Below, piece by piece: positions 1 to 64,000 of a stretch of DNA of 64,000 bases. Numbering within the stretch: the stretch's first letter is position 1; each line of letters opens with the position of its first letter. The DNA is from Sedimentibacter sp. MB35-C1 (GTDB taxonomy: Bacteria > Bacillota > Clostridia > Tissierellales > Sedimentibacteraceae). The stretch is from positions 434,001 to 498,000 of the forward strand of contig NZ_CP133188.1 in assembly GCF_030913635.1 (NCBI RefSeq), read 5' to 3'. A program made the position numbers and the translations under genes. Below the pieces are notes generated by a model that did not search any database, had not been told where the DNA came from, and saw nothing but the letters and a program-made list of their open reading frames with translations.

Positions 1-1325
1 TACCAACTTTATTATTCTTTAGCTGGTTAATTGTAGTTCCGTTTGCTTACAAAGTAGGTTTAACCTATTCTGATTTACAAAATGGTGCTTTTGAGATGAT
101 CCGAAGAGGCATGGAAGCCATTATAATTATAATGGCAGTAGGTGCGTTAACAGGCTCTTGGATAGCATCTGGAACAGTTCCTGGGTTAATATATGTAGGT
201 TTAAAAGTAATGTCTCCAAGCTTCTTCTTGATTACAAGTTTGTTTCTTTGTTCTATGGTTTCTCTAGCGACAGGAACTTCTTGGGGAACAATTGCAACAG
301 CAGGTATAGCATGTATGGGAATCGGTGAAGGTTTGGGTGTACCTGCAGGAATGACTGCCGGTGCTGTAATTTGCGGAGCGTATTTTGGAGATAAAATGTC
401 ACCTTTGTCAGATACTACAAATATGTGCCCTGCTGTTGCAGGCACAGATGTCATGACTCATATAAAGCATATGTTCTACACCACTATTCCATCTTATGTA
501 ATCACGGCAATTATTTTTCTTGTATTTGGTTTTAAATACGGTTCAAGTAATGTAGATATGTCTAATGTACATGCAATAATGGATTCAATATCTGGATTAT
601 ACAATGTAGGCTTTATTGCATTTATACCGGCAATACTTGTTATAACACTTTTAATTATGAAACAGTCACCGGTTACTTCTATTTTACTTGGAGCTGTAGC
701 TGGAATAATTATCGCTGTGCTCTACCAGGGTCACCCTTTAAACTTTGCTGCCGGAACTTTATACAGTGGCTTTTCTGGAGACTTTGGTAATGAATTCTTA
801 AACAAATTGTTAAACCGCGGTGGTATTGCAAGCATGTTGCAGTTATCAACTATTATGATAACCGGTTTAGGATTGGGAGGTATATTACGAGTATCAGGCA
901 TATTGCCCGCCATTGTAAATAAGCTTACTAATTATATTAAATCTGTAGGAAGTCTTGTTGTTACTACACTTATAATAGGATACGTCGGTAATGCAGTTGG
1001 CGGCTCGCAGTCATTTGCTCACGTAATGACAGGGACTTTAATGGAACCATTATTTATGCAATTTAAATTAAAACCTGAAAATTTATCAAGAGTTTTGGAA
1101 GATGGAGGAACAATGGGAGCACCTATAATCCCCTGGACAGGAAGCGGTGTATACTGTGCAACTATGCTGCAAGTACCATGGTCTGCATATGTTCCATATT
1201 GCTTTTTAAATTTCCTCTGCCCCATTTTTTCTACTATCTATGGATTCACAGGGTATTCAATGAAAAAGTATTCGGATGATGAAATTTCTGAAATAAAACA
1301 ACAAGAGCTTAGAGCAGGAGTATAA
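1..1325 (+). CDS. nhaC: Na+/H+ antiporter, NhaC family (5' end cut by window)
   Basis: Integral membrane antiporter that probably exchanges Na+ for H+ or a small organic solute. The reading frame (from base 3) is open to the window edge, so the true start lies upstream and about 440 residues are visible. The family hallmark GDKMSPLSDTTN is present, as are a GTSWGTIATAG segment and many hydrophobic helices. The C-terminus is a short charged tail. The call to NhaC is firm at family level; the transported solute is not, because NhaC-type proteins include malate/lactate and other antiporters. It points towards the formate/amino-acid locus that follows, but a small gene and terminators separate the two. 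Confidence 0.88.
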   Translation, partial: PTLLFFSWLIVVPFAYKVGLTYSDLQNGAFEMIRRGMEAIIIIMAVGALTGSWIASGTVPGLIYVGLKVMSPSFFLITSLFLCSMVSLATGTSWGTIATAGIACMGIGEGLGVPAGMTAGAVICGAYFGDKMSPLSDTTNMCPAVAGTDVMTHIKHMFYTTIPSYVITAIIFLVFGFKYGSSNVDMSNVHAIMDSISGLYNVGFIAFIPAILVITLLIMKQSPVTSILLGAVAGIIIAVLYQGHPLNFAAGTLYSGFSGDFGNEFLNKLLNRGGIASMLQLSTIMITGLGLGGILRVSGILPAIVNKLTNYIKSVGSLVVTTLIIGYVGNAVGGSQSFAHVMTGTLMEPLFMQFKLKPENLSRVLEDGGTMGAPIIPWTGSGVYCATMLQVPWSAYVPYCFLNFLCPIFSTIYGFTGYSMKKYSDDEISEIKQQELRAGV

Positions 1326-1392
1326 TTATTGATCAAACATTACTCTATCATTTTTTAAAAAATGGCTTTTGTAAATAATATTATAAATGTCA

Positions 1393-1425
1393 GGAGAAGA
1401 AAAAAATACTATACTTTTCTTCTCC
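1393..1425. other. 11-bp inverted repeat after nhaC
   Basis: GGAGAAGAAAA and TTTTCTTCTCC pair perfectly around an 11-base loop. No long T run follows, so this is a possible weak terminator or a processing hairpin between nhaC and the next gene. Confidence 0.45.
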
Positions 1426-1480
1426 TATAAGTCACTAAGCCTTAAAGCTTATTTAAATATTTAATTACTTAGAGGGAAGT

Positions 1481-1789
1481 ATGAATTTTAATTATTTGTT
1501 TTCAGATGCAAATAAAGCCAATGTCAGTTATTTCTTATTAATACAAGATATAGTAGGTATATTGATAGTTTTACTGGGACTTAAATTATCTATTCTATAT
1601 TTTTTATGTATTATTAGACAGGGTAAAAAATCAAAAAATATTATATGTCTAATGGGTAGTGTAATGCTTATACTTTCAGGGATTAATCTTGTGTTTTTTT
1701 ATGAAGGCCTGAGAACATGGACTATCAGCATAGTGCTTGTTATAATTGGATTTTTATTAGGAAAATTAGCTTATAAGAAACTCTACTAA
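1481..1789 (+). CDS. Small membrane protein of unknown function
   Basis: Predicted 102-residue protein with three hydrophobic segments (roughly residues 20-45, 55-72 and 78-96) and a short basic loop with GKKSKN between the first two. I do not recognise the family. The start has a GAGG-type ribosome binding site a few bases upstream, and the gene ends just before a strong terminator, so it looks like a genuine gene. Its position between nhaC and the convergent focA gives no clear functional hint. Confidence 0.6.
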   Translation: MNFNYLFSDANKANVSYFLLIQDIVGILIVLLGLKLSILYFLCIIRQGKKSKNIICLMGSVMLILSGINLVFFYEGLRTWTISIVLVIIGFLLGKLAYKKLY

Positions 1790-1851
1790 ATTCAATACTA
1801 ATACTTTCCTCATTATTGGAGACATCCTAAGAATGGAATTATTGTGACACA

Positions 1852-1886
1852 AAAGGTATTTAGAAGCTGCATTCTAAATACCTTTT
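1852..1886. terminator. Bidirectional terminator between convergent genes
   Basis: A 14-bp stem (AAAGGTATTTAGAA with its complement) around a six-base loop, followed by T residues on both strands. It separates the small membrane protein gene from focA, which converge here. Confidence 0.85.
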
Positions 1887-1980
1887 TAATTGCCCTTCTT
1901 TTCTATTTAACCGCATTTGAAACAAAATAATATCCTAGCATATAAATTAAAAATAAATATATCAATAGTTCCGCATAAAA

Positions 1981-2724
1981 TTATTTATAATAAACTCTGT
2001 AGTACATAATTGGAACTAGTATTCCTCCTCCTATGAAATTTCCTATAGCCACCGGTATAAAATTATCTAATACTACTTCTGATATAGTTATTGCACTGTC
2101 AACAATCATTGCCATGGGAAGATAAAACATGTTCGCCACAACATGCTCATAGCCACAAAGCACAAAAAGCATTATAGGAAACCAACACCCCAGTATCTTT
2201 CCTGTTGTATCCTTAGACGTTGTTGCAAACCAAACTCCAAGAGACACCAATACATTGCAAAGTATTCCTTTAAAAAGTGCCTCTGTAAATGATAGCGACA
2301 GTTTTGAATTTGCTATGTTTACAACAGTTTCCGCCATAGCTGGATTGTTGTAAATCCCCCCAAAATACAAAAACCCAACTGCCACTAGTGCTCCAATAAG
2401 ATTTCCTATTAATACCTGCAGCAAGCTTGACATATAGTCCTTAAAGGTTATTTTTTTATGTAGAAGTGCAAATGTCATAAGGCAATTTCCTGTAAACAAC
2501 TCTCCTCCCACAAGCACAATCAGCATCAACCCAACCGGGAAAACAGCTGCTCTTATAAATAAATTGTCATATGTAACCATAAACCCCTGAGCACCAAGAG
2601 AGATGTACAATCCAGCCATTATACTCATTATATATCGTTTTTTTACTGTCATTGCAACTTTTTTCTGTGCTGATTCTATAAGTGCTTCAGAGGTTTCTTT
2701 AGGTGTTAAACAAACATTACTCAA
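1981..2724 (-). CDS. focA: Formate/nitrite transporter (FNT) family channel
   Basis: 247-residue pentameric-channel subunit of the FNT family, here most likely for formate exit or entry. Visible signatures are GGELFTGN, the conserved NLIGAL segment, GYEHVVANMF and NFIGGG, which are the paired helix-break motifs of the family. Five to six membrane helices span residues 30-245. The start is a TTG preceded by AAAGGAG eight bases upstream. It lies 55 bases downstream of the formate-THF ligase gene and is the last gene of the leftward operon. That placement supports formate rather than nitrite as substrate, and suggests export of formate released by the ligase working in reverse. Confidence 0.88.
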   Translation of the reverse strand: MSNVCLTPKETSEALIESAQKKVAMTVKKRYIMSIMAGLYISLGAQGFMVTYDNLFIRAAVFPVGLMLIVLVGGELFTGNCLMTFALLHKKITFKDYMSSLLQVLIGNLIGALVAVGFLYFGGIYNNPAMAETVVNIANSKLSLSFTEALFKGILCNVLVSLGVWFATTSKDTTGKILGCWFPIMLFVLCGYEHVVANMFYLPMAMIVDSAITISEVVLDNFIPVAIGNFIGGGILVPIMYYRVYYK

Positions 2725-2779
2725 GTTAACATCTCCTTTTATATTGTATAAGCAAAAGGCTGTTTCCAGCCTTTTTAAA

Positions 2780-4465
2780 TTAGAATAATCCTTTTATTTT
2801 CCCGTCAACATCAACATCAATATTTTCTGCAGATGGTATCTTTGGAAGTCCAGGCATTTTCATAATATCTCCAGTAAGTGCCACCAAAAAACCCGCACCT
2901 GAAGAAATAGTAACATCTCGAATAGTAATTTTGAAACCTGTAGGTCTGCCAAGAATCTTTGGGTCATCTGTCAGCGAATACTGATTTTTAGCCATACATA
3001 TTGGCAAGTTTCCAAATCCAAGTTTTTCAAAATTTGCAATTTCCTTGCTTGCCTTCGCAGAAAATTCAACTGTATCCGCCCCATAAAGCTTTTTAGATAT
3101 TGCTGTTATTTTTTCCTTTATCGGCTGATCAAGTTCATATGCAAATTCCATTGCACTTTCTTTTTGTGAAAGTCTAAGAACTTCTTGAGCTAGCTCTACT
3201 CCGCCTTCGCTTCCCTTGCCCCACACTTCAGAGAGAGCTACATTAACTTCAAGGGCTTTGCATTTTTCCTTTATAAGATCTAGTTCAGATACCGTATCTG
3301 TAGGAAATCTGTTTATGGCAACAACAGCTGGTAGCTTAAATACTTTAGTAATATTTTCAACATGCTTAAGTAAATTAGGAATTCCTTTTTCAAGAGCCGC
3401 AAGATTTTCAGTTCCCAAGTTATCCTTTGCAATTCCTCCGTTATATTTCAAAGCTTTAACCGTTGCAACTATTACAACAGCACTTGGTTTTAATCCCGTC
3501 TTACGGCATTTTATGTCTATAAATTTCTCTGCTCCAAGATCTGCACCAAAACCTGCTTCTGTTACAACATAGTCTGCAATCTTACCAGCCATTTTTGTAG
3601 CAATGACAGAGTTACATCCGTGAGCTATGTTTGCAAAAGGCCCGCCGTGTATAAATGCCGGAGTTCCTTCTAATGTTTGAACAAGATTTGGTTTCAACGC
3701 ATCCTTCAAAAGCGCAGCCATTGCTCCATGCGCCTTGAGCTGTCCTGCTGTTACTGGCTGACCATCTCTTGTATATGCTACTATTATCTTTGAAAGATTT
3801 TCTTTCAGTTCAGTAACATTGTTTGAAAGACAGAATACCGCCATAACTTCAGATGCCACAGTAATGTCAAAACCATCTTCTCTTGCTACTCCGTTTGCCT
3901 TTCCTCCCAATCCGCATACTATACTTCTCAGCTGCCTGTCATTCATATCCACAGCTCTTCTCCACACTATGCGCCTTGTATCAATATTAAGATTATTGCC
4001 TTGGTGAATGTGATTGTCAATCATGGCAGCCAAAAGATTATTAGCAGCCCCTATTGCGTGAAAATCTCCTGTAAAATGAAGATTAATATCTTCCATAGGA
4101 ATTACTTGTGAATATCCTCCTCCGGCAGCTCCTCCTTTTACTCCAAATACTGGTCCGAGAGAAGGTTCTCGCAACGCAACAATCGTTTTCTTACCAAGTC
4201 TTGAAAGAGCATCTCCAAGTCCTATGGTAGTTGTTGTCTTTCCTTCTCCAGCAGGTGTAGGGTTTATTGCCGTAACTAATACAAGTTTGGCGTTTTCTTT
4301 TTTGCTTAGTTCATTCTGCAAATACTTGTAATCAATCTTAGCCTTATATTTTCCGTAATTTTCTACATACTGATCAGGTATTTCAATTTTATCTGCTATC
4401 TTGTTAATTAAAATTGGCTCAGCCTGCTGAGCTATTTCTATATCACTTAAAAACTTTTTTGTCAT
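2780..4465 (-). CDS. fhs: Formate--tetrahydrofolate ligase
   Basis: Cytosolic enzyme that interconverts formate, ATP and tetrahydrofolate with 10-formyl-THF, ADP and phosphate. It is 561 residues, close to the usual 555-560. The ATP-binding segment [18 protein letters not shown] sits near residue 68, and [21 protein letters not shown] follows in the expected order; the C-terminus carries the family's [16 protein letters not shown] segment. The gene begins 24 bases after the NSS transporter gene and is followed by focA. In a fermenting anaerobe this arrangement suggests the ATP-yielding direction: formyl-THF to formate, which then leaves through FocA. That direction is inference. Confidence 0.95.
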
Positions 4466-4489
4466 AAAATTCTCACTTTCATATTAAAA

Positions 4490-5866
4490 TTACTTAATTA
4501 TTCCAAGGCTTGAAAGACATATAATAATCAAAGCTATTGGGCATATATATTTTACTGCAAAAAACCATATCCCATTTATTTTTGATGTATACAATCCATT
4601 GCTTGATACTTGCTCCATGGCATTTTTTTTGCCCCAAACCCATCCTACCATTATTGCGCTGAACAAACCAATTATAGGGTAGCTTATATTACTTGCAAAA
4701 TAGTCGAACAGATCGAAAAACGTTTTTCCAAAAATAGTAATATTGCTCCATATCCCAAAGCCTAAACTTACAGGAATTCCTAAAACAAAACATGCAATAC
4801 CTGTTCCAATACATGATTTTTTTCTTTCGAAATTAAATTTTTCTATCATAAACGGAACCACTATTTCAAGTATGGAAACTGATGAAGTTATTGATGCAAA
4901 TAACAATAATGTAAAAAATATAAAGCTAAAGAATCCACCAAAAGGTATTTGGCTAAACAACCCAGGAACGGTTATAAAAACTAAGCTAGGGCCTGAACCA
5001 GGTTCAACACCAAATGCAAAAGCTGCAGGTATTACTATTAAGCCAGCTAACAATGCAACTGCTGTATCTGTCAATATTATAGACACCGTACTTTTAGGAA
5101 TATTTGTTTTTTCACTAAGATAACTTCCATATACAACCATTCCTGTTGTTCCAACATTTAAAGAAAAGAACACTTGCCCGCAAGCTGCAACAATTAGTGC
5201 CATTGTAACTTTTGAAAAATCAGGTTTTAAATAAAATTCTACCCCTGCCATTGCACCGTCAAGAGTTAAACTTCTAAAAGCTAAAACAACAAGCATAACA
5301 AGAAGCGCAGGCATTAATATTTTATTCCATTTTTCAATACCGTTTTTTATTCCTTTCATAACAATGTAGACAGTGAAAAACATGAAAAAGAACTGAGGAA
5401 TTAACGGTAGTATTGGATTCCCTATAAAGCTTCCAAAGAAATCTCCTACCTGTTCCGGTGCAATTGTAGTTAATGTAGTAAATGAGTTAAGCATATAATG
5501 TATAATCCACCCACCAATAACCGCATAATATGATAATACTAAAATCGCACAAAGAATACCAAGATACCCCATCCAAGCAAATTTAGAACTAATCTTTTTA
5601 TATGCATCTACAGCATTAGACTTACCATATCTTCCAACAACGAAATCAACTAATAGCATTGATGCTCCAATTAACAAAATGATTATTAGATAGACAGCTA
5701 CAAATGCAGCTCCTCCATTGGTTCCTGTCATATAAGGAAATTTCCACACATTTCCTAAGCCTACTGCTGAACCTGCCGAAGCAAGTATAAATCCTAATTG
5801 ACTACCCCACTGCTCACGTTTTTGTTCGGGCTGAATTTTAACTTCAACATCATTTTTTGTTGACAT
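4490..5866 (-). CDS. Sodium-dependent transporter, NSS (SLC6/LeuT) family
   Basis: Na+-coupled amino-acid symporter of 458 residues with about eleven membrane helices. The first helix carries the LeuT-type signature (ASAGSAVGLGNVWKFPY), with the unwound substrate and Na+ site. The start chosen is the internal ATG at 5866 because GGAGGAATGT precedes it; the ATG twelve bases upstream overlaps that ribosome binding site. It sits between the HMGL-family gene and fhs on the same strand, so it probably imports the amino acid the locus degrades. Known relatives carry tryptophan, tyrosine, alanine or leucine; nothing in the sequence lets me choose. Confidence 0.9.
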   Translation of the reverse strand: MSTKNDVEVKIQPEQKREQWGSQLGFILASAGSAVGLGNVWKFPYMTGTNGGAAFVAVYLIIILLIGASMLLVDFVVGRYGKSNAVDAYKKISSKFAWMGYLGILCAILVLSYYAVIGGWIIHYMLNSFTTLTTIAPEQVGDFFGSFIGNPILPLIPQFFFMFFTVYIVMKGIKNGIEKWNKILMPALLVMLVVLAFRSLTLDGAMAGVEFYLKPDFSKVTMALIVAACGQVFFSLNVGTTGMVVYGSYLSEKTNIPKSTVSIILTDTAVALLAGLIVIPAAFAFGVEPGSGPSLVFITVPGLFSQIPFGGFFSFIFFTLLLFASITSSVSILEIVVPFMIEKFNFERKKSCIGTGIACFVLGIPVSLGFGIWSNITIFGKTFFDLFDYFASNISYPIIGLFSAIMVGWVWGKKNAMEQVSSNGLYTSKINGIWFFAVKYICPIALIIICLSSLGIIK

Positions 5867-5902
5867 ACATTCCTCCATATAATATTTTTTATAATGTAAG
5901 CT

Positions 5903-5942
5903 ATAATATTGGACAAATAATATTTTACTTGTCCAACATTAT
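5903..5942 (-). other. Intercistronic hairpin in the leftward operon
   Basis: TTGGACAA and TTGTCCAA form the core of a long stem, extended by A/T pairs, between the HMGL-family gene and the NSS gene. There is no T run after it, so it may stabilise or process the transcript, or partially attenuate it. Confidence 0.5.
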
Positions 5943-5969
5943 TACGAGAACCTTTTTTTCTTGCTAATT

Positions 5970-7184
5970 TTATTTGCAGTTGTTAACTAATTCCTTAAAC
6001 TCATCACCAGTAAGCACTCTTCCTTTTTCAATTGAAAATTCTTTTACCATGTCCAATAATTTCCCTCGTTTGTCTTCATCTAATTCAAGATTGTATTTTT
6101 TAAGCCACATAAGGATGTTTGCACTTCCGCTTTTTTTACCAAGAAATATGTAAGGTTCAGTGTTTCCTGTTAACTCCCATCTATAAGGAAGCATAATTAA
6201 AGGATCTACATCCTTAGAATTCATCCACATATTTGAGGGCATTCCCGTTTCCCATCCAAAAATTTCTTTTCCGACAACTGCCTTAGTTGGAGGCACAGGA
6301 AATTTTGTTCTTTCTTCAACTAATTTGGAAAGTTCCATTAATTTTTCAGTTTTTATACCGGTATCAACACCATACAAGCAATTTAAAGATAATGCTAACG
6401 GTTCTAACGGACAACTGCCTGCTCTTTCTCCAATGCCATTTACAGTTACGTGGGCAACGCTTGCACCAGCTGTAAGAGCTGCTATAGTTGTAGAAACACT
6501 CAGCCCAAAATCTTCATGAAAATGAGCTTCAACCGGAAGACCAAATTTATCAATAAGTGTTTTTACTGTATAAGCTGCCCCCTCAGGAGAAAATGCACCG
6601 AATGTATCAACAAGAGCTATTGAATCAACATGCCCTCCTCCTTCAATTATAGCCTGTAATGTACTTAAAAGGAAATCTAAATCTGCACGAGAACCATCCG
6701 CTGGAAAAAACGTAACATACAAACCCAGTTCATGCGCGAACCTTGTTGACTCACATGCAGCTTTAATTGCCTTTTCAGCCGTCCATTTCATTCCGTGCTT
6801 AAGTAAATGATTGCTTCCAGGCACCTCTGCCAGCACACCATACACCCCACAGTCTTTTGCTAATTGAATATCTGACTTAACATTTCTTACAAACGCAAAC
6901 ACTTTAGCCTTTAATCCCAACTGGCAAATTTCTTTTATTGCCTCCGCATCTTCTTTTGATGCTGCAGGGGTCCCTGCCTCAATCCTATGAACTCCGGCCT
7001 CATCCAGTTTTTTTGCTATAGCAATTTTATCATTTTTCTTCAAAATGATATTAGGTTGCTGTTCGCCATCTCTTAATGTAGTATCTAAAATTTCAATATT
7101 AGGTGCAAAGTTAAATTTAGATACTACTTCATCTACATAGTTCGATTGGCTCACCCACCATTTACCTTCTTCTTTATAACCCAT
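5970..7184 (-). CDS. HMGL-family acyltransferase/lyase (homocitrate/isopropylmalate synthase-like)
   Basis: 404-residue TIM-barrel enzyme of the HMG-CoA lyase / isopropylmalate synthase superfamily. LDTTLRDGEQQP near residue 34 supplies the metal-binding Asp and catalytic Arg. AHFHEDFGLS near residue 220 supplies the metal-binding His pair, with Glu where most synthases have Asn. VNGIGERAGSCPLEPLA matches the family's nGiGER loop. The barrel covers roughly residues 28-300; the remaining C-terminal region is short and lacks a LeuA-type regulatory domain. The start follows GGAGG eight bases upstream. It heads the leftward operon and faces the aminotransferase, so it probably condenses or cleaves a 2-oxo acid made from an amino acid. 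It could act as a synthase with acetyl-CoA or as a lyase; the sequence does not decide. Confidence 0.8.
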   Translation of the reverse strand: MGYKEEGKWWVSQSNYVDEVVSKFNFAPNIEILDTTLRDGEQQPNIILKKNDKIAIAKKLDEAGVHRIEAGTPAASKEDAEAIKEICQLGLKAKVFAFVRNVKSDIQLAKDCGVYGVLAEVPGSNHLLKHGMKWTAEKAIKAACESTRFAHELGLYVTFFPADGSRADLDFLLSTLQAIIEGGGHVDSIALVDTFGAFSPEGAAYTVKTLIDKFGLPVEAHFHEDFGLSVSTTIAALTAGASVAHVTVNGIGERAGSCPLEPLALSLNCLYGVDTGIKTEKLMELSKLVEERTKFPVPPTKAVVGKEIFGWETGMPSNMWMNSKDVDPLIMLPYRWELTGNTEPYIFLGKKSGSANILMWLKKYNLELDEDKRGKLLDMVKEFSIEKGRVLTGDEFKELVNNCK

Positions 7185-7269
7185 TTCAAATCCTCCTTCT
7201 GTTTTTGTTATTGTTGTAATTTTGTTTATAATGTTTTGAAATTATATCAACAATATTTTTATAGCACAT

Positions 7270-7298
7270 AGTATATATCACCTTACTAACATTGTCAA
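7270..7298 (-). promoter_or_regulatory. Sigma-A promoter of the leftward operon
   Basis: On the minus strand a perfect TTGACA box is followed, after 17 bases, by TATACT. It lies about 86 bases upstream of the HMGL-family start and should drive that gene, the NSS transporter, fhs and focA. Confidence 0.8.
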
Positions 7299-7454
7299 TC
7301 ATTTTATAAGCTCTTGAATTTTATTTTTACGCATTTAATTGCTAATTACTTGCATATAGCTTCAAATAAACGTTTTGTTTTAGTTAATAATTTTCATTCA
7401 GCATTTATTTTTTATCTTTTTTATATTTTTATATTTCATAACTTTATTATTCTA

Positions 7455-7483
7455 TTGACATAGTTTTAATTGTATAATATAAT
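7455..7483 (+). promoter_or_regulatory. Consensus sigma-A promoter of the rightward operon
   Basis: TTGACA, 17-base spacer, TATAAT: a perfect match to the consensus, ending 47 bases upstream of the aminotransferase start. Confidence 0.88.
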
Positions 7484-7530
7484 ACACAAAACAAATAATT
7501 TGACTTTAATAATAGTAAAAGGAGTGCTAT

Positions 7531-8724
7531 ATGAACTATCAATTTTCAGAAAGAATGTCTACAATAAGATCTTCCTCAATTAGAGAAATTTTAAAAATCA
7601 CACAAAACCCTGAAGTTATTTCTTTTGCAGCAGGAAGCCCGGCCTCAGAATCTTTTCCGATACAAGAGTTTTCTGAACTGTCTAAAGAAATTTATGAAAA
7701 AAATCCGGTACAAGCGTTACAGTATAATGTTACAGAAGGATACCCTCCCCTTCTCGACAAAATTTCAAAAAGGCTAAAAGAAAAATTCAAAGTAGGAAAT
7801 GAAAACGATTCAACATTAGTAGTATCAGGTGGACAACAAGGTATAGAATTTATAGCAAAGGTTTTATGCAATGAAGGAGATACAATAATATGCGAAAATC
7901 CTACATTTGTCGGTGGAATGAATGCTTTTAGATCACACGGCGCAAATCTTGTGGGAATCGAAATGGATGATGAAGGAATCAGAGTTGACAATTTAGAAAA
8001 GGCAATCAAGAATAACAAAAACGTAAAAATGATTTATCTCATACCAACTTTCCAAAACCCAACAGGAAAAACAATGAGTCTAAGAAGAAGGAAAGAGGTA
8101 TATGAGTTAGCATCAAAATACAATATTCTTATATTAGAAGATAATCCTTATGGTGAATTAAGATTTAACGGCGAGGATATAGCCCCTATAAAAAGCATGG
8201 ACACTGAAGGAATAGTCATTTACTGCGGCTCATTTTCCAAAACATTGTCAGCTGGAATGAGACTTGGATTTGTAAACGGCCCAAGTAAAATTTTACAAAA
8301 AATAGTTCTTGCCAAGCAAGTTTCGGACGTACATACAAACATATATTTTCAGATACTTACAGATAAATACCTTGAAAAATACGATTATGATGCTCATATT
8401 GAAGAAATAAGAAACTTATATAGAAGAAAATCAAATTTAATGATAAAGACCATTGAAAAAAACTTCTATGAAAGAGTTCAGTTTACAAGACCTGATGGAG
8501 GGCTTTTCCTTTGGTGTACAATGCCTGATGAAATAGATATTAATGAGTTTACAAAAAGAGCACTGGAGAAAAAAGTTGCATTTGTCCCCGGGCATGATTT
8601 TCTTCCTGATTACGACGAGCCATGCCATTGCTTCAGATTAAATTATTCGACTCCATCCGATGAAAGCATCGTAAATGGAATAAAGATAATTGCTGAAGTT
8701 ATAAATGAATTTTTAGATAAATAG
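7531..8724 (+). CDS. PLP-dependent aminotransferase, class I (2-aminoadipate/MocR-like branch)
   Basis: 397-residue fold-type I transaminase. The PLP lysine lies in GSFSKTLSAGMRLGF near residue 237; QNPTGKTMS and LEDNPYGELRF supply the cofactor-contacting Asn, Asp and Tyr. The N-terminal SIREILKITQNPEVISFAAGSP is typical of the LysN/2-aminoadipate aminotransferase group, which accepts a broad range of amino acids. AAAGGAG precedes the ATG. It is the first gene of the rightward operon and is separated by 15 bases from the fusion enzyme. It probably converts the imported amino acid to its 2-oxo acid. The exact amino acid is not predictable from sequence alone. Confidence 0.88.
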   Translation: MNYQFSERMSTIRSSSIREILKITQNPEVISFAAGSPASESFPIQEFSELSKEIYEKNPVQALQYNVTEGYPPLLDKISKRLKEKFKVGNENDSTLVVSGGQQGIEFIAKVLCNEGDTIICENPTFVGGMNAFRSHGANLVGIEMDDEGIRVDNLEKAIKNNKNVKMIYLIPTFQNPTGKTMSLRRRKEVYELASKYNILILEDNPYGELRFNGEDIAPIKSMDTEGIVIYCGSFSKTLSAGMRLGFVNGPSKILQKIVLAKQVSDVHTNIYFQILTDKYLEKYDYDAHIEEIRNLYRRKSNLMIKTIEKNFYERVQFTRPDGGLFLWCTMPDEIDINEFTKRALEKKVAFVPGHDFLPDYDEPCHCFRLNYSTPSDESIVNGIKIIAEVINEFLDK

Positions 8725-8739
8725 ATGGAGGTTATTTAA

Positions 8740-11583
8740 GTGTTAAAACATATACACAATCCAATTAACGGAAAAATGAGAGTTTTAGGATACTGTTCAG
8801 GTTCTGGAAACACATTGTGGAAAATATTAGAACTTCAAAAAGAAATGGAACAAACTTTTGAGGGTTGTCCCTTTGAAGTTGTGGGAATATTTTCAGACAA
8901 CCCCAACTCAAAAGCTGTTGAAACAGCAATAAAAGAAAATATACCCTATAAGTCAATAGATATCAGAGAATATTATAAGCAAGCAGGTGCACCTCTTAAA
9001 GATAGAACCGTCAGGGCAAATTATGATGCTGATGCATATGATTTAATAAAGGAATTCAATGCAGACTTAATTATTTTATCAGGATATGTTTGGGCAATTA
9101 CAGATATAATTATTGAGAATTATTTGGTAATTAATGTGCATCCAGGCGACTTATCTGTCATGAAAGATGGAAAAAGACTACTAGCCGGTCATAATGGAAT
9201 TCAGGCAGCTTTTGATGCAAACATGGATTACATATGTTCAGCTTCACATATTGTTAACAAAAACATCGATGCAGGGCCAATTCTAATAATTTCTGAAAAG
9301 ATACCTGTTGACTACAATTTGCACGAAGATAACAAAGATAGATTTGCATATTATTTAAAACTTGCCAACAATCAATCAAGAATAATCGGAGCAAGAACAA
9401 TTCTAGAAATTGCTTTGGGAAATTTTAAAACTGATAAAGACAGCAAAGTGTACTATAAGAATACACCTGCTCCTCAAGGTTTAAGAATAAATAATTGGAA
9501 TGAAAATGTTCCTATTTATAAAAGGAAAAATGAAACCCTTTTAAAACCTAAATCAATTGCAGTAATAGGAGCTTCAAATAAGCCTGGGATTGGATTTTCA
9601 ATTTTAAAAAATTTAGTTGATGTTGATTTTAACGGTAATCTTTATGCGGTAAACAACAAAGGTGAAAATGTATTAAACTGCAAAGGCTGTACTTCTATCT
9701 TGGATATTAAAGATGATGTCGATATGGCCGTTATTTCTATTCCTTCACCTTCAGTGCTGAAAGTTGCAGAAGAATGTGGTAAAAAAGGCATAAAATCAAT
9801 TATCTGCATCTCTGCAGGCTTTAGCGAAATAGGAAATGATGGAAAACTAAGAGAAGAACATTTGACGGAAATAATAAGTAAGTATAATATGCGCATGATA
9901 GGTCCAAACTGCATGGGAATTGCAAATACAGCCGATGATACAATGCTCAATTCGACAATATTATCAGTATCGCCTCCAAAAGGCAACGTTGCATTTATAA
10001 CTCAAAGCGGATCTATGGGCGCTAGTATAATTGACTTTGCAAATAAATTAGGTATAGGATTTTCCGTGATTACATCGCTAGGGAACCAAGCAGATGTTGA
10101 TGTTTGTGACTTAATGCCAATGCTTCAGCTAGATAATAACACAAAAGTAATACTTCTTTATTTGGAATCAATTAAAAATCCGCCAAGATTTATAAATATA
10201 ATGAAAAAAATTACAAAGCCTGTCATAGTCCTAAAATCTGGCACATCCGATGCCGGAGCAAGAGCTGCAAGTTCCCATACCGGAAGTCTTTCAGGCAATG
10301 ATAATGTTACCGATGCATTCTTGAAAAAAACAAATGTTATTAGAGTTGAAACTTTAGAAGATGCTTTCTTGCTTACATCAACGTTATCTAAAACAAACTT
10401 CTTGAAAGGTAATAAAATAGGTATTTTGACAAATGCTGGAGGTCCCGGAATACTTCTTGCAGATTCATTGAATAAATACGGCTTTGAAATTCCTCCGTTG
10501 AACGATGCTGTAAAAGCAGAGCTGAAGCCTATGCTTTTACCTGAAGCTTCCTTAAACAATCCCATAGATGTGGTTGCTCCTGCTCCTGCAGAACATTATT
10601 TACAAGCAGCAAAAGCAATGATTAAAAGCCAACAATATGATGGACTAATAATAAATTGTGTACCTCCTGCGTCTGTCGATACAGGAAACATCGCAAGAAC
10701 TTTATTGCCTGTTTTAAAATCTTCAGACATCCCTGTACTTTCATGTTTTATAGGGCCAACACTTGGCTTAGAAGCAAAAAAAGTAATGACCAAGGAAGGC
10801 ATACAAGAATTTGATTACCCTGAACAGCTAGCAAGAATACTGAATTACATGAAACAACCCATAGATTTTGAAGATGAAAAAATCAAAATTAACATAAAAG
10901 ACAACAGCATCCGTATATCAAACGACATAGTCGACAAATATAAAAACGGAGGTTACGTTAGTGTAACTGACTGTTTAAATTTATTAGAAAATTACGGAAT
11001 TAATATGATAAAATCTGGCTACATTAAAAACCTATATGACATTGAAAACTTAAACCTTAATTATCCCGTTGTTGCAAAAATTGACCACAAAGATATTGTT
11101 CATAAATCAGATGTTGGTGGAGTTAAAATGAATATTGAAAACAAAACTCAGTTATCTGAGTTGTTCAATGAATGGTCAACTAAGTTTACAGGTCTGGAAG
11201 GTTTGTTTGTACAAGAACAATTGAGCAATGGTTTAGAACTAATTATAGGAGGACTATATGACGAATCAGTAGGGCACTCCATAATTGTTGGTTTGGGCGG
11301 AATTTTAGTTGAAATCTTAAAAGATGTATCCTTTGGTCACGTTCCTATTACCGCTAAAGACATCAACAGAATGATTAACTCTCTAAAATCTAATAAATTG
11401 CTGTATGGATACAGAGGTGAAAAAGGCGTTAATATTAGTGACCTGAAAGAAATATTGATGAGATTGAATCAAATGCTTGTAAACCATCCAGAAATAGAAG
11501 AATTAGATATAAATCCATTAATTTTTGACAAAACTAAAAACAAATTCACAGCAGTTGACTGCAGAATTAAAATAAGAAGTTAA
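8740..11583 (+). CDS. Formyltransferase / ADP-forming acyl-CoA synthetase fusion protein
   Basis: 947-residue two-part enzyme. Residues 12-230 form a formyl-THF-dependent formyltransferase fold (GART/Fmt/PurU type). The catalytic triad is recognisable as Asn132 and His134 in INVHPGDLS and Asp177 in NKNIDAGPI. Residues 268-947 form a complete ADP-forming acyl-CoA synthetase: CoA-binding Rossmann domain (SIAVIGASNKPG), ligase domains with the phospho-His motif ASSHTGSLSG, and a C-terminal ATP-grasp domain (KIDHKDIVHKSDVGG). The start is GTG with GGAGG eight bases upstream. Known ADP-forming synthetases make ATP from acyl-CoA, ADP and phosphate. Coupling one to a formyltransferase in a single chain is unusual to my knowledge. 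With fhs and focA opposite, it suggests a pathway that yields both an acyl-CoA and a formyl group. Function beyond domain level is inference. Confidence 0.87.
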   Translation: MLKHIHNPINGKMRVLGYCSGSGNTLWKILELQKEMEQTFEGCPFEVVGIFSDNPNSKAVETAIKENIPYKSIDIREYYKQAGAPLKDRTVRANYDADAYDLIKEFNADLIILSGYVWAITDIIIENYLVINVHPGDLSVMKDGKRLLAGHNGIQAAFDANMDYICSASHIVNKNIDAGPILIISEKIPVDYNLHEDNKDRFAYYLKLANNQSRIIGARTILEIALGNFKTDKDSKVYYKNTPAPQGLRINNWNENVPIYKRKNETLLKPKSIAVIGASNKPGIGFSILKNLVDVDFNGNLYAVNNKGENVLNCKGCTSILDIKDDVDMAVISIPSPSVLKVAEECGKKGIKSIICISAGFSEIGNDGKLREEHLTEIISKYNMRMIGPNCMGIANTADDTMLNSTILSVSPPKGNVAFITQSGSMGASIIDFANKLGIGFSVITSLGNQADVDVCDLMPMLQLDNNTKVILLYLESIKNPPRFINIMKKITKPVIVLKSGTSDAGARAASSHTGSLSGNDNVTDAFLKKTNVIRVETLEDAFLLTSTLSKTNFLKGNKIGILTNAGGPGILLADSLNKYGFEIPPLNDAVKAELKPMLLPEASLNNPIDVVAPAPAEHYLQAAKAMIKSQQYDGLIINCVPPASVDTGNIARTLLPVLKSSDIPVLSCFIGPTLGLEAKKVMTKEGIQEFDYPEQLARILNYMKQPIDFEDEKIKINIKDNSIRISNDIVDKYKNGGYVSVTDCLNLLENYGINMIKSGYIKNLYDIENLNLNYPVVAKIDHKDIVHKSDVGGVKMNIENKTQLSELFNEWSTKFTGLEGLFVQEQLSNGLELIIGGLYDESVGHSIIVGLGGILVEILKDVSFGHVPITAKDINRMINSLKSNKLLYGYRGEKGVNISDLKEILMRLNQMLVNHPEIEELDINPLIFDKTKNKFTAVDCRIKIRS

Positions 11584-11606
11584 TCTCTTTGACTTTTTTC
11601 ATTATT

Positions 11607-11641
11607 AAAAAAACGTGATCTATTATTAGACCACGTTTTTT
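11607..11641. terminator. Bidirectional terminator
   Basis: A 15-bp stem (AAAAAACGTG arm, with one A-C mismatch on the plus strand that becomes G-U on the minus strand) and a four-base loop, with A/T runs on both sides. It separates the fusion gene from the convergent regulator. Confidence 0.85.
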
Positions 11642-11650
11642 GTATAAGCA

Positions 11651-12502
11651 TTAATTGTTATCGTAAGGAGAATGCACCCAGAGAAGTGTTGCAACACTCT
11701 TTGACGCAGGATTTTTCCACGAATGCTTTTCTTTACTTCTAAAAAAGAAGGCATCATTTTTCTTGAGCAAATAAACTTCATTATCGTTTAGCTTAATTTC
11801 AATTTTCCCTGATAATATAAAAATAAACTCCTGTCCACTATGTGAGTGAGCTTCCAAATTCCCACATCCTGGCTTAACAGTATACATTATCGGGTAAATA
11901 CTTGTTCCCCTCTCCGCAATTAATGATTCCATCTCAACACCAGGCACACCAATACTTACTTTTTCTCCTTGCCCTAAACTAATTTTTTTCTTTTCGGAAT
12001 AATCTAAATCGAAAAAATATATGGGGCTTTCTCCATAGAAGCATGCAATTTTCTCCAATACTTCCAATGTTACGTTAGCATTTCCGTTTTCAAGTTTGCT
12101 AAGGTGAGATGTTGAAATCCCTACAGCCTTACTTACTTCTTCAAGAGTATATCCTATTTTCTCTCTGCATTCCTTCCACCTCTTGTTAAGAAGCTTTTTA
12201 GAATAAACCGGTTGTTTTTCTTTTTCAACAATATTCACGAGTGGATTACTGCTGTTAATAGACGGCAGTATTTGCGCAATTCCATTTCTGCTGTTTTTTT
12301 GTATATTAAGTACTTCTTTAATCTTTTTTAAAGATTCTATATCATCCAATGTATAAATCCTGTAATTATTTTCTCCTCTTTTAGCAACAAATAATCCAGA
12401 TTTCTCCCAGTTTCTTATTGTAGCCGGTACTACTCCAATCACCTTGGCAACATCGTTTATGCTAAATGTCAAGTTGTCTTTTGAGTATATTGAATCGTTC
12501 AT
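11651..12502 (-). CDS. MerR-HTH / XRE-HTH / cupin transcriptional regulator
   Basis: 283-residue DNA-binding protein with three modules. Residues 11-65 are a MerR-type winged helix (INDVAKVIGVVPATIRNWEKSGL, then YRIYTLDDI). Residues 108-165 are an XRE helix-turn-helix (TLEEVSKAVGISTSHLSKLENG). Residues 205-278 are a cupin with HSHSGQEFIFILSGKIE and a second half with KEKHSW, which probably senses a small ligand. It is convergent with the fusion gene and is the only regulator in the locus, so it is the best candidate to control the divergent promoters at 7.3-7.5 kb. Cupin-XRE regulators are common; the added MerR module is less so. Confidence 0.85.
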   Translation of the reverse strand: MNDSIYSKDNLTFSINDVAKVIGVVPATIRNWEKSGLFVAKRGENNYRIYTLDDIESLKKIKEVLNIQKNSRNGIAQILPSINSSNPLVNIVEKEKQPVYSKKLLNKRWKECREKIGYTLEEVSKAVGISTSHLSKLENGNANVTLEVLEKIACFYGESPIYFFDLDYSEKKKISLGQGEKVSIGVPGVEMESLIAERGTSIYPIMYTVKPGCGNLEAHSHSGQEFIFILSGKIEIKLNDNEVYLLKKNDAFFFRSKEKHSWKNPASKSVATLLWVHSPYDNN

Positions 12503-12846
12503 TTTTCACCATTTCATTCCCATTTATTTAGTAATTTAAATTATATATTAGTTGTTTTTTTTTGTCAAATATAATTAATATATCCGCTCCGCCCTTGGTT
12601 ATCTTCTTATCATCTCTATTTATCTCTAACAAAAAATAAATCGACATTATAACTTTTATCCTAAAAAGCTTTCTGTTTCAAAAATACTTAAAACGCAGTA
12701 TTTTTTTATGTAGTACAAACCTAACACAATCCAATTAAAAATATTCCGTAAAAAAAGTCATGGATGACATAAAAAAAAAGATGTATACATCAATTTTTAC
12801 ATAGCTGCATACATCCCTTTGCTTTAAGTTTACTAATGTTAGACAC
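12503..12846. other. AT-rich intergenic region
   Basis: 344 bases containing the promoter side of the regulator gene and the terminator of the GGDEF gene. No further gene or repeat was seen. Confidence 0.6.
12771..12816 (-). terminator. Terminator of the PAS-GGDEF gene
   Basis: On the minus strand GATGTAT and ATACATC pair around a 22-base loop and are followed by nine T residues. Confidence 0.7.
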
Positions 12847-13734
12847 TTACGACAATATTATACCTTTGCCCATTGACTGGGCTTTAGTTGTTAATATTTC
12901 AGATTTTTCAATAAATTCTTCTATTGTTTCTCCTCCGTATTCCACAATCGATCCGCAAGCACTTAAATTGTTGTTGAATTTCAAGCTGTAACTTTCTATT
13001 TCTTTTTTTATTTTTTCAGTCAGTATTTTTGCAATGTCAATATCGACATTGTTCAAAATTATCATAAATTTATCGTTTCCGTATCTCCCTACAACATCTA
13101 TTTTTCTTGCATTTGCACTTAAAATATTTGCAACATCATGAATTATATTGTCTGCTTCATCCATACCATACATTTTATTTATTTTTTTAAAATCATCTAT
13201 ATCCAACACAAGAAGACAGAAATTAATATCTTCTTCCACATAACTGGAAATACTGCTTTTTATGCTTTCATTCATAAATTGAAAATTATATAGATTAGTA
13301 AGCATATCCGTATTAGCTCTTGCTTTTATTTCATTTTCGAGGTGTCTTATAACTCTTTCTTTTTCAAGCAGAATTCGTTTTGTCTCCTTTTTTTCTGTCA
13401 TATCCTGCATTGCAATATAAAAAGTGTCTTCCTTAAATCCAAAAACACTGAATCTCACATATTTGTCAAAACCTACAACGTATTGTTCGATAATTTTATG
13501 TTCACTTGTCATCGCCGCTTCACTCAATATTATCGGCCAGTCAAATATCGAATCTGCTATAGCTGGAAAAACTTCTTTCATTTTTTTATTTAGAATTTCA
13601 TCAACTGTCTTTCCGGTTATTATTTCTGTCTGTTTATTTGCATAAATTGCAATTATATCTATTTTATTTGATTTATCTTTAACTATTTTACATTCAACAA
13701 TCCCATCGGATATGTAATTCGCAAATTCCTTCAT
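12847..13734 (-). CDS. PAS-like / degenerate GGDEF protein
   Basis: 295-residue cytosolic signalling protein. Residues 1-115 resemble a PAS sensor domain (YANKQTEIITGKTVDEIL). A short coiled linker leads to a diguanylate-cyclase fold at about 140-295, with DMLTNLYNFQFM and LDIDDFKKINKMYG. The active-site motif is RYGNDKF instead of RYGGDEF: Gly to Asn and the catalytic Glu to Lys. The upstream RKID fits the RxxD inhibitory site at the correct five-residue spacing. The protein is therefore unlikely to make c-di-GMP and may bind it instead. AAGGGG precedes the ATG. Confidence 0.82.
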   Translation of the reverse strand: MKEFANYISDGIVECKIVKDKSNKIDIIAIYANKQTEIITGKTVDEILNKKMKEVFPAIADSIFDWPIILSEAAMTSEHKIIEQYVVGFDKYVRFSVFGFKEDTFYIAMQDMTEKKETKRILLEKERVIRHLENEIKARANTDMLTNLYNFQFMNESIKSSISSYVEEDINFCLLVLDIDDFKKINKMYGMDEADNIIHDVANILSANARKIDVVGRYGNDKFMIILNNVDIDIAKILTEKIKKEIESYSLKFNNNLSACGSIVEYGGETIEEFIEKSEILTTKAQSMGKGIILS

Positions 13735-13757
13735 ATTCTAACCCCTTTCGAAGCATT

Positions 13758-14417
13758 TTAAATATCTTCAAAGTCTCCAAAATCATCAATGCCTGCTTTG
13801 AGCAAATACGATGCTGCTTTTCTAACTGTACTTAATTCAAAGCCTTTATTAATAAGAAATCTCGATAATTTTACATATTTTTTTCTGTCGTCTTCTTCTT
13901 TCAGAGAGCTAATTTTCTTTAATCCCACTGAATACGCCCTTTTTAATTCATCCTCCTCTGACAAACATTTTATTTTTTCTTCAATTGTCTCTCTTTCTAT
14001 TCCTTTTTCATATAATAGCTGTTTTATTTTTCTTTTGCCATATTTTGAAATATTAACTTTATCGTTTATCAGCATCTCGCTGTATCTTTCGTCATCTAGA
14101 TACTTCTGATTCTTCAGCTTCAAAATTGCACTATCGATAAAGTCTTCATCATATCCTTTTGTTTTCATTTTGGTTCTTATTTGTTTTTCACTCATGGCAC
14201 GCCTTGATAATAATGTCAGTGCGTAGTTATATACATGTATCTCCTCTTCCGCTTTTAATATTTCATCAATAAATAGTTGCTCGATCTCCATATTCTTAGC
14301 CAACGAATACTTCATCATAATATTCAAATCAATACCAAAAGCAAAAGCATCATCAAGATAGATATTAACTCTATCTCTGTTATTTTTTTGAATTTCTATT
14401 TTAGTGATTTTTTTCAT
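13758..14417 (-). CDS. recX: Regulatory protein RecX
   Basis: 219-residue protein that modulates RecA filaments. It shows the repeated three-helix RecX pattern: ALTLLSRRAMSEKQIRTKMKTKGY, then LDDERYSEMLINDK and GKRKIKQLLYEKGI. The ATG at 14417 (MKKITKIEIQ) is chosen because TGAGGAAATAT precedes it; the frame is open 11 codons further up but those codons include the ribosome binding site. No recA is in the window. It is the upstream neighbour of the GGDEF gene, 23 bases away, and may be co-transcribed with it. Confidence 0.88.
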   Translation of the reverse strand: MKKITKIEIQKNNRDRVNIYLDDAFAFGIDLNIMMKYSLAKNMEIEQLFIDEILKAEEEIHVYNYALTLLSRRAMSEKQIRTKMKTKGYDEDFIDSAILKLKNQKYLDDERYSEMLINDKVNISKYGKRKIKQLLYEKGIERETIEEKIKCLSEEDELKRAYSVGLKKISSLKEEDDRKKYVKLSRFLINKGFELSTVRKAASYLLKAGIDDFGDFEDI

Positions 14418-14545
14418 ATATTTCCTCATATATTTTCTATATTTTAACATAAAAATCGAAATTTATCAAATAAATGTATACACCCTATAAACCGCTCTGT
14501 CAACTTTTCTAGGGCAGTCTATGCTCAACTCATCGCAAAATATAT

Positions 14546-14570
14546 AAAAAAAGAATAACAAATGTTATCC
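14546..14570 (-). terminator. Terminator of the large HTH protein gene
   Basis: An 8-bp stem of GGATAACA with TGTTATTC (one G-U) around a two-base loop, with seven T residues downstream on the minus strand. Confidence 0.65.
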
Positions 14571-14594
14571 TCTACAATATATAAATCTTTTAGC

Positions 14595-16208
14595 TTAGGC
14601 TTGCCTTTTTAGGGCCTCTATATGTCTTTTAAGAAACATTATGGCCTCTGATTTTTCTTTGTTTGCAGGCGTTATATGCTCCCAAACCTGCATAAAATAT
14701 TCTTCGAAAGCTTTTATGAAAGTCGGTTCTTCGATAGATAGCCTTATTGACGGGTAATTGGTTCTATCATTATAACTTTCATAAAATAGTGCTTTTCTCT
14801 CCTTCAGTACAAAAGAAAAGTTTTTAGCTGTTATCAAATTTTCTATTTTTCTATTTATAAATGAAATCTTATAATGTTTATATTTTTTTATATTATGTAT
14901 GATGTTTTCCAATATTTCAATAATTTCTTCTATTTCTAATTTTATATGTTGAACTCCCGCATAATAATTCATGCAAAATTTATTTGTCTGTATTAAGCTA
15001 CTTACTGCGTCCATAAGGTATATTTCGTTGTATTCATAACTTTTTATATTTTTTTGAAAGGCTTCACGCTGTTTTTTGTAGTTATTGAAAGCAAATTTTA
15101 CTATGTCATCGGAAAGATTTAACTTATTAAGAAATTTTAAATAAATATGCTCAGGAAGCATTGTTGAACCCAAACCGGATCGGAACACCATACGATTTCC
15201 TATTGTTTCATCCGATTCTACTAAATTTCGCCAATATTCCATGTATGCTTTTGAGTCATAGTTTTTTATTAACGGATGAGCATTTTTTTCCATCATTGAT
15301 TCAAAATGGTCCTTAAATGCATTAACAGCACTTGTGCATTTCAGATAAAACGCTGCATTCAATCCTATGTTACAATTATGCGCAAAACCAGACATTGCGC
15401 TAGTATTAGGAATTATAAGCATTTCTCTTTCTGCGTCGCACATAGCATAATTAATGTAATAATAAATATTAAGCTTTCCTGAAAACATCAATGGCATGGA
15501 AAGCCTGATAAAATTTAATATTCTGCTAAAATTATTGTCCAATTTCATTAGAATAATAATTTCCCACCCATTTTTTATCATTGTGCCTAAATAACTTTGC
15601 AATTTCAGCATTTCGCCATTATTTTTGCTAATATTGCTGTTGTAAGTTAAATAAATAATTTTATTTTCTTTATCCTCGTTTATTGCTTCATCAAGCATAT
15701 TAAAAGCATACTTGATTATATTTTCAGAACCAAAAATAACTTTATCATTGCTTGACATTCCAAATATACCGTCTATCATTTTTGTTTGTATCATATCTTT
15801 AGCATTCTTTACTTCTACATCTATTGTACCAAAGGCTTTAAATCCTTGAACTTTGGCTGAGTTTTTCGTTTTGTCTAAATGTCTTTTTCTACATTCAAAT
15901 GAATATCCCTGAGCTTCTAACAGAATTCTTTTTATCTTTTCTTCTGTATCACATGAATTATTGCTATATCCATGTTTAGCAATAATTTCATTTAAGTTCT
16001 TGTTCTGATATGCATTGTAAACGTTTTTTGACATGTACAATGCTATGTTATCAATATAAGATGAACCGTAAGGAGGAATTCTTTCCCCATGAACCCATCT
16101 GTTAACAAGTGAATTATCTACATTAATATACTTAGCCAGGCGATTCATGCTTATATCTAACGCTGAAAGCATGAATTTGAGGCATTCACCAAATGTCATA
16201 TTGCTCAT
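14595..16208 (-). CDS. HTH protein with large C-terminal domain of unknown function
   Basis: 537 residues. The first 60 residues look like an XRE-type helix-turn-helix (MNRLAKYINVDNSLVNRWVHGERIPP), with an Arg/Trp-rich recognition region. The remaining 470 residues match no family I know. They contain a possible alpha/beta segment (KIIYLTYNSNISKNNGEMLKLQSY, then GWEIIILMKLD) and a C-terminal helical part rich in Lys/Glu. There is no membrane segment. The gene stands alone with its own terminator. A regulator that senses something through its long C-terminal region is a reasonable guess, not more. Confidence 0.65.
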   Translation of the reverse strand: MSNMTFGECLKFMLSALDISMNRLAKYINVDNSLVNRWVHGERIPPYGSSYIDNIALYMSKNVYNAYQNKNLNEIIAKHGYSNNSCDTEEKIKRILLEAQGYSFECRKRHLDKTKNSAKVQGFKAFGTIDVEVKNAKDMIQTKMIDGIFGMSSNDKVIFGSENIIKYAFNMLDEAINEDKENKIIYLTYNSNISKNNGEMLKLQSYLGTMIKNGWEIIILMKLDNNFSRILNFIRLSMPLMFSGKLNIYYYINYAMCDAEREMLIIPNTSAMSGFAHNCNIGLNAAFYLKCTSAVNAFKDHFESMMEKNAHPLIKNYDSKAYMEYWRNLVESDETIGNRMVFRSGLGSTMLPEHIYLKFLNKLNLSDDIVKFAFNNYKKQREAFQKNIKSYEYNEIYLMDAVSSLIQTNKFCMNYYAGVQHIKLEIEEIIEILENIIHNIKKYKHYKISFINRKIENLITAKNFSFVLKERKALFYESYNDRTNYPSIRLSIEEPTFIKAFEEYFMQVWEHITPANKEKSEAIMFLKRHIEALKRQA

Positions 16209-16347
16209 GTTTACCTGTCTTCCTCTTTTTTATTACAAAAATTAATGAACTTATGTTACCATAGTATAATGCTTATTGACTACTATAATATCACCATAAG
16301 TTCACTTTTTCTATATTTAAGCATTGACATATAAAATTAATATATTC

Positions 16348-17145
16348 CTACTGAACCATTGATTTATTAATAAAGTCATTTTTTAACAATAAACTTAATT
16401 CTTCTGCCGGAGAAGGCAAATAGAAATAGTATCCCTGAAGCATATCGCATCCCATATGCTTAAGCTGATTGCATTGCTCAATAGTTTCAACTCCCTCTGC
16501 TATAACCTTTACTCCTATTCGATGCCCAAGTGAAATTATGCTGTCAATTATAATTTTACATCTGTTATTTCCCATGTTTGCAACGAAAGATCTGTCTATC
16601 TTTATACTTGTAAATTCAAATTCCTGTAAGCATTTTAAGCAGTTATACCCTGTGCCAAAGTCATCAATTGATATTCTTATTCCCATTTCCTTTAGAACTT
16701 TTAGTGTTTGTAACGCGTGTTCGTTTCCCATTAACTTTAAACTCTCTGTTATTTCCAGAACAAGATTATGCGGCTTCAGCCCAAATTCATGCAGCGTAGT
16801 AACCACAGCTTCAGCAAAATTGTGTTGCTGAAGCTGCAAAGACGAAACGTTTACTGATATACCACTATTTGTGCAGCCATTGCTATACCACCTTTTAAGC
16901 TGCATGCATGCTTTTTTAAGAATGTGCATACCAACAGGAATTATGTGCAACTTCTCTTCCAAAACGGGAATAAACTTGTCAGGGCTTACAGTACCTGCTA
17001 TGGGGCTGTTCCATCTAGCTAACGCTTCTATCCATCGAATCTCATAAGTTGCAGCATCTACTATTGGCTGATAATGTACGAAAAACTCATTATACTCTAA
17101 GTTTTCCATCAAAATGCTGATTTCCTCATGGCTATTTTTTAACAT
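16348..17145 (-). CDS. EAL-domain c-di-GMP phosphodiesterase
   Basis: 265-residue single-domain phosphodiesterase that would hydrolyse c-di-GMP to pGpG. The catalytic set is present: EALARW near residue 36, SVNVSSLQLQ, LEITES, DDFGTGYNCL, KIDRSFV, and EGVET with the following QGYYF. There is no attached sensor or GGDEF domain. It overlaps the cheW stop by 14 bases and is the third gene of a chemoreceptor-CheW-EAL operon, which suggests that receptor signalling and local c-di-GMP removal are expressed together. Confidence 0.88.
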   Translation of the reverse strand: MLKNSHEEISILMENLEYNEFFVHYQPIVDAATYEIRWIEALARWNSPIAGTVSPDKFIPVLEEKLHIIPVGMHILKKACMQLKRWYSNGCTNSGISVNVSSLQLQQHNFAEAVVTTLHEFGLKPHNLVLEITESLKLMGNEHALQTLKVLKEMGIRISIDDFGTGYNCLKCLQEFEFTSIKIDRSFVANMGNNRCKIIIDSIISLGHRIGVKVIAEGVETIEQCNQLKHMGCDMLQGYYFYLPSPAEELSLLLKNDFINKSMVQ

Positions 17146-17572
17146 TATTCAAGCTCCTGCTTGTTATGCTCTCCAAATTCAGCACATTGACTAATTTATT
17201 GTTATACTTAATAATGTATAGTATGTAGTTATCATCAATATATTTAGCCAATGTATCAGTGTCAATAATGTCTTCTTCGGATATTGAAACAATCATCTTA
17301 ACCTCATCAACAATAAAGCCTGCATCATAATTATTTGCAATTACTATATAAGCATTATCATGGGCTGCACTTATTTCCAATCCAACTATACTTCTAAGAT
17401 TTAATATAACATGCAGTTTGCCTCTTAAATTGCATGTTCCTTCCATGTATGCCGAAGAATTAGGTATCTTCGAAACAGGAATATATTTAATTATTTCATT
17501 TACTTGTTCTATCGGAAAACCGTAGTCTGTTTCCCCCAATTTAAAAACTACTATCTGCTTAATTTCTGCCAT
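17132..17572 (-). CDS. cheW: CheW-like chemotaxis coupling protein
   Basis: 146-residue SH3-like adaptor that links chemoreceptors to CheA. It starts IVVFKLGETDYGFPIEQVNEI and contains NLRGKLHVILNLRSIVGL, both characteristic CheW segments. Its ATG is ten bases after the chemoreceptor stop. Since no cheA is nearby, this is probably a receptor-dedicated coupling protein working with a central CheA elsewhere. Confidence 0.9.
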   Translation of the reverse strand: MAEIKQIVVFKLGETDYGFPIEQVNEIIKYIPVSKIPNSSAYMEGTCNLRGKLHVILNLRSIVGLEISAAHDNAYIVIANNYDAGFIVDEVKMIVSISEEDIIDTDTLAKYIDDNYILYIIKYNNKLVNVLNLESITSRSLNNVKK

Positions 17573-17581
17573 TTTACCCCC

Positions 17582-19588
17582 CTATAATTTGATTTTTGAT
17601 ACCGCCTCAATAAGCATATTTGATTTTTCTTTTGCTGATTCTGAAAGTTTTGAAACTTCGCCAGACATCTGAGCAATTGAAGTTGTACTTTGAGCAATAT
17701 TTGTAGCCCCCTGAGCTCCTTCTGTTGAAGCCGAAGCTACTTCATTTAAAGCATGTACCATATTTTGCATCGAAACCAGTATTTCTTCAGACGCCGCACT
17801 GAAATCGGTAACCATATCGTTTATTTTTGATGAGTTGTGACTGTATAATTCGCTGGAATCAACAAGTGTATCATAATCCTTGAGCAACTTTCCGTCTATA
17901 AATTCCATTATTTCATGAGCACTGGCTGATAAATTATTTACAGCCACTAAAATCAACTGTGTTACTTCCTTAATCCTTGAAACCGTATTCTGCGAATTTA
18001 CAGCCAGAGTTCTTATTTCATCTGCTACAACAGCAAACCCTTTGCCTGCTTCGCCTGCTCTTGCCGCCTCTATTGCGGCATTTAAAGCCAGCAAATTAGT
18101 TTGTGATGCTATTTCAAGTATAGCTTCAGATAAAACGTTAATCTGTTCCACTGCTTTAGACTGCTTAATTGCATTTTCCATGCTTGTTTTTGTTCTCTCG
18201 TAAATTTCGATTGCTTCTTTCTTTGAATTAACAGCATCTTCTTTCATGCTTTCAGCCATATCGTTCATGCTGTTGGCTGTAACCGCCCCTTCCTGGGATT
18301 TATTTGCCACTGACTGCACAGCACCTTCTATTTCTGAAGAAGTAACATTCATTTCTTCTGTTGCTGATGCTGTTTCTTCTGTTGATGCAGAAAGCTCTTC
18401 TGTAGTTGCAGTTATCTCTTCTATGCTCTTATTAAGTTCAATAATTTCATTGCTGATTTGTCCAAGCATATATGTAACTTCTGTAGATTCGCCGGCAACA
18501 TTACGTATTAGACCACTCAGTGATTGCTGCATAGTATTCATGGCGTTTGCCAAAATCCCCACCTCATCGTTCATCTTTAGAAGCTTAGAAGGAATATCCT
18601 TGGTAAAATCTCCTGTAGACAGCACTTGCAGATGGTCTGATGCCATTTTTATCGGTTTTGAAATGCTTGCAGAAATTACAATTGTTACTAAAATGCCAAC
18701 TACAATAAACCCAATTGAAACAGAAATAATTATGTTGGTTATTTTATTTACTTTTTCCATGGCCTCCGATTTTGGAGATGTAAGCGCCAAGAACCAATTA
18801 GTTCCTTCTATAGGAGTAAATGCCATATACTTAGTAATGCCGTTGTATTCATATTCACCTGTATCTGTTTTACCTTCAATCATCTGCTTTTCCAGCTCCA
18901 CAAGAGATTGCAGCCCGGCATCGCTCGATACATTTTCTAAGTCATTGTCCATGTTTAAAACAAGTTCGCGATTAGGATGAGCAACCGTTGTTCCATCTTT
19001 GCCAATCATGAATGCTTCACCATTTTCCCCAAACTTTATATCATCGACCATATCACTTAGCTCATTTCCATCTCTTCCGGCAAGCAGTACACCCTTTACT
19101 GCACTTCCGTTCTTTATTGGCACTGCATACATAACTATTATGCTGCCATCTATTTTATTAACCATTGGGTCTGTAACTGATTTTTCTCCGGACATGGCTT
19201 TTTTAAAATATTCTCTTTCTGAAACACTTACTGTTTCTCCTTTGGTATTTAGACCATTTCCATTTATATCGACAACAGCCATTGACAAATGTCCACTTCT
19301 TTCAACTTCTCTTTTCAGAAAATCCAGCTTCTCGTCTATAGCTATTGTTTCTGATTTGATTAAATCACTTTCAGCTGCTACTTCAAGTGCGTTTAAATGA
19401 AGATCAGTTCTTCCCTTAACAAGCTTGGATGCCTCTCTCGTAAGTTGTTCTAATGATTCATCCACCTGCGATGATATAGCAGATGATGATTGAATGTATG
19501 TTATTAATCCAAGGCCTGCACATACCATCAGAATCAACAAGCCAAAAGCCAGAGATAATTTTGTTCTTATACTTTTTAATTTTGTCAT
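17582..19588 (-). CDS. Methyl-accepting chemotaxis protein with Cache sensor
   Basis: 668-residue transmembrane receptor. A first helix (about residues 12-32) is followed by an extracellular double-Cache sensor to about 280 (with [14 protein letters not shown] and [13 protein letters not shown]), a second helix (about 285-310), a HAMP domain ([15 protein letters not shown]), and a signalling domain with the conserved hairpin tip ([20 protein letters not shown]). Cache domains of this type often bind amino acids. The ATG at 19588 is chosen because GAAGGAGAATCT precedes it; an in-frame ATG lies 13 codons upstream with a weaker site. It leads an operon with cheW and the EAL gene. Confidence 0.92.
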
Positions 19589-19844
19589 AGATTCTCCTTC
19601 TTGATTTTTTCTGTAAATTTTTTGCATTAAGCTTCCAATAAACCAACATACCTCCTTTTCAATTTAATTACTCAATTTTAATTGGTTCTTTGATACTAAT
19701 TAGATAATTATAAGAGATATGTAAGAAAATTGAAATAATTTGGAATGAATTGTCAATGACAATACTATGACATTTTATGGACTTTTTTGATAATTTTTTA
19801 CAAGTTGAAATAGAGCTTTTTAATTTATCAAAGCATCTTTGGCA

Positions 19845-19873
19845 ATAAAAAAGAACAGCTTATGCTGCTCTTT
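19845..19873 (-). terminator. Terminator of the thioesterase gene
   Basis: AAGAGCAGC and GCTGTTCTT arms (one G-U) around a four-base loop, followed by six T residues on the minus strand. Confidence 0.78.
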
Positions 19874-19877
19874 CATA

Positions 19878-20300
19878 TTATTGTCTCAAACTCTCTGCGC
19901 GTTCTCTCAATACACGCTCTTCTTCATCTATAGCTTCATCAAGCACTAATCCATGTGGCATTTTTTTACCGTCAGCATCCACACATATGAAGGTTATAAA
20001 GCCTTCAACCGGGCTTGTCTTGGATACTTCAGTATCCATTTTTGTATGAACTGCTATGCTGGTTTTACCTAAATTAACGATTCTGCTTGTAAACTTTACT
20101 ATTTCTCCTTTATTAACAGGCTTCTTGAACAACAGCCCATGCACATTTAGGCATACTATATTTTCCGGATTTCCAAATGTTGAAGATGCGGCAATAAATG
20201 CTGATTCAACAAACCATTCTGCTGTTCTTCCTGCGAACAAAGTACCGTGGTGATTGAGGTCTTCTGATTTTACCAGCCTCGTATTGATAAACTTATCCAT
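19878..20300 (-). CDS. Acyl-CoA thioesterase, hotdog fold
   Basis: 140-residue hotdog thioesterase of the YciA/acyl-CoA hydrolase group. The active-site segment DLNHHGTLFAGRTAEW is present, with the Asn/His/Gly pattern at the start of the central helix. It would hydrolyse acyl-CoA esters in the cytosol; chain length is not predictable. The ATG at 20300 follows GGAGGAATTA, so the TTG four codons upstream is not needed. It lies 16 bases after secF on the same strand and is probably co-transcribed with secDF. Confidence 0.85.
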   Translation of the reverse strand: MDKFINTRLVKSEDLNHHGTLFAGRTAEWFVESAFIAASSTFGNPENIVCLNVHGLLFKKPVNKGEIVKFTSRIVNLGKTSIAVHTKMDTEVSKTSPVEGFITFICVDADGKKMPHGLVLDEAIDEEERVLRERAESLRQ

Positions 20301-20316
20301 TAATTCCTCCAAAATC

Positions 20317-21231
20317 TTATGATGTCATAGCCTGATTTCTGTTATGCCACATAACCATCATTGGTCCTGCCAGGCACACTGTAGAATAGCAACCACTTAC
20401 GATTCCTATAAACATAGGTATTGAAAAAGTCTTAATTGAGTCAATATTGTAAACAAATGCAAGGATATATACTATTATAATGCTTGCTCCCGTCGTCACA
20501 CTTGTTTTAACTGATCTTGACAATGTCTGGTTTATGCTTGCATCCACAAGTTCCTCAAATGACTTTTTAAGATAGTAAGGCTGATTTTCTCTGATTCTAT
20601 CGTACACTACTATTGTATCGTTGATTGAATATCCTATTATAGTTAACGTAACTGCAATAAATGAATCATTTATTGGCATCTTGAATATTACAAATGTAAA
20701 AAAGACTATCAGTATATCATGCAGTAACGCAATCAAACCTATAACTCCCGCCGACATTCCTGATATTTTTTTAAATCTGAATCTTACATATACAATTATA
20801 AACAAAGCTGTTAAAGCTATGGCAATCATTCCGTTTGTTAAAAATCTTTTACCTATAAATGGCTCTACCACATTTGACTCGGCCAGTTCTAAATTAGCTT
20901 CAGGAAATTTAGCTTTTAGTTCTGCATCCAGCTTATCCTGCTCCCCAGCTTCCAATCCATTGCTGCCTGACAGGTTGAATACTATTTTCTTGCTATGTGT
21001 TGCTAAATCATCTGTTAGCTGTACCTCTGTGCTTCTGTTTAGAATCTTTGTTGCAGTTTCGGCAACCAACTGTTGATCAATTTCTCCTTCATAAGAATAC
21101 TTTATTATTGCGCCGCCTTTAAACTGAATTGCTAAATCAACACCATTTACAAACAGTGAAATAATCCCTATTATCATGATAGCAGCTGATACAGCAAAAA
21201 ATATCTTTCTGTTTTTATAAAATCTTATCAT
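20317..21231 (-). CDS. secF: Protein translocase subunit SecF
   Basis: 304-residue RND-type partner of SecD that uses ion flow to help late steps of protein export. Six membrane helices; a first extracellular domain with VDLAIQFKGGAIIKYSYEG, and the helix-4 motif SINDTIVVYDRIREN. The start ATG overlaps the secD stop by one base (TAATG), which indicates translational coupling. Size is normal for the family. Confidence 0.95.
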   Translation of the reverse strand: MIRFYKNRKIFFAVSAAIMIIGIISLFVNGVDLAIQFKGGAIIKYSYEGEIDQQLVAETATKILNRSTEVQLTDDLATHSKKIVFNLSGSNGLEAGEQDKLDAELKAKFPEANLELAESNVVEPFIGKRFLTNGMIAIALTALFIIVYVRFRFKKISGMSAGVIGLIALLHDILIVFFTFVIFKMPINDSFIAVTLTIIGYSINDTIVVYDRIRENQPYYLKKSFEELVDASINQTLSRSVKTSVTTGASIIIVYILAFVYNIDSIKTFSIPMFIGIVSGCYSTVCLAGPMMVMWHNRNQAMTS

Positions 21232-22496
21232 TATTTTGCCTCCTTAACTTTCATTCCGTATAAGGACTTTTTCATAAACACTTCGTTCATACTCATAGAT
21301 TTCGTAATTATTCTTGAGGTTGTAACACCTGAAACAAAGTTTAGTATACATCCTACCATAAGCGTATATCCAAATGAAAGCATTGATCCTGTTCCAAATA
21401 TCATCATAATAACTGATGCAGCTATTGTTGTAATATTTCCATCAAACACAGCTGAAAAAGCCTTAGAATATCCCGTATCTATTGAATATCCCAACGTCTT
21501 TCCTTGGTTCAGTTCTTCTCTAATTCGCTCATATATAATTACGTTAGCATCAACGCCCATTCCTATTGAAAGGATAATACCTGCAATGCCTGTTAATGTA
21601 AGTGTCACCTGAGGTATAGATAATGCCAGCATCTGAACAGAAATCTGTAAAAGCAATGCAAAGCATGCTACAACTCCAAGCAACTTGTAATATGAAACCA
21701 TAAAAATGCACACTGCCGCAAATGCAATTATTCCTGCCTTTATCATAACATCCAGAGCGCCTGAACCCATTGTTGGGGTTATGATACTATGGTTTTTTGA
21801 TATTAAAGAAAACGGAAGTGCTCCTGAATTAATTTTATCTGATAAGCTCTTTGCCTCTTCGGCACTTTCTATATTGCTTATATAGGAGTCTCCTCCGGTA
21901 ATTTTTTGTTTAACATGTGGTGCTGATATTAATGTTTCGTCCATATAAATAGATATTGACTGCCCTACTAGTTTTTCCGTAGCATCGGCAAAAGCTTCCG
22001 CGCCTTCTTCATTAAATTTCAAAGTAACAATAGGCATATTTGTTTTGCTGTCCAGCTGTACCTTACTTTCCTTAACATCTTTTCCTTCTACCAAAACATT
22101 TCCCTGGGGATCTCTGAATGTCAATCTTGCCGTTTCTCCCAGCTCAGCTATTGCTTTTTGAGGATTAAAGTCTGTTTCTCCCGATTTCCAAGGAAATCTT
22201 ATTATTATGTGACCTGTATTTTTATCTATAGTTATCTCTCTGTCTAAAATATTTTGGGCATCCATTCTTGTTTCCATGATTACCCTTGCTAATTCCAACT
22301 CATTTTCCGTAGGAACCCTGTCAAGATCGGCAGGCTCAAATACAGCCTCAACTCCGCCTCTTATATCTATACCAAATCTTATATCCTTCATGCCCTTAAT
22401 TTGAATTGGACCTGCGTTAATTCCAAAAAATGATGTAAGAGCAATTCCGGCAATTAAAAGCATAACTACAATGTAAATATGTTTATTAGTTCTCAT
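21231..22496 (-). CDS. secD: Protein translocase subunit SecD
   Basis: 421-residue SecD. The first periplasmic segment DIRFGIDIRGGVEAVFEPAD matches the family's D-GG motif. The helix-4 motif GMGVDANVIIYERIREE carries the conserved Asp. It is shorter than proteobacterial SecD and typical of clostridia. ATG at 22496 is chosen because AGGAGG precedes it; the frame extends 14 codons upstream without a site. It is coupled with secF. Confidence 0.95.
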   Translation of the reverse strand: MRTNKHIYIVVMLLIAGIALTSFFGINAGPIQIKGMKDIRFGIDIRGGVEAVFEPADLDRVPTENELELARVIMETRMDAQNILDREITIDKNTGHIIIRFPWKSGETDFNPQKAIAELGETARLTFRDPQGNVLVEGKDVKESKVQLDSKTNMPIVTLKFNEEGAEAFADATEKLVGQSISIYMDETLISAPHVKQKITGGDSYISNIESAEEAKSLSDKINSGALPFSLISKNHSIITPTMGSGALDVMIKAGIIAFAAVCIFMVSYYKLLGVVACFALLLQISVQMLALSIPQVTLTLTGIAGIILSIGMGVDANVIIYERIREELNQGKTLGYSIDTGYSKAFSAVFDGNITTIAASVIMMIFGTGSMLSFGYTLMVGCILNFVSGVTTSRIITKSMSMNEVFMKKSLYGMKVKEAK

Positions 22497-22510
22497 TTTT
22501 CCTCCTGATT

Positions 22511-22906
22511 TTAATTTAATTGTTGTATTGAAGCACAAACAAAAGTCCCTTTTTTACCATCCTTTTTATTAATAAAAAACACGATAAATACGCAATAACT
22601 ATAAAACCTCAACAATGTTTTAATCATCTCGGCATGCCGTGCTTTATACAAATCAGCAAGAATCCATATGCTGAACAAGATAAATTTTATATTAAGGTAA
22701 AATAAGATTCCCTTACTCCGCTTTAACAACTGAGAGTTTCCTTCTTGGCACGTATATTCTTCTTCAAATAAATTTCCAAACGAAGGAAGTCTATTTAAAG
22801 AAATATCATCTTTCAAGGTGTGATTCTCAGAAATAATTAAAAAAATCGAGATGAAAATTACAACAGTTAGTATTACAGCTGTTGATTTATAGTTTAATAA
22901 TTTCAT
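22511..22906 (-). CDS. Small membrane protein of unknown function
   Basis: 131 residues with an N-terminal membrane helix (about residues 9-26), a polar stretch with FGNLFEEEYTCQEGNSQ, and two further hydrophobic segments near 68-85 and 100-112. A strong GGGAGG ribosome binding site six bases before the ATG supports it. It ends 14 bases before secD and is probably the first gene of that operon. I do not recognise the family. It could be a small accessory protein, but nothing shows a link to protein export other than position. Confidence 0.65.
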   Translation of the reverse strand: MKLLNYKSTAVILTVVIFISIFLIISENHTLKDDISLNRLPSFGNLFEEEYTCQEGNSQLLKRSKGILFYLNIKFILFSIWILADLYKARHAEMIKTLLRFYSYCVFIVFFINKKDGKKGTFVCASIQQLN

Positions 22907-22938
22907 AGTTCCTCCCTCGATTCTTTTATTTATCTTGT

Positions 22939-23073
22939 TTATTTGTTTTGTGCTGTAAGCTTCAGCATTATGCTCACAGATGCATATATCACTATAATTA
23001 CCAAAAATATAGCAGACATACCCATCCCCATAAGTTCAAGTGAATTCATTACATTTTCAATGTTAATATTCAT
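22939..23073 (-). CDS. Very small OadG-like gamma subunit of a Na+-pump decarboxylase
   Basis: Predicted 44-residue protein starting MNINIENVMNSLELMGMGMS, with one membrane helix (AIFLVIIVIYASVSIML) and a short polar tail. AGGAGGCCAT lies directly before the ATG, and the gene starts eight bases after the beta-subunit stop. Position, size class and the MGMGMSAIFLV-type membrane start fit an OadG-like gamma subunit that anchors the pump, but without the longer Pro-rich tail that binds the alpha subunit. The assignment rests mostly on context. Confidence 0.62.
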   Translation of the reverse strand: MNINIENVMNSLELMGMGMSAIFLVIIVIYASVSIMLKLTAQNK

Positions 23074-23081
23074 ATGGCCTC

Positions 23082-24218
23082 CTACATCAACCCTGGAACT
23101 AGTCCTATTATAACTCCACCGGCTATAACAGATGCTATCTGACCTGACACATTTGCTCCAACAGCATGCATCAGCAAATGATTTTGCGAATCAGCCTCAA
23201 GTCCCAGCTTTTGAATAACTCTTGATGACATTGGAAATGCTGAAATTCCTGCTGACCCAACCATCGGATTTATTTTTTCCTTTAGGAACAAGTTTAAAAA
23301 TTTTGCAAACAATGCTCCTGCGACTGTATCAAATACAAATGCAAGGAGCCCAAGCCCCATTATCAAAAGAGTATCAAGTGTTACAAATTGCTCTGCCCTC
23401 ATGCTTGCTGATATTGTTATTCCTAAAAGAAGCGTTATAAGGTTTACTAAATCCTTCTGTGCCGTTTCTGATAATGATCTCAAAACACCGCATTCCCTGA
23501 TTAAATTTCCGAACATAAGAAATCCTACCAAAGATATTGATGCCGGTGCTACCAATCCTGCAATAATTGTAACCACTATGGGAAACAGCAGTCTTGTCAT
23601 TCTCGAAACGCTCTTTGGATTGTATTTCATCTTTATTTTTCTGTCTTTTTCTGTTGTGCACATCTTTATGGCAAAAGGTTGTATTATCGGGACCAATGCC
23701 ATATATGAATATGCGGCCACTGCAATCTGACCTATATAATTACTTTTTAAAACCTGAGATACCAATATGGACGTAGGCCCGTCTGCAGCACCTATAATCC
23801 CTATGGATGCAGCATCCTGTATATTGAACCCCAGCAATGTTGCTACGGTAATCGTTGCAAAAATTCCGAATTGTGCTGCCGCTCCAAAAAGTAAAAGCCT
23901 CGGGTTCGATAAAAGAGGCCCAAAGTCTATCATAGCTCCTATGCCTATAAAAAGCAACAACGGCATCATTTCGGATGCCTCGATACCTACTTCAAAAAGC
24001 CAGTCTATTATACCTTTAACTTCACCTATTCCTTCCAGAGTTTGGTTCAATACTCCACTCATAGGAATATTAACTAAAATTGCGCCAAATCCCATGGGAA
24101 GCAAAAGTGACGGCTCTAATTCCTTTGAAATTGCCAAATATATCAATGTCGCTCCGATTAACCACATCAATATTTGCTGCCATGTAATCTGGATAATACC
24201 TTCATATAAGAATTCCAT
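23082..24218 (-). CDS. Na+-transporting decarboxylase beta subunit (OadB/GcdB/MmdB family)
   Basis: 378-residue membrane subunit that couples decarboxylation of a carboxybiotin intermediate to Na+ export. The family's conserved Asp lies in IGIIGAADGPTSILVSQ, and the late GSAGISAFPMSSRVIQK and HAVGANVSGQIASVIAGG segments are present. About ten membrane helices. ATG at 24218 is chosen because AAAGGAGCAG precedes it; the frame is open 22 codons further up without a site. The carboxyltransferase alpha subunit and biotin carrier are not in the window, so the substrate (oxaloacetate, glutaconyl-CoA, methylmalonyl-CoA) cannot be told. Confidence 0.92.
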   Translation of the reverse strand: MEFLYEGIIQITWQQILMWLIGATLIYLAISKELEPSLLLPMGFGAILVNIPMSGVLNQTLEGIGEVKGIIDWLFEVGIEASEMMPLLLFIGIGAMIDFGPLLSNPRLLLFGAAAQFGIFATITVATLLGFNIQDAASIGIIGAADGPTSILVSQVLKSNYIGQIAVAAYSYMALVPIIQPFAIKMCTTEKDRKIKMKYNPKSVSRMTRLLFPIVVTIIAGLVAPASISLVGFLMFGNLIRECGVLRSLSETAQKDLVNLITLLLGITISASMRAEQFVTLDTLLIMGLGLLAFVFDTVAGALFAKFLNLFLKEKINPMVGSAGISAFPMSSRVIQKLGLEADSQNHLLMHAVGANVSGQIASVIAGGVIIGLVPGLM

Positions 24219-24433
24219 TTTCTGCTCCTTTATTTTTGTTCTTGTGTATTCTAATATAAATACATTCTTTAAGCAATTATTCATGTTTAGCAGAATTATT
24301 CAATTTTCGCCAAATTTATTTATTTTTATAAGTTTTAATTGATTTTACTCTGTTATAACTTCCATATTCTTTATTTTTCTCTTAATCATAAAAATAATGC
24401 AGGAACACCTGACATTCCTTCATTTTAGCACAA

Positions 24434-26548
24434 TTACTCGACTAAGTACACAGTTTTATATCCTTCGTCTCTTAACTTTATCGTCATTTTTTGCTTGTCG
24501 CAGTCTTTTTCATCGTTTATTATAGTTTGTCCGCTCTTTAAAAGCTCTGCTGCCATTTCTTTTGTCAAAGTAATCCCTTTTTCCTGCAATATTTTATCCT
24601 GTTTCCACATGGAAAACCTGCAGGACGGAAAATTTTTATATCCTGCACAATAAAAGCTTTTTTTATTTTCAAAGACTTCTCTGCCGCATCTGGGGCACAC
24701 TCCTACGGCCTTCCTTTTCTTCTTGTTCCCGGTCTGTTCAAAATTAACATTAAGTGTTGAACTCATCTTTCCTTCTTGAATTATTTCATAAACGTATTTT
24801 TTTATATTAACTATAAAATCCCTTGAGGATTCCTCTTTTTTAGCTATTTTCCCTAAGGTACTCTCCCATTCGCCTGTTAAATCAGGTTTTTTAAGTTTTT
24901 CATGTACTATTTCAATGAGTTGTACTCCGTTTTGTGTAGGCACAAGACTTTTTCTGTTTCTTTTTATATATCCTACAGATATAAGCTTTTCAATAATTCC
25001 CGCTCTGGTTGCAGGTGTGCCCAGCCCTACAGATTTCATTTCTTCTCTAAGTTTTTCATTCTCTATGTGCTTACCGGCAGTTTCCATAGCTGTAAGCAGA
25101 GTTGCCTCCGTATATGCTTTCGGAGGAGAAGTTTTCTTAGTAACCACTTTTATTTCCCTGGGCATAATCTTGTCGTTAACCACAATGCTTGCTGTGATTT
25201 CTTTGTCCTCGGAATTCTCCTTAACCTTTCCCAGCATTATGTCTTCTACTTCCTTCCAGCCTGGCACAACAACTTTTTTACCTCTTGCCTTGAATTTATC
25301 CTTTTCAATTTGAATTTCCAAATCCGTTTGATCATATTCCTGTTTCCTGTCAAACACACAAATAAATCTTGCTACTATAAGCTTAAGTATATTTGCTTCT
25401 CTTTCAGGAAGCCTTATACCTGGGAGGTTCCTTATATTTGGTGTAACTATTATTGCATGGTGATCTGTCACTTTTGAATCATTTATAACTCTTTTGTCGG
25501 CATTAATTTTTTGTTTAATTACCTTATCTACACAATATTCAGAGCCTTTCCATCCACTCTTAATATTCTGCAGCAGCCCCTGTATTTTCGGCTTCATATC
25601 CTTTGTCAAGTATCTTGAATCCGTTCTCGGATATGTAGCAAGCTTGTACTTTTCATAAAGATTCTGAGCAGCTTCCAAGGTCTGCTCTGCCGAATAGCCG
25701 TATCTTTTGTTACCGTCCCTTTGAAGTTCTGTTAAATCATAAAGCAGTGGTCTCTCAACAGAAGCTCTTTTAGTTTTAAGCTTTGTAACAGTTGCCTCTT
25801 TGTTACTGCACCGCTGGGCTATCTGCTCCGCTTTTTCTTTATCATCGATTCGCGTACCGTTTTTATTAAACCATGTTGCCGTAAACATTTCACAGTCTGC
25901 CGCTACCTCATAGAAAGGCTGTGAAACAAACTCATCAATTTCTTTTTGCCTGCCAACAATCAAAGAAAGAGTAGGAGTCTGAACTCTTCCTATTGTAAGC
26001 ATTTGATTATATTTAACCGTAAACAGCCGAGTGGCATTAATTCCAACCAGCCAATCGGCTTCTGAGCGAGCTCTTGCAGACTGATAAAGACTAAAATACT
26101 CTTTATTATCTTTTAAATTTTTAAAACCTTCTTCTATGGCCTCGTCGGTCATACTGCTTATCCATAACCTTTTGACAGGCTTTTTGCAACCTGCATTAAT
26201 GTAAACATAGCCAAAAATAAGCTGTCCTTCTCTCCCGGCGTCCGTTGCGCATATAACTTCATCAACAGAATCATTCAATAAAAGAGATTTAACAGTTTCA
26301 TACTGTTTTGCAGTAGAAGGGTTAACCATATACTTGAATTGTCTCGGGAAAATTGGAAGGTCATTTATATTCCAGCTTTTATATTTCTTATCGTATTCTT
26401 CCGGATATGCAAGCTGAATCAAATGTCCGACACACCATGTAATAATATATTCGCTGTTTTCCATATAGCCATCTCTTGATTTATTTATCTTTAACACTCT
26501 GGCTATATCTTTTGCAACCGAAGGTTTTTCCGTAACTATCAATTTCAT
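24434..26548 (-). CDS. topB: DNA topoisomerase III
   Basis: 704-residue type IA topoisomerase that decatenates and relaxes DNA. The Toprim domain starts LIVTEKPSVAKDIARVL and includes ATDAGREGQLIFGYVY. The active-site Tyr is in ATYPRTDSRYLTKDM near residue 308. A C-terminal zinc-finger-like motif (CPRCGREVFENKKSFYCAGY) follows at about 637. Length is normal for TopB. Such genes also occur on integrated elements, but here the flanks look chromosomal. Confidence 0.94.
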   Translation of the reverse strand: MKLIVTEKPSVAKDIARVLKINKSRDGYMENSEYIITWCVGHLIQLAYPEEYDKKYKSWNINDLPIFPRQFKYMVNPSTAKQYETVKSLLLNDSVDEVICATDAGREGQLIFGYVYINAGCKKPVKRLWISSMTDEAIEEGFKNLKDNKEYFSLYQSARARSEADWLVGINATRLFTVKYNQMLTIGRVQTPTLSLIVGRQKEIDEFVSQPFYEVAADCEMFTATWFNKNGTRIDDKEKAEQIAQRCSNKEATVTKLKTKRASVERPLLYDLTELQRDGNKRYGYSAEQTLEAAQNLYEKYKLATYPRTDSRYLTKDMKPKIQGLLQNIKSGWKGSEYCVDKVIKQKINADKRVINDSKVTDHHAIIVTPNIRNLPGIRLPEREANILKLIVARFICVFDRKQEYDQTDLEIQIEKDKFKARGKKVVVPGWKEVEDIMLGKVKENSEDKEITASIVVNDKIMPREIKVVTKKTSPPKAYTEATLLTAMETAGKHIENEKLREEMKSVGLGTPATRAGIIEKLISVGYIKRNRKSLVPTQNGVQLIEIVHEKLKKPDLTGEWESTLGKIAKKEESSRDFIVNIKKYVYEIIQEGKMSSTLNVNFEQTGNKKKRKAVGVCPRCGREVFENKKSFYCAGYKNFPSCRFSMWKQDKILQEKGITLTKEMAAELLKSGQTIINDEKDCDKQKMTIKLRDEGYKTVYLVE

Positions 26549-26742
26549 AAATATCTTCCTTTTGTTAAGCTTGACAAATAATTATAGCATGATTAAGTAT
26601 ATTTGTCCCCCTCTTTGTTCGAATTAAATTTTAATTAATGTATTAACAAGAATTTCATATTTACATATAATACAACAATTAGTGCTTTCAAAATGAATGC
26701 TTAAATCATTTTGAAGTATAAAATTAAATAGGAGGTACTTAC

Positions 26743-27807
26743 TTGAAAGGAAAACATATCTTTGCAGGAAATAACACTTCTAAAGGATTTTTCAACTGCT
26801 TTAATTCCATTTTTCAGCCTTCCAAGCTGAATCAATTCTATATACTCAAAGGAGGCCCCGGTGTAGGAAAAAGTTCATTCATGAAAAAATTTGCTGCTGA
26901 AATTTCTAAAAAAGGGTATTTCGTGGAATATATTCATTGCTCAAGCGACGACGAAAGCCTTGATGGAATAATAATTCCTGACCTTAAGTTGGCATTTGTT
27001 GACGGCACGGCACCACATGCAACTGATCCGTCTATTCCAGGAGCGGTCGACGAAATTTTGAATTTTGGTTCTTTCCTTAACAGCAGTCAATTGGAAAAGC
27101 ACAAACATAAAATTATTCAAATAAATCAAACCAAAGCTCGTCTTTACAAAAGCGCCTATAGATATCTCCAGGCAGCCGGTATAATTTCGGAAGAAATTAA
27201 TTCTTTATATACTCAGTTCATAGATGCAGATAAATTTAATGAAACGTGCCTTCGTGCAACTAAAAAATTGTTTGAAGATGATATTTATTTGCAAAAAACA
27301 GCTGAAGTTAAAAACTTATTTTCTGAAGCTTATACGTCAAACGGTTATATAAATAGAACAGAAGCATTGTACGAAGGTAAAAAAGTATGGGCTATAATCA
27401 GTGAAAGCACAGCATATATATCAGACTTCATGAAAAGGATATCGGATGAAGCCGTAAAAAGAGGTTTTGACGTTGAAATTTATTTACATCCATTGACGCC
27501 GGATAAGCTGCAACACGTGTATATTCCTGAAAAGAATATCTTTATTACAAGTTCTGAAAACTGTGTATCAGATAATTTTGAAGAAATTTTTGACATCCAT
27601 CAAATTATGGATGCTGATAATTTGAAAAAACACATTTCTGAAATAGAAAGCAATCTTCATATGCATGAGCTTCTTATAAAAAATGCACTTAAAAAACTAT
27701 CTGAAGGAAAGAAATACCATGAAATTCTTGAAATATTTTATATTAACAGCATGAATTTTAAGGGAGTTGATGAATTATTTAATAACATCCTTCGCGAATA
27801 TACATAA
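26743..27807 (+). CDS. P-loop ATPase of the PRK06851-like family
   Basis: 354-residue cytosolic protein that resembles the uncharacterised PRK06851 ATPases of Firmicutes. The Walker A is LKGGPGVGKSSFMKKF near residue 38. The family hallmark FVDGTAPHATDP follows about 60 residues later. There is a coiled stretch in the middle and a second half with an unrecognised fold. Start is TTG with a perfect AGGAGG seven bases upstream. It lies 20 bases before the permease gene on the same strand. No function is established for this family as far as I know; the pairing with a permease is the only hint. Confidence 0.75.
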   Translation: MKGKHIFAGNNTSKGFFNCFNSIFQPSKLNQFYILKGGPGVGKSSFMKKFAAEISKKGYFVEYIHCSSDDESLDGIIIPDLKLAFVDGTAPHATDPSIPGAVDEILNFGSFLNSSQLEKHKHKIIQINQTKARLYKSAYRYLQAAGIISEEINSLYTQFIDADKFNETCLRATKKLFEDDIYLQKTAEVKNLFSEAYTSNGYINRTEALYEGKKVWAIISESTAYISDFMKRISDEAVKRGFDVEIYLHPLTPDKLQHVYIPEKNIFITSSENCVSDNFEEIFDIHQIMDADNLKKHISEIESNLHMHELLIKNALKKLSEGKKYHEILEIFYINSMNFKGVDELFNNILREYT

Positions 27808-27827
27808 AATTTCCAAGGAGGTATATT

Positions 27828-29195
27828 ATGATTTTAACTTCGCTTCACTACCTTTACATTGTAATGGTTGTGATCATTTTGACGATAATGCTCATGAAAA
27901 AGGATATTGTTATTCCGTGTATAGTAGGTACTTTTGCAATGGGTTATCTTTATTCTGGAAGTATTATCGGAGCAACTCAATCCATATTTAACACCATTAT
28001 TTATGCAGGTAACGAATTTTGGAGCATTGTAGTAATTATTTCCCTTGTTGTGGCTATGTCAAAATCTCTTCAAGAAATTGGGTCAGATGTTATTATAATG
28101 TCTCCCATAAGAAAGGTTATGATCAGCCCCACATTGGCTTTCTGGAGTGTAGGTCTGACAATGATGGTCATATCATGGCTGGTTTGGCCGTCTCCGGCTG
28201 TTCCTCTAATCGGGGCCGTTCTTTTGCCTGCGGCACTTGCAGCAGGCCTGCCTGTGATATATGCTGCTGTGGCTATGAACTTGTTTGGGCATGGCATCGC
28301 TCTTTCAAGCGACTTTTTTATTCAAGGTGCACCTACAATTACAGCTGCAGGAGCAGGGTTAGATGTCACAGAAATTATGAGGTCATCAATTCCTATATGG
28401 ATTACTATGTCTGTTGTAACAGTGACTGTCGCATTTTTGATGATGAAAAAAGACATGAAAAAAAATATTTCATCTTATTCTAAAAATATTGAAGTTAAAA
28501 AGGAAGTAAAAGTAAAGACAGGAAGAGCAACTAAACTTATGGCTGTAGTGACTCCCATAGCATTTTTATCGGACATTGTTGCTATGCTGAAATTTAATCT
28601 GGCTGGCGGCGATGCAACTGCTCTTGTTGGAGGTACGGCCATTTTAATAATGCTCATTGCAGTATTGACAACATATAACATTAAAAACGCCTTTGACAAA
28701 GTTGTGGATCATATAAAGGAAGGATTTAAATTTGGAATAACTGTATTTGCTCCCGTTATTTTTATAGGTGGATTCTTTTTTCTGGGAAATCAGGGGGGCG
28801 CAACAGCAGTGCTTGGCGAAGGCGCTCCGGGAATACTTAACGATATAAGTATATTTCTCTCTCAAAATATTCATATGAATAAATTCTCTACAATTTTAGC
28901 GCAGACATCTGTAGCAGTTATTACAGGCTTGGACGGCTCAGGTTTTTCGGGTCTCCCAATTGTAGGTTCTCTCGCATATACTTTTTCAAATATAATAGAT
29001 ATAAATATGGAGGGCTTAGCTTCCCTAGGCCAGATAATCACCATATGGGTAGGCGGAGGAACAATAATTCCTTGGGCAGTAATACCTGTTGCTGCAATAT
29101 GCAATATTGACCCTCAAGTTTTAGCCAGAAAGAATTTAATTCCAGTTTTGTGCGGTATAGCTTCAGCAATTTTAGTAGCATTAATAATATTGTGA
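27828..29195 (+). CDS. Permease, ion-transporter (GntP/CitM-like) superfamily
   Basis: 455-residue membrane protein with about eleven to twelve helices and a charged loop near residues 208-228. The two halves each contain small-residue segments before re-entrant-like regions (WLVWPSPAVPLIGAVLLPAAL, and VITGLDGSGFSGLPIVGSL), the pattern of ion-transporter superfamily carriers of organic acids. I cannot name the substrate. AAGGAGG precedes the ATG. It forms an operon with the ATPase gene. Confidence 0.7.
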   Translation: MILTSLHYLYIVMVVIILTIMLMKKDIVIPCIVGTFAMGYLYSGSIIGATQSIFNTIIYAGNEFWSIVVIISLVVAMSKSLQEIGSDVIIMSPIRKVMISPTLAFWSVGLTMMVISWLVWPSPAVPLIGAVLLPAALAAGLPVIYAAVAMNLFGHGIALSSDFFIQGAPTITAAGAGLDVTEIMRSSIPIWITMSVVTVTVAFLMMKKDMKKNISSYSKNIEVKKEVKVKTGRATKLMAVVTPIAFLSDIVAMLKFNLAGGDATALVGGTAILIMLIAVLTTYNIKNAFDKVVDHIKEGFKFGITVFAPVIFIGGFFFLGNQGGATAVLGEGAPGILNDISIFLSQNIHMNKFSTILAQTSVAVITGLDGSGFSGLPIVGSLAYTFSNIIDINMEGLASLGQIITIWVGGGTIIPWAVIPVAAICNIDPQVLARKNLIPVLCGIASAILVALIIL

Positions 29196-29226
29196 TAATA
29201 AGGGAGAACTTTTCTTCCTTATTATC
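29194..29226 (+). terminator. Terminator overlapping the permease stop
   Basis: GATAATAAGG and CCTTATTATC form a 10-bp stem around a 13-base loop; the first arm overlaps the TGA stop. No clear T run, so termination may be partial. Confidence 0.55.
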
Positions 29227-29267
29227 ATAAATGGGGATTTTTTCTATTTATTGGAATAATATACTAA

Positions 29268-29294
29268 TATATTTTGTTAACATTCTGCCGATAT
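29268..29294 (+). promoter_or_regulatory. Sigma-28 (SigD/FliA)-like promoter
   Basis: TATATTTT (6 of 8 to TAAAGTTT), an 11-base spacer, then GCCGATAT (7 of 8 to GCCGATAA), 40 bases upstream of a chemoreceptor gene. This matches flagellar-regulon promoters. Confidence 0.7.
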
Positions 29295-29334
29295 TTATGT
29301 AGTAAACATATGTGTAAATGGAGGCTATTCTTAA

Positions 29335-30624
29335 ATGACAAAATTTTTATCTAAACATATTTCAGCTAAAAAAACAACCTTAAAAATAATTACAGCTGTG
29401 TTGTTAGTAACAGTTATACTTGGTGCCCTAATGTGGCTTGGATTTTCAAGGGGCATAATTATTAATTCAAACAATATAATAACTGCAGTATTTATATCAT
29501 TAATAGCAGAAATTGCGGTTCTATATTTTATAATTTATTTCTTGCTTAAAAGGGCTTTTATGCCTGTCAATAATGCATTGTCTCTTGCAGATAACATGAA
29601 AAAGGGCATATTAGATTCGGATTCTGATTTTAAAAATTATTCAAATGACGAAATTGGGCAACTTAACAAAGCTTATCACGAAGCAGCAGCCTTAATTAAA
29701 AGCCACTTTTCAGACATTTATAATGTCTTAAACCGAATTGAAAACGGAGATTTCAACATTGTTATTGAAAAAGAATATATTGGAGATTTTAAATCTATAA
29801 GTTCTTCTTTAAGCAACATAATTGATTCATTAAACAGAACCTTTACAAATATAAACATAACCTCAGACGAGATTGCTTCCGGTTCAGAGCAAATTGCAGA
29901 CTCATCACAGCTTTTATCTCAAAGCTCGGCTGAACAGGCAAGCACTGTTGAGGAATTCACAGCTACGATACAGAAAATATCTAATGAGATTAATATAACT
30001 GCCGAAAATGCAGTAGATGCCAGCAACAAAGTCACAACCTTGGGCAATGAGCTGGACAAGGGAATTGCACAAATGAAAGACACCGTTGAAACAATGACTC
30101 TCATAGACGGAAAATCAGATGAAATAATGAAGATAATCAAAATAATAGAAGATATTGCTTTTCAGACCAACATACTGGCGCTGAATGCAGCAGTTGAAGC
30201 AGCAAGAGCAGGTGAAGCAGGCAAGGGTTTTGCCGTTGTTGCAGACGAAGTGCGAAATCTGGCCGTAAAAAGCGCAGATGCCGCAAAAAATACCACTACA
30301 CTGCTTGAAGATACTTTAAGATCTGTAAAGGAAGGCACATCCGCCGCAGACAATACATCAAAGGTACTTGCAGAGGTAGCTAAGGATAGAAATGTAATTA
30401 CAGAAAGCATGAACAGTATATCTGCCAAAGCGCAAGAGCAAGCAGAGTCCGTAAAACAAATTACCATAAGCATAGAACAGATATCTGATGTTATTCAGAC
30501 AAATTCAGCCACAGCAGAGGAAAACAGCGCCTCAAGTGAGGAACTTGCAAGCTATGCGGAATCCTTAAGAAATATGGTATCTATCTTAAAACTCAGAGAA
30601 GAGAATTCTTCACACACTGCGTAA
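29335..30624 (+). CDS. Methyl-accepting chemotaxis protein lacking an extracellular sensor
   Basis: 429-residue receptor. Two adjacent N-terminal membrane helices (about 17-37 and 45-70) are separated by only a few residues, so there is no ligand-binding domain outside the cell. A HAMP-like region follows ([17 protein letters not shown]), then a second HAMP-like region with RIENGDFNI, and a signalling domain with [19 protein letters not shown]. It could sense membrane or cytoplasmic state. It has its own sigma-28-like promoter and a terminator. Confidence 0.9.
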
Positions 30625-30655
30625 ATATATTATATTTGTTCTATTTGGAGTATAA

Positions 30656-30686
30656 AAAAAGACTGAACTAAAAAATCAGTCTTTTT
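30656..30686. terminator. Bidirectional terminator
   Basis: AAAAAGACTGA and TCAGTCTTTTT form an 11-bp stem around a nine-base loop between the convergent chemoreceptor and uvrA genes. Confidence 0.88.
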
Positions 30687-30714
30687 CTTATAATAAATAC
30701 AAAAGTTGCATGCA

Positions 30715-33531
30715 TTATTTTTTATTCAAAACCTTTTTTAAATATTGTCCGGTATATGATTTTTTTACTTTTGCAATTTCTTCAGGAGTTCCTTTCGCAA
30801 CTATCATTCCGCCTCCGTCCCCTCCTTCGGGGCCCAAGTCCAATATATAATCTGCCGTCTTAATCACATCTAGGTTATGCTCTATTACAATCACTGAATT
30901 TCCTGCTTCAACAAGTTTGTTAAGAACGTCTGTAAGCATGTGTATATCTGCTATATGCAGTCCCGTTGTCGGCTCGTCAAGTACGTACAACGTCTTTCCT
31001 GTTCCTCTTTTACTGAGTTCGTAAGCCAGCTTGATACGCTGAGCCTCGCCTCCCGACAGTTCCGGAGACGGCTGTCCCAGCTTAATGTAACCCAGCCCTA
31101 CCTCCTGCATTGTCTTTATTTTGTTATATATTTTAGGTATGTTTTCAAAGAATTCCATAGCTTCATCTATTGTCATATCCAACACATCAGAAATGTTTTT
31201 TCCTTTGTATTTAACTTCAAGAGTTTCTCTATTGTACCTTTTTCCTTTGCATATATCGCATGGTACATATACATCAGGCAAGAAGTGCATTTCTATTTTC
31301 AGTATACCATCACCTCGGCATGCTTCACATCGACCGCCTTTGACATTAAAACTGAACCTTCCCTTTTTATATCCCCTTTCCTTTGCCTCGAGAGTCATTG
31401 CAAACACATCTCTTATATAGTCGAACACTCCTGTATACGTAGCCGGATTTGAGCGGGGAGTCCTGCCTATAGGTGACTGGTCTATTGTAATTATCTTATC
31501 GATATTTTCTACTCCAAGCATTTCGTCATATTTTCCCGGCCTGTTTGAGTTCTTGAACAACTTCTGATGAAGCCCTTTAGACAGTATTTCATTTATCAAT
31601 GAGCTTTTACCGGAGCCTGATACACCTGTCACACAGCACAGCACTCCAAGTGGTATTTTCACATCCAGATTTTTCAGGTTGTTTTCTTTTGCCCCTTTAA
31701 TCTCTATATATTTCTCAGCTTTTCTTCTTGTTTCGGGAACATCAATTTTCTTTATTCCGCTCAGGTACTGACCGGTAATAGAATTTTTATTGTTTTTAAT
31801 ATCTTCGAAGGTTCCTGACGCAACTACTTCTCCTCCGTGAGTTCCGGCTCCAGGTCCTATATCCAGAATATAGTCAGCATTTTCCATTGTTTCCTCATCA
31901 TGCTCCACCACTATGAGCGTATTTCCTAAATCAGTTAAATTTCTCAGGGTTTTTATCAGCATGCTGTTATCTCTTTGGTGCAGTCCTATGCTTGGTTCAT
32001 CCAATACATACAAAACTCCCACCAAGCTGGAGCCTATCTGCGTTGCAAGCCTTATTCGCTGAGATTCTCCTCCGGACAAAGTGCTTGCATTTCTTTCGAG
32101 AGTAAGATAATTCAAACCCACATCAGATAGAAATTGAAGCCTTGAATTAATTTCATTTATTATCTGCTCTCCTATAATCTTATTTACAGGGCTTAACTCT
32201 AGTGTTTTAAAAAACTCCAAGCTTTTTGTAACGGAAAGTTTTGTTATTTCATATATATTTTTATTTCCAACTTTTACTGCAAGACTTATAGGATTTAACC
32301 TTGCTCCATGGCATTTCGGGCATGGGCTTTCATACATGTAATCCTCTATCCATTCCCGCATTTCAGGGGATTTTGTTTCCATGTACCTTCTTTGAAGATT
32401 GTTTACCACTCCCTCAAATTCTTTTGTATATTCCTTAAGTCCTTGGAATTTACTTATAAATTCAACTTTAACCTCTCTGCCGTTTGTCCCGTAAAGAAGC
32501 TCCTCTATTAACTCCTTCGGAGCTTCTGCCAGAGGCTTTGATATATCAAAATTATGATAATCCGCAATAGCTTTAAATATCTGGTAATAATATCCGTCCT
32601 CATCGGCACCATACGGTGCAATTGCTCTTTCACCTATGGTCTTTGTATAGTCCGGTATTATTAAATCTATATCTATTTCCTTTTTTACGCCCAAGCCATT
32701 GCATGCATCGCAGGCACCTATTGGATTATTAAAAGAAAACATCCTCGGTGAAATCTCTCCAAATCCTATGCCGCAGTCTGTACATGCAAACTTTGTGCTC
32801 ATAAGAAGCTCTTCGCTTCCCATAACATCAATGAGCACCATTCCTCCTGAAAGTTCAAGTGCTGTTTCCACGGAATCAACAAGCCTTTTTTGTATTCCAT
32901 CCTTTATGATAATTCTGTCAACCACAACCTCAATGCTGTGTTTTTTGTTCTTTTCAAGATTTATTTCTTCTTCCAAATCATAAATCTCTCCGTCCACTCT
33001 GACTCTTACATATCCATCTTTTTTGATATTTTCTAGGAGCCTTTTATGCGTCCCTTTTGCCCTTCTGACCATAGGAGCAAGAATTTGAATTTTTGTTCTT
33101 TCTTCGTACTCGAGAACCTTGTCTGTTATCTGGTCTATGGTTTGTGTTTGAATAGGCTTGCCGCAATTTGGGCAGTGTGGAATTCCCACTCTTGCAAACA
33201 GCAGTCTGTAATAATCATATATCTCTGTGACGGTACCGACTGTTGAACGTGGATTCTTGTTTGTTGTTTTCTGGTCTATGGATATTGCAGGTGATAAACC
33301 GTCGATAGATTCGACATCTGGTTTGTCCATTTGTCCCAAAAACATTCGGGCATATGATGAAAGGCTTTCCACATAACGTCTCTGCCCTTCTGCATATATA
33401 GTATCAAAAGCAAGAGAGGTTTTCCCTGAGCCGCTTACTCCAGTAAACACTATCAGCTTGTCTCTGGGAAGCTCCACGTTAATATTTTTCAGGTTATTCT
33501 CCTTTGCTCCTCTTATTATGATTTTATCCAT
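30715..33531 (-). CDS. uvrA: Excinuclease ABC subunit A
   Basis: 938-residue damage-recognition ATPase of nucleotide excision repair. Two ABC ATPase units: Walker [15 protein letters not shown] near residue 31 and [13 protein letters not shown] near 640, with ABC signatures [12 protein letters not shown] and [12 protein letters not shown]. Zinc-binding [19 protein letters not shown] and [14 protein letters not shown] pairs are present. Length is normal. It lies downstream of uvrB, 71 bases away, and is probably co-transcribed with it. Confidence 0.97.
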
Positions 33532-33557
33532 TAGTCATCCTTTCATGATGATCCTTA

Positions 33558-33595
33558 GGGCATACCTCTCAGTTGCATGAGACTATGCCTTTTTG
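33558..33595. other. Hairpin between uvrB and uvrA
   Basis: GGCATA and TATGCC enclose an inner TCTCA/TGAGA stem. A T run follows only on the plus strand, so it does not look like a stop for the uvrBA transcript; it may process it or block antisense transcription. Confidence 0.5.
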
Positions 33596-33602
33596 GAACA
33601 AT

Positions 33603-35567
33603 TTATATTATAGTCTTTAGTTCCTTAATTTCATCTCTCAGCTTGGCAGCTTTTTCAAATTCAAGGTTTTCTGCAGCAATTCTCATTTCCTTTTCAAGCT
33701 CAATAATATAAGAAGCCATATCTGTGATTTTTTTGCTCTTAGGCGTGTACTTCGCTTCATCCTCAGCCACCTTTGTCGCTTCAATCACATTTCTTACTCC
33801 TTTTTTGACCGACATAGGAGTAATATTATTGTCTTTATTATATTTATCCTGGATTTTTCTTCTTCTGTTTGTTTCACTTATGGCTCTTTCCATTGAACCG
33901 GTCATATTATCGGCGTACATTATAACTCTGCCGTCCGAATTTCTTGCAGCTCTTCCCACTGTCTGTATGAGCGATGTTTCAGATCGAAGGAAACCTTCCT
34001 TGTCAGCATCAAGAATCGCCACAAGAGATACCTCCGGAAGGTCCAATCCTTCTCTCAGCAGGTTTATGCCCACGAGAACATCAAACTCTCCTATGCGCAG
34101 GTCTCTGATAATCTGCATCCTCTCCATAGTATCTATATCAGAGTGAAGATATCTTACACGTATTCCCGCATTTTTAAAGTAAAGCGTCAAATCCTCAGCC
34201 ATTTTCTTAGTGAGAGTCGTAACAAGCACCCTTTGATTTTTATCTGTTGATTTTTTGATTTCATTCATCAAATCATCAATTTGATTTTCAACAGGTCGGA
34301 CAGAAATAGGAGGATCAAGCAGTCCTGTAGGACGTATTATTTGTTCGGCTGTATTCTGCGAATGCTCGGCCTCATACGGTCCCGGTGTCGCACTGACAAA
34401 TACAACTTGATTTATTATATTTTCAAATTCGTCAAACTTCAGCGGCCTGTTATCTAATGCCGAGGGAAGCCTGAACCCGTAATTAACAAGTGTTGTTTTT
34501 CTCGCCCTGTCTCCGTTGTACATTCCTCTTACTTGAGGAACAGAAACATGCGATTCATCTATAATCATTAAAAAATCTTTTGGAAAATAATCAAGAAGTG
34601 TATAAGGCCTTGTTCCCGGCTCCAGATTATTTATATGCCTTGAATAATTTTCTATTCCGTTGCAATATCCCATTTCCTGAAGCATTTCCAGGTCATAGTT
34701 AGTTCTCTGCTCAAGCCTTTGCATCTCCAAAAGCTTGTTCTCGCTTTCAAAATATTTGAGCTGCTCCTGTAGTTCTTTTCGTATACTGACAACAGCTCTG
34801 TTTACATTTTCTTCTGTAGTGGCATAGTGGGTTGCAGGAAATATAGATATGTGATTTCGTCTTCCTAAAATTTCTCCAGTTACAGTATTTATTTCAGTTA
34901 TTCTGTCTATTTCATCGCCGAAAAATTCCACTCTTATTGCATTCTCTGACGAGGATGCGGGAAATATTTCAAGCGTATCTCCTCTTACTCTGAAGGTTCC
35001 TCTTGTAAAGCTTATATCATTTCTTTTATACTGAATTTCAATAAGCTTTCTAATTGTTTGGTCTCTATCCTTCTGCATGCCGGGTCTTAATGATATGACC
35101 AGATTTTCATAGTCAATAGGACTTCCCAATCCATATATGCATGATACACTGGCTACTATAATAACATCTTTTCTTTCAAAAAGTGATGCAGTAGCAGAGT
35201 GTCTCAGTTTATCAATTTCATCATTTATGGATGCATCTTTTTCTATAAAGGTATCACTGCTTGGCACATATGCTTCAGGCTGGTAATAATCATAGTAGCT
35301 AACAAAATATTCTACCGCATTGTCAGGAAAAAACTCTTTAAATTCAGAGCACAGCTGAGCAGCCAATGTCTTGTTATGAGCAAGAACAAGAGTCGGCTTC
35401 TGAATTTTTTCAATTATATTTGCCATGGTAAAGGTCTTTCCTGAGCCTGTTACCCCTAAAACAGTCTGATATTTTAAATTGTTTTCTAATCCTGACACAA
35501 TTTTTTTTATTGCCTCCGGCTGATCTCCGGTAGGTTTAAAATCCGACTTTATTTTAAATTCGCCCAT
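33603..35567 (-). CDS. uvrB: Excinuclease ABC subunit B
   Basis: 654-residue helicase-like subunit that verifies damage with UvrA and loads UvrC. It starts with [13 protein letters not shown] and the Walker [14 protein letters not shown] near residue 40, the beta-hairpin region [15 protein letters not shown], and later helicase motifs ([29 protein letters not shown]). A C-terminal UVR motif covers the last 35 residues. It leads the uvrBA pair. The two genes are clean, full-length housekeeping copies. Confidence 0.97.
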
Positions 35568-35680
35568 TATTTCACCTCAGCTTCATCTAAACGTATGTTC
35601 GCTTAATTATATAATTTTTGATTATTTAAGTCAACATTATTATTTTCCAATAAAATTATAATTTATGAAAATTGGCATAT

Positions 35681-35716
35681 AAAAAACCGGGAATTAAAAT
35701 ACAATTTCCCGGTTTT
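35681..35716 (-). terminator. Terminator of the rph-rdgB-yfcE operon
   Basis: AAAACCGGGAA and its complement form an 11-bp stem around a 12-base loop; T residues follow on the minus strand. Confidence 0.85.
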
Positions 35717-35752
35717 AAATTAATACTATTATTTAGGCAATTTTTATACTAA

Positions 35753-36235
35753 TCAACCTTCCAATATAACAATTTTTCCGTCTATTTTGTCTAATGATAC
35801 CTCCAATATTCCAAAACTTTCTTTCCCGCATTTTGGCAATACTGTGCTTCCCGGATTAAAAAATAAAATTTGATCAATCACTTCATTTTGTGCACAATGT
35901 GTGTGCCCGTAAATTACCGCATCCGCACCTTTTTCTCTTGCATATTCTTTCAACTTGCTGATACCTGACTTTACATTATATAAATGGCCGTGAGTTATAA
36001 TGAACTTTTTCCCTTCAATAACCTTATCTACTAATAGCGGCTTACCTGAAATAAAGTCACAGTTCCCGGATACTTGAACAACCTTATCTATTTTAAGCTT
36101 TTCTGCAAACTTTTCAGCATCTTTGTATTTATCTCCGCAATGAATTAACATATTGAATTCACCGTATTTTTTTATGGTTTCTATTTGAGCATCAGGAATA
36201 AAATTATGACTGTCGCTTATCACTAATATTCTCAC
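35753..36235 (-). CDS. Metallophosphoesterase, YfcE/MJ0936 family
   Basis: 160-residue two-metal phosphodiesterase. Metal ligands are visible in [25 protein letters not shown] and IYGHTHCAQ, in family order. The start is a GTG inside the rdgB reading frame, giving a 32-base overlap and probable translational coupling. Family members hydrolyse model phosphodiesters; the cell substrate is unknown. It ends the rph-rdgB-yfcE operon, a common arrangement in clostridia. Confidence 0.9.
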   Translation of the reverse strand: MRILVISDSHNFIPDAQIETIKKYGEFNMLIHCGDKYKDAEKFAEKLKIDKVVQVSGNCDFISGKPLLVDKVIEGKKFIITHGHLYNVKSGISKLKEYAREKGADAVIYGHTHCAQNEVIDQILFFNPGSTVLPKCGKESFGILEVSLDKIDGKIVILEG

Positions 36236-36830
36236 TTAGCTCCTCCAGTTTTTCCTTTAAATTCATCAGCGCTCTTGCTCTGTGGCTTATTTTATTTTTT
36301 TCTTCTTCTGGCATTTCAGCAAATGTCTTTCCGGTATTTTCAACTATAAACAAAGGATCATAGCCAAAGCCGTTGCTTCCTCTTTCTTCTAATGCAATTT
36401 TACCGTTAAGTATGCCTTCAGCATGCATTTTACTTCCATCCTCAAACACTACGGCAATTACTGTTTTAAAATGTGCCGTCCTTTTTTCCATGGGTATGTT
36501 TTTCAGGTTTTTTAAAAGCAATTTATTGTTCTCTTCATATGAAACTGATTCTCCAGCATATCTTGCTGAATATACTCCTGGCTCTCCGTTTAAAGCGTCG
36601 ACAAATAATCCCGTATCATCTGCTACCACTATTTCTTTAACCAGTTTATGGAGTTCTTCCGCTTTTTTAAATGCATTTTCCTCCAGTGTTTTACCGTCTT
36701 CCTCAACATCAAAATCGGAAAAACCTATGTCATTTTTTGAGATGACTTCAAATGGCATATCTTTTAATATATTTTTAATTTCATTTATCTTGTGCTTATT
36801 ACCGCTAGACAATACTATTTTTCTAATCAT
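36204..36830 (-). CDS. rdgB: XTP/dITP diphosphatase (RdgB/HAM1 family)
   Basis: 208-residue house-cleaning pyrophosphatase that removes dITP and XTP. Motifs: [16 protein letters not shown] at the N-terminus, [26 protein letters not shown] in the middle, and [11 protein letters not shown] followed by HRARAL towards the end. The ATG overlaps the rph stop by four bases (ATGA). Length and motif order are normal. Confidence 0.95.
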
Positions 36831-37570
36831 CTTCCAATCTCCCTGCTAATTTCAACTCCCAAAGCTTCCCTTTGCAGATTATATAACTCCAAGCATCCTT
36901 TTTCTGCAAGGGAAATTAAGTTGATCAAATCACTTTTAGTAAATGTAGCTTCCTCTCCGGTACCCTGAACTTCAATGAATTCACCTTTGTCTGTCATTAC
37001 AATATTCATATCCACATCAGCACCTGAATCTTCCTCATAGCATAAGTCCAATATTGTCTCTTTGTCTTTGATTCCTACACTTACTGCTGATACAAATGAC
37101 TTTACAGGCATTTTTTTTATTTCGTGTTTTTGCAACAGCTTGTAAAAAGCATCTGCCATAGCTACAAATGCTCCTGTAATTGAGGCAGTTCTTGTCCCTC
37201 CGTCCGCTTGTATAACATCGCAATCTATCCACAAAGTTCTTTCACCTATTGCTTCTAAATCAACTACAGCCCTAAGGCTTCTTCCTATAAGTCTTTGTAT
37301 TTCCTGCGTTCTTCCATCTATCTTTCCTTTATTGATATCTCTTGTCTTTCTTGTCTTTGTTGAACCTGGTATCATTGAATACTCCGCAGACACCCATCCT
37401 TTTCCTGTACCTTTCAAAAATGGAGGAACCTTGTCCTCTGCCATTGCTGTACATATAACTTTTGTATTTCCTGCTTCTATTAATACTGAGCCGCCAGGAT
37501 GCATTATATAGTCCCTTGTTATTTTTATTCGTCTTAATTCATCATTAGATCTTCCGTTAGTTCTTTCCAT
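36827..37570 (-). CDS. rph: Ribonuclease PH
   Basis: 247-residue phosphorolytic 3'-exonuclease that trims tRNA precursors. It has the core [11 protein letters not shown] start, [15 protein letters not shown], the phosphate-binding [18 protein letters not shown] and late [28 protein letters not shown] at 37570 follows GGGAGTAAAA; the frame extends four codons further up. First gene of the rph-rdgB-yfcE operon. Confidence 0.95.
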
Positions 37571-37689
37571 TTTTACTCCCATTTATATATATTGGAAATA
37601 TTATAACCTAATATTATTAAATTAACAATAAACAGAAAAATGTTTTTCGTTTTTTATTAAAAAATTAATGCTTTGCCCTTCTCATCCAC

Positions 37690-37718
37690 TTGACTTAAAT
37701 TTTTTAGAACTGTATAAT
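37690..37718 (+). promoter_or_regulatory. Sigma-A promoter of the degenerate activator gene
   Basis: TTGACT, 17-base spacer, TATAAT, 67 bases before the AGGAGG of the following gene. It suggests the gene is still transcribed. Confidence 0.78.
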
Positions 37719-37767
37719 AATTAATGTTTTAAATTTTATTTATTTTATTGCTCATTCCGATTATGAC

Positions 37768-39105
37768 ATGCAGGAGGTGTTTATTATATACGAGATAACA
37801 GCTATCATTATAAATAAAAATAAACATTATATTGAAAAAATAAATAACGTTCTTAACAAAATATCTGTGAACACCATTAACTGCAGCGATTTTGATGAGG
37901 CTGAGGCAATATTGCAAAACGAAAGTGTTGATTATGTAATATCGGATCTAAATATTTTCAATGAAGTTTTTACTATTAAAACCTTCACTGAAACATATCA
38001 CAAAACTGATTTGATAATTGTATCCGAAGGTCTTTTATATGCATGCGGAAACACTGATCTCTTTCAAGGTGCTCTTGATTATATGGATTTTGAAAGTGAT
38101 CTTCTAAAGCTGCCTATAAAGATTCTCGAACATTATACTGATAAAAAAAACAATGACAGATTAAAAGAGGACTTGTTTAAGAATTATCATCTAAGCAGCA
38201 AGAATGAAAAATATTTGAAAGTTCTTTCTCACTGTGAAAAAGTTGCGAAAACAAATCTCAGTATTCTTCTGATTGGAGAACCTGGAACCGGCAAGGAAGT
38301 GCTTGCTAAATATATACATGCTTGCAGTCCAAGAGTGTCAAACAAGTTTATAGCACTGCACTGCAATTCATATCCCGAGGAACTCCTTGAATCGGAGCTT
38401 TTCGGAAAAGAAGCAGAAGGAAGGTTTGAACTTGCAAGCAACGGCACTTTATTTTTAAATGAAGTGGGTGCTATTAAAGAATCCACTCAAACAAAACTAC
38501 TTAAAGTTTTTGACACTAATACGGTTTCTCGTATCGGAAGCAATCAGGAAAGATTGATTGACTGCAAACTTGTATCATCAACAAGCAAAGACCTTTACAA
38601 AGAAATTCAAGACGGAAGCTACAGGGATGATTTTTTCTACAGAATTAGTTCAATTGTAATTAATGTGCCTCCCCTTCGCGAGCGTCCCGAAGATTTGGAT
38701 GATCTTATTCAATATTTTCTCAGAAAATCTCAGGAGGAGTATGGAATTGTAATTAAGTCTATAGATCCTGAAGCCAAGAAATTTTTATACACTTATGATT
38801 ACCCGGGAAATTTAAGAGAACTTAAGACAGTTGTAGATAGAATGGTAGTACTCTCTATAGATGGGAGAGTTACCAAAGATGGAATACCTCTTTTGTTTAA
38901 TATAAAAAAAGAAATCACTATGCCTGATTCTGAAAGTTACAAAAGCATTATTCCTTTTAAGGAATACAAAAGAGAAACTGAAGCAACTTATCTTCAATGG
39001 GTTTTAAACCAAACCCAAGGAAATGTCACTGAAGCTGCAAAATTGCTGGAAATAAGTTCAAGACAACTATTTAATAAAATTAATGAATATGATCTAAAAA
39101 AATAA
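37768..39105 (+). CDS. Degenerate sigma-54 activator paralog lacking the GAFTGA loop
   Basis: About 440 residues: an N-terminal receiver-like domain, an AAA+ domain and a C-terminal Fis-type helix-turn-helix (NVTEAAKLLEISSRQLFNKI). It is a close relative of the intact activator encoded at 43593-44957. Walker A (GEPGTGKE) and the arginine-finger region (YRDDFFYRI) are kept. Between ELFG and FEL, ten residues including the whole GAFTGA loop are missing in frame, and Walker B reads LFLNEVGAI instead of LFLDEVGEI. It therefore should bind ATP but not hydrolyse it or remodel sigma-54. By alignment with the paralog the start is at 37786, where the ATG has become ATA eight bases after AGGAGG; the only upstream ATG (37768) precedes that site. 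It may be a repressor or decoy, or a gene in decay. Confidence 0.82.
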   Translation: MQEVFIIYEITAIIINKNKHYIEKINNVLNKISVNTINCSDFDEAEAILQNESVDYVISDLNIFNEVFTIKTFTETYHKTDLIIVSEGLLYACGNTDLFQGALDYMDFESDLLKLPIKILEHYTDKKNNDRLKEDLFKNYHLSSKNEKYLKVLSHCEKVAKTNLSILLIGEPGTGKEVLAKYIHACSPRVSNKFIALHCNSYPEELLESELFGKEAEGRFELASNGTLFLNEVGAIKESTQTKLLKVFDTNTVSRIGSNQERLIDCKLVSSTSKDLYKEIQDGSYRDDFFYRISSIVINVPPLRERPEDLDDLIQYFLRKSQEEYGIVIKSIDPEAKKFLYTYDYPGNLRELKTVVDRMVVLSIDGRVTKDGIPLLFNIKKEITMPDSESYKSIIPFKEYKRETEATYLQWVLNQTQGNVTEAAKLLEISSRQLFNKINEYDLKK

Positions 39106-39142
39106 AGCAATTGAAACCCTCGCGGGGTTTCAGTTGCTTTTA
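39104..39142. terminator. Bidirectional terminator
   Basis: A 16-bp stem (AAAGCAATTGAAACCC arm, one mismatch) with a GC-rich loop and T run, between the convergent activator paralog and transporter genes. Confidence 0.88.
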
Positions 39143-39146
39143 TCTA

Positions 39147-40229
39147 TTATTTAAATTGGTATCTGTTTTTTACACTTGTAAAGATCATCATTATCAGCAA
39201 AAATATTCCCACATATCCGTTTATTACGTAAACAATATTAACAAGTCTGTCAAATGGCACCTTTAATCCAATTACTGCGCCTATTACTGCCAAGATAGCA
39301 GTGACGGTTTTGAATTTTACTGTTTTTTCTTGAGCAATTCTAACTGATACCGTCCACAGTAAGGGAACCGCAGTTGTATAGATTCCGGCCACAACTGTTA
39401 ATGAGTACACTATTGCCACTGATGGATGAATGCCCGAAGCAATAACCAAAGATGGTATTTGTGATCCTGCTACCTTCTCAATGTTTGCAATAAGTCCTAA
39501 TGCTACAATTAAAACCGCAGCTGAAAATGCAGCCGCACCAAACACGGCTCCCATTGCCGCTTCTTTTTTGCTATTGGCGCTTGCACCCATGGATGACATA
39601 AATGCAGCAAGCCATAACATGCAAAACCCCACATATGAACCTGCGGCATACAGCCAATTAGTAGATGCTTTCATCAAATTTAATTTAGGAATTATTTCGC
39701 TTGCTCGTCGCAATCCATCTATGTTTTGAAATATAGCTACAAATCCCAGAACAATAGACATAACTACTATCACAGGGCCTATCTTGCCTATAATATCAAC
39801 TATCTTTCCAAGTCCAAACACGACAGTCACAGCTGCTAATACGGCCATAATAATTCCACCTACCGAATTAGAGATTCCATATTGCTGGTTTAATGTAGCT
39901 CCCGCACCTGCAATCATAACGAAAAATGACATATAAATGAACACAATAGAAAAATAGTCATAAAACTTTCCTATTCTTTTCCCGCAGTAATATTCAAAAA
40001 TATCACTTCCTTTCGGAAACTTATGTTCATAGCCTGTTGTTATGAAGCTTACGCCCACATATAAAAACAAAAGGAATATAACAACTACTCCTGCAATACC
40101 TTTAAATCCATAAGAGGAAAAGTACTGCATTACTTCCTGTCCTGTTGCAAAGCCTGACCCTATTAAAAAAGCAATAAATGAACCTGCAAAAGAAATGACT
40201 TTTTTCATACTTACCGTATTGCTAACCAT
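39147..40229 (-). CDS. YkvI-type transporter, APC superfamily
   Basis: 360-residue membrane protein with about ten helices. The first helix carries FAGSFIAFLIGSGFATGQEVMQ, the glycine-rich helix break of LeuT-fold carriers, and the general order matches the uncharacterised YkvI family. ATG at 40229 is chosen because AGGAGGATATT precedes it. It is the last gene of the grdX-grdE-grdB operon, 89 bases after grdB, and so probably imports the reductase substrate, most likely an amino acid or amine. The substrate itself is not visible in the sequence. Confidence 0.82.
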   Translation of the reverse strand: MVSNTVSMKKVISFAGSFIAFLIGSGFATGQEVMQYFSSYGFKGIAGVVVIFLLFLYVGVSFITTGYEHKFPKGSDIFEYYCGKRIGKFYDYFSIVFIYMSFFVMIAGAGATLNQQYGISNSVGGIIMAVLAAVTVVFGLGKIVDIIGKIGPVIVVMSIVLGFVAIFQNIDGLRRASEIIPKLNLMKASTNWLYAAGSYVGFCMLWLAAFMSSMGASANSKKEAAMGAVFGAAAFSAAVLIVALGLIANIEKVAGSQIPSLVIASGIHPSVAIVYSLTVVAGIYTTAVPLLWTVSVRIAQEKTVKFKTVTAILAVIGAVIGLKVPFDRLVNIVYVINGYVGIFLLIMMIFTSVKNRYQFK

Positions 40230-40318
40230 AATATCCTCCTGATTTGTTTTTTTATTAACAACTATTACGGAAGAAATAGTCAGATAATACAATAAGTCCG
40301 TATTACCTGACTATTGTA

Positions 40319-41629
40319 TTATTCTTCAAATACTGTTTGTTCAGTCACTTCTGTCTGTAAAGCTCTTAAAGCTCTTTCTACAAGCTTTCTTCGCAAATTC
40401 TTGCTTTTTTCTTCTCCAAGGTTTGGATCTCCCAATGGGTACGGGATTCCTATGGCTGGTATTATCCTATTCGCTCCTATGGTAAGTGATATAGGCACTA
40501 CAGTACACATATGAACAACTGGAATTCCAACTCTTTCAATTTCTTTTACCATCGTTGCACCGCAACGTGTACAGGTGCCTCAGGTAGATGTTAGGATAAC
40601 TGCTCCCACTCCGTCCGAAACTAATTTTTTGCTGAAATCTTCTCCAAACCCTTTTGCATTGCCAACGGATGTACCAGTACCTGTTGTGGCAATAAAGTAA
40701 TTTGCAAGTTCTCCAATAATGCCTTCCTTTTCCATTTCTCTCAATACATCCAGCGGAACTACTAGATTTGGGTTTTCAAGCACATATGCTCTGTCATATC
40801 CACCGTGAACGGTCATGAATTTATCTTTTGTCAAGCTTTCCAGCCCGGTTATATCATAAGTTCCATACTTTGTTGCACTTGATGATTCAATCCTATCAGG
40901 ATTTCCTTGAGGAACTATTCCTCCTGATGTTACAACGGCTACTTTAACTTTTGATATATCTTTTACGGCAGGATTTGGAGCAACTCTATCAAATACAGGC
41001 ATAGGGTATTCTGTTCCATATGGTTCGCCTGCAACTTTCTTTAGTATCAAATCAATTGCTCTTTCTGATCCTCTTCTTTCATTAAAATAGTTAACACGAA
41101 TTCCTCTTTCAATATATCCTTCCTCTGCAGGTGATAATATTTCTTTTTTATTAATCATTTTCTTTGCCAGCTTGCAGATTTTTGGCATTGCTTTTCTCAT
41201 GTCGGCTGCCGAGTTTGCTGTTTCTATAATGTATAGATCACTCTTAAACATATCTACTCCGGGATTTTCCTTGTACATACCCGTAACTACCGGAATTTTA
41301 AATTCTTCTTCAACAGCTTTTGCAACAGCACCGCATGCCACACCATATCTGCCTGCATTAAATGCCGGACCTGCTATAAATAAATCCGGTTCATAAGGCC
41401 TTATCAAACTTAGTATTGTATTTGTGGCTTCATCGATATGTCCTCCAAAATAAGTATCGCCACATATCACCGTTGCCACAACCTCGTATCCATCTCCCAG
41501 CCCTGACTTCAATGCAAGGCCCGGTCCAACTACGCCTTCTCTTATTTCCGGCTTAATATCTGCCTTTTCTTCTCCTCCTATACTTGCAAAAAATTGATTT
41601 ATATAATGAACGACTTTTATCTTTTCCAT
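40319..41629 (-). CDS. Glycine/sarcosine/betaine reductase component B selenoprotein (GrdB/F/H type)
   Basis: 436-residue selenoprotein read through an in-frame UGA at 40582-40580. The residues around it read TST-U-GTCTRCGATM, the U-x-x-C-x-x-C motif of GrdB-type proteins, where selenocysteine attacks the substrate's alpha carbon. Upstream, the body (VHYINQFFASIGGEEKAD, AGPAFNAGRYGVACGA, VTSGGIVPQGNPDRIE) and downstream (PVVHMCTVVPISLTIGANRI) match the family closely. A normal gene caller would split it into 349- and 77-residue pieces. AAGGAGGG precedes the ATG. The partner GrdE-type gene is 11 bases upstream. Whether the substrate is glycine, sarcosine, betaine or another compound is not readable, so no specific symbol is given. 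Confidence 0.95.
40553..40582 (-). promoter_or_regulatory. Selenocysteine UGA codon with SECIS-like hairpin
   Basis: After the UGA, CGTTGC and GCAACG form a perfect six-base-pair stem capped by a GGT loop, 16-30 bases downstream of the U. This fits the bacterial SECIS rules (stem at this distance, G near the start of a small loop), where SelB would bind. An alternative GCACC/GGTGC pairing overlaps it. Confidence 0.85.
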
Positions 41630-41640
41630 AATATCCCTCC

Positions 41641-42927
41641 TTAATATCCTTTAGCGGCTAGCTTGTTATATCCGTTAGCAATTGTGGAGGCTATTACAAT
41701 TTGCAATTCGGCCTCTATACTTCCGTCAGGCTTTAAGCTTCCTTCATAGCCGCCTATCATAGTTTCTATGAAATCGAGAGTACCGATGACCTTTTCCATC
41801 GGCGGAAAGTCAATAATTACATTTCCGTTCCCACAGGATACCAGAGCATCTCCTTCTTCAACTGCGTCTGCCAATGACTGCGATTTTCCGTCTCTGCCGG
41901 GGAACTCATCGGTAATGAGAACTACTTTAACACCTTTTTGGCTAACCTTTTTACAATTCATCATCAAATCGGTATCTGGGTTTCCGTACCCTTCCTCAGT
42001 TATCAAAACGCCGTCAAATCCTAAAAATTCACACAACTTTGCAGTCATATCTGATGACCTTTCTTTATCTGCCAGAAATACATTTTCATTTGTAAGTATA
42101 ACTCCGATAAAGTTTAAATCTTTTCCATGCCTTTTATACAAATCCTCTATTACCGGATTATTAAGATGATGGAAAGTTGTAACCTTGTCACAAGGCGCAA
42201 CACAATTTCCACTCACTATGGCTCCATCCATAATTTCTGTCGGGTACATAAACGTTGGCACCATAACCTTAGCATCTACTCCGTAATAGTACGTATCATG
42301 CAGCAACCCCTGCGATTGAAGCATATGAACATAACCTATCTTAGGAAGATCTGGGTATTCTTTTGCCTGTTCTAATATAGGCTTGGTTTCATAAGTAACT
42401 ACTTCATCGGGCTCTATATTTCTTCCTGCTTCCCCGATATAAGTAGCAACCTTCAAGCCTGCCATTCTCCCTGCTGCTTCATAATCATGGGTTTCAATGT
42501 CTTCTACTGGCTCGATAACTATACATACATTGTTTGTCTCAGAAAACGGAGTATATTTTGCAGCGGGGCCTGACATATCAATTAAGCCTTCTTGAAATCC
42601 TACTATCCTGCCGCATGTTATTACCGTTGCTCCTACAAGTGCATTTGTCCTTCCGCTTCCTACCTGTTTTACTTTATTGATCGTGCCTGGGAATATTCCT
42701 CCGCTTCCCGAAACCTTAACTCTTGGTTCAATAACATCCTTAACCGGAGCTATGCGCACTGATTCTCCTGGCCTGGCCAGCTCAACATCGGCAGACGCTA
42801 TTCTGTCATCTTCAAGTACAAGCTTTATTATCTCATCTTTGTTTACATAAAGCGTTCCTTGCAAAACCTCAGTCTTTTCACCGAACTGAACATCGCTGAT
42901 TCTAATTTTCCCTAATTCTAATTTCAA
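41641..42927 (-). CDS. Reductase component B proprotein (GrdE/G/I type), pyruvoyl precursor
   Basis: 428-residue proprotein of the substrate-binding component B. In this family the chain is cut before a Cys that becomes a pyruvoyl group, which binds the substrate amine as a Schiff base. The candidate is Cys242 in VSGNCVAPCDKVTTFHH, at the same position reported for GrdE. Other family segments include SGSGGIFPGTINKVKQVGSGRTNALVGATVITCG and the C-terminal FIETMIGGYEGSLKPDGSIEAELQIV. It lies between grdX and the selenoprotein gene. Components A and C (grdA, grdC, grdD) and thioredoxin genes are not in the window, so this unit must use those encoded elsewhere. Confidence 0.93.
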   Translation of the reverse strand: MKLELGKIRISDVQFGEKTEVLQGTLYVNKDEIIKLVLEDDRIASADVELARPGESVRIAPVKDVIEPRVKVSGSGGIFPGTINKVKQVGSGRTNALVGATVITCGRIVGFQEGLIDMSGPAAKYTPFSETNNVCIVIEPVEDIETHDYEAAGRMAGLKVATYIGEAGRNIEPDEVVTYETKPILEQAKEYPDLPKIGYVHMLQSQGLLHDTYYYGVDAKVMVPTFMYPTEIMDGAIVSGNCVAPCDKVTTFHHLNNPVIEDLYKRHGKDLNFIGVILTNENVFLADKERSSDMTAKLCEFLGFDGVLITEEGYGNPDTDLMMNCKKVSQKGVKVVLITDEFPGRDGKSQSLADAVEEGDALVSCGNGNVIIDFPPMEKVIGTLDFIETMIGGYEGSLKPDGSIEAELQIVIASTIANGYNKLAAKGY

Positions 42928-42968
42928 AACTTTCTACCTCCTTTTTTATATAAGCCCTTTCTGTTCAT

Positions 42969-43358
42969 TTATATAACATTAAACATAGGGTTTTTTACCA
43001 CGTTTTCAATTAAAGACAAATCAACTGTTTTAAAATCATCTTTTATTTTTTCATTCCAAAGAGGCGTCTGTTTGAATTTTAAAAATTTTTTGGACGCTTC
43101 AATACTGTTTTCAATCAGGACGACAGATTCATAATCGGTTTTTTTATTACCGCTCACAATTATGGATTTGTATGGCGTTTGGTTTGGCTTTAGGCTTCCT
43201 GACATGGGATGGGTTAGAAGCTTGCATCCGGTATGTATTAAATCCCGTGTCATTTCTAGAACATCCATGTAATTTCCATTTTCCATGTAAATTACTTCAC
43301 AAAAACTATAATATTTTTTGAACACCTTAGAATTGTTTGTTATTATAATTTTATTCAT
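42969..43358 (-). CDS. grdX: GrdX-family protein
   Basis: 129-residue cytosolic protein of the GrdX family, found at the head of glycine-reductase operons and of unknown function. Segments IIITNNSKVFKKY, DVLEMTRDLIHTGCKLLTHPMSGSLKPNQTPYKS and VLIENSIEAS match the family as I know it. AGGAGAAGGCAC precedes the ATG. It is the first gene after the sigma-54 promoter and 41 bases upstream of the GrdE-type gene. Confidence 0.9.
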   Translation of the reverse strand: MNKIIITNNSKVFKKYYSFCEVIYMENGNYMDVLEMTRDLIHTGCKLLTHPMSGSLKPNQTPYKSIIVSGNKKTDYESVVLIENSIEASKKFLKFKQTPLWNEKIKDDFKTVDLSLIENVVKNPMFNVI

Positions 43359-43396
43359 GTGCCTTCTCCTCTTATATTTACTTCTACAATATTGTT

Positions 43397-43414
43397 AAGC
43401 AATATACGTACCAA
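43397..43414 (-). promoter_or_regulatory. Sigma-54 (-24/-12) promoter of the grdX operon
   Basis: The minus strand reads TTGGTACGTATATTGCTT, with the invariant GG and GC ten bases apart and only one change (C to T) from the core TTGGCACG-N4-TTGCT. It lies about 40 bases before the grdX start and is adjacent to the divergent activator gene. Confidence 0.88.
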
Positions 43415-43419
43415 CTCTT

Positions 43420-43530
43420 CTGTTAGGTATAAATATTTTTTTGGTATTGAAATTTCAATATAGATAAATATCATGACAGAATATTGTTTGCTATGATTTT
43501 AACAATTTTAAAACAACAGTGAAGTTTTGT
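43420..43530. promoter_or_regulatory. Possible activator-binding region
   Basis: Between the sigma-54 promoter and the activator gene an imperfect dyad with ATCAT and ATGAT ends lies near 43470-43497. Upstream sites for the activator are expected in this interval; this is the best candidate but it is weak. Confidence 0.35.
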
Positions 43531-43532
43531 TC

Positions 43533-43561
43533 TTGACTACGAAAGTATTTTCTTATATTAT
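43533..43561 (+). promoter_or_regulatory. Sigma-A promoter of the intact activator gene
   Basis: TTGACT, 17-base spacer, TATTAT, followed by AGGAGG and the ATG 32 bases downstream. Confidence 0.75.
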
Positions 43562-43592
43562 TAAAATAAGCATGTATATAGGAGGGATTCCG

Positions 43593-44957
43593 ATGAAGGA
43601 TATTAAAATTTTGATAATGGGAAAAAACAAGCACTATATTGATGCCATCATTTCATCAGTTGCAAAATTAACTAATAATATTAATTTTGCTGACAATGCG
43701 GAAAACGCATTCATTGAACTGTCAAACCTGTCATATGATTTTTTTATTACTGATTTATCGCCATTTAATAAAGAATATACAATCAGCTGCTTTACAGATG
43801 CTTTTTCTCAAACAGATTTAATTATAGTTTCTTCTACTCCGTCATACATTGAGGAAAGCTATGCCTTAAAAGGCGGAGCTAAAGAATATATAGATATAAA
43901 AAACGGTATTGAAACTCTCCATAAAACACTCGCAGATTTACATAAAAACAAGAAAGACAAAGAAAAATTAAAAGAAAATTTGTTAAATACATATATGATG
44001 GCCAGCAATAACGACAGTTATAATAAAATGCTTCTGCAATGTGAAAAAGTGGCAAAATCTAAGGCAAATGTACTGTTAATAGGTGAATCGGGAACCGGAA
44101 AAGAGGTTGCAGCCAGGTATATACACCTCTGCAGCAACCGATCAGCAAATAACTTTACAGCGGTAAACTGCAGTTCTTTTACAGAATCGCTTTTGGAATC
44201 AGAACTGTTCGGTTATGAGCAGGGTTCCTTTACAGGTGCTGTAAAATCCAAGCAAGGTAAATTTGAACTGGCTGATAATGGTACCTTATTTTTAGATGAG
44301 GTGGGCGAAATAAATTTGTCCACTCAGGTAAAGCTTTTGAGAGTACTTGAAACAAAAAAAGTTGAACGTCTGGGAAGCAATAAAGAAAAGCTTATAGACT
44401 TCAGACTTATATCCGCAACAAATAAAGACTTAACAAACGAGGTTTTGGCTAATAATTTCAGAGAAGATTTTTTTTACAGGATAAGTTCAATTGTTATAAG
44501 AGTCCCTTCTCTGAGAGAGCGGAAAGAAGATTTAAATGAATTAATAAAATTCTTGTTGAAAAAATCTCAAAAAGAAAATGAAATTGTAATAAATTATATT
44601 GAGCCCGAAGCAGAAAAATTTTTGCATTCTTATGATTATCCCGGAAATATAAGAGAGTTAAAGAGTATCATAGACAGAATGGTTGTGCTGTCCAACGACG
44701 GTGTTATAACCAAGGATGGAATTCCTATTATGTTCGATATACGTAAAAAATCTAATAAATTAACTGATGATATTCAAGATTTTACAAGCTATGATAAAGT
44801 AATTACCTTGCAGGATTTCAAAAATAAAGCTGAGTCGGAATATCTGCAGTGGGTTTTAGATCAGACAGGCGGCAATGTAGCGGAAGCTTCAAGGCAATTA
44901 AGTATAAGCTCAAGACAGCTGTTCAATAAAATCAATAAATATGATTTAAAAAAATAA
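43593..44957 (+). CDS. Sigma-54-dependent transcriptional activator
   Basis: 454-residue enhancer-binding protein that should open sigma-54 promoters. An N-terminal receiver-like domain (residues 1-110) lacks the classic acidic pocket in an obvious form. The AAA+ domain has Walker A GESGTGKEVAARYIH, the sigma-54 contact loop GSFTGA in SELFGYEQGSFTGAVKSKQG, Walker B LFLDEVGEI and arginine fingers in FREDFFYRI. A Fis-type HTH is at the C-terminus (NVAEASRQLSISSRQLFNKI). ATG at 43593 follows AGGAGG. It faces the grdX operon and its -24/-12 promoter, so it is almost certainly that operon's activator. Confidence 0.93.
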   Translation: MKDIKILIMGKNKHYIDAIISSVAKLTNNINFADNAENAFIELSNLSYDFFITDLSPFNKEYTISCFTDAFSQTDLIIVSSTPSYIEESYALKGGAKEYIDIKNGIETLHKTLADLHKNKKDKEKLKENLLNTYMMASNNDSYNKMLLQCEKVAKSKANVLLIGESGTGKEVAARYIHLCSNRSANNFTAVNCSSFTESLLESELFGYEQGSFTGAVKSKQGKFELADNGTLFLDEVGEINLSTQVKLLRVLETKKVERLGSNKEKLIDFRLISATNKDLTNEVLANNFREDFFYRISSIVIRVPSLRERKEDLNELIKFLLKKSQKENEIVINYIEPEAEKFLHSYDYPGNIRELKSIIDRMVVLSNDGVITKDGIPIMFDIRKKSNKLTDDIQDFTSYDKVITLQDFKNKAESEYLQWVLDQTGGNVAEASRQLSISSRQLFNKINKYDLKK

Positions 44958-44988
44958 CAGATAAAAACTCCTGGAGAGTTTTTATCTG
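44958..44988. terminator. Bidirectional terminator
   Basis: CAGATAAAAACTC and its complement form a 13-bp stem with a five-base loop between the activator and the convergent GH73 gene. Confidence 0.85.
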
Positions 44989-45008
44989 TCTATTAATTAT
45001 CAAATTAT

Positions 45009-47093
45009 TTATATACCTACTTTATCAAGTTCTTTCAGATTATATCTGTTTATTATGTCAATAAGCTTAATCGCATAGGATGAATCTGTAGCATAACCAC
45101 ACCTTCTCAGCGCCCAGGCGCCCTCGGTGCTGTCAAACATAACCGCTCTGAAAGGCGCATACCTTTCTTTTGTTAAAAGAAGTTCATTATGATCATTCCA
45201 GCTTTCTTTAACATTATTGTATGCTCTGAATTCAGCATCTACTCTAAATGAAACGCCGTTGTATTCCTCCCACGTGTTTGACGTTACAGAACCGGCTGAA
45301 GCTGTTCCTTTTACACCAAAAAGATTGTTTGACAACTGTCCGGTATATTTGTCTACCGGAACGCTCTGTCCCCATCCTGTTTCAAGAATAGCCTGAGCGG
45401 TTTGCAGTGCAGCTGACATACCTGTATTATTTTTGGTTTCTACAGCTAAGTCTGAAGCAAAATCAAGGAATTGATCTTTTGCCACAATCGGAAGTGCCGT
45501 ATATATTTTTTCCGTATAGATTGTAAATTTTACATCTTCTGTTTTCAAAACTGCTCCGTTATAAACCGCTTCAGCCCTCAGACTCCAAGATCCTGAGTCC
45601 GTAACTCCTGGAGTATATGATTGTCCCGAAAGCACCTTGCTCACACCTGTCTTCAAGTTAGTTAAAATATACTTAACATCACTTAAAGCTACATTACTTT
45701 TTACATTGAGATTGAAAGTATCGGTAACAACCTGACCCGGTCCTACACTTTGTAAAAACAGTTTAGGTGTACCTGCAACATTTACCTTAACCTTGCTGCT
45801 TTCATATACGTTGCCTGCAGTATCCTTAACTCTTACGTAAAGTTCCTTGGCTCCAGCCATTTCAGGTCCAGGAAACCATGTATAGCTTCCGTATCCGGCT
45901 TTATAAAGAACCGTCTCTTCTCCCGTAACAGAATCCACCAATATGTACTCTGTCTCTGAAACATTAAAGTTTCTTGAGGCCCTAAGAGTAACCGAACCAT
46001 CAACAGACTGGCCTGAGGTAACTCCTCCAAGATACAAATACCTGTCAACATCAACCTTTACATTGACATAATCCCCGTAATATGGCGTTTTGTCCATATC
46101 ATAAGCAATTACTCTCAAAGACATATTTCCGTTATCTTCCATAACGGGAATCATTGTAAATCCTCCTAAAGGATCCAATTGAGGTGAAATATAGTACGCT
46201 CCTGTATCCGGATTAATTATTTCATATTGAACATATGCAGCAGAGAAATTCAGTTCTGCATTAAGTGGTACACTATCAGCTGTAACCAATTCTCCCTCAG
46301 CAAGACCTGTTAATTTTATTTTAGGAGATATGTTTACATTTACATTAATTGCATCTCCCGCAAGAAAATTTCCGTTTTTATCATAAATAGCTGCTACAAG
46401 AATTTTATCTCCTTCATCTTCCATTGAAGGAATCCATTGGTATGATGAATTTAATTCGCTTCCTTTCGCAACAATGAATCCCTTTTTCGTATCCGCATCC
46501 AAAAGCAAGTACCTTATCTCTGAAGATCCGCTTACCAAACTGCTTCCAACGTCTGCTTTAAGGCTTGTTGTCCCGCTTATAACTTGTCCCGCTTTAACAG
46601 ATGATATGTTAACATCAAAAAAAGATTCTATTTCAGATTTTTCAGAAGAATCAATTACAACCGTCCTTTTTTCATCGTTCCATTCAATGCCTACCCCCAA
46701 AGCATTGCTTACAAGTCTTATAGGCACGAAGGTGCGGTCATCTTTTATTATTGGCGCAACATCACTTAATTTATAAATTTTTTCTGTATCATTAACGTAT
46801 TCAATTAAGTGGCTGTCTATAGTAAGTTCAACTTGCATGTCATCTTTTGATATATGTACCGTTCTGCTGTCATTGTCCCATGTCACCACTGCATCTAATT
46901 CTTCCGCTATAACTCTTAGAGGAACCAGTGTTCTGTCATTTTTTATAAAGGCTTCCGGTTCGGCCTTAATTTCTTTCCCGTCAATCATAAACTTAATTGG
47001 ACTCTGGGCATACACATTGGGGTTAATATTAGCGAGCGTTGCAATCATTAAAATTAAAATGACTGCTTTCCAATTAAATATCTTTTTCTTCAT
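45009..47093 (-). CDS. Secreted GH73 cell-wall hydrolase with copper-amine-oxidase-like and Ig-like repeats
   Basis: 694-residue exported protein. A signal peptide covers about residues 1-29 (cut after VYAQ). Residues 32-150 hold two copies of the copper amine oxidase N-terminal-like fold (FIKNDRTLVPLRVIAEEL and IIKDDRTFVPIRLVSNAL), common in clostridial surface proteins. About four beta-rich Ig-like repeats follow (160-535). The C-terminal 150 residues are a glucosaminidase/FlgJ-type GH73 domain (MSAALQTAQAILETGWGQS with the catalytic Glu, then NNLFGVKG). It would cut peptidoglycan between GlcNAc and MurNAc, for example during separation or flagellar assembly. GAGGTG precedes the ATG. Confidence 0.88.
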   Translation of the reverse strand: MKKKIFNWKAVILILMIATLANINPNVYAQSPIKFMIDGKEIKAEPEAFIKNDRTLVPLRVIAEELDAVVTWDNDSRTVHISKDDMQVELTIDSHLIEYVNDTEKIYKLSDVAPIIKDDRTFVPIRLVSNALGVGIEWNDEKRTVVIDSSEKSEIESFFDVNISSVKAGQVISGTTSLKADVGSSLVSGSSEIRYLLLDADTKKGFIVAKGSELNSSYQWIPSMEDEGDKILVAAIYDKNGNFLAGDAINVNVNISPKIKLTGLAEGELVTADSVPLNAELNFSAAYVQYEIINPDTGAYYISPQLDPLGGFTMIPVMEDNGNMSLRVIAYDMDKTPYYGDYVNVKVDVDRYLYLGGVTSGQSVDGSVTLRASRNFNVSETEYILVDSVTGEETVLYKAGYGSYTWFPGPEMAGAKELYVRVKDTAGNVYESSKVKVNVAGTPKLFLQSVGPGQVVTDTFNLNVKSNVALSDVKYILTNLKTGVSKVLSGQSYTPGVTDSGSWSLRAEAVYNGAVLKTEDVKFTIYTEKIYTALPIVAKDQFLDFASDLAVETKNNTGMSAALQTAQAILETGWGQSVPVDKYTGQLSNNLFGVKGTASAGSVTSNTWEEYNGVSFRVDAEFRAYNNVKESWNDHNELLLTKERYAPFRAVMFDSTEGAWALRRCGYATDSSYAIKLIDIINRYNLKELDKVGI

Positions 47094-47185
47094 TTGTTCA
47101 CCTCTTTTTTCATTTTTCTACATTATATCATATAATATGTTAAGTGTTTATTACATAATCATTAATATATAAACCGATAAATATA

Positions 47186-47214
47186 AAAGCTCTCTCGCAA
47201 TGTGAGAGAGCTTT
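47186..47214 (-). terminator. Terminator of the flavoprotein lipoprotein gene
   Basis: AAAGCTCTCTC and GAGAGAGCTTT form an 11-bp stem with a seven-base loop, with T-rich sequence after it on the minus strand. Confidence 0.82.
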
Positions 47215-47258
47215 ATAGGATGAAAATCAATCAAGATTTCTATTATATTTTTTAATTG

Positions 47259-49190
47259 TTATTTTGCCAAAGCAGCACTTTCTCCTGCAATTTTACCAAA
47301 TACGGTAATATCTGCCAATGCATTTCCGCCAAGCCTGTTGCTTCCGTGAATACCGCCTGTAACTTCACCGGCAGCATACAATCCTTTAATTATCTGTCCG
47401 TCAGAACCTATAACTTGTGACAGTTCATTTATTTCTACTCCGCCCATTGTATGGTGAACAGTCGGAACTCTTGCACCGGCATAGTATGGGGCAGTATCAA
47501 TCTTATCAGCATATAATGTTCTACCGAACGGATCTTCAGTTGTACCATCTACTGCCTGATTGAAAGTCTCTACTGCAGCAGTAAGATTTTTTTCATCAAC
47601 TCCTATAAGCTCAGCAAGCCCTTCTAATGTATCTGATTTGTATGCCCTGCCTGCCTCAACCAAGCTGTCTATGCTTTCATTGAAATTATTTATTGTATCT
47701 CCTGTAGGATACGAGTGCTTGTCAACTATTACCCACATATTAGCATCTGTCTGCTCCATAAGAGCCTTAGTCATAACGTCTCTTCTTTCACCTTCATCTA
47801 CAAATCTGTTTCCTTCTTTATTTACAAATATACGGTTTTGAACTCCCTGTTCAATATTTCCGCTTAAGCTTCCTGTAACAGGATCTCCCATCGGAAGAAG
47901 CTGAATATGTTCCATTCCCAATATCGAAGCGTTAATTTCTTCAGCCATAATGATTCCGTCTCCGGTTGCTCCTGTATGGTTTGTAGTTTTAATATCTTTT
48001 AAAGAAGGCCATAAAGTATTATACTGCTCACGCATCTCAACATTTGCACCAAATCCTCCTGCTGCAAGGACAACTCCTTTATTTGCATGAAGTGTTACTT
48101 TTCCTCCATTCCTGTCAGCATATACGCCTTTAACTACTCCACCCTCAACTATAAATTCTTCTGCCTTTGTTTCAACGAGAATTTCAATGTCGTTACTGTT
48201 TTCTTCAATATAATTCATATAGGTCTCAATATATCCTGTTCCCAATGGTTTTTCAGGCTTATGTGCACGTGACCAGAGCCCTCCCAAGACAGTAAATACA
48301 TAATCCTTGAATTTCATTCCAAGACTTTCAAGCCATTCAACAGCAGGAAGAGAGTTGTCCGCAAGTATGCCTATCAACTTGGTACTTCCCAGCTTATCTC
48401 CTCCATTATATGTCTGAAGCTTGTGCAATGTAGGTGAGTCAAACAGCTGTGTACTACCGGAGTCTTTATATTCTTCCCATTCTTTCTTTAATGTTTCTTG
48501 CCATTGTTTTACTTCAAGGTCTGTTTGATCTGCATTTATTATGCCTTCAACAGTTTGTTTCTCAAGGTCAGTCATCGTTAATGATGCTTGCCTGTTGGGA
48601 TCTGCTCCATTATAAGCTGATCCTGAAATAATTGTATTTCCACCTACCTGAGGCATTTTTTCGATAACAATTACAGAGGCACCGTTCTGATGGGCTGACA
48701 CTGCAGCAGCAAGCCCTGCACCACCTCCGCCAATAACGATAACATCGGCTGTCTTATCTATATCCTCTGCTGTTTCGTTTTTTTCTAACTCTTTGCTCTT
48801 TAACATTTCAATATCGGCCCCTGCTTTTTCAAGAGCAGCTGCTATTGCAGACAGTATTCCTTTGCTTGAATAAGTTGCACCGGATACCATTGGTATGTTA
48901 AGAGATGTGTTTCCTTTTACTTCCATCACAATCTTTTCTACCGCTTTATCTCCTAATCCGGAGGTTTCTGTATGATCTACCGTTATATCTGTTATTTCTG
49001 TTTCCGTTACTGTTACAGATGCCTTTATTGTTCCATGGAAGCCTTCTGCTTCCCCCTCGTAAGTTCCGGGAGTGAAAACAGCTTCACTCTTATCTGCATC
49101 GTCTTTATCAATCGTACCCGATGCACATGCCACTAAACTTAAAATCATAGATAATGCTAAGATAATACTTATTACTTTTTTAAATTTCAT
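47259..49190 (-). CDS. FMN- and FAD-binding fumarate-reductase-like lipoprotein
   Basis: 643-residue exported flavoprotein. It begins with a lipoprotein signal (SMILSLVAC lipobox, Cys about 22). Residues 40-120 form an FMN-binding domain with the VSGATYSSKG flavinylation-type motif. From about 145 a fumarate-reductase-type FAD domain follows (DVIVIGGGGAGLAAAVSAHQNG, VGGNTIISG, HHTMGGVEIN, GSNRLGGNALADITVFG). Related secreted reductases use fumarate, urocanate, methacrylate or cinnamate-type acceptors with electrons from membrane flavins. ATG at 49190 follows AGGAGGGAAAT. It is divergent from a TetR gene with a palindromic operator over its promoter, so expression is probably induced by its substrate. 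Confidence 0.88.
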   Translation of the reverse strand: MKFKKVISIILALSMILSLVACASGTIDKDDADKSEAVFTPGTYEGEAEGFHGTIKASVTVTETEITDITVDHTETSGLGDKAVEKIVMEVKGNTSLNIPMVSGATYSSKGILSAIAAALEKAGADIEMLKSKELEKNETAEDIDKTADVIVIGGGGAGLAAAVSAHQNGASVIVIEKMPQVGGNTIISGSAYNGADPNRQASLTMTDLEKQTVEGIINADQTDLEVKQWQETLKKEWEEYKDSGSTQLFDSPTLHKLQTYNGGDKLGSTKLIGILADNSLPAVEWLESLGMKFKDYVFTVLGGLWSRAHKPEKPLGTGYIETYMNYIEENSNDIEILVETKAEEFIVEGGVVKGVYADRNGGKVTLHANKGVVLAAGGFGANVEMREQYNTLWPSLKDIKTTNHTGATGDGIIMAEEINASILGMEHIQLLPMGDPVTGSLSGNIEQGVQNRIFVNKEGNRFVDEGERRDVMTKALMEQTDANMWVIVDKHSYPTGDTINNFNESIDSLVEAGRAYKSDTLEGLAELIGVDEKNLTAAVETFNQAVDGTTEDPFGRTLYADKIDTAPYYAGARVPTVHHTMGGVEINELSQVIGSDGQIIKGLYAAGEVTGGIHGSNRLGGNALADITVFGKIAGESAALAK

Positions 49191-49218
49191 ATTTCCCTCC
49201 TGATTAAAAATTTCATTA

Positions 49219-49239
49219 AATGCATTCATTGAATGCATT
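49219..49239. promoter_or_regulatory. 21-bp perfect palindromic operator
   Basis: AATGCATTCA, a central T, and TGAATGCATT: two perfect 10-base half-sites. It sits directly downstream of the -10 box of the flavoprotein promoter and in front of a TetR gene, the classic place for TetR-type repression. Confidence 0.88.
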
Positions 49240-49240
49240 C

Positions 49241-49269
49241 ATTATAATATATAGTTTGTTATTTATCAA
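49241..49269 (-). promoter_or_regulatory. Sigma-A promoter of the flavoprotein gene
   Basis: On the minus strand TTGATA, 17-base spacer, TATAAT, with the palindromic operator starting one base after the -10 box. Confidence 0.85.
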
Positions 49270-49357
49270 GCAATTTTTTATTTATATTTTTTGTTATATT
49301 TATTTAATTATGTTATAATATCTACTGATATCTTTTACTAATTTCAGGAGGTTCAAA

Positions 49358-49924
49358 GTGAACAGCCGTTCAATTCAAGCGAAAAAAACAAAAGAAAAAA
49401 TTTATAATATCAGCATTAAATTATTTAAAAGCAAGGGCTTTGACAATGTAACTATTCAAGATATTGCTAAAGCTGCAAATGTTTCTGTAGGATTATTCTA
49501 TAATTATTATAAATCAAAAAATGATATTCTTCTTCAGCAATACGTAAAGGCTGATGAGATATTTAACGAATTTGTGAGCAATGGAATTAAAGGATGTACA
49601 AGCAAGGAAAAAATTAAAAACTATATGCTTTTTTATATAGAATTTGTTGAAGAACAACCATTCGATTTTATCAAAATTCTTTATAACAACAGTAACACTT
49701 TATTTATAAAAGAAGGAAGAGCAATGCAGACCCTTCTCAACCCAATTATTGAGGAAGCAATTGATGCCGGAGAAATTACTGTTCCAATGAAGGTAAATGA
49801 AATTAATGAATATCTGTATCAAGGTATGAGAGGCTTAATTTTTCATTGGTGTCTTTACAACGGCAGCTTTGATATATATAAAAGAGCAGAAAAATACCTC
49901 GATCTGATGATAAAAGCTCTATAG
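49358..49924 (+). CDS. TetR/AcrR family transcriptional regulator
   Basis: 188-residue repressor. The N-terminal helix-turn-helix (KSKGFDNVTIQDIAKAANVSVGLFYNYYKSKNDIL) is typical of the family; the C-terminal ligand-binding region is helical and not informative. Start is GTG with AGGAGG eight bases upstream. It is divergent from the FMN/FAD reductase gene, and the palindrome at 49219-49239 is the likely operator for both, so the ligand may be the reductase's electron acceptor. Confidence 0.9.
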   Translation: MNSRSIQAKKTKEKIYNISIKLFKSKGFDNVTIQDIAKAANVSVGLFYNYYKSKNDILLQQYVKADEIFNEFVSNGIKGCTSKEKIKNYMLFYIEFVEEQPFDFIKILYNNSNTLFIKEGRAMQTLLNPIIEEAIDAGEITVPMKVNEINEYLYQGMRGLIFHWCLYNGSFDIYKRAEKYLDLMIKAL

Positions 49925-49944
49925 AACGTCCATTTAATAAAACA

Positions 49945-49967
49945 AAAGGCACCTAGGGTGCCTTCTT
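49945..49967. terminator. Bidirectional terminator
   Basis: AAGGCACC and GGTGCCTT form an 8-bp stem with a short loop between tetR and the convergent sod gene. Confidence 0.75.
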
Positions 49968-49992
49968 TCGAATTGTAAATAAAGCATTATAA

Positions 49993-50520
49993 TTACAGCA
50001 GAGGGTGAATCACTCCGCAGGCTATCCTGTTTCCGGATGCCCCTGAAGGCTGAGTTCTGTAATCATCCGGATTCTTGTGAACTATAACTGACTTTCCTAT
50101 AACATCCTGGACTTTAAACTTATCCGTAAAAAAAGCCATTCTTGCATATCCATTATTTGAAAATATAACCGGGAAATCACCTGCATGATTTCCATGTGGT
50201 TGATTTGTAGGATTCCAATGTCCTCCGGCCGCGCCAAACGGTTCACCTGATTCGCCTGGTTGACACATTCCATATTCATGGATATGAAATCCAAACGGCC
50301 CTACAGGAGCATCATTTCCTGAAGCAGGTTTATATATCGGTAACCCTACAAATTCAGCGAACACTTCTGTACCGCCGGGAACATCTGTAAAAATTATCAT
50401 CCCATGAATATTTGGTGCCTCTTGGCTTCCGGATACATATGCTATCGCACTGCTGTACTGGCTATTGTTTAAATATCCATAGTTCTTCGAGCAAACGTAT
50501 CTATTATTATAACAATCCAT
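49993..50520 (-). CDS. sodC: Cu/Zn superoxide dismutase
   Basis: 175-residue enzyme that converts superoxide to oxygen and peroxide. Metal ligands are in FGFHIHEYG (Cu His pair) and GGHWNPTNQPHGNHAGDFP (bridging and Zn His, Zn Asp). The active-site Arg is in GASGNRIACGVIH. No signal peptide is present, so it may act in the cytosol or spore, unlike most bacterial SodC. The ATG at 50520 follows GGAGGTCAAA. It stands alone. An oxygen-defence gene is unsurprising in an anaerobe, but the Cu/Zn type without export signal is less common. Confidence 0.9.
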   Translation of the reverse strand: MDCYNNRYVCSKNYGYLNNSQYSSAIAYVSGSQEAPNIHGMIIFTDVPGGTEVFAEFVGLPIYKPASGNDAPVGPFGFHIHEYGMCQPGESGEPFGAAGGHWNPTNQPHGNHAGDFPVIFSNNGYARMAFFTDKFKVQDVIGKSVIVHKNPDDYRTQPSGASGNRIACGVIHPLL

Positions 50521-50630
50521 TTTGACCTCCAATCTATTTAGTACTTTATTTTATGGATTTTTATATAAATAGTTACATACGCAACTGTCATCCTCCTTTT
50601 TACATGCTAGAAGAAAATTTTTCAGCATAT

Positions 50631-50665
50631 AAAAAAGCAACCAGCCTATAGCTGATTGCTTTTTT
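50631..50665. terminator. Terminator after the PstS-like gene
   Basis: AAAAAAGCAACCAGC arm and its complement (one G-U) form a 15-bp stem with a five-base loop; T runs occur on both strands. Confidence 0.88.
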
Positions 50666-50683
50666 GCTCTTGGAGGGATTTTA

Positions 50684-51610
50684 TTATTCTACCTCTGACC
50701 ATTTCGTTATTTCGCCTGTATATACTTTTGTAATATCTTCTGATGATAAATCAGAAATTGGGTTTTCATTGTTAACTATAACTGCTATACCGTCCATTGC
50801 AAGTACATGCTCGTTAAGTTGAGATTTTTCTTCATCTTTAAGTTCTCTTGAACTCATTCCTATATCATAGCTTCCGTCAATAGCTGCCTTGATTCCCTGA
50901 GATGATCCGTTTGACTGCATTTCGAATGAAACATTTGGGTTAAGTTCTTTGTAAACTTCTTGAAGTTTTTCCATAAGTGGTGTAACTGAAGTCGAACCAG
51001 CAATTTTGATTGTTCCTGACATATTTGAAGCAGTGTATTCAACAGGGTCTGAAACTGATGAAATGTAGTGTTTTTCTTCAACTATCTGCTGACCTTGAAC
51101 AGATTCAGTAAAGCTTATAAAATCTTTAACTAAATCACTCTCTTCTCCCTTTGTAACAAGTAAAAATGGTCTTGCTACTGCATATTCACCGTTTTTAATG
51201 TTATCAATGGTAGGTTCAACTCCATCAACATTTAATGCTTTAATTCTTTCACTTACAGATCCTAATGAAATATATCCGATACCGTATTCGTCTCCCTCTA
51301 CAGCTGTTATTACTTTATCTGTTCCGTCAAATTCCAGAGCTCCAACAACCAGTTTGTCTATCTCTGTGTCTCCTTCTTTAACTTTAATTTTCATAAGTTC
51401 ATGAAATGCACCTCTTGTTCCGGAAGCAGCATCTCTTGCAATTACTGTTATATCCTTATCAGTATCAAAACTCGGTGCCTGCTCTTCTTCTTGTTGTCCT
51501 GCAGGCTGCTCATTGTTAGGTACCTGTGTCTCAGTCTTAGCGCATCCTACAAATGCCAAAGACATCACTAATACTGCTGAAACTATCGATAATATTTTTT
51601 TTACGTTCAT
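50684..51610 (-). CDS. Circularly permuted PstS-like phosphate-binding lipoprotein
   Basis: 308-residue lipoprotein (lipobox SLAFVGC) related to PstS. In ordinary PstS the N-terminal half (IAGSTSV...NGSSQGIKAAIDG...MSSRELKDEE...GIAVIVN...ITKWSEV) comes first and the half with ASGTRGAF...GYISLG...VDGVEPT...RPFLLVTKGE second. Here the second half comes first (residues about 48-180), then a short linker, then the first half (about 197-308), and the chain stops right at KWSEVE. All phosphate-site segments are still present, so a normal two-lobe fold could form with the ends moved to the hinge. No pstCAB genes are nearby. It could bind phosphate or signal. A clear start and terminator argue against an assembly artefact. 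Confidence 0.85.
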   Translation of the reverse strand: MNVKKILSIVSAVLVMSLAFVGCAKTETQVPNNEQPAGQQEEEQAPSFDTDKDITVIARDAASGTRGAFHELMKIKVKEGDTEIDKLVVGALEFDGTDKVITAVEGDEYGIGYISLGSVSERIKALNVDGVEPTIDNIKNGEYAVARPFLLVTKGEESDLVKDFISFTESVQGQQIVEEKHYISSVSDPVEYTASNMSGTIKIAGSTSVTPLMEKLQEVYKELNPNVSFEMQSNGSSQGIKAAIDGSYDIGMSSRELKDEEKSQLNEHVLAMDGIAVIVNNENPISDLSSEDITKVYTGEITKWSEVE

Positions 51611-51672
51611 TTAATATTTTCTCCTTCATAAATTTTCTTTATTCACTATATCGCCGGTTAGTAAAAAAGTAA

Positions 51673-52130
51673 TCAGCGCAATGTAAATGATTTGTAAGTT
51701 TTTAATAAACTTTCAAAATATTCATTATCAAAAATCTTAACGTATTATTTAGTTTGCGAAATTTAATGGGATCTATACTGTATTGCATCAAAAATTCCCT
51801 TGTAAAACCTCTCTTAAAACTCTCATCATTCATTGTGTATGGGTTTACATTAATAAATAGTTTTTTGTTGTACGGTGGAACCATGTGGACAAATGCAGCC
51901 TCCAGAGCTTTTGTCCTGCATAACAGTTCCAGCTGCCACAAACAGTTATGTTTTGCTGCTTCGGTAAAGAGTTGATCCGGATTTTTTATTGAATCCTTGC
52001 AAGTTATTCTGCTCAACGCCTCATGCCCAAAAATACTGCCGTCCCTTAGCGATACTATAGGCTGGAATACTGTTTTTATTAGCTTATTATCAATTATGTA
52101 ATTCAAATCTTCCTGAATTTTCTGTGACAT
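51673..52130 (-). pseudogene. Truncated and frameshifted EAL-domain gene
   Basis: The first 120 residues match the N-terminal half of an EAL phosphodiesterase (VFQPIVSLRDGSIFGHEALSRI, then LFINVNPYTM). After SIDPIKF the reading frame turns into unrelated residues and ends at 51702. In the next frame a further EAL-like stretch (KIFDNEYFESLLKTYKSF) runs to a stop at 51675. The middle and the end, with the DDFG, KID and EGVE motifs, are missing. This is a deletion with a frame change, so the gene is dead. The start ATG at 52130 follows AGGAG. Confidence 0.75.
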
Positions 52131-52355
52131 CTTGTCAACTCCTAGCAATTGTTTCGGATGAACTTAATGCTACTCTATTGAAATCATAATTTTGATAAAT
52201 AATTGAAATTTCTTTGTAAATTAAAAGTAAATTTCTCAAAAATAATTTATATAGAACATTGTAAATAATACAAACCGTTTACAAAATTTTTATGTACTGA
52301 TTACCTAAGCAAATTATATTGAAAGTGTTTTTATAATATTATAAAGGAGACAATT

Positions 52356-54140
52356 ATGTTCAAAAAGGTATTTAAGATAATCAATAAAAAAATAATAAAT
52401 GCTCTTTCTTCCGTTTCAAATTTTTTTAAATTTAAGACAGACAGCTTAATCTCTAGGAAAAAAATACAGTACGGAAAAAATTCTTTTGCCAATATGAAAC
52501 TGGGAACTAAGCTGGAGGTTTCCTTTGCAGTAATTATAATCCTATTTATAATTCCAATTTCCGTAAGTATGTTAAAATATAATGAAACTGTTAAACTATT
52601 AAAAAAAGCTAATGATGTTACTATTCCCGAGGTATATTACGCATCTTCTGTATCTAATAATCTAAAAATAATTGAAAAAAATTTATATGCATCAACACTG
52701 ACAGACAACAAGGCAAAAAAGGATGATTACATAAAAGAAAGCCAAGATTTGTACGACGAAGCCGTAAAAAATCTTGAAAACCTCAAAGTTTTTTTAAACA
52801 GTGATACAAAAAATATAAATGATATACTTAAAGCTTTGGAAGAAGAGGCTAAAATAAGAGATGCCGTAATGACAAGTAAGTACAAAAGTGACGCATCTAG
52901 AATGATTTTTAATTCTTATGATCCAATTATCATTAAAATAAACTCAAACCTTGATTTGATAACTGAAAAAATAAATGCTGAACTGCAGGAGAACGCCGAA
53001 GAATCTGACAAAGCATCAAAGTTTACCTTAATACTGACAATAGCCACAACAACAGCAGTAGTAGTTCTTGGATGGATAATTTCAAAATCCATAGCAGGCA
53101 GCATTGTAAAACCTATAATGCAAATAGAAGATTTTGCAATGTCATTGTCAGAGGGAAACCTAGACTGTGAAATAGAGTATGAATCAGATAATGAAATAGG
53201 CCGATTAGCTGAAGACTTAAGAAAATCCTCATGTTCCCTGGCATTATATATAAATGAAATTGATTATGCCATGAAGCAATTATCAGAAGGTAATTTAGAT
53301 ATAACGACAAGCGGAAATTTTAAAGGTGATTTCAAAAAAATAGGACAATCCATTGATGCATCAGTAAGCCTTTTATCAGATACTCTCAAGGGAATAAGCC
53401 AGCTGTCATCAGAAGTCTCTTTAAGGTCAGGCCAATTATTAACAAATTCTCAAACCATCTCAAAAGGAGCGGCTGATCAGTCAAGTTCAATAGAGGAATC
53501 ACAAACAGCAATTGATGAAATATCTGAATATGCAAAAGCTAATACAGAAAACACCCATGATGCAAGAAATACATTGTATAAAATTGATGATGAAATTACC
53601 AGCTGCAGCAAAAGTATGAATGAAATGCTGGACACTATGTCTGAAATAAGCAAAAAATCCAGTGATGTAGAAAAATTTATTAAAGTCATTGATAATATAA
53701 CTTTTCAAACAAACATTTTAGCACTAAACGCTGCAGTTGAAGCAGCACGCGCAGGCGATGCCGGCAAAGGGTTTGCCGTTGTAGCTGGTGAAGTAAGAAG
53801 TCTGGCACTAAACAGCTCCGAGGCTGCTAAAAACATTGCCTATATTATTGAAGAAACCTCACAGGCTGTACATAACGGAAACAAACTTGCAAACGAAACA
53901 GCTTCATCTCTGTCAAAAATTGTAACAAGCTCAAACGAAGCAACAATTAAGATATCAGAGATTACAAAAGCTTCCGAAGAACAGCTGTCAGCCATAAAAG
54001 AAATAAAATCAGGAATAGACCATATTTCAACCATAGTTCTGGCAAATTCCAATGCAGCTGAGCAGTCTTACGCTGACAGCAGTGAACTGTCCCTAAGATC
54101 TCAAAAGCTGCATAATATGTTAAGTAAATTTGCATTGTAA
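52356..54140 (+). CDS. Methyl-accepting chemotaxis protein, four-helix-bundle sensor
   Basis: 594-residue receptor. After a basic 45-residue N-terminal tail, membrane helix one (about 52-72) leads to a four-helix-bundle sensor (75-220, [25 protein letters not shown]), membrane helix two (about 225-247), HAMP ([21 protein letters not shown]), a second HAMP-like module with [13 protein letters not shown], and the signalling domain with [26 protein letters not shown] precedes the ATG. The long cationic N-terminal extension is unusual. It stands alone with its own terminator. Confidence 0.92.
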
Positions 54141-54144
54141 AATA

Positions 54145-54194
54145 AAACAGCTCATTAAGAAATAGATCAATAATATTCCTTCAATGAGCTGTTT
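54145..54194. terminator. Terminator after the chemoreceptor gene
   Basis: AAACAGCTCATT and AATGAGCTGTTT form a perfect 12-bp stem around a 26-base loop. Confidence 0.75.
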
Positions 54195-54284
54195 ACCTCA
54201 TTTATTTATACTATCATTTCATAGCAATTATACCAATTTCATTAATTGATTAAAGCACTGTTCCAAACAAAGCAAAAACATCCA

Positions 54285-54599
54285 TTAGTACACTCTTAAT
54301 ATAATCTCAACTATAAAACTAACCACCATTAGCAGTCCCTGAAGCTTGAAATATGATGCCAGCTTTGAAATCATATAACTTACTTGAACCGAAGAATCAT
54401 CAACATTTGAAAATATTGCTTCATCAGCATGCTTTTTAACTTTTAATAATTTAGAGCCCAAAATTATTTGTATAATACCGGGCACAGATCCTATAAGGAA
54501 TGCAAATAAGCCTGCAATTGCAGCAATAATACCAAAAATAATGTATATTACGCCTATAATACCCGTCCATTTACTCAATTCTTGCAAATCTTGGTTCAT
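54285..54599 (-). CDS. Small membrane protein, possibly DUF5362-like
   Basis: 104 residues. Two N-terminal helices (LSKWTGIIGVIYIIFGIIAAIAGLFAFLIGS and PGIIQIILGSKLL), a polar middle, and a C-terminal helix (LQGLLMVVSFIVEII). The general plan resembles DUF5362-type proteins, but I am not certain. No strong ribosome binding site was seen before the ATG, which lowers confidence in the exact start. Isolated, with no operon context. Confidence 0.55.
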   Translation of the reverse strand: MNQDLQELSKWTGIIGVIYIIFGIIAAIAGLFAFLIGSVPGIIQIILGSKLLKVKKHADEAIFSNVDDSSVQVSYMISKLASYFKLQGLLMVVSFIVEIILRVY

Positions 54600-54755
54600 A
54601 ATATTTCTTAGTAAGGTATCAGCAAGAAGCTGTACTCACTAATTCTCACCCCCTGCATATTTTTATTGCGTGCTTTACTTCAGTTTTTAATAGCAAAGCA
54701 GAGTATAAAAGCGTTTCATTATACCATAATTTACCTGATAGTTGCAAGGATTTAA

Positions 54756-54782
54756 AAATGCCAACTTAGTTAACTGGCATTT
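54756..54782 (-). terminator. Terminator of nnrD
   Basis: AAATGCCA and TGGCATTT form an 8-bp stem with T residues after it on the minus strand. Confidence 0.75.
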
Positions 54783-54794
54783 TCCTTAATGATA

Positions 54795-55727
54795 CTATTG
54801 AATTATTTTTATTATAGCTTCAGGTAAGTATTTAATAATATCACCTGCAGTTAACGAATATTCCCCCAAGCACTCTGCTCCCATATCTCCGGCCATACCA
54901 TGCAAGTAAACAGCAGCTCTGAGTGCATTTTTTATCTCTATTTGCTGTCCTATTAATGAAGCAATTATTCCCGTCAGTACATCTCCGCTGCCGGCTGTTG
55001 CCATTCCAGGGTTTCCAGTAGTATTAATAAATGCTTCACCATCTGGACATGCAATTACTGTACGTGCGCCCTTTAACACAAGAAATACATTATATTTTTG
55101 TGAAAACTCGGAAGATTTTTCGATTATATCATTACTTAAATAGCTAATATCATTTTTTAACAATCTTGCCATTTCCCCGTAGTGCGGCGTCAAAACAACA
55201 AGCTGCTCGTGACCTAACAGTTTATTTAAGTCAAGCTTATTTATTCCCTCGGCGTCAATAACCAACGGCTTTAAGCAATTACTCAAAAGATAATTCAGTA
55301 TTCCGTCATAATTAATTATATTACTGCAACCCGAACCTGTTGCCACTACATCAGAATAAGCAATTATCTCTTGTTTAAGCTTTTCAAAAGAAAAATCGTG
55401 TGCATTATAAGTACATGTTATTGCTTCTAATGCCATGGACTCAACTACACAATATATTTCATCCGGTATAAAAGCTTTAACCAAGCCTGAGCCGCATTTA
55501 AGTGCAGCATTAAGATTAAGAACCGCCGCACCTGCCATTCCCTTAGAACCGGAGATGAATCCCACTTTGCCATATGTTCCCTTGTGAGAATTTCTGCAAC
55601 GTTTCTTAATAATACCTTTAATATCATTTAGTTCGGTCAAATGTACAAAATTGTTATCATTAAATTCCACAATCGGAATTTTATCTGTATTGCCTAGAAT
55701 GAAATTATCTAAATTTTTTTTAATCAT
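54795..55727 (-). CDS. nnrD: ADP-dependent NAD(P)H-hydrate dehydratase
   Basis: 310-residue repair enzyme that dehydrates damaged NAD(P)HX using ADP. Motifs: NSHKGTYGKVGFISGSKGMAGAA, LTPHYGEMARLL, VFLVLKGARTVIACPDG and TTGNPGMATAGSGDVLTGIIASL, all typical. The first 45 residues (with DKIPIVEFNDNNFVHLTELNDIKGIIKKR) look like the linker found between the epimerase and dehydratase halves in bifunctional Nnr proteins, but the epimerase domain is absent. The epimerase (NnrE) must be elsewhere, or this gene lost it. AGGTGAAAT precedes the ATG. Confidence 0.9.
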   Translation of the reverse strand: MIKKNLDNFILGNTDKIPIVEFNDNNFVHLTELNDIKGIIKKRCRNSHKGTYGKVGFISGSKGMAGAAVLNLNAALKCGSGLVKAFIPDEIYCVVESMALEAITCTYNAHDFSFEKLKQEIIAYSDVVATGSGCSNIINYDGILNYLLSNCLKPLVIDAEGINKLDLNKLLGHEQLVVLTPHYGEMARLLKNDISYLSNDIIEKSSEFSQKYNVFLVLKGARTVIACPDGEAFINTTGNPGMATAGSGDVLTGIIASLIGQQIEIKNALRAAVYLHGMAGDMGAECLGEYSLTAGDIIKYLPEAIIKIIQ

Positions 55728-55880
55728 ATTTCACCTGTAAACTTAACTTGATTATATTTATTTGCTAAAAAAATAATGCCACAGAACTCTAATTTTTATA
55801 ACAGCATTGTTTTACCAATATAGCTCCCAATTACTTAGGAACTTTTGCGTATTTACAAATTTTACCAAGTTTTCTTATCA

Positions 55881-56732
55881 TTATTCTAAGGTCATAGCTT
55901 CTTTAACAAAATCAATAGTCACCCAGTTTTCTTCTGTCCATCTTTTGTTTATGCCATTTATATAGGTAAACTCTTCATACTTTTCAGAATCTATCGATAA
56001 TTCAACTATAATACCTACATATGAGTTTATATCTGCCCGATCTGTTAAATTTGTTTCAATAATTTCTTTTATTAAATCTATATCGTCTTTGCCTAATTTT
56101 TCATTAGTTATAATTTTAAACATTATGGCATATCCCTTAAAAGGTTTTACTGTAACTATATTGAGATTTCTATTTAATTCTTTACTAATTTTATTCATGA
56201 CATTTAATGAATAGTCATCATTATAATTTCTAGAATCTATATTAATTGACATATTTTCATAATATTCAAAATTATTCGAGTTAAAATCATATTCGTCGTA
56301 GATTAAAAGCTTATCGATAGTAAAAATCCTTAGGACACACGAGTCATATTTCACCCTTTTATTATATAAATCTCCATATGGAATTGGATAGGAACCATAT
56401 TGCTTTAATACTAAAATTTTTGTAAAATAAAGTTCTATATTTTTTATATCATTAGCATTTAAATTATCGTTAAAGTAAACATTAATATTCAATTTATCGT
56501 CAACGAGATAACAAAGGCTGTTATCAATATTTTCTATTTGAAAAAATGTCTTAAATATATTTACTGCATTTTCATCTACTATATAAATTTTATCATTTTC
56601 TTCGGTAGTATCAAAGTAGTTACTAGGGGTTTGTATTTCATTAAACATTAATGATTTTTTTGAATCATTGCAAGAAGTAAAAATTATAATTATCATTAAA
56701 CCAAAAATTAATTGTGTATATTTTTTATACAT
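55881..56732 (-). CDS. Lipoprotein of unknown function
   Basis: 283 residues. A hydrophobic N-terminus ends in a lipobox (IIFTSC, Cys about residue 21), followed by an Asn/Asp/Ile-rich chain with several predicted strands and no motif I recognise. It carries no repeats. The sequence is very AT-rich, as are the other orphan lipoproteins nearby (59220-60230, 61760-62764), which suggests that this stretch is accessory DNA. A GGAGG-type site precedes the ATG. Confidence 0.65.
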   Translation of the reverse strand: MYKKYTQLIFGLMIIIIFTSCNDSKKSLMFNEIQTPSNYFDTTEENDKIYIVDENAVNIFKTFFQIENIDNSLCYLVDDKLNINVYFNDNLNANDIKNIELYFTKILVLKQYGSYPIPYGDLYNKRVKYDSCVLRIFTIDKLLIYDEYDFNSNNFEYYENMSINIDSRNYNDDYSLNVMNKISKELNRNLNIVTVKPFKGYAIMFKIITNEKLGKDDIDLIKEIIETNLTDRADINSYVGIIVELSIDSEKYEEFTYINGINKRWTEENWVTIDFVKEAMTLE

Positions 56733-56961
56733 AATACCTCCTTACAAAATTAGAAAATTAAATACCAGTCAGTAACATTGAGTCTTTGCATTATAATGCC
56801 ATAGTATTGCAGTTAAGCCTTATAATTAAGGATACTATATAAATTATACATTTTCAAATTATAATTTACAAATACTATAATTTTCGAGTTTTGGATCGGC
56901 TATAATAAACTGGACAGAAATTTTAAGGTCATGTACAATCAGAATATAATAAACAAGGAGC
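56733..56961. other. Intergenic, left flank of the IS3 remnant
   Basis: Mostly AT-rich DNA. From about 56905 the sequence ACTGGACAGAAATTTTAAGG may be the eroded left end of the element that follows. Confidence 0.35.
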
Positions 56962-57240
56962 ATGACCATGCCAGAATCAAAAAACAGAAAACAACGTCGT
57001 ACTTTTACTACAGAATTTAAAAGCCAAATAGTACTGTTATATCAAAACGGTAAAAGAAAATGCGATATAATAAGTGAATATGATATTAGAGTCGGCAAAA
57101 GCTGGAACTATATATGTGTGCTTATGACCTTTTTAATCGTAAAATAATTGGTTATAGTGCTGGCCGAAATAAAGATGCAGATTTAGTAGCAAGAGCTTTT
57201 GCCACAGTTAAAGCAAACCTGTACCCTAAAGCCCCTATTA
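56962..57240 (+). pseudogene. IS3-family transposase remnant with internal deletion
   Basis: The first 45 codons match the helix-turn-helix start of an IS3-type OrfA (RRTFTTEFKSQIVLLYQNGKRKCDIISEYDI). The DNA then jumps straight into the integrase domain of OrfB in another frame (YLYVCAYDLFNRKIIGYSAGRNKDADLVARAFATVKANL). Everything between, most of OrfA and the first part of OrfB with the first catalytic Asp, is missing. The frame continues briefly and ends in unrelated sequence, so the right end is lost too. A dead element. Confidence 0.8.
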
Positions 57241-57325
57241 ACAAAACAAATATTAAAAACAAAATATTATATCTGTTAGATAAAATTTTTTTCATAATAA
57301 AGCACCTCTTCCATTTTAATTCAAC

Positions 57326-57360
57326 AAAAAATTAATGCCTTTACGGTGGCATTAATTTTT
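57326..57360. terminator. Bidirectional terminator
   Basis: AAAAATTAATGCC and its complement form a 13-bp stem with an eight-base loop and T/A runs on both sides, just before the SHOCT gene's end. Confidence 0.85.
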
Positions 57361-57375
57361 TATAAACTAATTATA

Positions 57376-57609
57376 TTATTTTCTTAATTGTGTTTTTTTC
57401 TGATTGTATTCTTCTTCAGTTATTTCTCCTCTGGCATATCTTTCATTTAAAATATTTAAAGCATTGTTATTTGAACGGCCATTAGTCTTAGTTGATAGCT
57501 GAAAATAATTAATCAGAGCTACAATTCCTAATACCGTTAATACAACTGCGCCTATCATTATGAACCAGCCCCACCCATAGCCCATCATTCCATATCCATA
57601 TCCCATCAT
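57376..57609 (-). CDS. Small membrane-anchored SHOCT-domain protein
   Basis: 77 residues. It begins with a Gly/Tyr/Met-rich stretch (MMGYGYGMMGYGWGW), has one membrane helix (about 15-36), and ends in a SHOCT domain (ALNILNERYARGEITEEEYNQKKTQL). GGAG precedes the ATG. Such proteins are often found near metal-handling genes; a Csp-like copper protein lies 350 bases away on the same strand. The Met-rich front end fits this idea but does not prove it. Confidence 0.8.
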   Translation of the reverse strand: MMGYGYGMMGYGWGWFIMIGAVVLTVLGIVALINYFQLSTKTNGRSNNNALNILNERYARGEITEEEYNQKKTQLRK

Positions 57610-57959
57610 AGTACCAACTCCATTTGATTATTATTTTTATACTTAACACCAATTTTAAAAATTATGAATAACTATTTTCTTCAAAATATCACTTTTTAGA
57701 TTAGTAACCTCGAAGAACTTGTGAAGCAAAGTTATTATTTATATAAAGTGCTTTTTTGTTACTATTTATTATCATTAATTTTTAAATTTCTAAATTCAAT
57801 AACTTTATATATAATTTCAATAAACAGTTAAGATTATTCAAAAATTAAATTTTAAATATTGTCAAATATAAATACCCCTTAAGAAGTTATGAAATATAAA
57901 AACAGTATTCGGTAAATAATTATTGAATACTGTTTTTGATATAACCTCTTTTTTACTGA
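57610..57959. other. Intergenic region upstream of the SHOCT gene
   Basis: 350 AT-rich bases. The only structure seen is the terminator of the Csp-like gene at 57898-57937. Confidence 0.55.
57898..57937. terminator. Terminator of the Csp-like gene
   Basis: AAAAACAGTATTC and GAATACTGTTTTT form a perfect 13-bp stem around a 14-base loop. Confidence 0.88.
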
Positions 57960-58307
57960 TTAAACTAATGCACCAGCCATTTTTCTGCATTCATCTGCAC
58001 ACATACGGCAAATATCTGCACACTTCTTGCAATGATCATCTTTAAACATAGCGCATTCTTCAGCGCATTTATCACAAATTTTAGCACACACATTACAATG
58101 TTCTGATGTAAAGCTACCCACCATTGACATTGTTGCAGCAGACATTTGACACATCATAGCGCATTCTACCAGAATTTTAACACAGTTCTTTCTTGCATTT
58201 AAATCCGGTTCATTTAAACATGCATTAAAGCATTCAAAGCATGCTTGTGCACATTTATTACATGCATCTATGCATGACTGCATATGATTATTTGTTACTA
58301 TACCCAT
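57960..58307 (-). CDS. Four-helix-bundle copper-binding protein (Csp-like)
   Basis: 115-residue Cys-rich protein. Sixteen or so Cys occur in CxxC/CxxxC spacing along helices (CIDACNKCAQACFECFNAC, CAMMCQMSA, CNVCAKICDKCAEECA, CKKCADICRMCADECR), the pattern of Csp proteins that line a four-helix bundle with thiols to store Cu(I). No signal peptide, so a cytosolic Csp3-type store is likely. A ribosome binding site (AAAGGA) precedes the ATG. Confidence 0.9.
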   Translation of the reverse strand: MGIVTNNHMQSCIDACNKCAQACFECFNACLNEPDLNARKNCVKILVECAMMCQMSAATMSMVGSFTSEHCNVCAKICDKCAEECAMFKDDHCKKCADICRMCADECRKMAGALV

Positions 58308-58639
58308 CGATATTTATCCTTTCTTTTATATTTTTAATATAAAAGTATTATTTGAAATTCTTTGGTTTTTATACTTACGATTTATCTAATTTAAGATATT
58401 CACAAGTATATTTTATTTACCTTCTCACTAATCTTGACTATTTCAATCACCTAACAACATAAGCATCATTACATCATCATAATAGGAGGAAGCTACTATC
58501 TTGTTCTAAAGATTTGTAAGATTTGGACATCAAGTAGCGGATACAGTTTTACATAAAGTAAGTCCTGTTAAATTGTCCATATTAAGATTTTTCTTTAATA
58601 ACTTATTAGAATTTTTTAATATGTGATATTTTTTTCACC
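58308..58639. other. Intergenic region
   Basis: 332 bases. An AGGAGG followed by only a two-codon frame occurs near 58483; I see no supportable gene here. Confidence 0.5.
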
Positions 58640-58777
58640 TCATTTCTTATTACTAGTATTAGCTTGTGTTGTATTTTTCGGTTTATTTAAATCACAGCAA
58701 TCCATTCTACCTGTTCCAAAAGTTTTTTTATTCTCTTCTGCCAATCTGTCAAGCCAATTTTTAATGAATTTAAACAT
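58640..58777 (-). CDS. LDCC-motif-like small putative metal-binding protein
   Basis: Predicted 45-residue protein starting MFKFIKNWLDRLAEENKKTF, with GTGRMDCCDLNKP in its second half and a polar tail. AAAGGAG lies 9-10 bases upstream of the ATG. This pattern (a basic amphipathic start, then G-R-L-D-C-C-D-L-N) matches, from memory, a family of small clostridial peptides called LDCC-motif proteins, with Met in place of the Leu. It lies next to the Csp-like gene, consistent with a metal role. The opposite strand has a longer open frame here, which I consider a shadow. Confidence 0.72.
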   Translation of the reverse strand: MFKFIKNWLDRLAEENKKTFGTGRMDCCDLNKPKNTTQANTSNKK

Positions 58778-59219
58778 TAAAACCACTCCTTTCTATTTTT
58801 ATATTATTTTTTATAAAATACTAATTATTTCATCAACTTTTTCATCATTTCTATCCTCTTTAATTGCTTCTTTTGACAATGATAAATATGTTGTTTTAAA
58901 ATCAATACATTTGATTACTTTAATAGTGATTATGCTGCTATTAATTTAACTGTATGAATAGTATTCACTATAACAATATTTTTAATAATATCTTCTAACA
59001 TATATCTCGCAAATTCAATTTTTACAGTCACTTTTGTAACGAGTTTTGTATAATATTTGTAACAAAAAAGCATGTAATTTATTAAAAATTTACATGCTTT
59101 TTTGCGTTAAATTAGTTCGTATAATTTGAATTATGCCTAATAATTCAAATACAGATTGGAATTTAATATTGAATACAATACAGAATACAAATATAAATAT
59201 AAATCAAGTAGCTGTTCAC
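58778..59219. other. Intergenic region
   Basis: 442 bases. A minus-strand open stretch at about 58810-58950 (ending KEDRNDEKVDEIISIL) has no start codon and may be a gene remnant. A strong terminator lies at 59064-59103. Confidence 0.5.
59064..59103. terminator. Bidirectional terminator
   Basis: AAAAAAGCATGTAA and TTACATGCTTTTTT form a 14-bp perfect stem around a 12-base loop. Confidence 0.85.
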
Positions 59220-60230
59220 TTAATTCAATGTACTAAAACGAACAACATATACCGGTTCATTGTTGTTATAAAACACAACAACATTGTGATTGCGTTCCAT
59301 ACTTAATTGATTTGGTTTAAGCGAAGTCATTTGTAAAAACACATCAACACTACCCGTATTATCAACTAATTTAGCGCTTAAGTACTTATCCTTGTTTGGC
59401 ATTAAATAGTTTGAGTTAATATTCATTAATGCTGTTGGTACTTTTTTATTTTCTTTAATATTTTTCAATTGACCTTTAATAACAAAGTGTTGTGATACAA
59501 TATCTGATTTATTTTCAACCGGTATGTCTTCTTTTACTGACTCTTTCATTTCTACTATAGTACTGTTATATATATTAATATTATCAATTTCGGCAGTATT
59601 TTTCCAAGCTTCATTTCTCGAATTTAAATAAGTTTCATATCCTTCATCAGGAATAATTAGCATGGATATAGTTTGATTATTTTTACTTACTCTTAAATGG
59701 TCATTACCTACCCTTTTGTTCCAAAAAAAGCTATTATTATAATTTTTTTCATCAAGATAATAATCAAGCAATTTATCTAATTCTTTATCTAATTCTTTTT
59801 TATTTCCATAGAATATACCAGCGAGTTCAAATTGTTTTGATAGCTCATTATAAAAAAAATCATTAACTTGTTCTGATGATAATGTTTTTGGTAAATACCA
59901 AGACAAGTTTAGAACCTTATGATTATCTCTATCTTGAGAACTAATTCCAAATGTTATATTATCATCATTTCTTAAAGTTGCTATATTTATTGTAACATTA
60001 TTTAATGCTGGAACATTTATTGAATCATCAATAGTATTGCTATCTACTATAACCATATCTATTCCCTGTTCAGCCAATACCTTTTCTATATCTTCAGTTT
60101 TCAAAGGAAATTGATATTGATAATCATTTATGGGATTTGTTCCGAAGGCAATAACTATACCTACTACAATAACAATTACGGCTACAACCCAAAATGATAC
60201 CTTCTTAAAAATATTATTGTTTATATTCAT
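59220..60230 (-). CDS. Membrane-anchored protein of unknown function
   Basis: 336 residues. One N-terminal membrane helix (VSFWVVAVIVIVVGIVIAFG, about 11-30) and a long outside domain with a Lys/Glu-rich middle (KKELDKELDKLLDYYLDEK). The C-terminal 100 residues contain strands such as QHFVIKGQLKNIKENKKVP that could be an OB- or Ig-like fold. AGGGGGAAGCA precedes the ATG. No family recognised and no operon partner. Confidence 0.62.
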   Translation of the reverse strand: MNINNNIFKKVSFWVVAVIVIVVGIVIAFGTNPINDYQYQFPLKTEDIEKVLAEQGIDMVIVDSNTIDDSINVPALNNVTINIATLRNDDNITFGISSQDRDNHKVLNLSWYLPKTLSSEQVNDFFYNELSKQFELAGIFYGNKKELDKELDKLLDYYLDEKNYNNSFFWNKRVGNDHLRVSKNNQTISMLIIPDEGYETYLNSRNEAWKNTAEIDNINIYNSTIVEMKESVKEDIPVENKSDIVSQHFVIKGQLKNIKENKKVPTALMNINSNYLMPNKDKYLSAKLVDNTGSVDVFLQMTSLKPNQLSMERNHNVVVFYNNNEPVYVVRFSTLN

Positions 60231-60967
60231 TGCTTCCCCCTCACTATTTTGGATACTTTATTTAATATTTTTTAGATACCAAAGCTTCATTAAATTCTAC
60301 TAATTTTATTTGTTCGTTTTTAGCTAATTCAACTAAATCCTGTGCTTCTGCATATACAAGAATACCGTAATATTTTACAGTTGGATATAATATTACTTAT
60401 CCGTCGTAATACAACATACCATAATTGTAACTTTTTTACAATTTAAAAGCAAATTTTAAGCAGCATATTTTTTTCAAATTCTCCACGAGAGACTACATAA
60501 AGATTTTGAAGTATCAATTATAAGAAACGAAATTGGCAAAAAGGAGAATATGCTATTCAACAATCTTGCACAATTGGTACGCCTCTTTCTGATATTAATT
60601 TAAATTAGAATTAAAAACACAAAAGACACCAACCCTTTACAGTCAGTGCCTCTCATCAAGTGGTTAATTACATATTGCTTACTTTTTCATGGTCATGTGC
60701 TTCTTTATATTTTAAGCGAGTAGCTTTACCTCCCCGAATCTTAGGGGGTAAAATGGTATTAATACTATGTGTAAATTTCAATATTTTCATAGAATTCCAT
60801 ACATTTTTATTAATACCGTTTTATACTGTTCTCTACAAAAATTTGCCCAGAATTTGCCCGAAGCTATTTTAGAATATATACAAATATTGTAATATTATTC
60901 CTCAATTATATTTTTTAAAAGCTTAGAACATATTCTTACTTGTTAAACCTTTATCTTAATTCCTCAA
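60231..60967. other. Gene-poor region with repeat copy 1
   Basis: About 740 bases. It contains the first copy of the 96-bp direct repeat and, on the minus strand just before it, GGGCAAATTCTGGGCAAAT. A minus-strand frame through the repeat reads LPPKIRGGKATRLKYKEA and ends at SNM, resembling a gene's 3' end without a preserved upstream part. Confidence 0.5.
60640..60735. repeat. 96-bp perfect direct repeat, copy 1
   Basis: Identical over 96 bases to 63218-63313, with similar bases on both sides (for example AAAAGACAC to the left). On the minus strand it encodes the end of a protein (GGKATRLKYKEAHDHEKVSNM is too long to be chance coding in both copies with the same upstream residue pattern). 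Confidence 0.9.
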
Positions 60968-61363
60968 TTAGTTCATTAAAAGGTCTTCCTTTAACATTGC
61001 CAGAATAACGATTGTAGTTTCCTCACCATTTAATAAAGTATGAAATAAATATACCGGTTGTAAGAATCCTTTAGAATCAATCATGTAATCTAATATTACT
61101 TTAGTTATATCAATTTTCTTAATATTAATGGATGAATTACTTAACTTAAATTTTCCAGTTTTTAATTTATCATAAGCTTCTACTTCACTAATAATTTCTA
61201 TATCTTTTTCTTTTTTATAAGTAACTAAATTATTAGATATATACTTAATATCGCCATCGCTGTAATATGTACAAGACTAAATTCCATCGACCAAAGAATC
61301 ATCTCTACTTTCCAAATCCACAGTCCACTCATAACTTCCTGCATCTGATGAAATATGCTTAAC
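60968..61363 (-). pseudogene. Decayed reading frame after vanZ
   Basis: In a frame different from vanZ, the minus strand reads VKHISSDAGSYEWTVDLES, then a TAG at 61279-61277, then CTYYSDGDIKYISNN and on for another 85 codons (ending VILAMLKEDLLMN). Codon pattern and composition look coding on both sides of the stop. This looks like an extracellular domain, possibly once fused to the VanZ part or a separate gene, now broken by a frame change and a stop. Confidence 0.6.
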
Positions 61364-61818
61364 CTATTGTTCTTTTGTTTGCGCAACATTTCAGTAGCGC
61401 TCATTTTAATAATATATCCAATGGCTGTTCCTAAAATGTTATTAAAAATATCATCTATATCAAAAATACCAAATTCAGTTAAATACTGTAAGCATTCAAT
61501 TATTAATGTAATGATAAGACCCACAAATAAGGTCCATAGTATATTATTAAATTTCTTATGAATAATAGGCAAAAAAATTCCTAGTGGAACAAATAATAAT
61601 ATATTCAGAATAATAAACTGCCAATTCCTTTGATTAAAGGAGTTCCAGGCTTCTATATATGTACTTATAAAGTGGAAATTTACATTTCCGTAAATACCAG
61701 ACCTCCTATTTAAAAAAGTAACTCCTATAACCATAATTATATATCTCATAAACAATGTACTAATAATTACTTGTCTTAATTTCACTTTGGATAATAACAC
61801 AGTATGGTTCTGGTGCAT
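61225..61818 (-). CDS. VanZ-family membrane protein (C-terminus probably altered)
   Basis: 197 residues. The VanZ core is clear: NILLFVPLGIFLPIIHKKF, then FVGLIITLIIECLQYLTEFGIFDIDDIFNNILGTAIGY. Four membrane helices. VanZ proteins are linked with resistance to glycopeptides and lipopeptides, but most are uncharacterised. After about residue 145 the chain (RQKNNRLSIFHQMQEV onwards) does not look native, because a different frame there has coding character. The start is uncertain: the 61818 ATG lies inside the upstream lipoprotein gene and has no clear ribosome binding site; 61749 is an alternative. Confidence 0.68.
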   Translation of the reverse strand: MHQNHTVLLSKVKLRQVIISTLFMRYIIMVIGVTFLNRRSGIYGNVNFHFISTYIEAWNSFNQRNWQFIILNILLFVPLGIFLPIIHKKFNNILWTLFVGLIITLIIECLQYLTEFGIFDIDDIFNNILGTAIGYIIKMSATEMLRKQKNNRLSIFHQMQEVMSGLWIWKVEMILWSMEFSLVHITAMAILSIYLII

Positions 61819-62764
61819 CTATTATTCTAACAATATGAAACCTACACTTTGATAATTCACTTTCTGACAAAGGCGTAGGCATAATATAAACTGGTAATTT
61901 GCCTGTTTCATCCACTAACCATCCTTTTTGATATAAATCTACATTAGCTGGATATCCGTGATAAAATGCACTTGGATTTATATCATCATCATTGATGCAT
62001 AGGTTTTCAAGATATCCTGATATGAGAAAATCACCAGATGGTGTAGAATTTAAAATATCAACTTCAGATACAGTATATACTGCCTCTTCTTTCTTATATA
62101 ATTTAATTTTTCCTTGAGTTTTATAATCAAATGCCAGTGCCACCGGATCAAAGAAAGTCACACTATAAGGTATATATTGATTAAAAGCAGAATGCCACGT
62201 AAACTCCACATGACAAAAAATATCATTTTGTCTTCCCCACCAATTAATATGATTTAAATGTTGACCATTTTTTTTGTATTTATTAAAATATGTCATACAT
62301 TCTTCTCTCAAACTTTCAATTGCCTCTTGCTCAAGAAGAAGTTCTCCTGCCAATGACCATATTAATGGTAAGTCTTCATTTCGGAACCTATCATATTGCT
62401 CTTGAGTTATAGCATCTTCTATTGGTAAAAATTTGTATCCAAATGTAAAATCGCCATATTTGCCTGTACTGTAGTTAAGATTTAATGTACATACAATTAA
62501 ATTCCTATGGTAGTTAATGTGATGAATAGCTATTATATCATTATCTTCTTTTTGTGATGAAAAACTCGACACAAGTCCTCCAATCCCCCAATTCAAGTTC
62601 ACCTTTTGCATTACCATCAAAAGCTCTTCTTCGTTGGGTGGGAAAGTATAGTGTTCAATAAAAGAAAGATACTCTTCTTCAGTAATATTAGTTTCAGTCC
62701 CACAAGCAGAGCATACACAAGTTAAAATTATAATAAAAAACAGCAGTTTTTTCACATATTTCAC
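61760..62764 (-). CDS. Lipoprotein of unknown function
   Basis: 334 residues with a lipoprotein signal peptide (lipobox VCSAC, Cys about 21). The rest is mixed alpha/beta with several Trp and Tyr clusters (HINWWGRQND, VEFTWHSAFNQYIPYSVTFFDPV). It shows no domain I recognise. It overlaps the vanZ frame by up to 59 bases and probably precedes vanZ in one transcript. Both genes lie between the two copies of the 96-bp repeat. Confidence 0.65.
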   Translation of the reverse strand: MKYVKKLLFFIIILTCVCSACGTETNITEEEYLSFIEHYTFPPNEEELLMVMQKVNLNWGIGGLVSSFSSQKEDNDIIAIHHINYHRNLIVCTLNLNYSTGKYGDFTFGYKFLPIEDAITQEQYDRFRNEDLPLIWSLAGELLLEQEAIESLREECMTYFNKYKKNGQHLNHINWWGRQNDIFCHVEFTWHSAFNQYIPYSVTFFDPVALAFDYKTQGKIKLYKKEEAVYTVSEVDILNSTPSGDFLISGYLENLCINDDDINPSAFYHGYPANVDLYQKGWLVDETGKLPVYIMPTPLSESELSKCRFHIVRIIDAPEPYCVIIQSEIKTSNY

Positions 62765-63611
62765 TCTCCATCCTCCAATGCGTTAATAATATTTTGATAA
62801 CTTATTAAATCTATATATTTCAAAATTGCAGTTTAAGTCTATAAGATTTCTCTCAACTAAATGGTATATCTTTTCCAAAAAAAACTCTTCATCATCACAT
62901 ATCCCTATCCTATAGTAATTCAATATTTCCCTCCCCTATATAAATTCCAAAAGATAATACTACATTCAATTATAATTTAATTATACAACTTGGTCAACTT
63001 AACAAACAATTATAACAAACAAGGGATAAATTAATTATATAGATAAAATTAAATACTATAATGTATACAATATGCAATTTTCGACATCTATTTAAAAATA
63101 CTTTTTTTAAAATTTGCCCAGACAGGATAAAAACGCATATTATAAATAAAAAAAATTTAGTGTATTTAACTTATATTTGTGTTGAAGTCAAAAAATACAA
63201 AAGACACTAACCTATTTCAGTCAGTGCCTCTCATCAAGTGGTTAATTACATATTGCTTACTTTTTCATGGTCATGTGCTTCTTTATATTTTAAGCGAGTA
63301 GCTTTACCTCCCCAAATAATAGGATGTAATATGTAATTAACACTTTATTGTTATTTCAATGTGTTTAAGGCAATGCATCTTTATTGAATAACTACATTTT
63401 ATACCATTTTATAATAAAAAATGTCCCAAAAATATCCTAACCTTTTATAGAACGCAGACCTAAAAAATTCTTTAGTCTTAAAAATGAAAAATAAACTTTA
63501 ACTTATTTCATTCTACTAATTTTGTTTTTCTCTTTGCCATAAAAATAGCCTTCTATGATTCCTTATTTAATCATAGAAAGCCATTTCATCAATTTCTATA
63601 ATTTTTTCAAC
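62765..63611. other. Gene-poor region with repeat copy 2
   Basis: About 850 bases, very AT-rich, with the second copy of the 96-bp repeat and a GGGCAAATTTT-like motif near 63109-63121 (minus strand) similar to that near copy 1. No other gene seen. Confidence 0.55.
63218..63313. repeat. 96-bp perfect direct repeat, copy 2
   Basis: Second copy of the repeat at 60640-60735, same orientation, 2578 bases apart. Upstream of it on the minus strand the frame reads LHPIIWGGKATRLKYKEA, similar to copy 1 (LPPKIRGGKATRLKYKEA), so the homology extends beyond the identical core. Confidence 0.9.
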
Positions 63612-64000
63612 TCATATACTCTCTAATAATGACATTCCTCTTTTATATTTAGAAATATCAGAAATTTTTAGCTCTTTGATTTCTCTCTCCATTTCATCAG
63701 TTAATATCTTTAAATTAACTCGATGTTGATATTCAGATTTCAATTCTATTTCTATTTGAAAATCTTCTACTCCTTCATCATTCATGTTTTCACAATATCT
63801 GACGTTATCATAAACCATTTCAAATTTAATGTCATCATGCTCCATTATTATTGGTACTCTAAAATTTTTGATTATAATGCTTGGTTTCAAATCACTAATT
63901 GAACTCAATTCAATTATATGTTCTTTTATAAAGTCAACATCTAAATCGTCTTTTCCCTTAACTATTTTCTTAAATTCAAACCTTTCGCTCTGAGAAGAAT
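63612..64000 (-). CDS. CYTH-like domain protein (5' end outside the window)
   Basis: 129 visible C-terminal residues; the frame is open to the window edge, so the first part is missing. The segment FEMVYDNVRYCEN, followed by FQIEIELKSEYQHRVNLKIL, resembles the late strands of the CYTH triphosphate-tunnel fold, where the paired Glu residues bind metal and triphosphate. Possible substrates would be inorganic triphosphate or an adenylate-cyclase-like reaction; both are guesses from the family. The TTG at 63908 is probably internal. Confidence 0.5.
   Translation of the reverse strand, partial: SSQSERFEFKKIVKGKDDLDVDFIKEHIIELSSISDLKPSIIIKNFRVPIIMEHDDIKFEMVYDNVRYCENMNDEGVEDFQIEIELKSEYQHRVNLKILTDEMEREIKELKISDISKYKRGMSLLESI

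Follow-up and report, generated by a model that had tools for sequence, protein, structure and literature searches.

A conserved gene module of Sedimentibacter sp. MB35-C1 with a formyltransferase–acyl-CoA synthetase fusion, a candidate amino-acid fermentation route

A locus in Sedimentibacter sp. MB35-C1 contains genes for a class I aminotransferase (AT), a formyltransferase–ADP-forming acyl-CoA synthetase fusion protein (FUS), an HMGL-like DRE-TIM metallolyase (HMGL), and a sodium:amino-acid symporter (NSS). Comparison with related genomes supports this AT-FUS-HMGL-NSS core as a conserved module, and judging from its sequences, the module looks like an undescribed amino-acid fermentation route. 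No description of the module was found in the open PMC literature, as judged by the titles and abstract beginnings of the matches listed. In our main reading, to which we assign a probability of about 0.4, the locus would be a regulated fermentation module in which a 2-oxo acid is cleaved with CoA, ATP is formed through the ADP-forming acyl-CoA synthetase (ACD), and a formyl group is passed to tetrahydrofolate (THF).

Layout and conservation of the locus

The window, namely, the whole stretch of 64,000 nucleotides that was analyzed, contains the features listed below, and a Ptb-Buk-KOR-AT region (L077; KOR, 2-oxoacid:ferredoxin oxidoreductase) lies just to the left of it. An earlier note on this DNA had proposed seven genes, and a check of open reading frames and domains confirmed the position of every one. 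The intergenic gaps in the two gene runs, HMGL-NSS-fhs-focA and AT-FUS, are 15 to 91 bp.

1981–2724, − strand: FocA-type formate channel (PF01226, 243.6 bits; the NCBIfam FocA cut-offs are not reached)
2780–4465, − strand: formate-THF ligase, Fhs (PRK13505, 918.6 bits)
4490–5878, − strand: NSS sodium:amino-acid symporter, core (PF00209, 225.4 bits)
5970–7184, − strand: HMGL-like DRE-TIM metallolyase, core (PF00682, 208.1 bits)
7298–7270, − strand: promoter-like site of the HMGL-NSS-fhs-focA run (TTGACA-17-TATACT, 11/12 versus consensus)
7283–7298, no strand assigned: candidate operator TTACTAACATTGTCAA, overlapping the −35 of the − strand promoter-like site
7455–7483, + strand: promoter-like site of the AT-FUS run (TTGACA-17-TATAAT, 12/12 versus consensus)
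7531–8724, + strand: class I aminotransferase AT, core (from nearest PDB chains)
8740–11583, + strand: FUS, core (Formyl_trans_N at residues 13–193; CoA_binding_2/Succ_CoA_lig/ATP-grasp_5 at 271–945)
11607–11641, no strand assigned: inverted repeat between A and T runs, read by eye
11651–12502, − strand: REG, regulator with MerR, HTH_3, and cupin domains (from domain matches)
12568–12540, − strand: promoter-like site 5′ of REG (12/12 versus consensus)

AT, FUS, HMGL, and NSS are clustered in members of three families that belong to a single order, and a fourth genome (G644) has FUS and HMGL as well. The four core genes form a single run, AT-FUS-HMGL-NSS, in G507 (L064; 57, 47, 71, and 67% identity, respectively), and their order is HMGL-AT-NSS-FUS with a divergent REG in G598 (L065). 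FUS and HMGL of G644, whose assembly is 94% complete and 7% contaminated, are on separate contigs, and no AT or NSS was seen beside either. For the earlier note, a neighborhood not conserved in relatives would have refuted its proposal, and co-occurrence of the fusion gene with the HMGL-family gene, NSS, and fhs was the check it suggested. The core neighborhood is conserved, so this refutation fails, and genome by genome, FUS and a close HMGL are carried by the same 4 of the 249 genomes of the order searched. In a draw from the phylum, full-length FUS was detected in 2 of 398 genomes, and only these two had an HMGL with more than 48% identity. The distribution is patchy within the host genus, where FUS was found only in the host and a near twin (25 genomes searched). 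This twin (JAHDLA010000015.1, "Sedimentibacter sp. isolate LM3-B4.1") shares 99.3% identity across 10.9 kb and was the sole match in a genome-collection scan with degenerate FUS peptides; FUS had no match in plasmids at E ≤ 1e-100.

The gene set first proposed also included fhs and focA, which fall outside the conserved module: of the five FUS genomes, only the host and its twin have them next to it, and no focA flanks the module in G507, G598, or G644. Four full copies of fhs are present in the host genome (G000), the module copy being 86 to 87% identical to the other three, and the module FocA has 61% and 79% identity to those encoded next to two of these other fhs copies. Elsewhere in the host genome, the fhs-focA pair lies behind other C1-producing genes, namely, behind glyA and behind panE-panB.

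Promoters described earlier as near-consensus and back to back are near-consensus but do not abut; they diverge approximately 160 bp apart. The divergent 500 bp contain 5 promoter-like matches versus 4.4 ± 2.1 in shuffles, i.e., no excess, and it is the quality of the divergent pair rather than the number of matches that stands out. G598 and G644 also have the candidate operator, between REG and HMGL. It was spotted by eye before the shuffles, and its support varies with the length chosen: for the three loci, shuffles as good numbered 0, 8, and 19 of 200 at lengths 16, 14, and 18, respectively, and with G507 added, 2, 2, and 9 of 200 at lengths 14, 16, and 18. REG adjoins HMGL in G598 (47% identity) and G644 (43%), not in G507. 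The inverted repeat is likely a terminator common to FUS and REG, and it was not reported by the terminator scan.

Active-site residues of FUS and HMGL

FUS consists of a PurN-like formyltransferase domain (residues 1 to ~230) and a full ACD (residues 265–945). N132, H134, and D177, aligned with PurN, are conserved in all four FUS proteins compared, as are H513 and H788 of the ACD half; we take the former to be the catalytic Asn-x-His and Asp of the PurN superfamily and the latter to be the two catalytic histidines of ACDs. This conservation supports the retention of both putative active sites. FUS matches ACDs, including 4-hydroxybutyrate-CoA ligase (8wzu), in its complete set of domains and in the two catalytic histidines, whereas the PurN-like domain at its N-terminus sets it apart from them. 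The fusion of Formyl_trans_N to a CoA-using domain is shared with HypX and other multidomain formyl-THF enzymes. The C-terminal domain of HypX is enoyl-CoA-hydratase-like; by contrast, the C-terminal partner in FUS is an ACD, and the sequence is nearest to PurN. A HypX-like origin of the formyl domain is therefore not supported; no HypX chain appeared among the matches.

The predicted model of HMGL (pLDDT 95.8) has the fold of homocitrate synthase and methylthioalkylmalate synthase, and isopropylmalate/homocitrate synthases are the closest curated families, none of whose cut-offs it reaches. In the tree, the HMGL clade has a support of 100/100. The tree and alignment contained 30 of the 41 relatives and the other 11 were checked separately for key residues; the 41 exclude a control, L082, which is linked to leuB/leuCD. 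R38, D39, Q42, H221, and H223, the metal, 2-oxo-acid, and CoA-proximal residues, are kept in 41/41. According to PMC11532901, Gln93 of the homologue MAMS is near the CoA thiol, Glu227, Tyr399, and His388 are its Glu-Tyr-His group for acetyl-CoA enolization, and E-to-A and H-to-A mutants had no detectable activity. The corresponding Glu and His are lost in all 41 HMGL relatives and the Tyr in 40, whereas the group is retained in L082, which has LeuB-like and LeuCD-like neighbors (read by eye). As aligned, the HMGL clade is distinguished from its acetyl-CoA-condensing relatives by loss of the Glu-Tyr-His group. HMGL resembles isopropylmalate, homocitrate, and methylthioalkylmalate synthases in its fold, metal site, 2-oxo-acid residues, and CoA-proximal Gln, but in addition to this loss, it has an extra N-terminal W-x-x-S-x-x-N motif and catabolic neighbors.

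An ACD, SucCD, Ptb/Buk, or AckA is encoded within the HMGL directon at 10 of the 29 loci with a called HMGL, to which the divergent FUS of the window is added; at 18 of the 29, no acyl-CoA-to-ATP enzyme is present in or next to the directon. Among 184 other genes of 32 loci, this FUS was the only acyl-CoA-to-ATP match. The neighbor counts include L116, L121, and L125, where no HMGL ORF was called, exclude the control L082, and leave out nine further HMGL relatives, the twin among them. LeuB, LeuCD, and KOR subunits had no match in the 32 HMGL loci (blastp, E ≤ 1e-10). Genes of the LeuB/LeuCD kind are present elsewhere in the genomes of G000, G405, G507, and G598, and the aconitase family had no match in G644. 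Neighbors of the HMGL relatives include altronate-type, fumarase-type, and IlvD-type dehydratases, KdgT, PanB, and 2-hydroxyacid dehydrogenases; the dehydratases and 2-hydroxyacid dehydrogenases equally fit an aldolase. A creatininase-family gene in L127–L129 at first suggested a deformylase; its curated matches are weak (creatininase and MftE; IolN for one of two tested).

Proposed pathway and alternative readings

The nearest PDB chains of AT are 1x0m, 3aov (PH0207), and 1wst ("multiple substrate aminotransferase"), followed by 2-aminoadipate and kynurenine/aminoadipate aminotransferases, and AT belongs to the MocR/aminoadipate/kynurenine aminotransferase group. In G598, AT comes from a different subfamily (23% identity), with an aromatic AT as its nearest solved relative. 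The AT family was discarded as a substrate clue: a control AT from an unrelated cluster has the same nearest structures, and because it and the G598 AT have the same nearest solved relative, the family says little about the substrate. The nearest solved chain of NSS is 4us3, which is listed as "transporter" and is MhsT (368 bits for G000 and 385 bits for G598), versus 181 bits or less for LeuT-type chains with the G000 protein. We infer that NSS is MhsT-like, with a hydrophobic or aromatic amino acid as its cargo.

In the main reading, NSS would import such an amino acid, as its nearest relative suggests, and AT would convert it to a 2-oxo acid. HMGL would hold this 2-oxo acid at its metal with free CoA alongside, and cleavage there would produce an acyl-CoA plus a smaller 2-oxo acid. 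The likeliest chemistry would be thiolysis of a 2,4-dioxo acid (R-CO-CH2-CO-COO− + CoA giving R-CO-SCoA + pyruvate): in a LeuA-type site, the CoA sulfur is three bonds from C2, which would bring it to the C4 carbonyl; the metal would hold the leaving pyruvate enolate. Thiolysis would need no acetyl-CoA base, and that base is what HMGL has lost. The ACD half of FUS would then convert the acyl-CoA to the acid with formation of ATP, and the PurN-like half may transfer a formyl group from that same CoA-bound product, or from formyl-CoA, to THF. In Sedimentibacter, Fhs would split 10-formyl-THF to yield formate and a second ATP, and the formate would leave through FocA.

A substrate that fits every constraint would be an N-formylated 2-amino-4-oxo acid, i.e., N-formylkynurenine, which we put forward as a speculative and rather unlikely candidate. 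Its cleavage would give N-formylanthraniloyl-CoA and pyruvate, then 10-formyl-THF, anthranilate, and ATP. No kynurenine-pathway genes were noticed among the module neighbors, which were viewed without a dedicated search, and we are aware of no way for these bacteria to obtain N-formylkynurenine. Just as conjectural is the wider proposal that this Firmicutes-type clade of LeuA relatives comprises CoA-dependent C–C lyases of 2,4-dioxo acids to which lineages added their own acyl-CoA-to-ATP enzymes, the FUS branch acting on an N-formylated 2-amino-4-oxo acid such as N-formylkynurenine.

Alternatively, HMGL could release formyl-CoA itself, e.g., from 2,4-dioxobutanoate together with pyruvate; the PurN-like half would move the formyl group from CoA to THF and the ACD half would yield formate and ATP, and both halves would therefore have one common substrate. 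This would account for the domain fusion and for the recruitment of fhs and focA, and it would reverse the reaction of HypX, whose Formyl_trans_N domain is proposed in PMC6802093 to shift formyl from 10-formyl-THF to CoA. However, the proximity of the FUS domain to PurN and the lack of HypX chains among its matches speak against it, and it would require aspartate semialdehyde as the amino acid, which an NSS-type carrier is unlikely to transport. We consider this reading unlikely.

Somewhat more doubtful is that HMGL is a plain aldolase cleaving a 4-hydroxy-2-oxo acid to pyruvate and an aldehyde (for example, homoserine via 4-hydroxy-2-oxobutanoate to formaldehyde and on to the folate pool), with the ACD half serving downstream acetyl-CoA. 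The dehydratases, KdgT, and PanB encoded near the relatives can make or use 4-hydroxy-2-oxo acids. DmpG-type aldolases, however, have His at the position of Gln42, the residue at the CoA thiol that is invariant in the clade, and an aldolase would leave the repeated acyl-CoA-to-ATP partners and the formyltransferase unexplained.

FUS may instead be a regulatory or protein-modifying enzyme that makes no ATP, as in GNAT-ACD protein acetyltransferases, which likewise combine an ACD with a transferase domain at the N-terminus. Two GNAT-ACD fusions were confirmed by Pfam in the same phylum draw (L152 and L159), and solved "protein acetyltransferase" chains are among the matches to the ACD half. In FUS, by contrast, Formyl_trans_N replaces GNAT, and the second-histidine motif, HK(S/T)DxGG(V/L), is that of the stand-alone ACDs compared and not the HK(T/S)EW(D/K)GV of the two GNAT-ACD proteins. 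Together with the linkage to transporter and catabolic genes, this makes such a role quite improbable.

Slimmer still is the chance that HMGL is a non-radical counterpart of pyruvate formate-lyase, turning an ordinary 2-oxo acid directly into acyl-CoA and formate. HMGL does stand where KOR stands in the neighboring L077 region, and formate-handling genes are at the locus, but we know of no radical-free chemistry that would break C1–C2 of a 2-oxo acid and give formate, and LeuA geometry would not be expected to place the CoA sulfur at C2. Chain elongation with acetyl-CoA, in which HMGL would join it to a 2-oxo acid and LeuCD/LeuB-like enzymes would lengthen the chain, was the alternative offered in the earlier note and agrees with the fold and nearest curated families of HMGL, but it is very improbable because the Glu-Tyr-His group is lost, unrelated acyl-CoA-to-ATP partners recur, and the HMGL loci lack LeuB, LeuCD, and KOR matches, the missing aconitase-family match in G644 adding to this.

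Relation to known fermentations

The module resembles KOR-based fermentation (AT, KOR, and Ptb-Buk or ACD) in transport, transamination, acyl-CoA formation, and substrate-level ATP, all predicted here. It differs in having no KOR, in the proposed use of a DRE-TIM metallolyase for the acyl-CoA step, and in the proposed handling of a formyl group. If the main reading is true, the module would convert a 2-oxo acid to acyl-CoA with no need for ferredoxin or a radical, and its fusion enzyme would couple formyl transfer with ATP formation. Genes nearest to 2-isopropylmalate or homocitrate synthase may then be other enzymes, a warning for annotation because such genes lack the required residues and lie in catabolic operons. 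Thiolysis of 2,4-dioxo acids, if true, would save as ATP what is wasted when hydrolases cleave this bond, and in the FUS branch, one imported amino acid would give pyruvate and two ATP, the acyl-CoA and the formyl group contributing one each.

Architecture and conservation of the locus

The window contains two divergent gene runs and a regulator, confirming the gene content described in the earlier note.

Genes of the locus (window positions)
Starts 7184, running leftwards, minus strand: HMGL, a LeuA-like HMGL-family enzyme, first gene of the minus run
Left of HMGL, minus strand: NSS symporter, second gene
Left of NSS, minus strand: formate-THF ligase (fhs), third gene
Left of fhs, minus strand: FocA-type channel (focA), last gene
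Starts 7531, plus strand: class I aminotransferase (AT), first gene of the plus run
After AT, plus strand: FUS, 947 residues, in which a PurN-like formyltransferase domain is joined to an entire ADP-forming acyl-CoA synthetase (ACD)
Converging on FUS: REG, a MerR/HTH_3/cupin regulator

The two divergent promoters match the sigma-70 consensus at 12/12 and 11/12 positions, and a third promoter-like site (12/12) precedes REG. The formyl domain of FUS, whose nearest relative is PurN, retains Asn132, His134, and Asp177; the ACD half retains both histidines and is nearest to 4-hydroxybutyrate-CoA ligase (8wzu). Where other ACD fusions in this phylum were checked, the added domain was GNAT (Pfam, L152 and L159), whereas FUS carries a PurN-like formyltransferase domain on the same kind of synthetase.

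Searches of 249 genomes from the order found FUS (E ≤ 1e-120) and HMGL (E ≤ 1e-160; next best match about 1e-103) in the same four, namely the host, G405 (its twin, 99% identical), G507, and G598. G507 carries the genes as AT-FUS-HMGL-NSS, all on a single strand; G598 carries them as HMGL-AT-NSS-FUS, with REG divergent and AT belonging to a different subfamily from that of the host. In a phylum draw of 398 genomes, 27 genomes matched FUS (E ≤ 1e-120), but the match was full-length only in the host and G644, those of the other 25 beginning at residue 228 or later; the same two genomes alone had HMGL above 48% identity. Searched alone against a class draw (391 genomes), the formyl domain matched frames of about 184 to 281 residues among the matches listed, with two exceptions, the host's own and a 520-residue frame. 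The distribution of FUS is patchy, because full-length FUS was confined to the host and twin among 61 relatives, 25 of which belong to the host's genus. The AT-FUS-HMGL-NSS core is thus conserved, and the co-occurrence of the fusion with HMGL, which the earlier note had proposed checking, held in all four order genomes and in G644. In G644, REG adjoins HMGL, and FUS lies on a separate contig beside hydantoinase-type genes (L140:1120-13256). These encode a dihydropyrimidinase, a carbamoylase-type enzyme, a hydantoin racemase-like protein, a cupin, and an amidohydrolase, an arrangement that would suit an amino acid derived from a hydantoin.

The nearest solved chain to NSS is 4us3 (MhsT) in both the host and G598. 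The HMGL promoter contains a candidate 16-mer, TTACTAACATTGTCAA, that is also present between REG and HMGL in G598 and G644; it was noticed before the test, in which shuffles were as good in 0/200, 8/200, and 19/200 cases at lengths 16, 14, and 18 for three loci, and in 2/200, 2/200, and 9/200 at lengths 14, 16, and 18 with G507 added.

The fhs-focA pair

Only the host and twin have this pair next to the core, and G507, G598, and G644 each have one fhs away from it; fhs and focA as conserved partners of the fusion were therefore not borne out, and the earlier interpretation stands in part, for the core. Four full fhs copies are present in the host. Besides that of the window, two of them also have focA as a neighbor: one follows glyA, and the other follows panE-panB and is itself followed by a folD-like gene. 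The pair is therefore a recurrent C1-exit module in this genome, placed behind folate-loading pathways, which lends support to the idea that the window operon loads folate.

In L074 (G000:C1:1113000-1132000), glyA-fhs-focA (8199-12114) follows two symporters resembling the AGCS type and reads as a C1-exit operon for serine/glycine, built on the same plan as L076. In L076 (G000:C1:2090000-2109500), a single-strand run (2864-12658) encodes a GntR-like regulator, a TRAP-type transporter, PanE (275 bits), PanB (304 bits; both over cut-off), fhs, focA, and a FolD-like protein. It resembles a route for breaking down pantoate anaerobically, in which PanE and PanB work in reverse and C1 leaves as formate with ATP; no pathway of this design was found by title among the literature matches listed.

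Residues and neighbors of the HMGL clade

Order and phylum searches gave 42 distinct genes, of which L082, beside LeuB-like and LeuCD-like genes, was set aside as a control; 30 of the 41 relatives were aligned directly and 11 were checked by addition to that alignment. Arg38, Asp39, Gln42, His221, and His223 are retained in 41/41. The equivalents of Glu227 and His388 of methylthioalkylmalate synthase, assigned by alignment to LeuA and the His-Tyr spacing of 11 residues, are absent in 41/41, and that of Tyr399 is absent in 40/41; the control retains all three. In a published study (PMC11532901), Glu-to-Ala and His-to-Ala mutants of the plant enzyme had no detectable activity, and Gln93 (HMGL Gln42) lies by the CoA thiol. 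The AlphaFold model (pLDDT 95.8) resembles homocitrate and methylthioalkylmalate synthases over nearly the whole length (TM about 0.85). From its residues, HMGL is predicted to retain 2-oxo-acid, metal, and CoA binding without acetyl-CoA activation, and hence not to be a synthase of the LeuA kind. The four FUS-linked HMGLs included in the tree form one clade (support 100/100); the Glu position is Ala in these and the twin, and Val or larger in the other 36.

Neighbors were counted in 32 loci, 29 with a called HMGL (31 genes), and representatives of partner families were checked by Pfam. An acyl-CoA-to-ATP enzyme lies in the HMGL directon (same-strand run) in 10/29: ACD (L064 in G507, L065 in G598, L130), SucCD (L071, L127, L128), Ptb with or without Buk (L072, L073, L083), or AckA (L115). 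The window is an eleventh, with the enzyme in the divergent run, and 18/29 have none; among 184 genes outside the directons of the 32 loci, the sole such match was the window FUS. Directons also repeatedly hold a 2-hydroxyacid dehydrogenase (nine loci), an altronate-type dehydratase (seven), or a lactate-racemase family protein (three), and aminotransferases occur in L064, L065, L066, and L129. Therefore, in several lineages unrelated acyl-CoA harvesters stand beside HMGL, and 2-oxo-acid producers before it. LeuB, LeuCD, and KOR had no match anywhere in the 32 loci; with the missing acetyl-CoA-activating residues, the lack of LeuB and LeuCD disfavors chain elongation with acetyl-CoA, the alternative raised earlier.

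In L129 (5381-12061), the HMGL-clade gene lies between genes for Xsc (sulfoacetaldehyde acetyltransferase; 799 bits, above the cut-off), an acylating dehydrogenase resembling SauS, and an aminotransferase, and the clade may act there on a sulfonated 2-oxo acid. In L127, L128, and L129, the run that contains HMGL together with SucCD or Xsc also encodes a creatininase-family protein, with one weak match to IolN (diketo-inositol hydrolase). In L119 and L123, HMGL-clade genes share a run with PanB-family and iron-type alcohol dehydrogenase-like genes. A second, very divergent HMGL-clade gene (L071:16180-17433; long branch, placement unsure) adjoins tripartite tricarboxylate transporter-like genes. 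In L066 (8625-18001), an HMGL relative shares one run with genes for an aspartate kinase, an aspartate-semialdehyde dehydrogenase, and an aminotransferase and with LUD-like, TRAP-like, and acetolactate-synthase-like genes. L077 (G000:C1:420500-434000), which abuts the window on its left, is a conventional 2-oxo-acid fermentation region with Ptb-like and Buk-like genes, KOR subunits, a PrpR-like regulator, a sodium symporter-like gene, and an aminotransferase.

Proposed reaction and substrate

In the LeuA site, three bonds separate the CoA sulfur from C2 of the bound 2-oxo acid, which would place it at C4 of a 2,4-dioxo acid. From this geometry and general chemistry, thiolysis at C4 would yield an acyl-CoA and a metal-held pyruvate enolate, a reading that fits the acyl-CoA harvesters beside HMGL. 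A formyl-CoA version of the mechanism may apply instead, HMGL may be an aldolase, or the role of FUS may be regulatory. Under thiolysis, the FUS-linked branch points to a 2-amino-4-oxo acid as substrate; if that acid bore an N-formyl group, the fusion of a formyltransferase to the ligase would be accounted for. To our knowledge, N-formylkynurenine is the sole N-formylated amino acid of this kind, and it may be the substrate of the FUS-linked branch.
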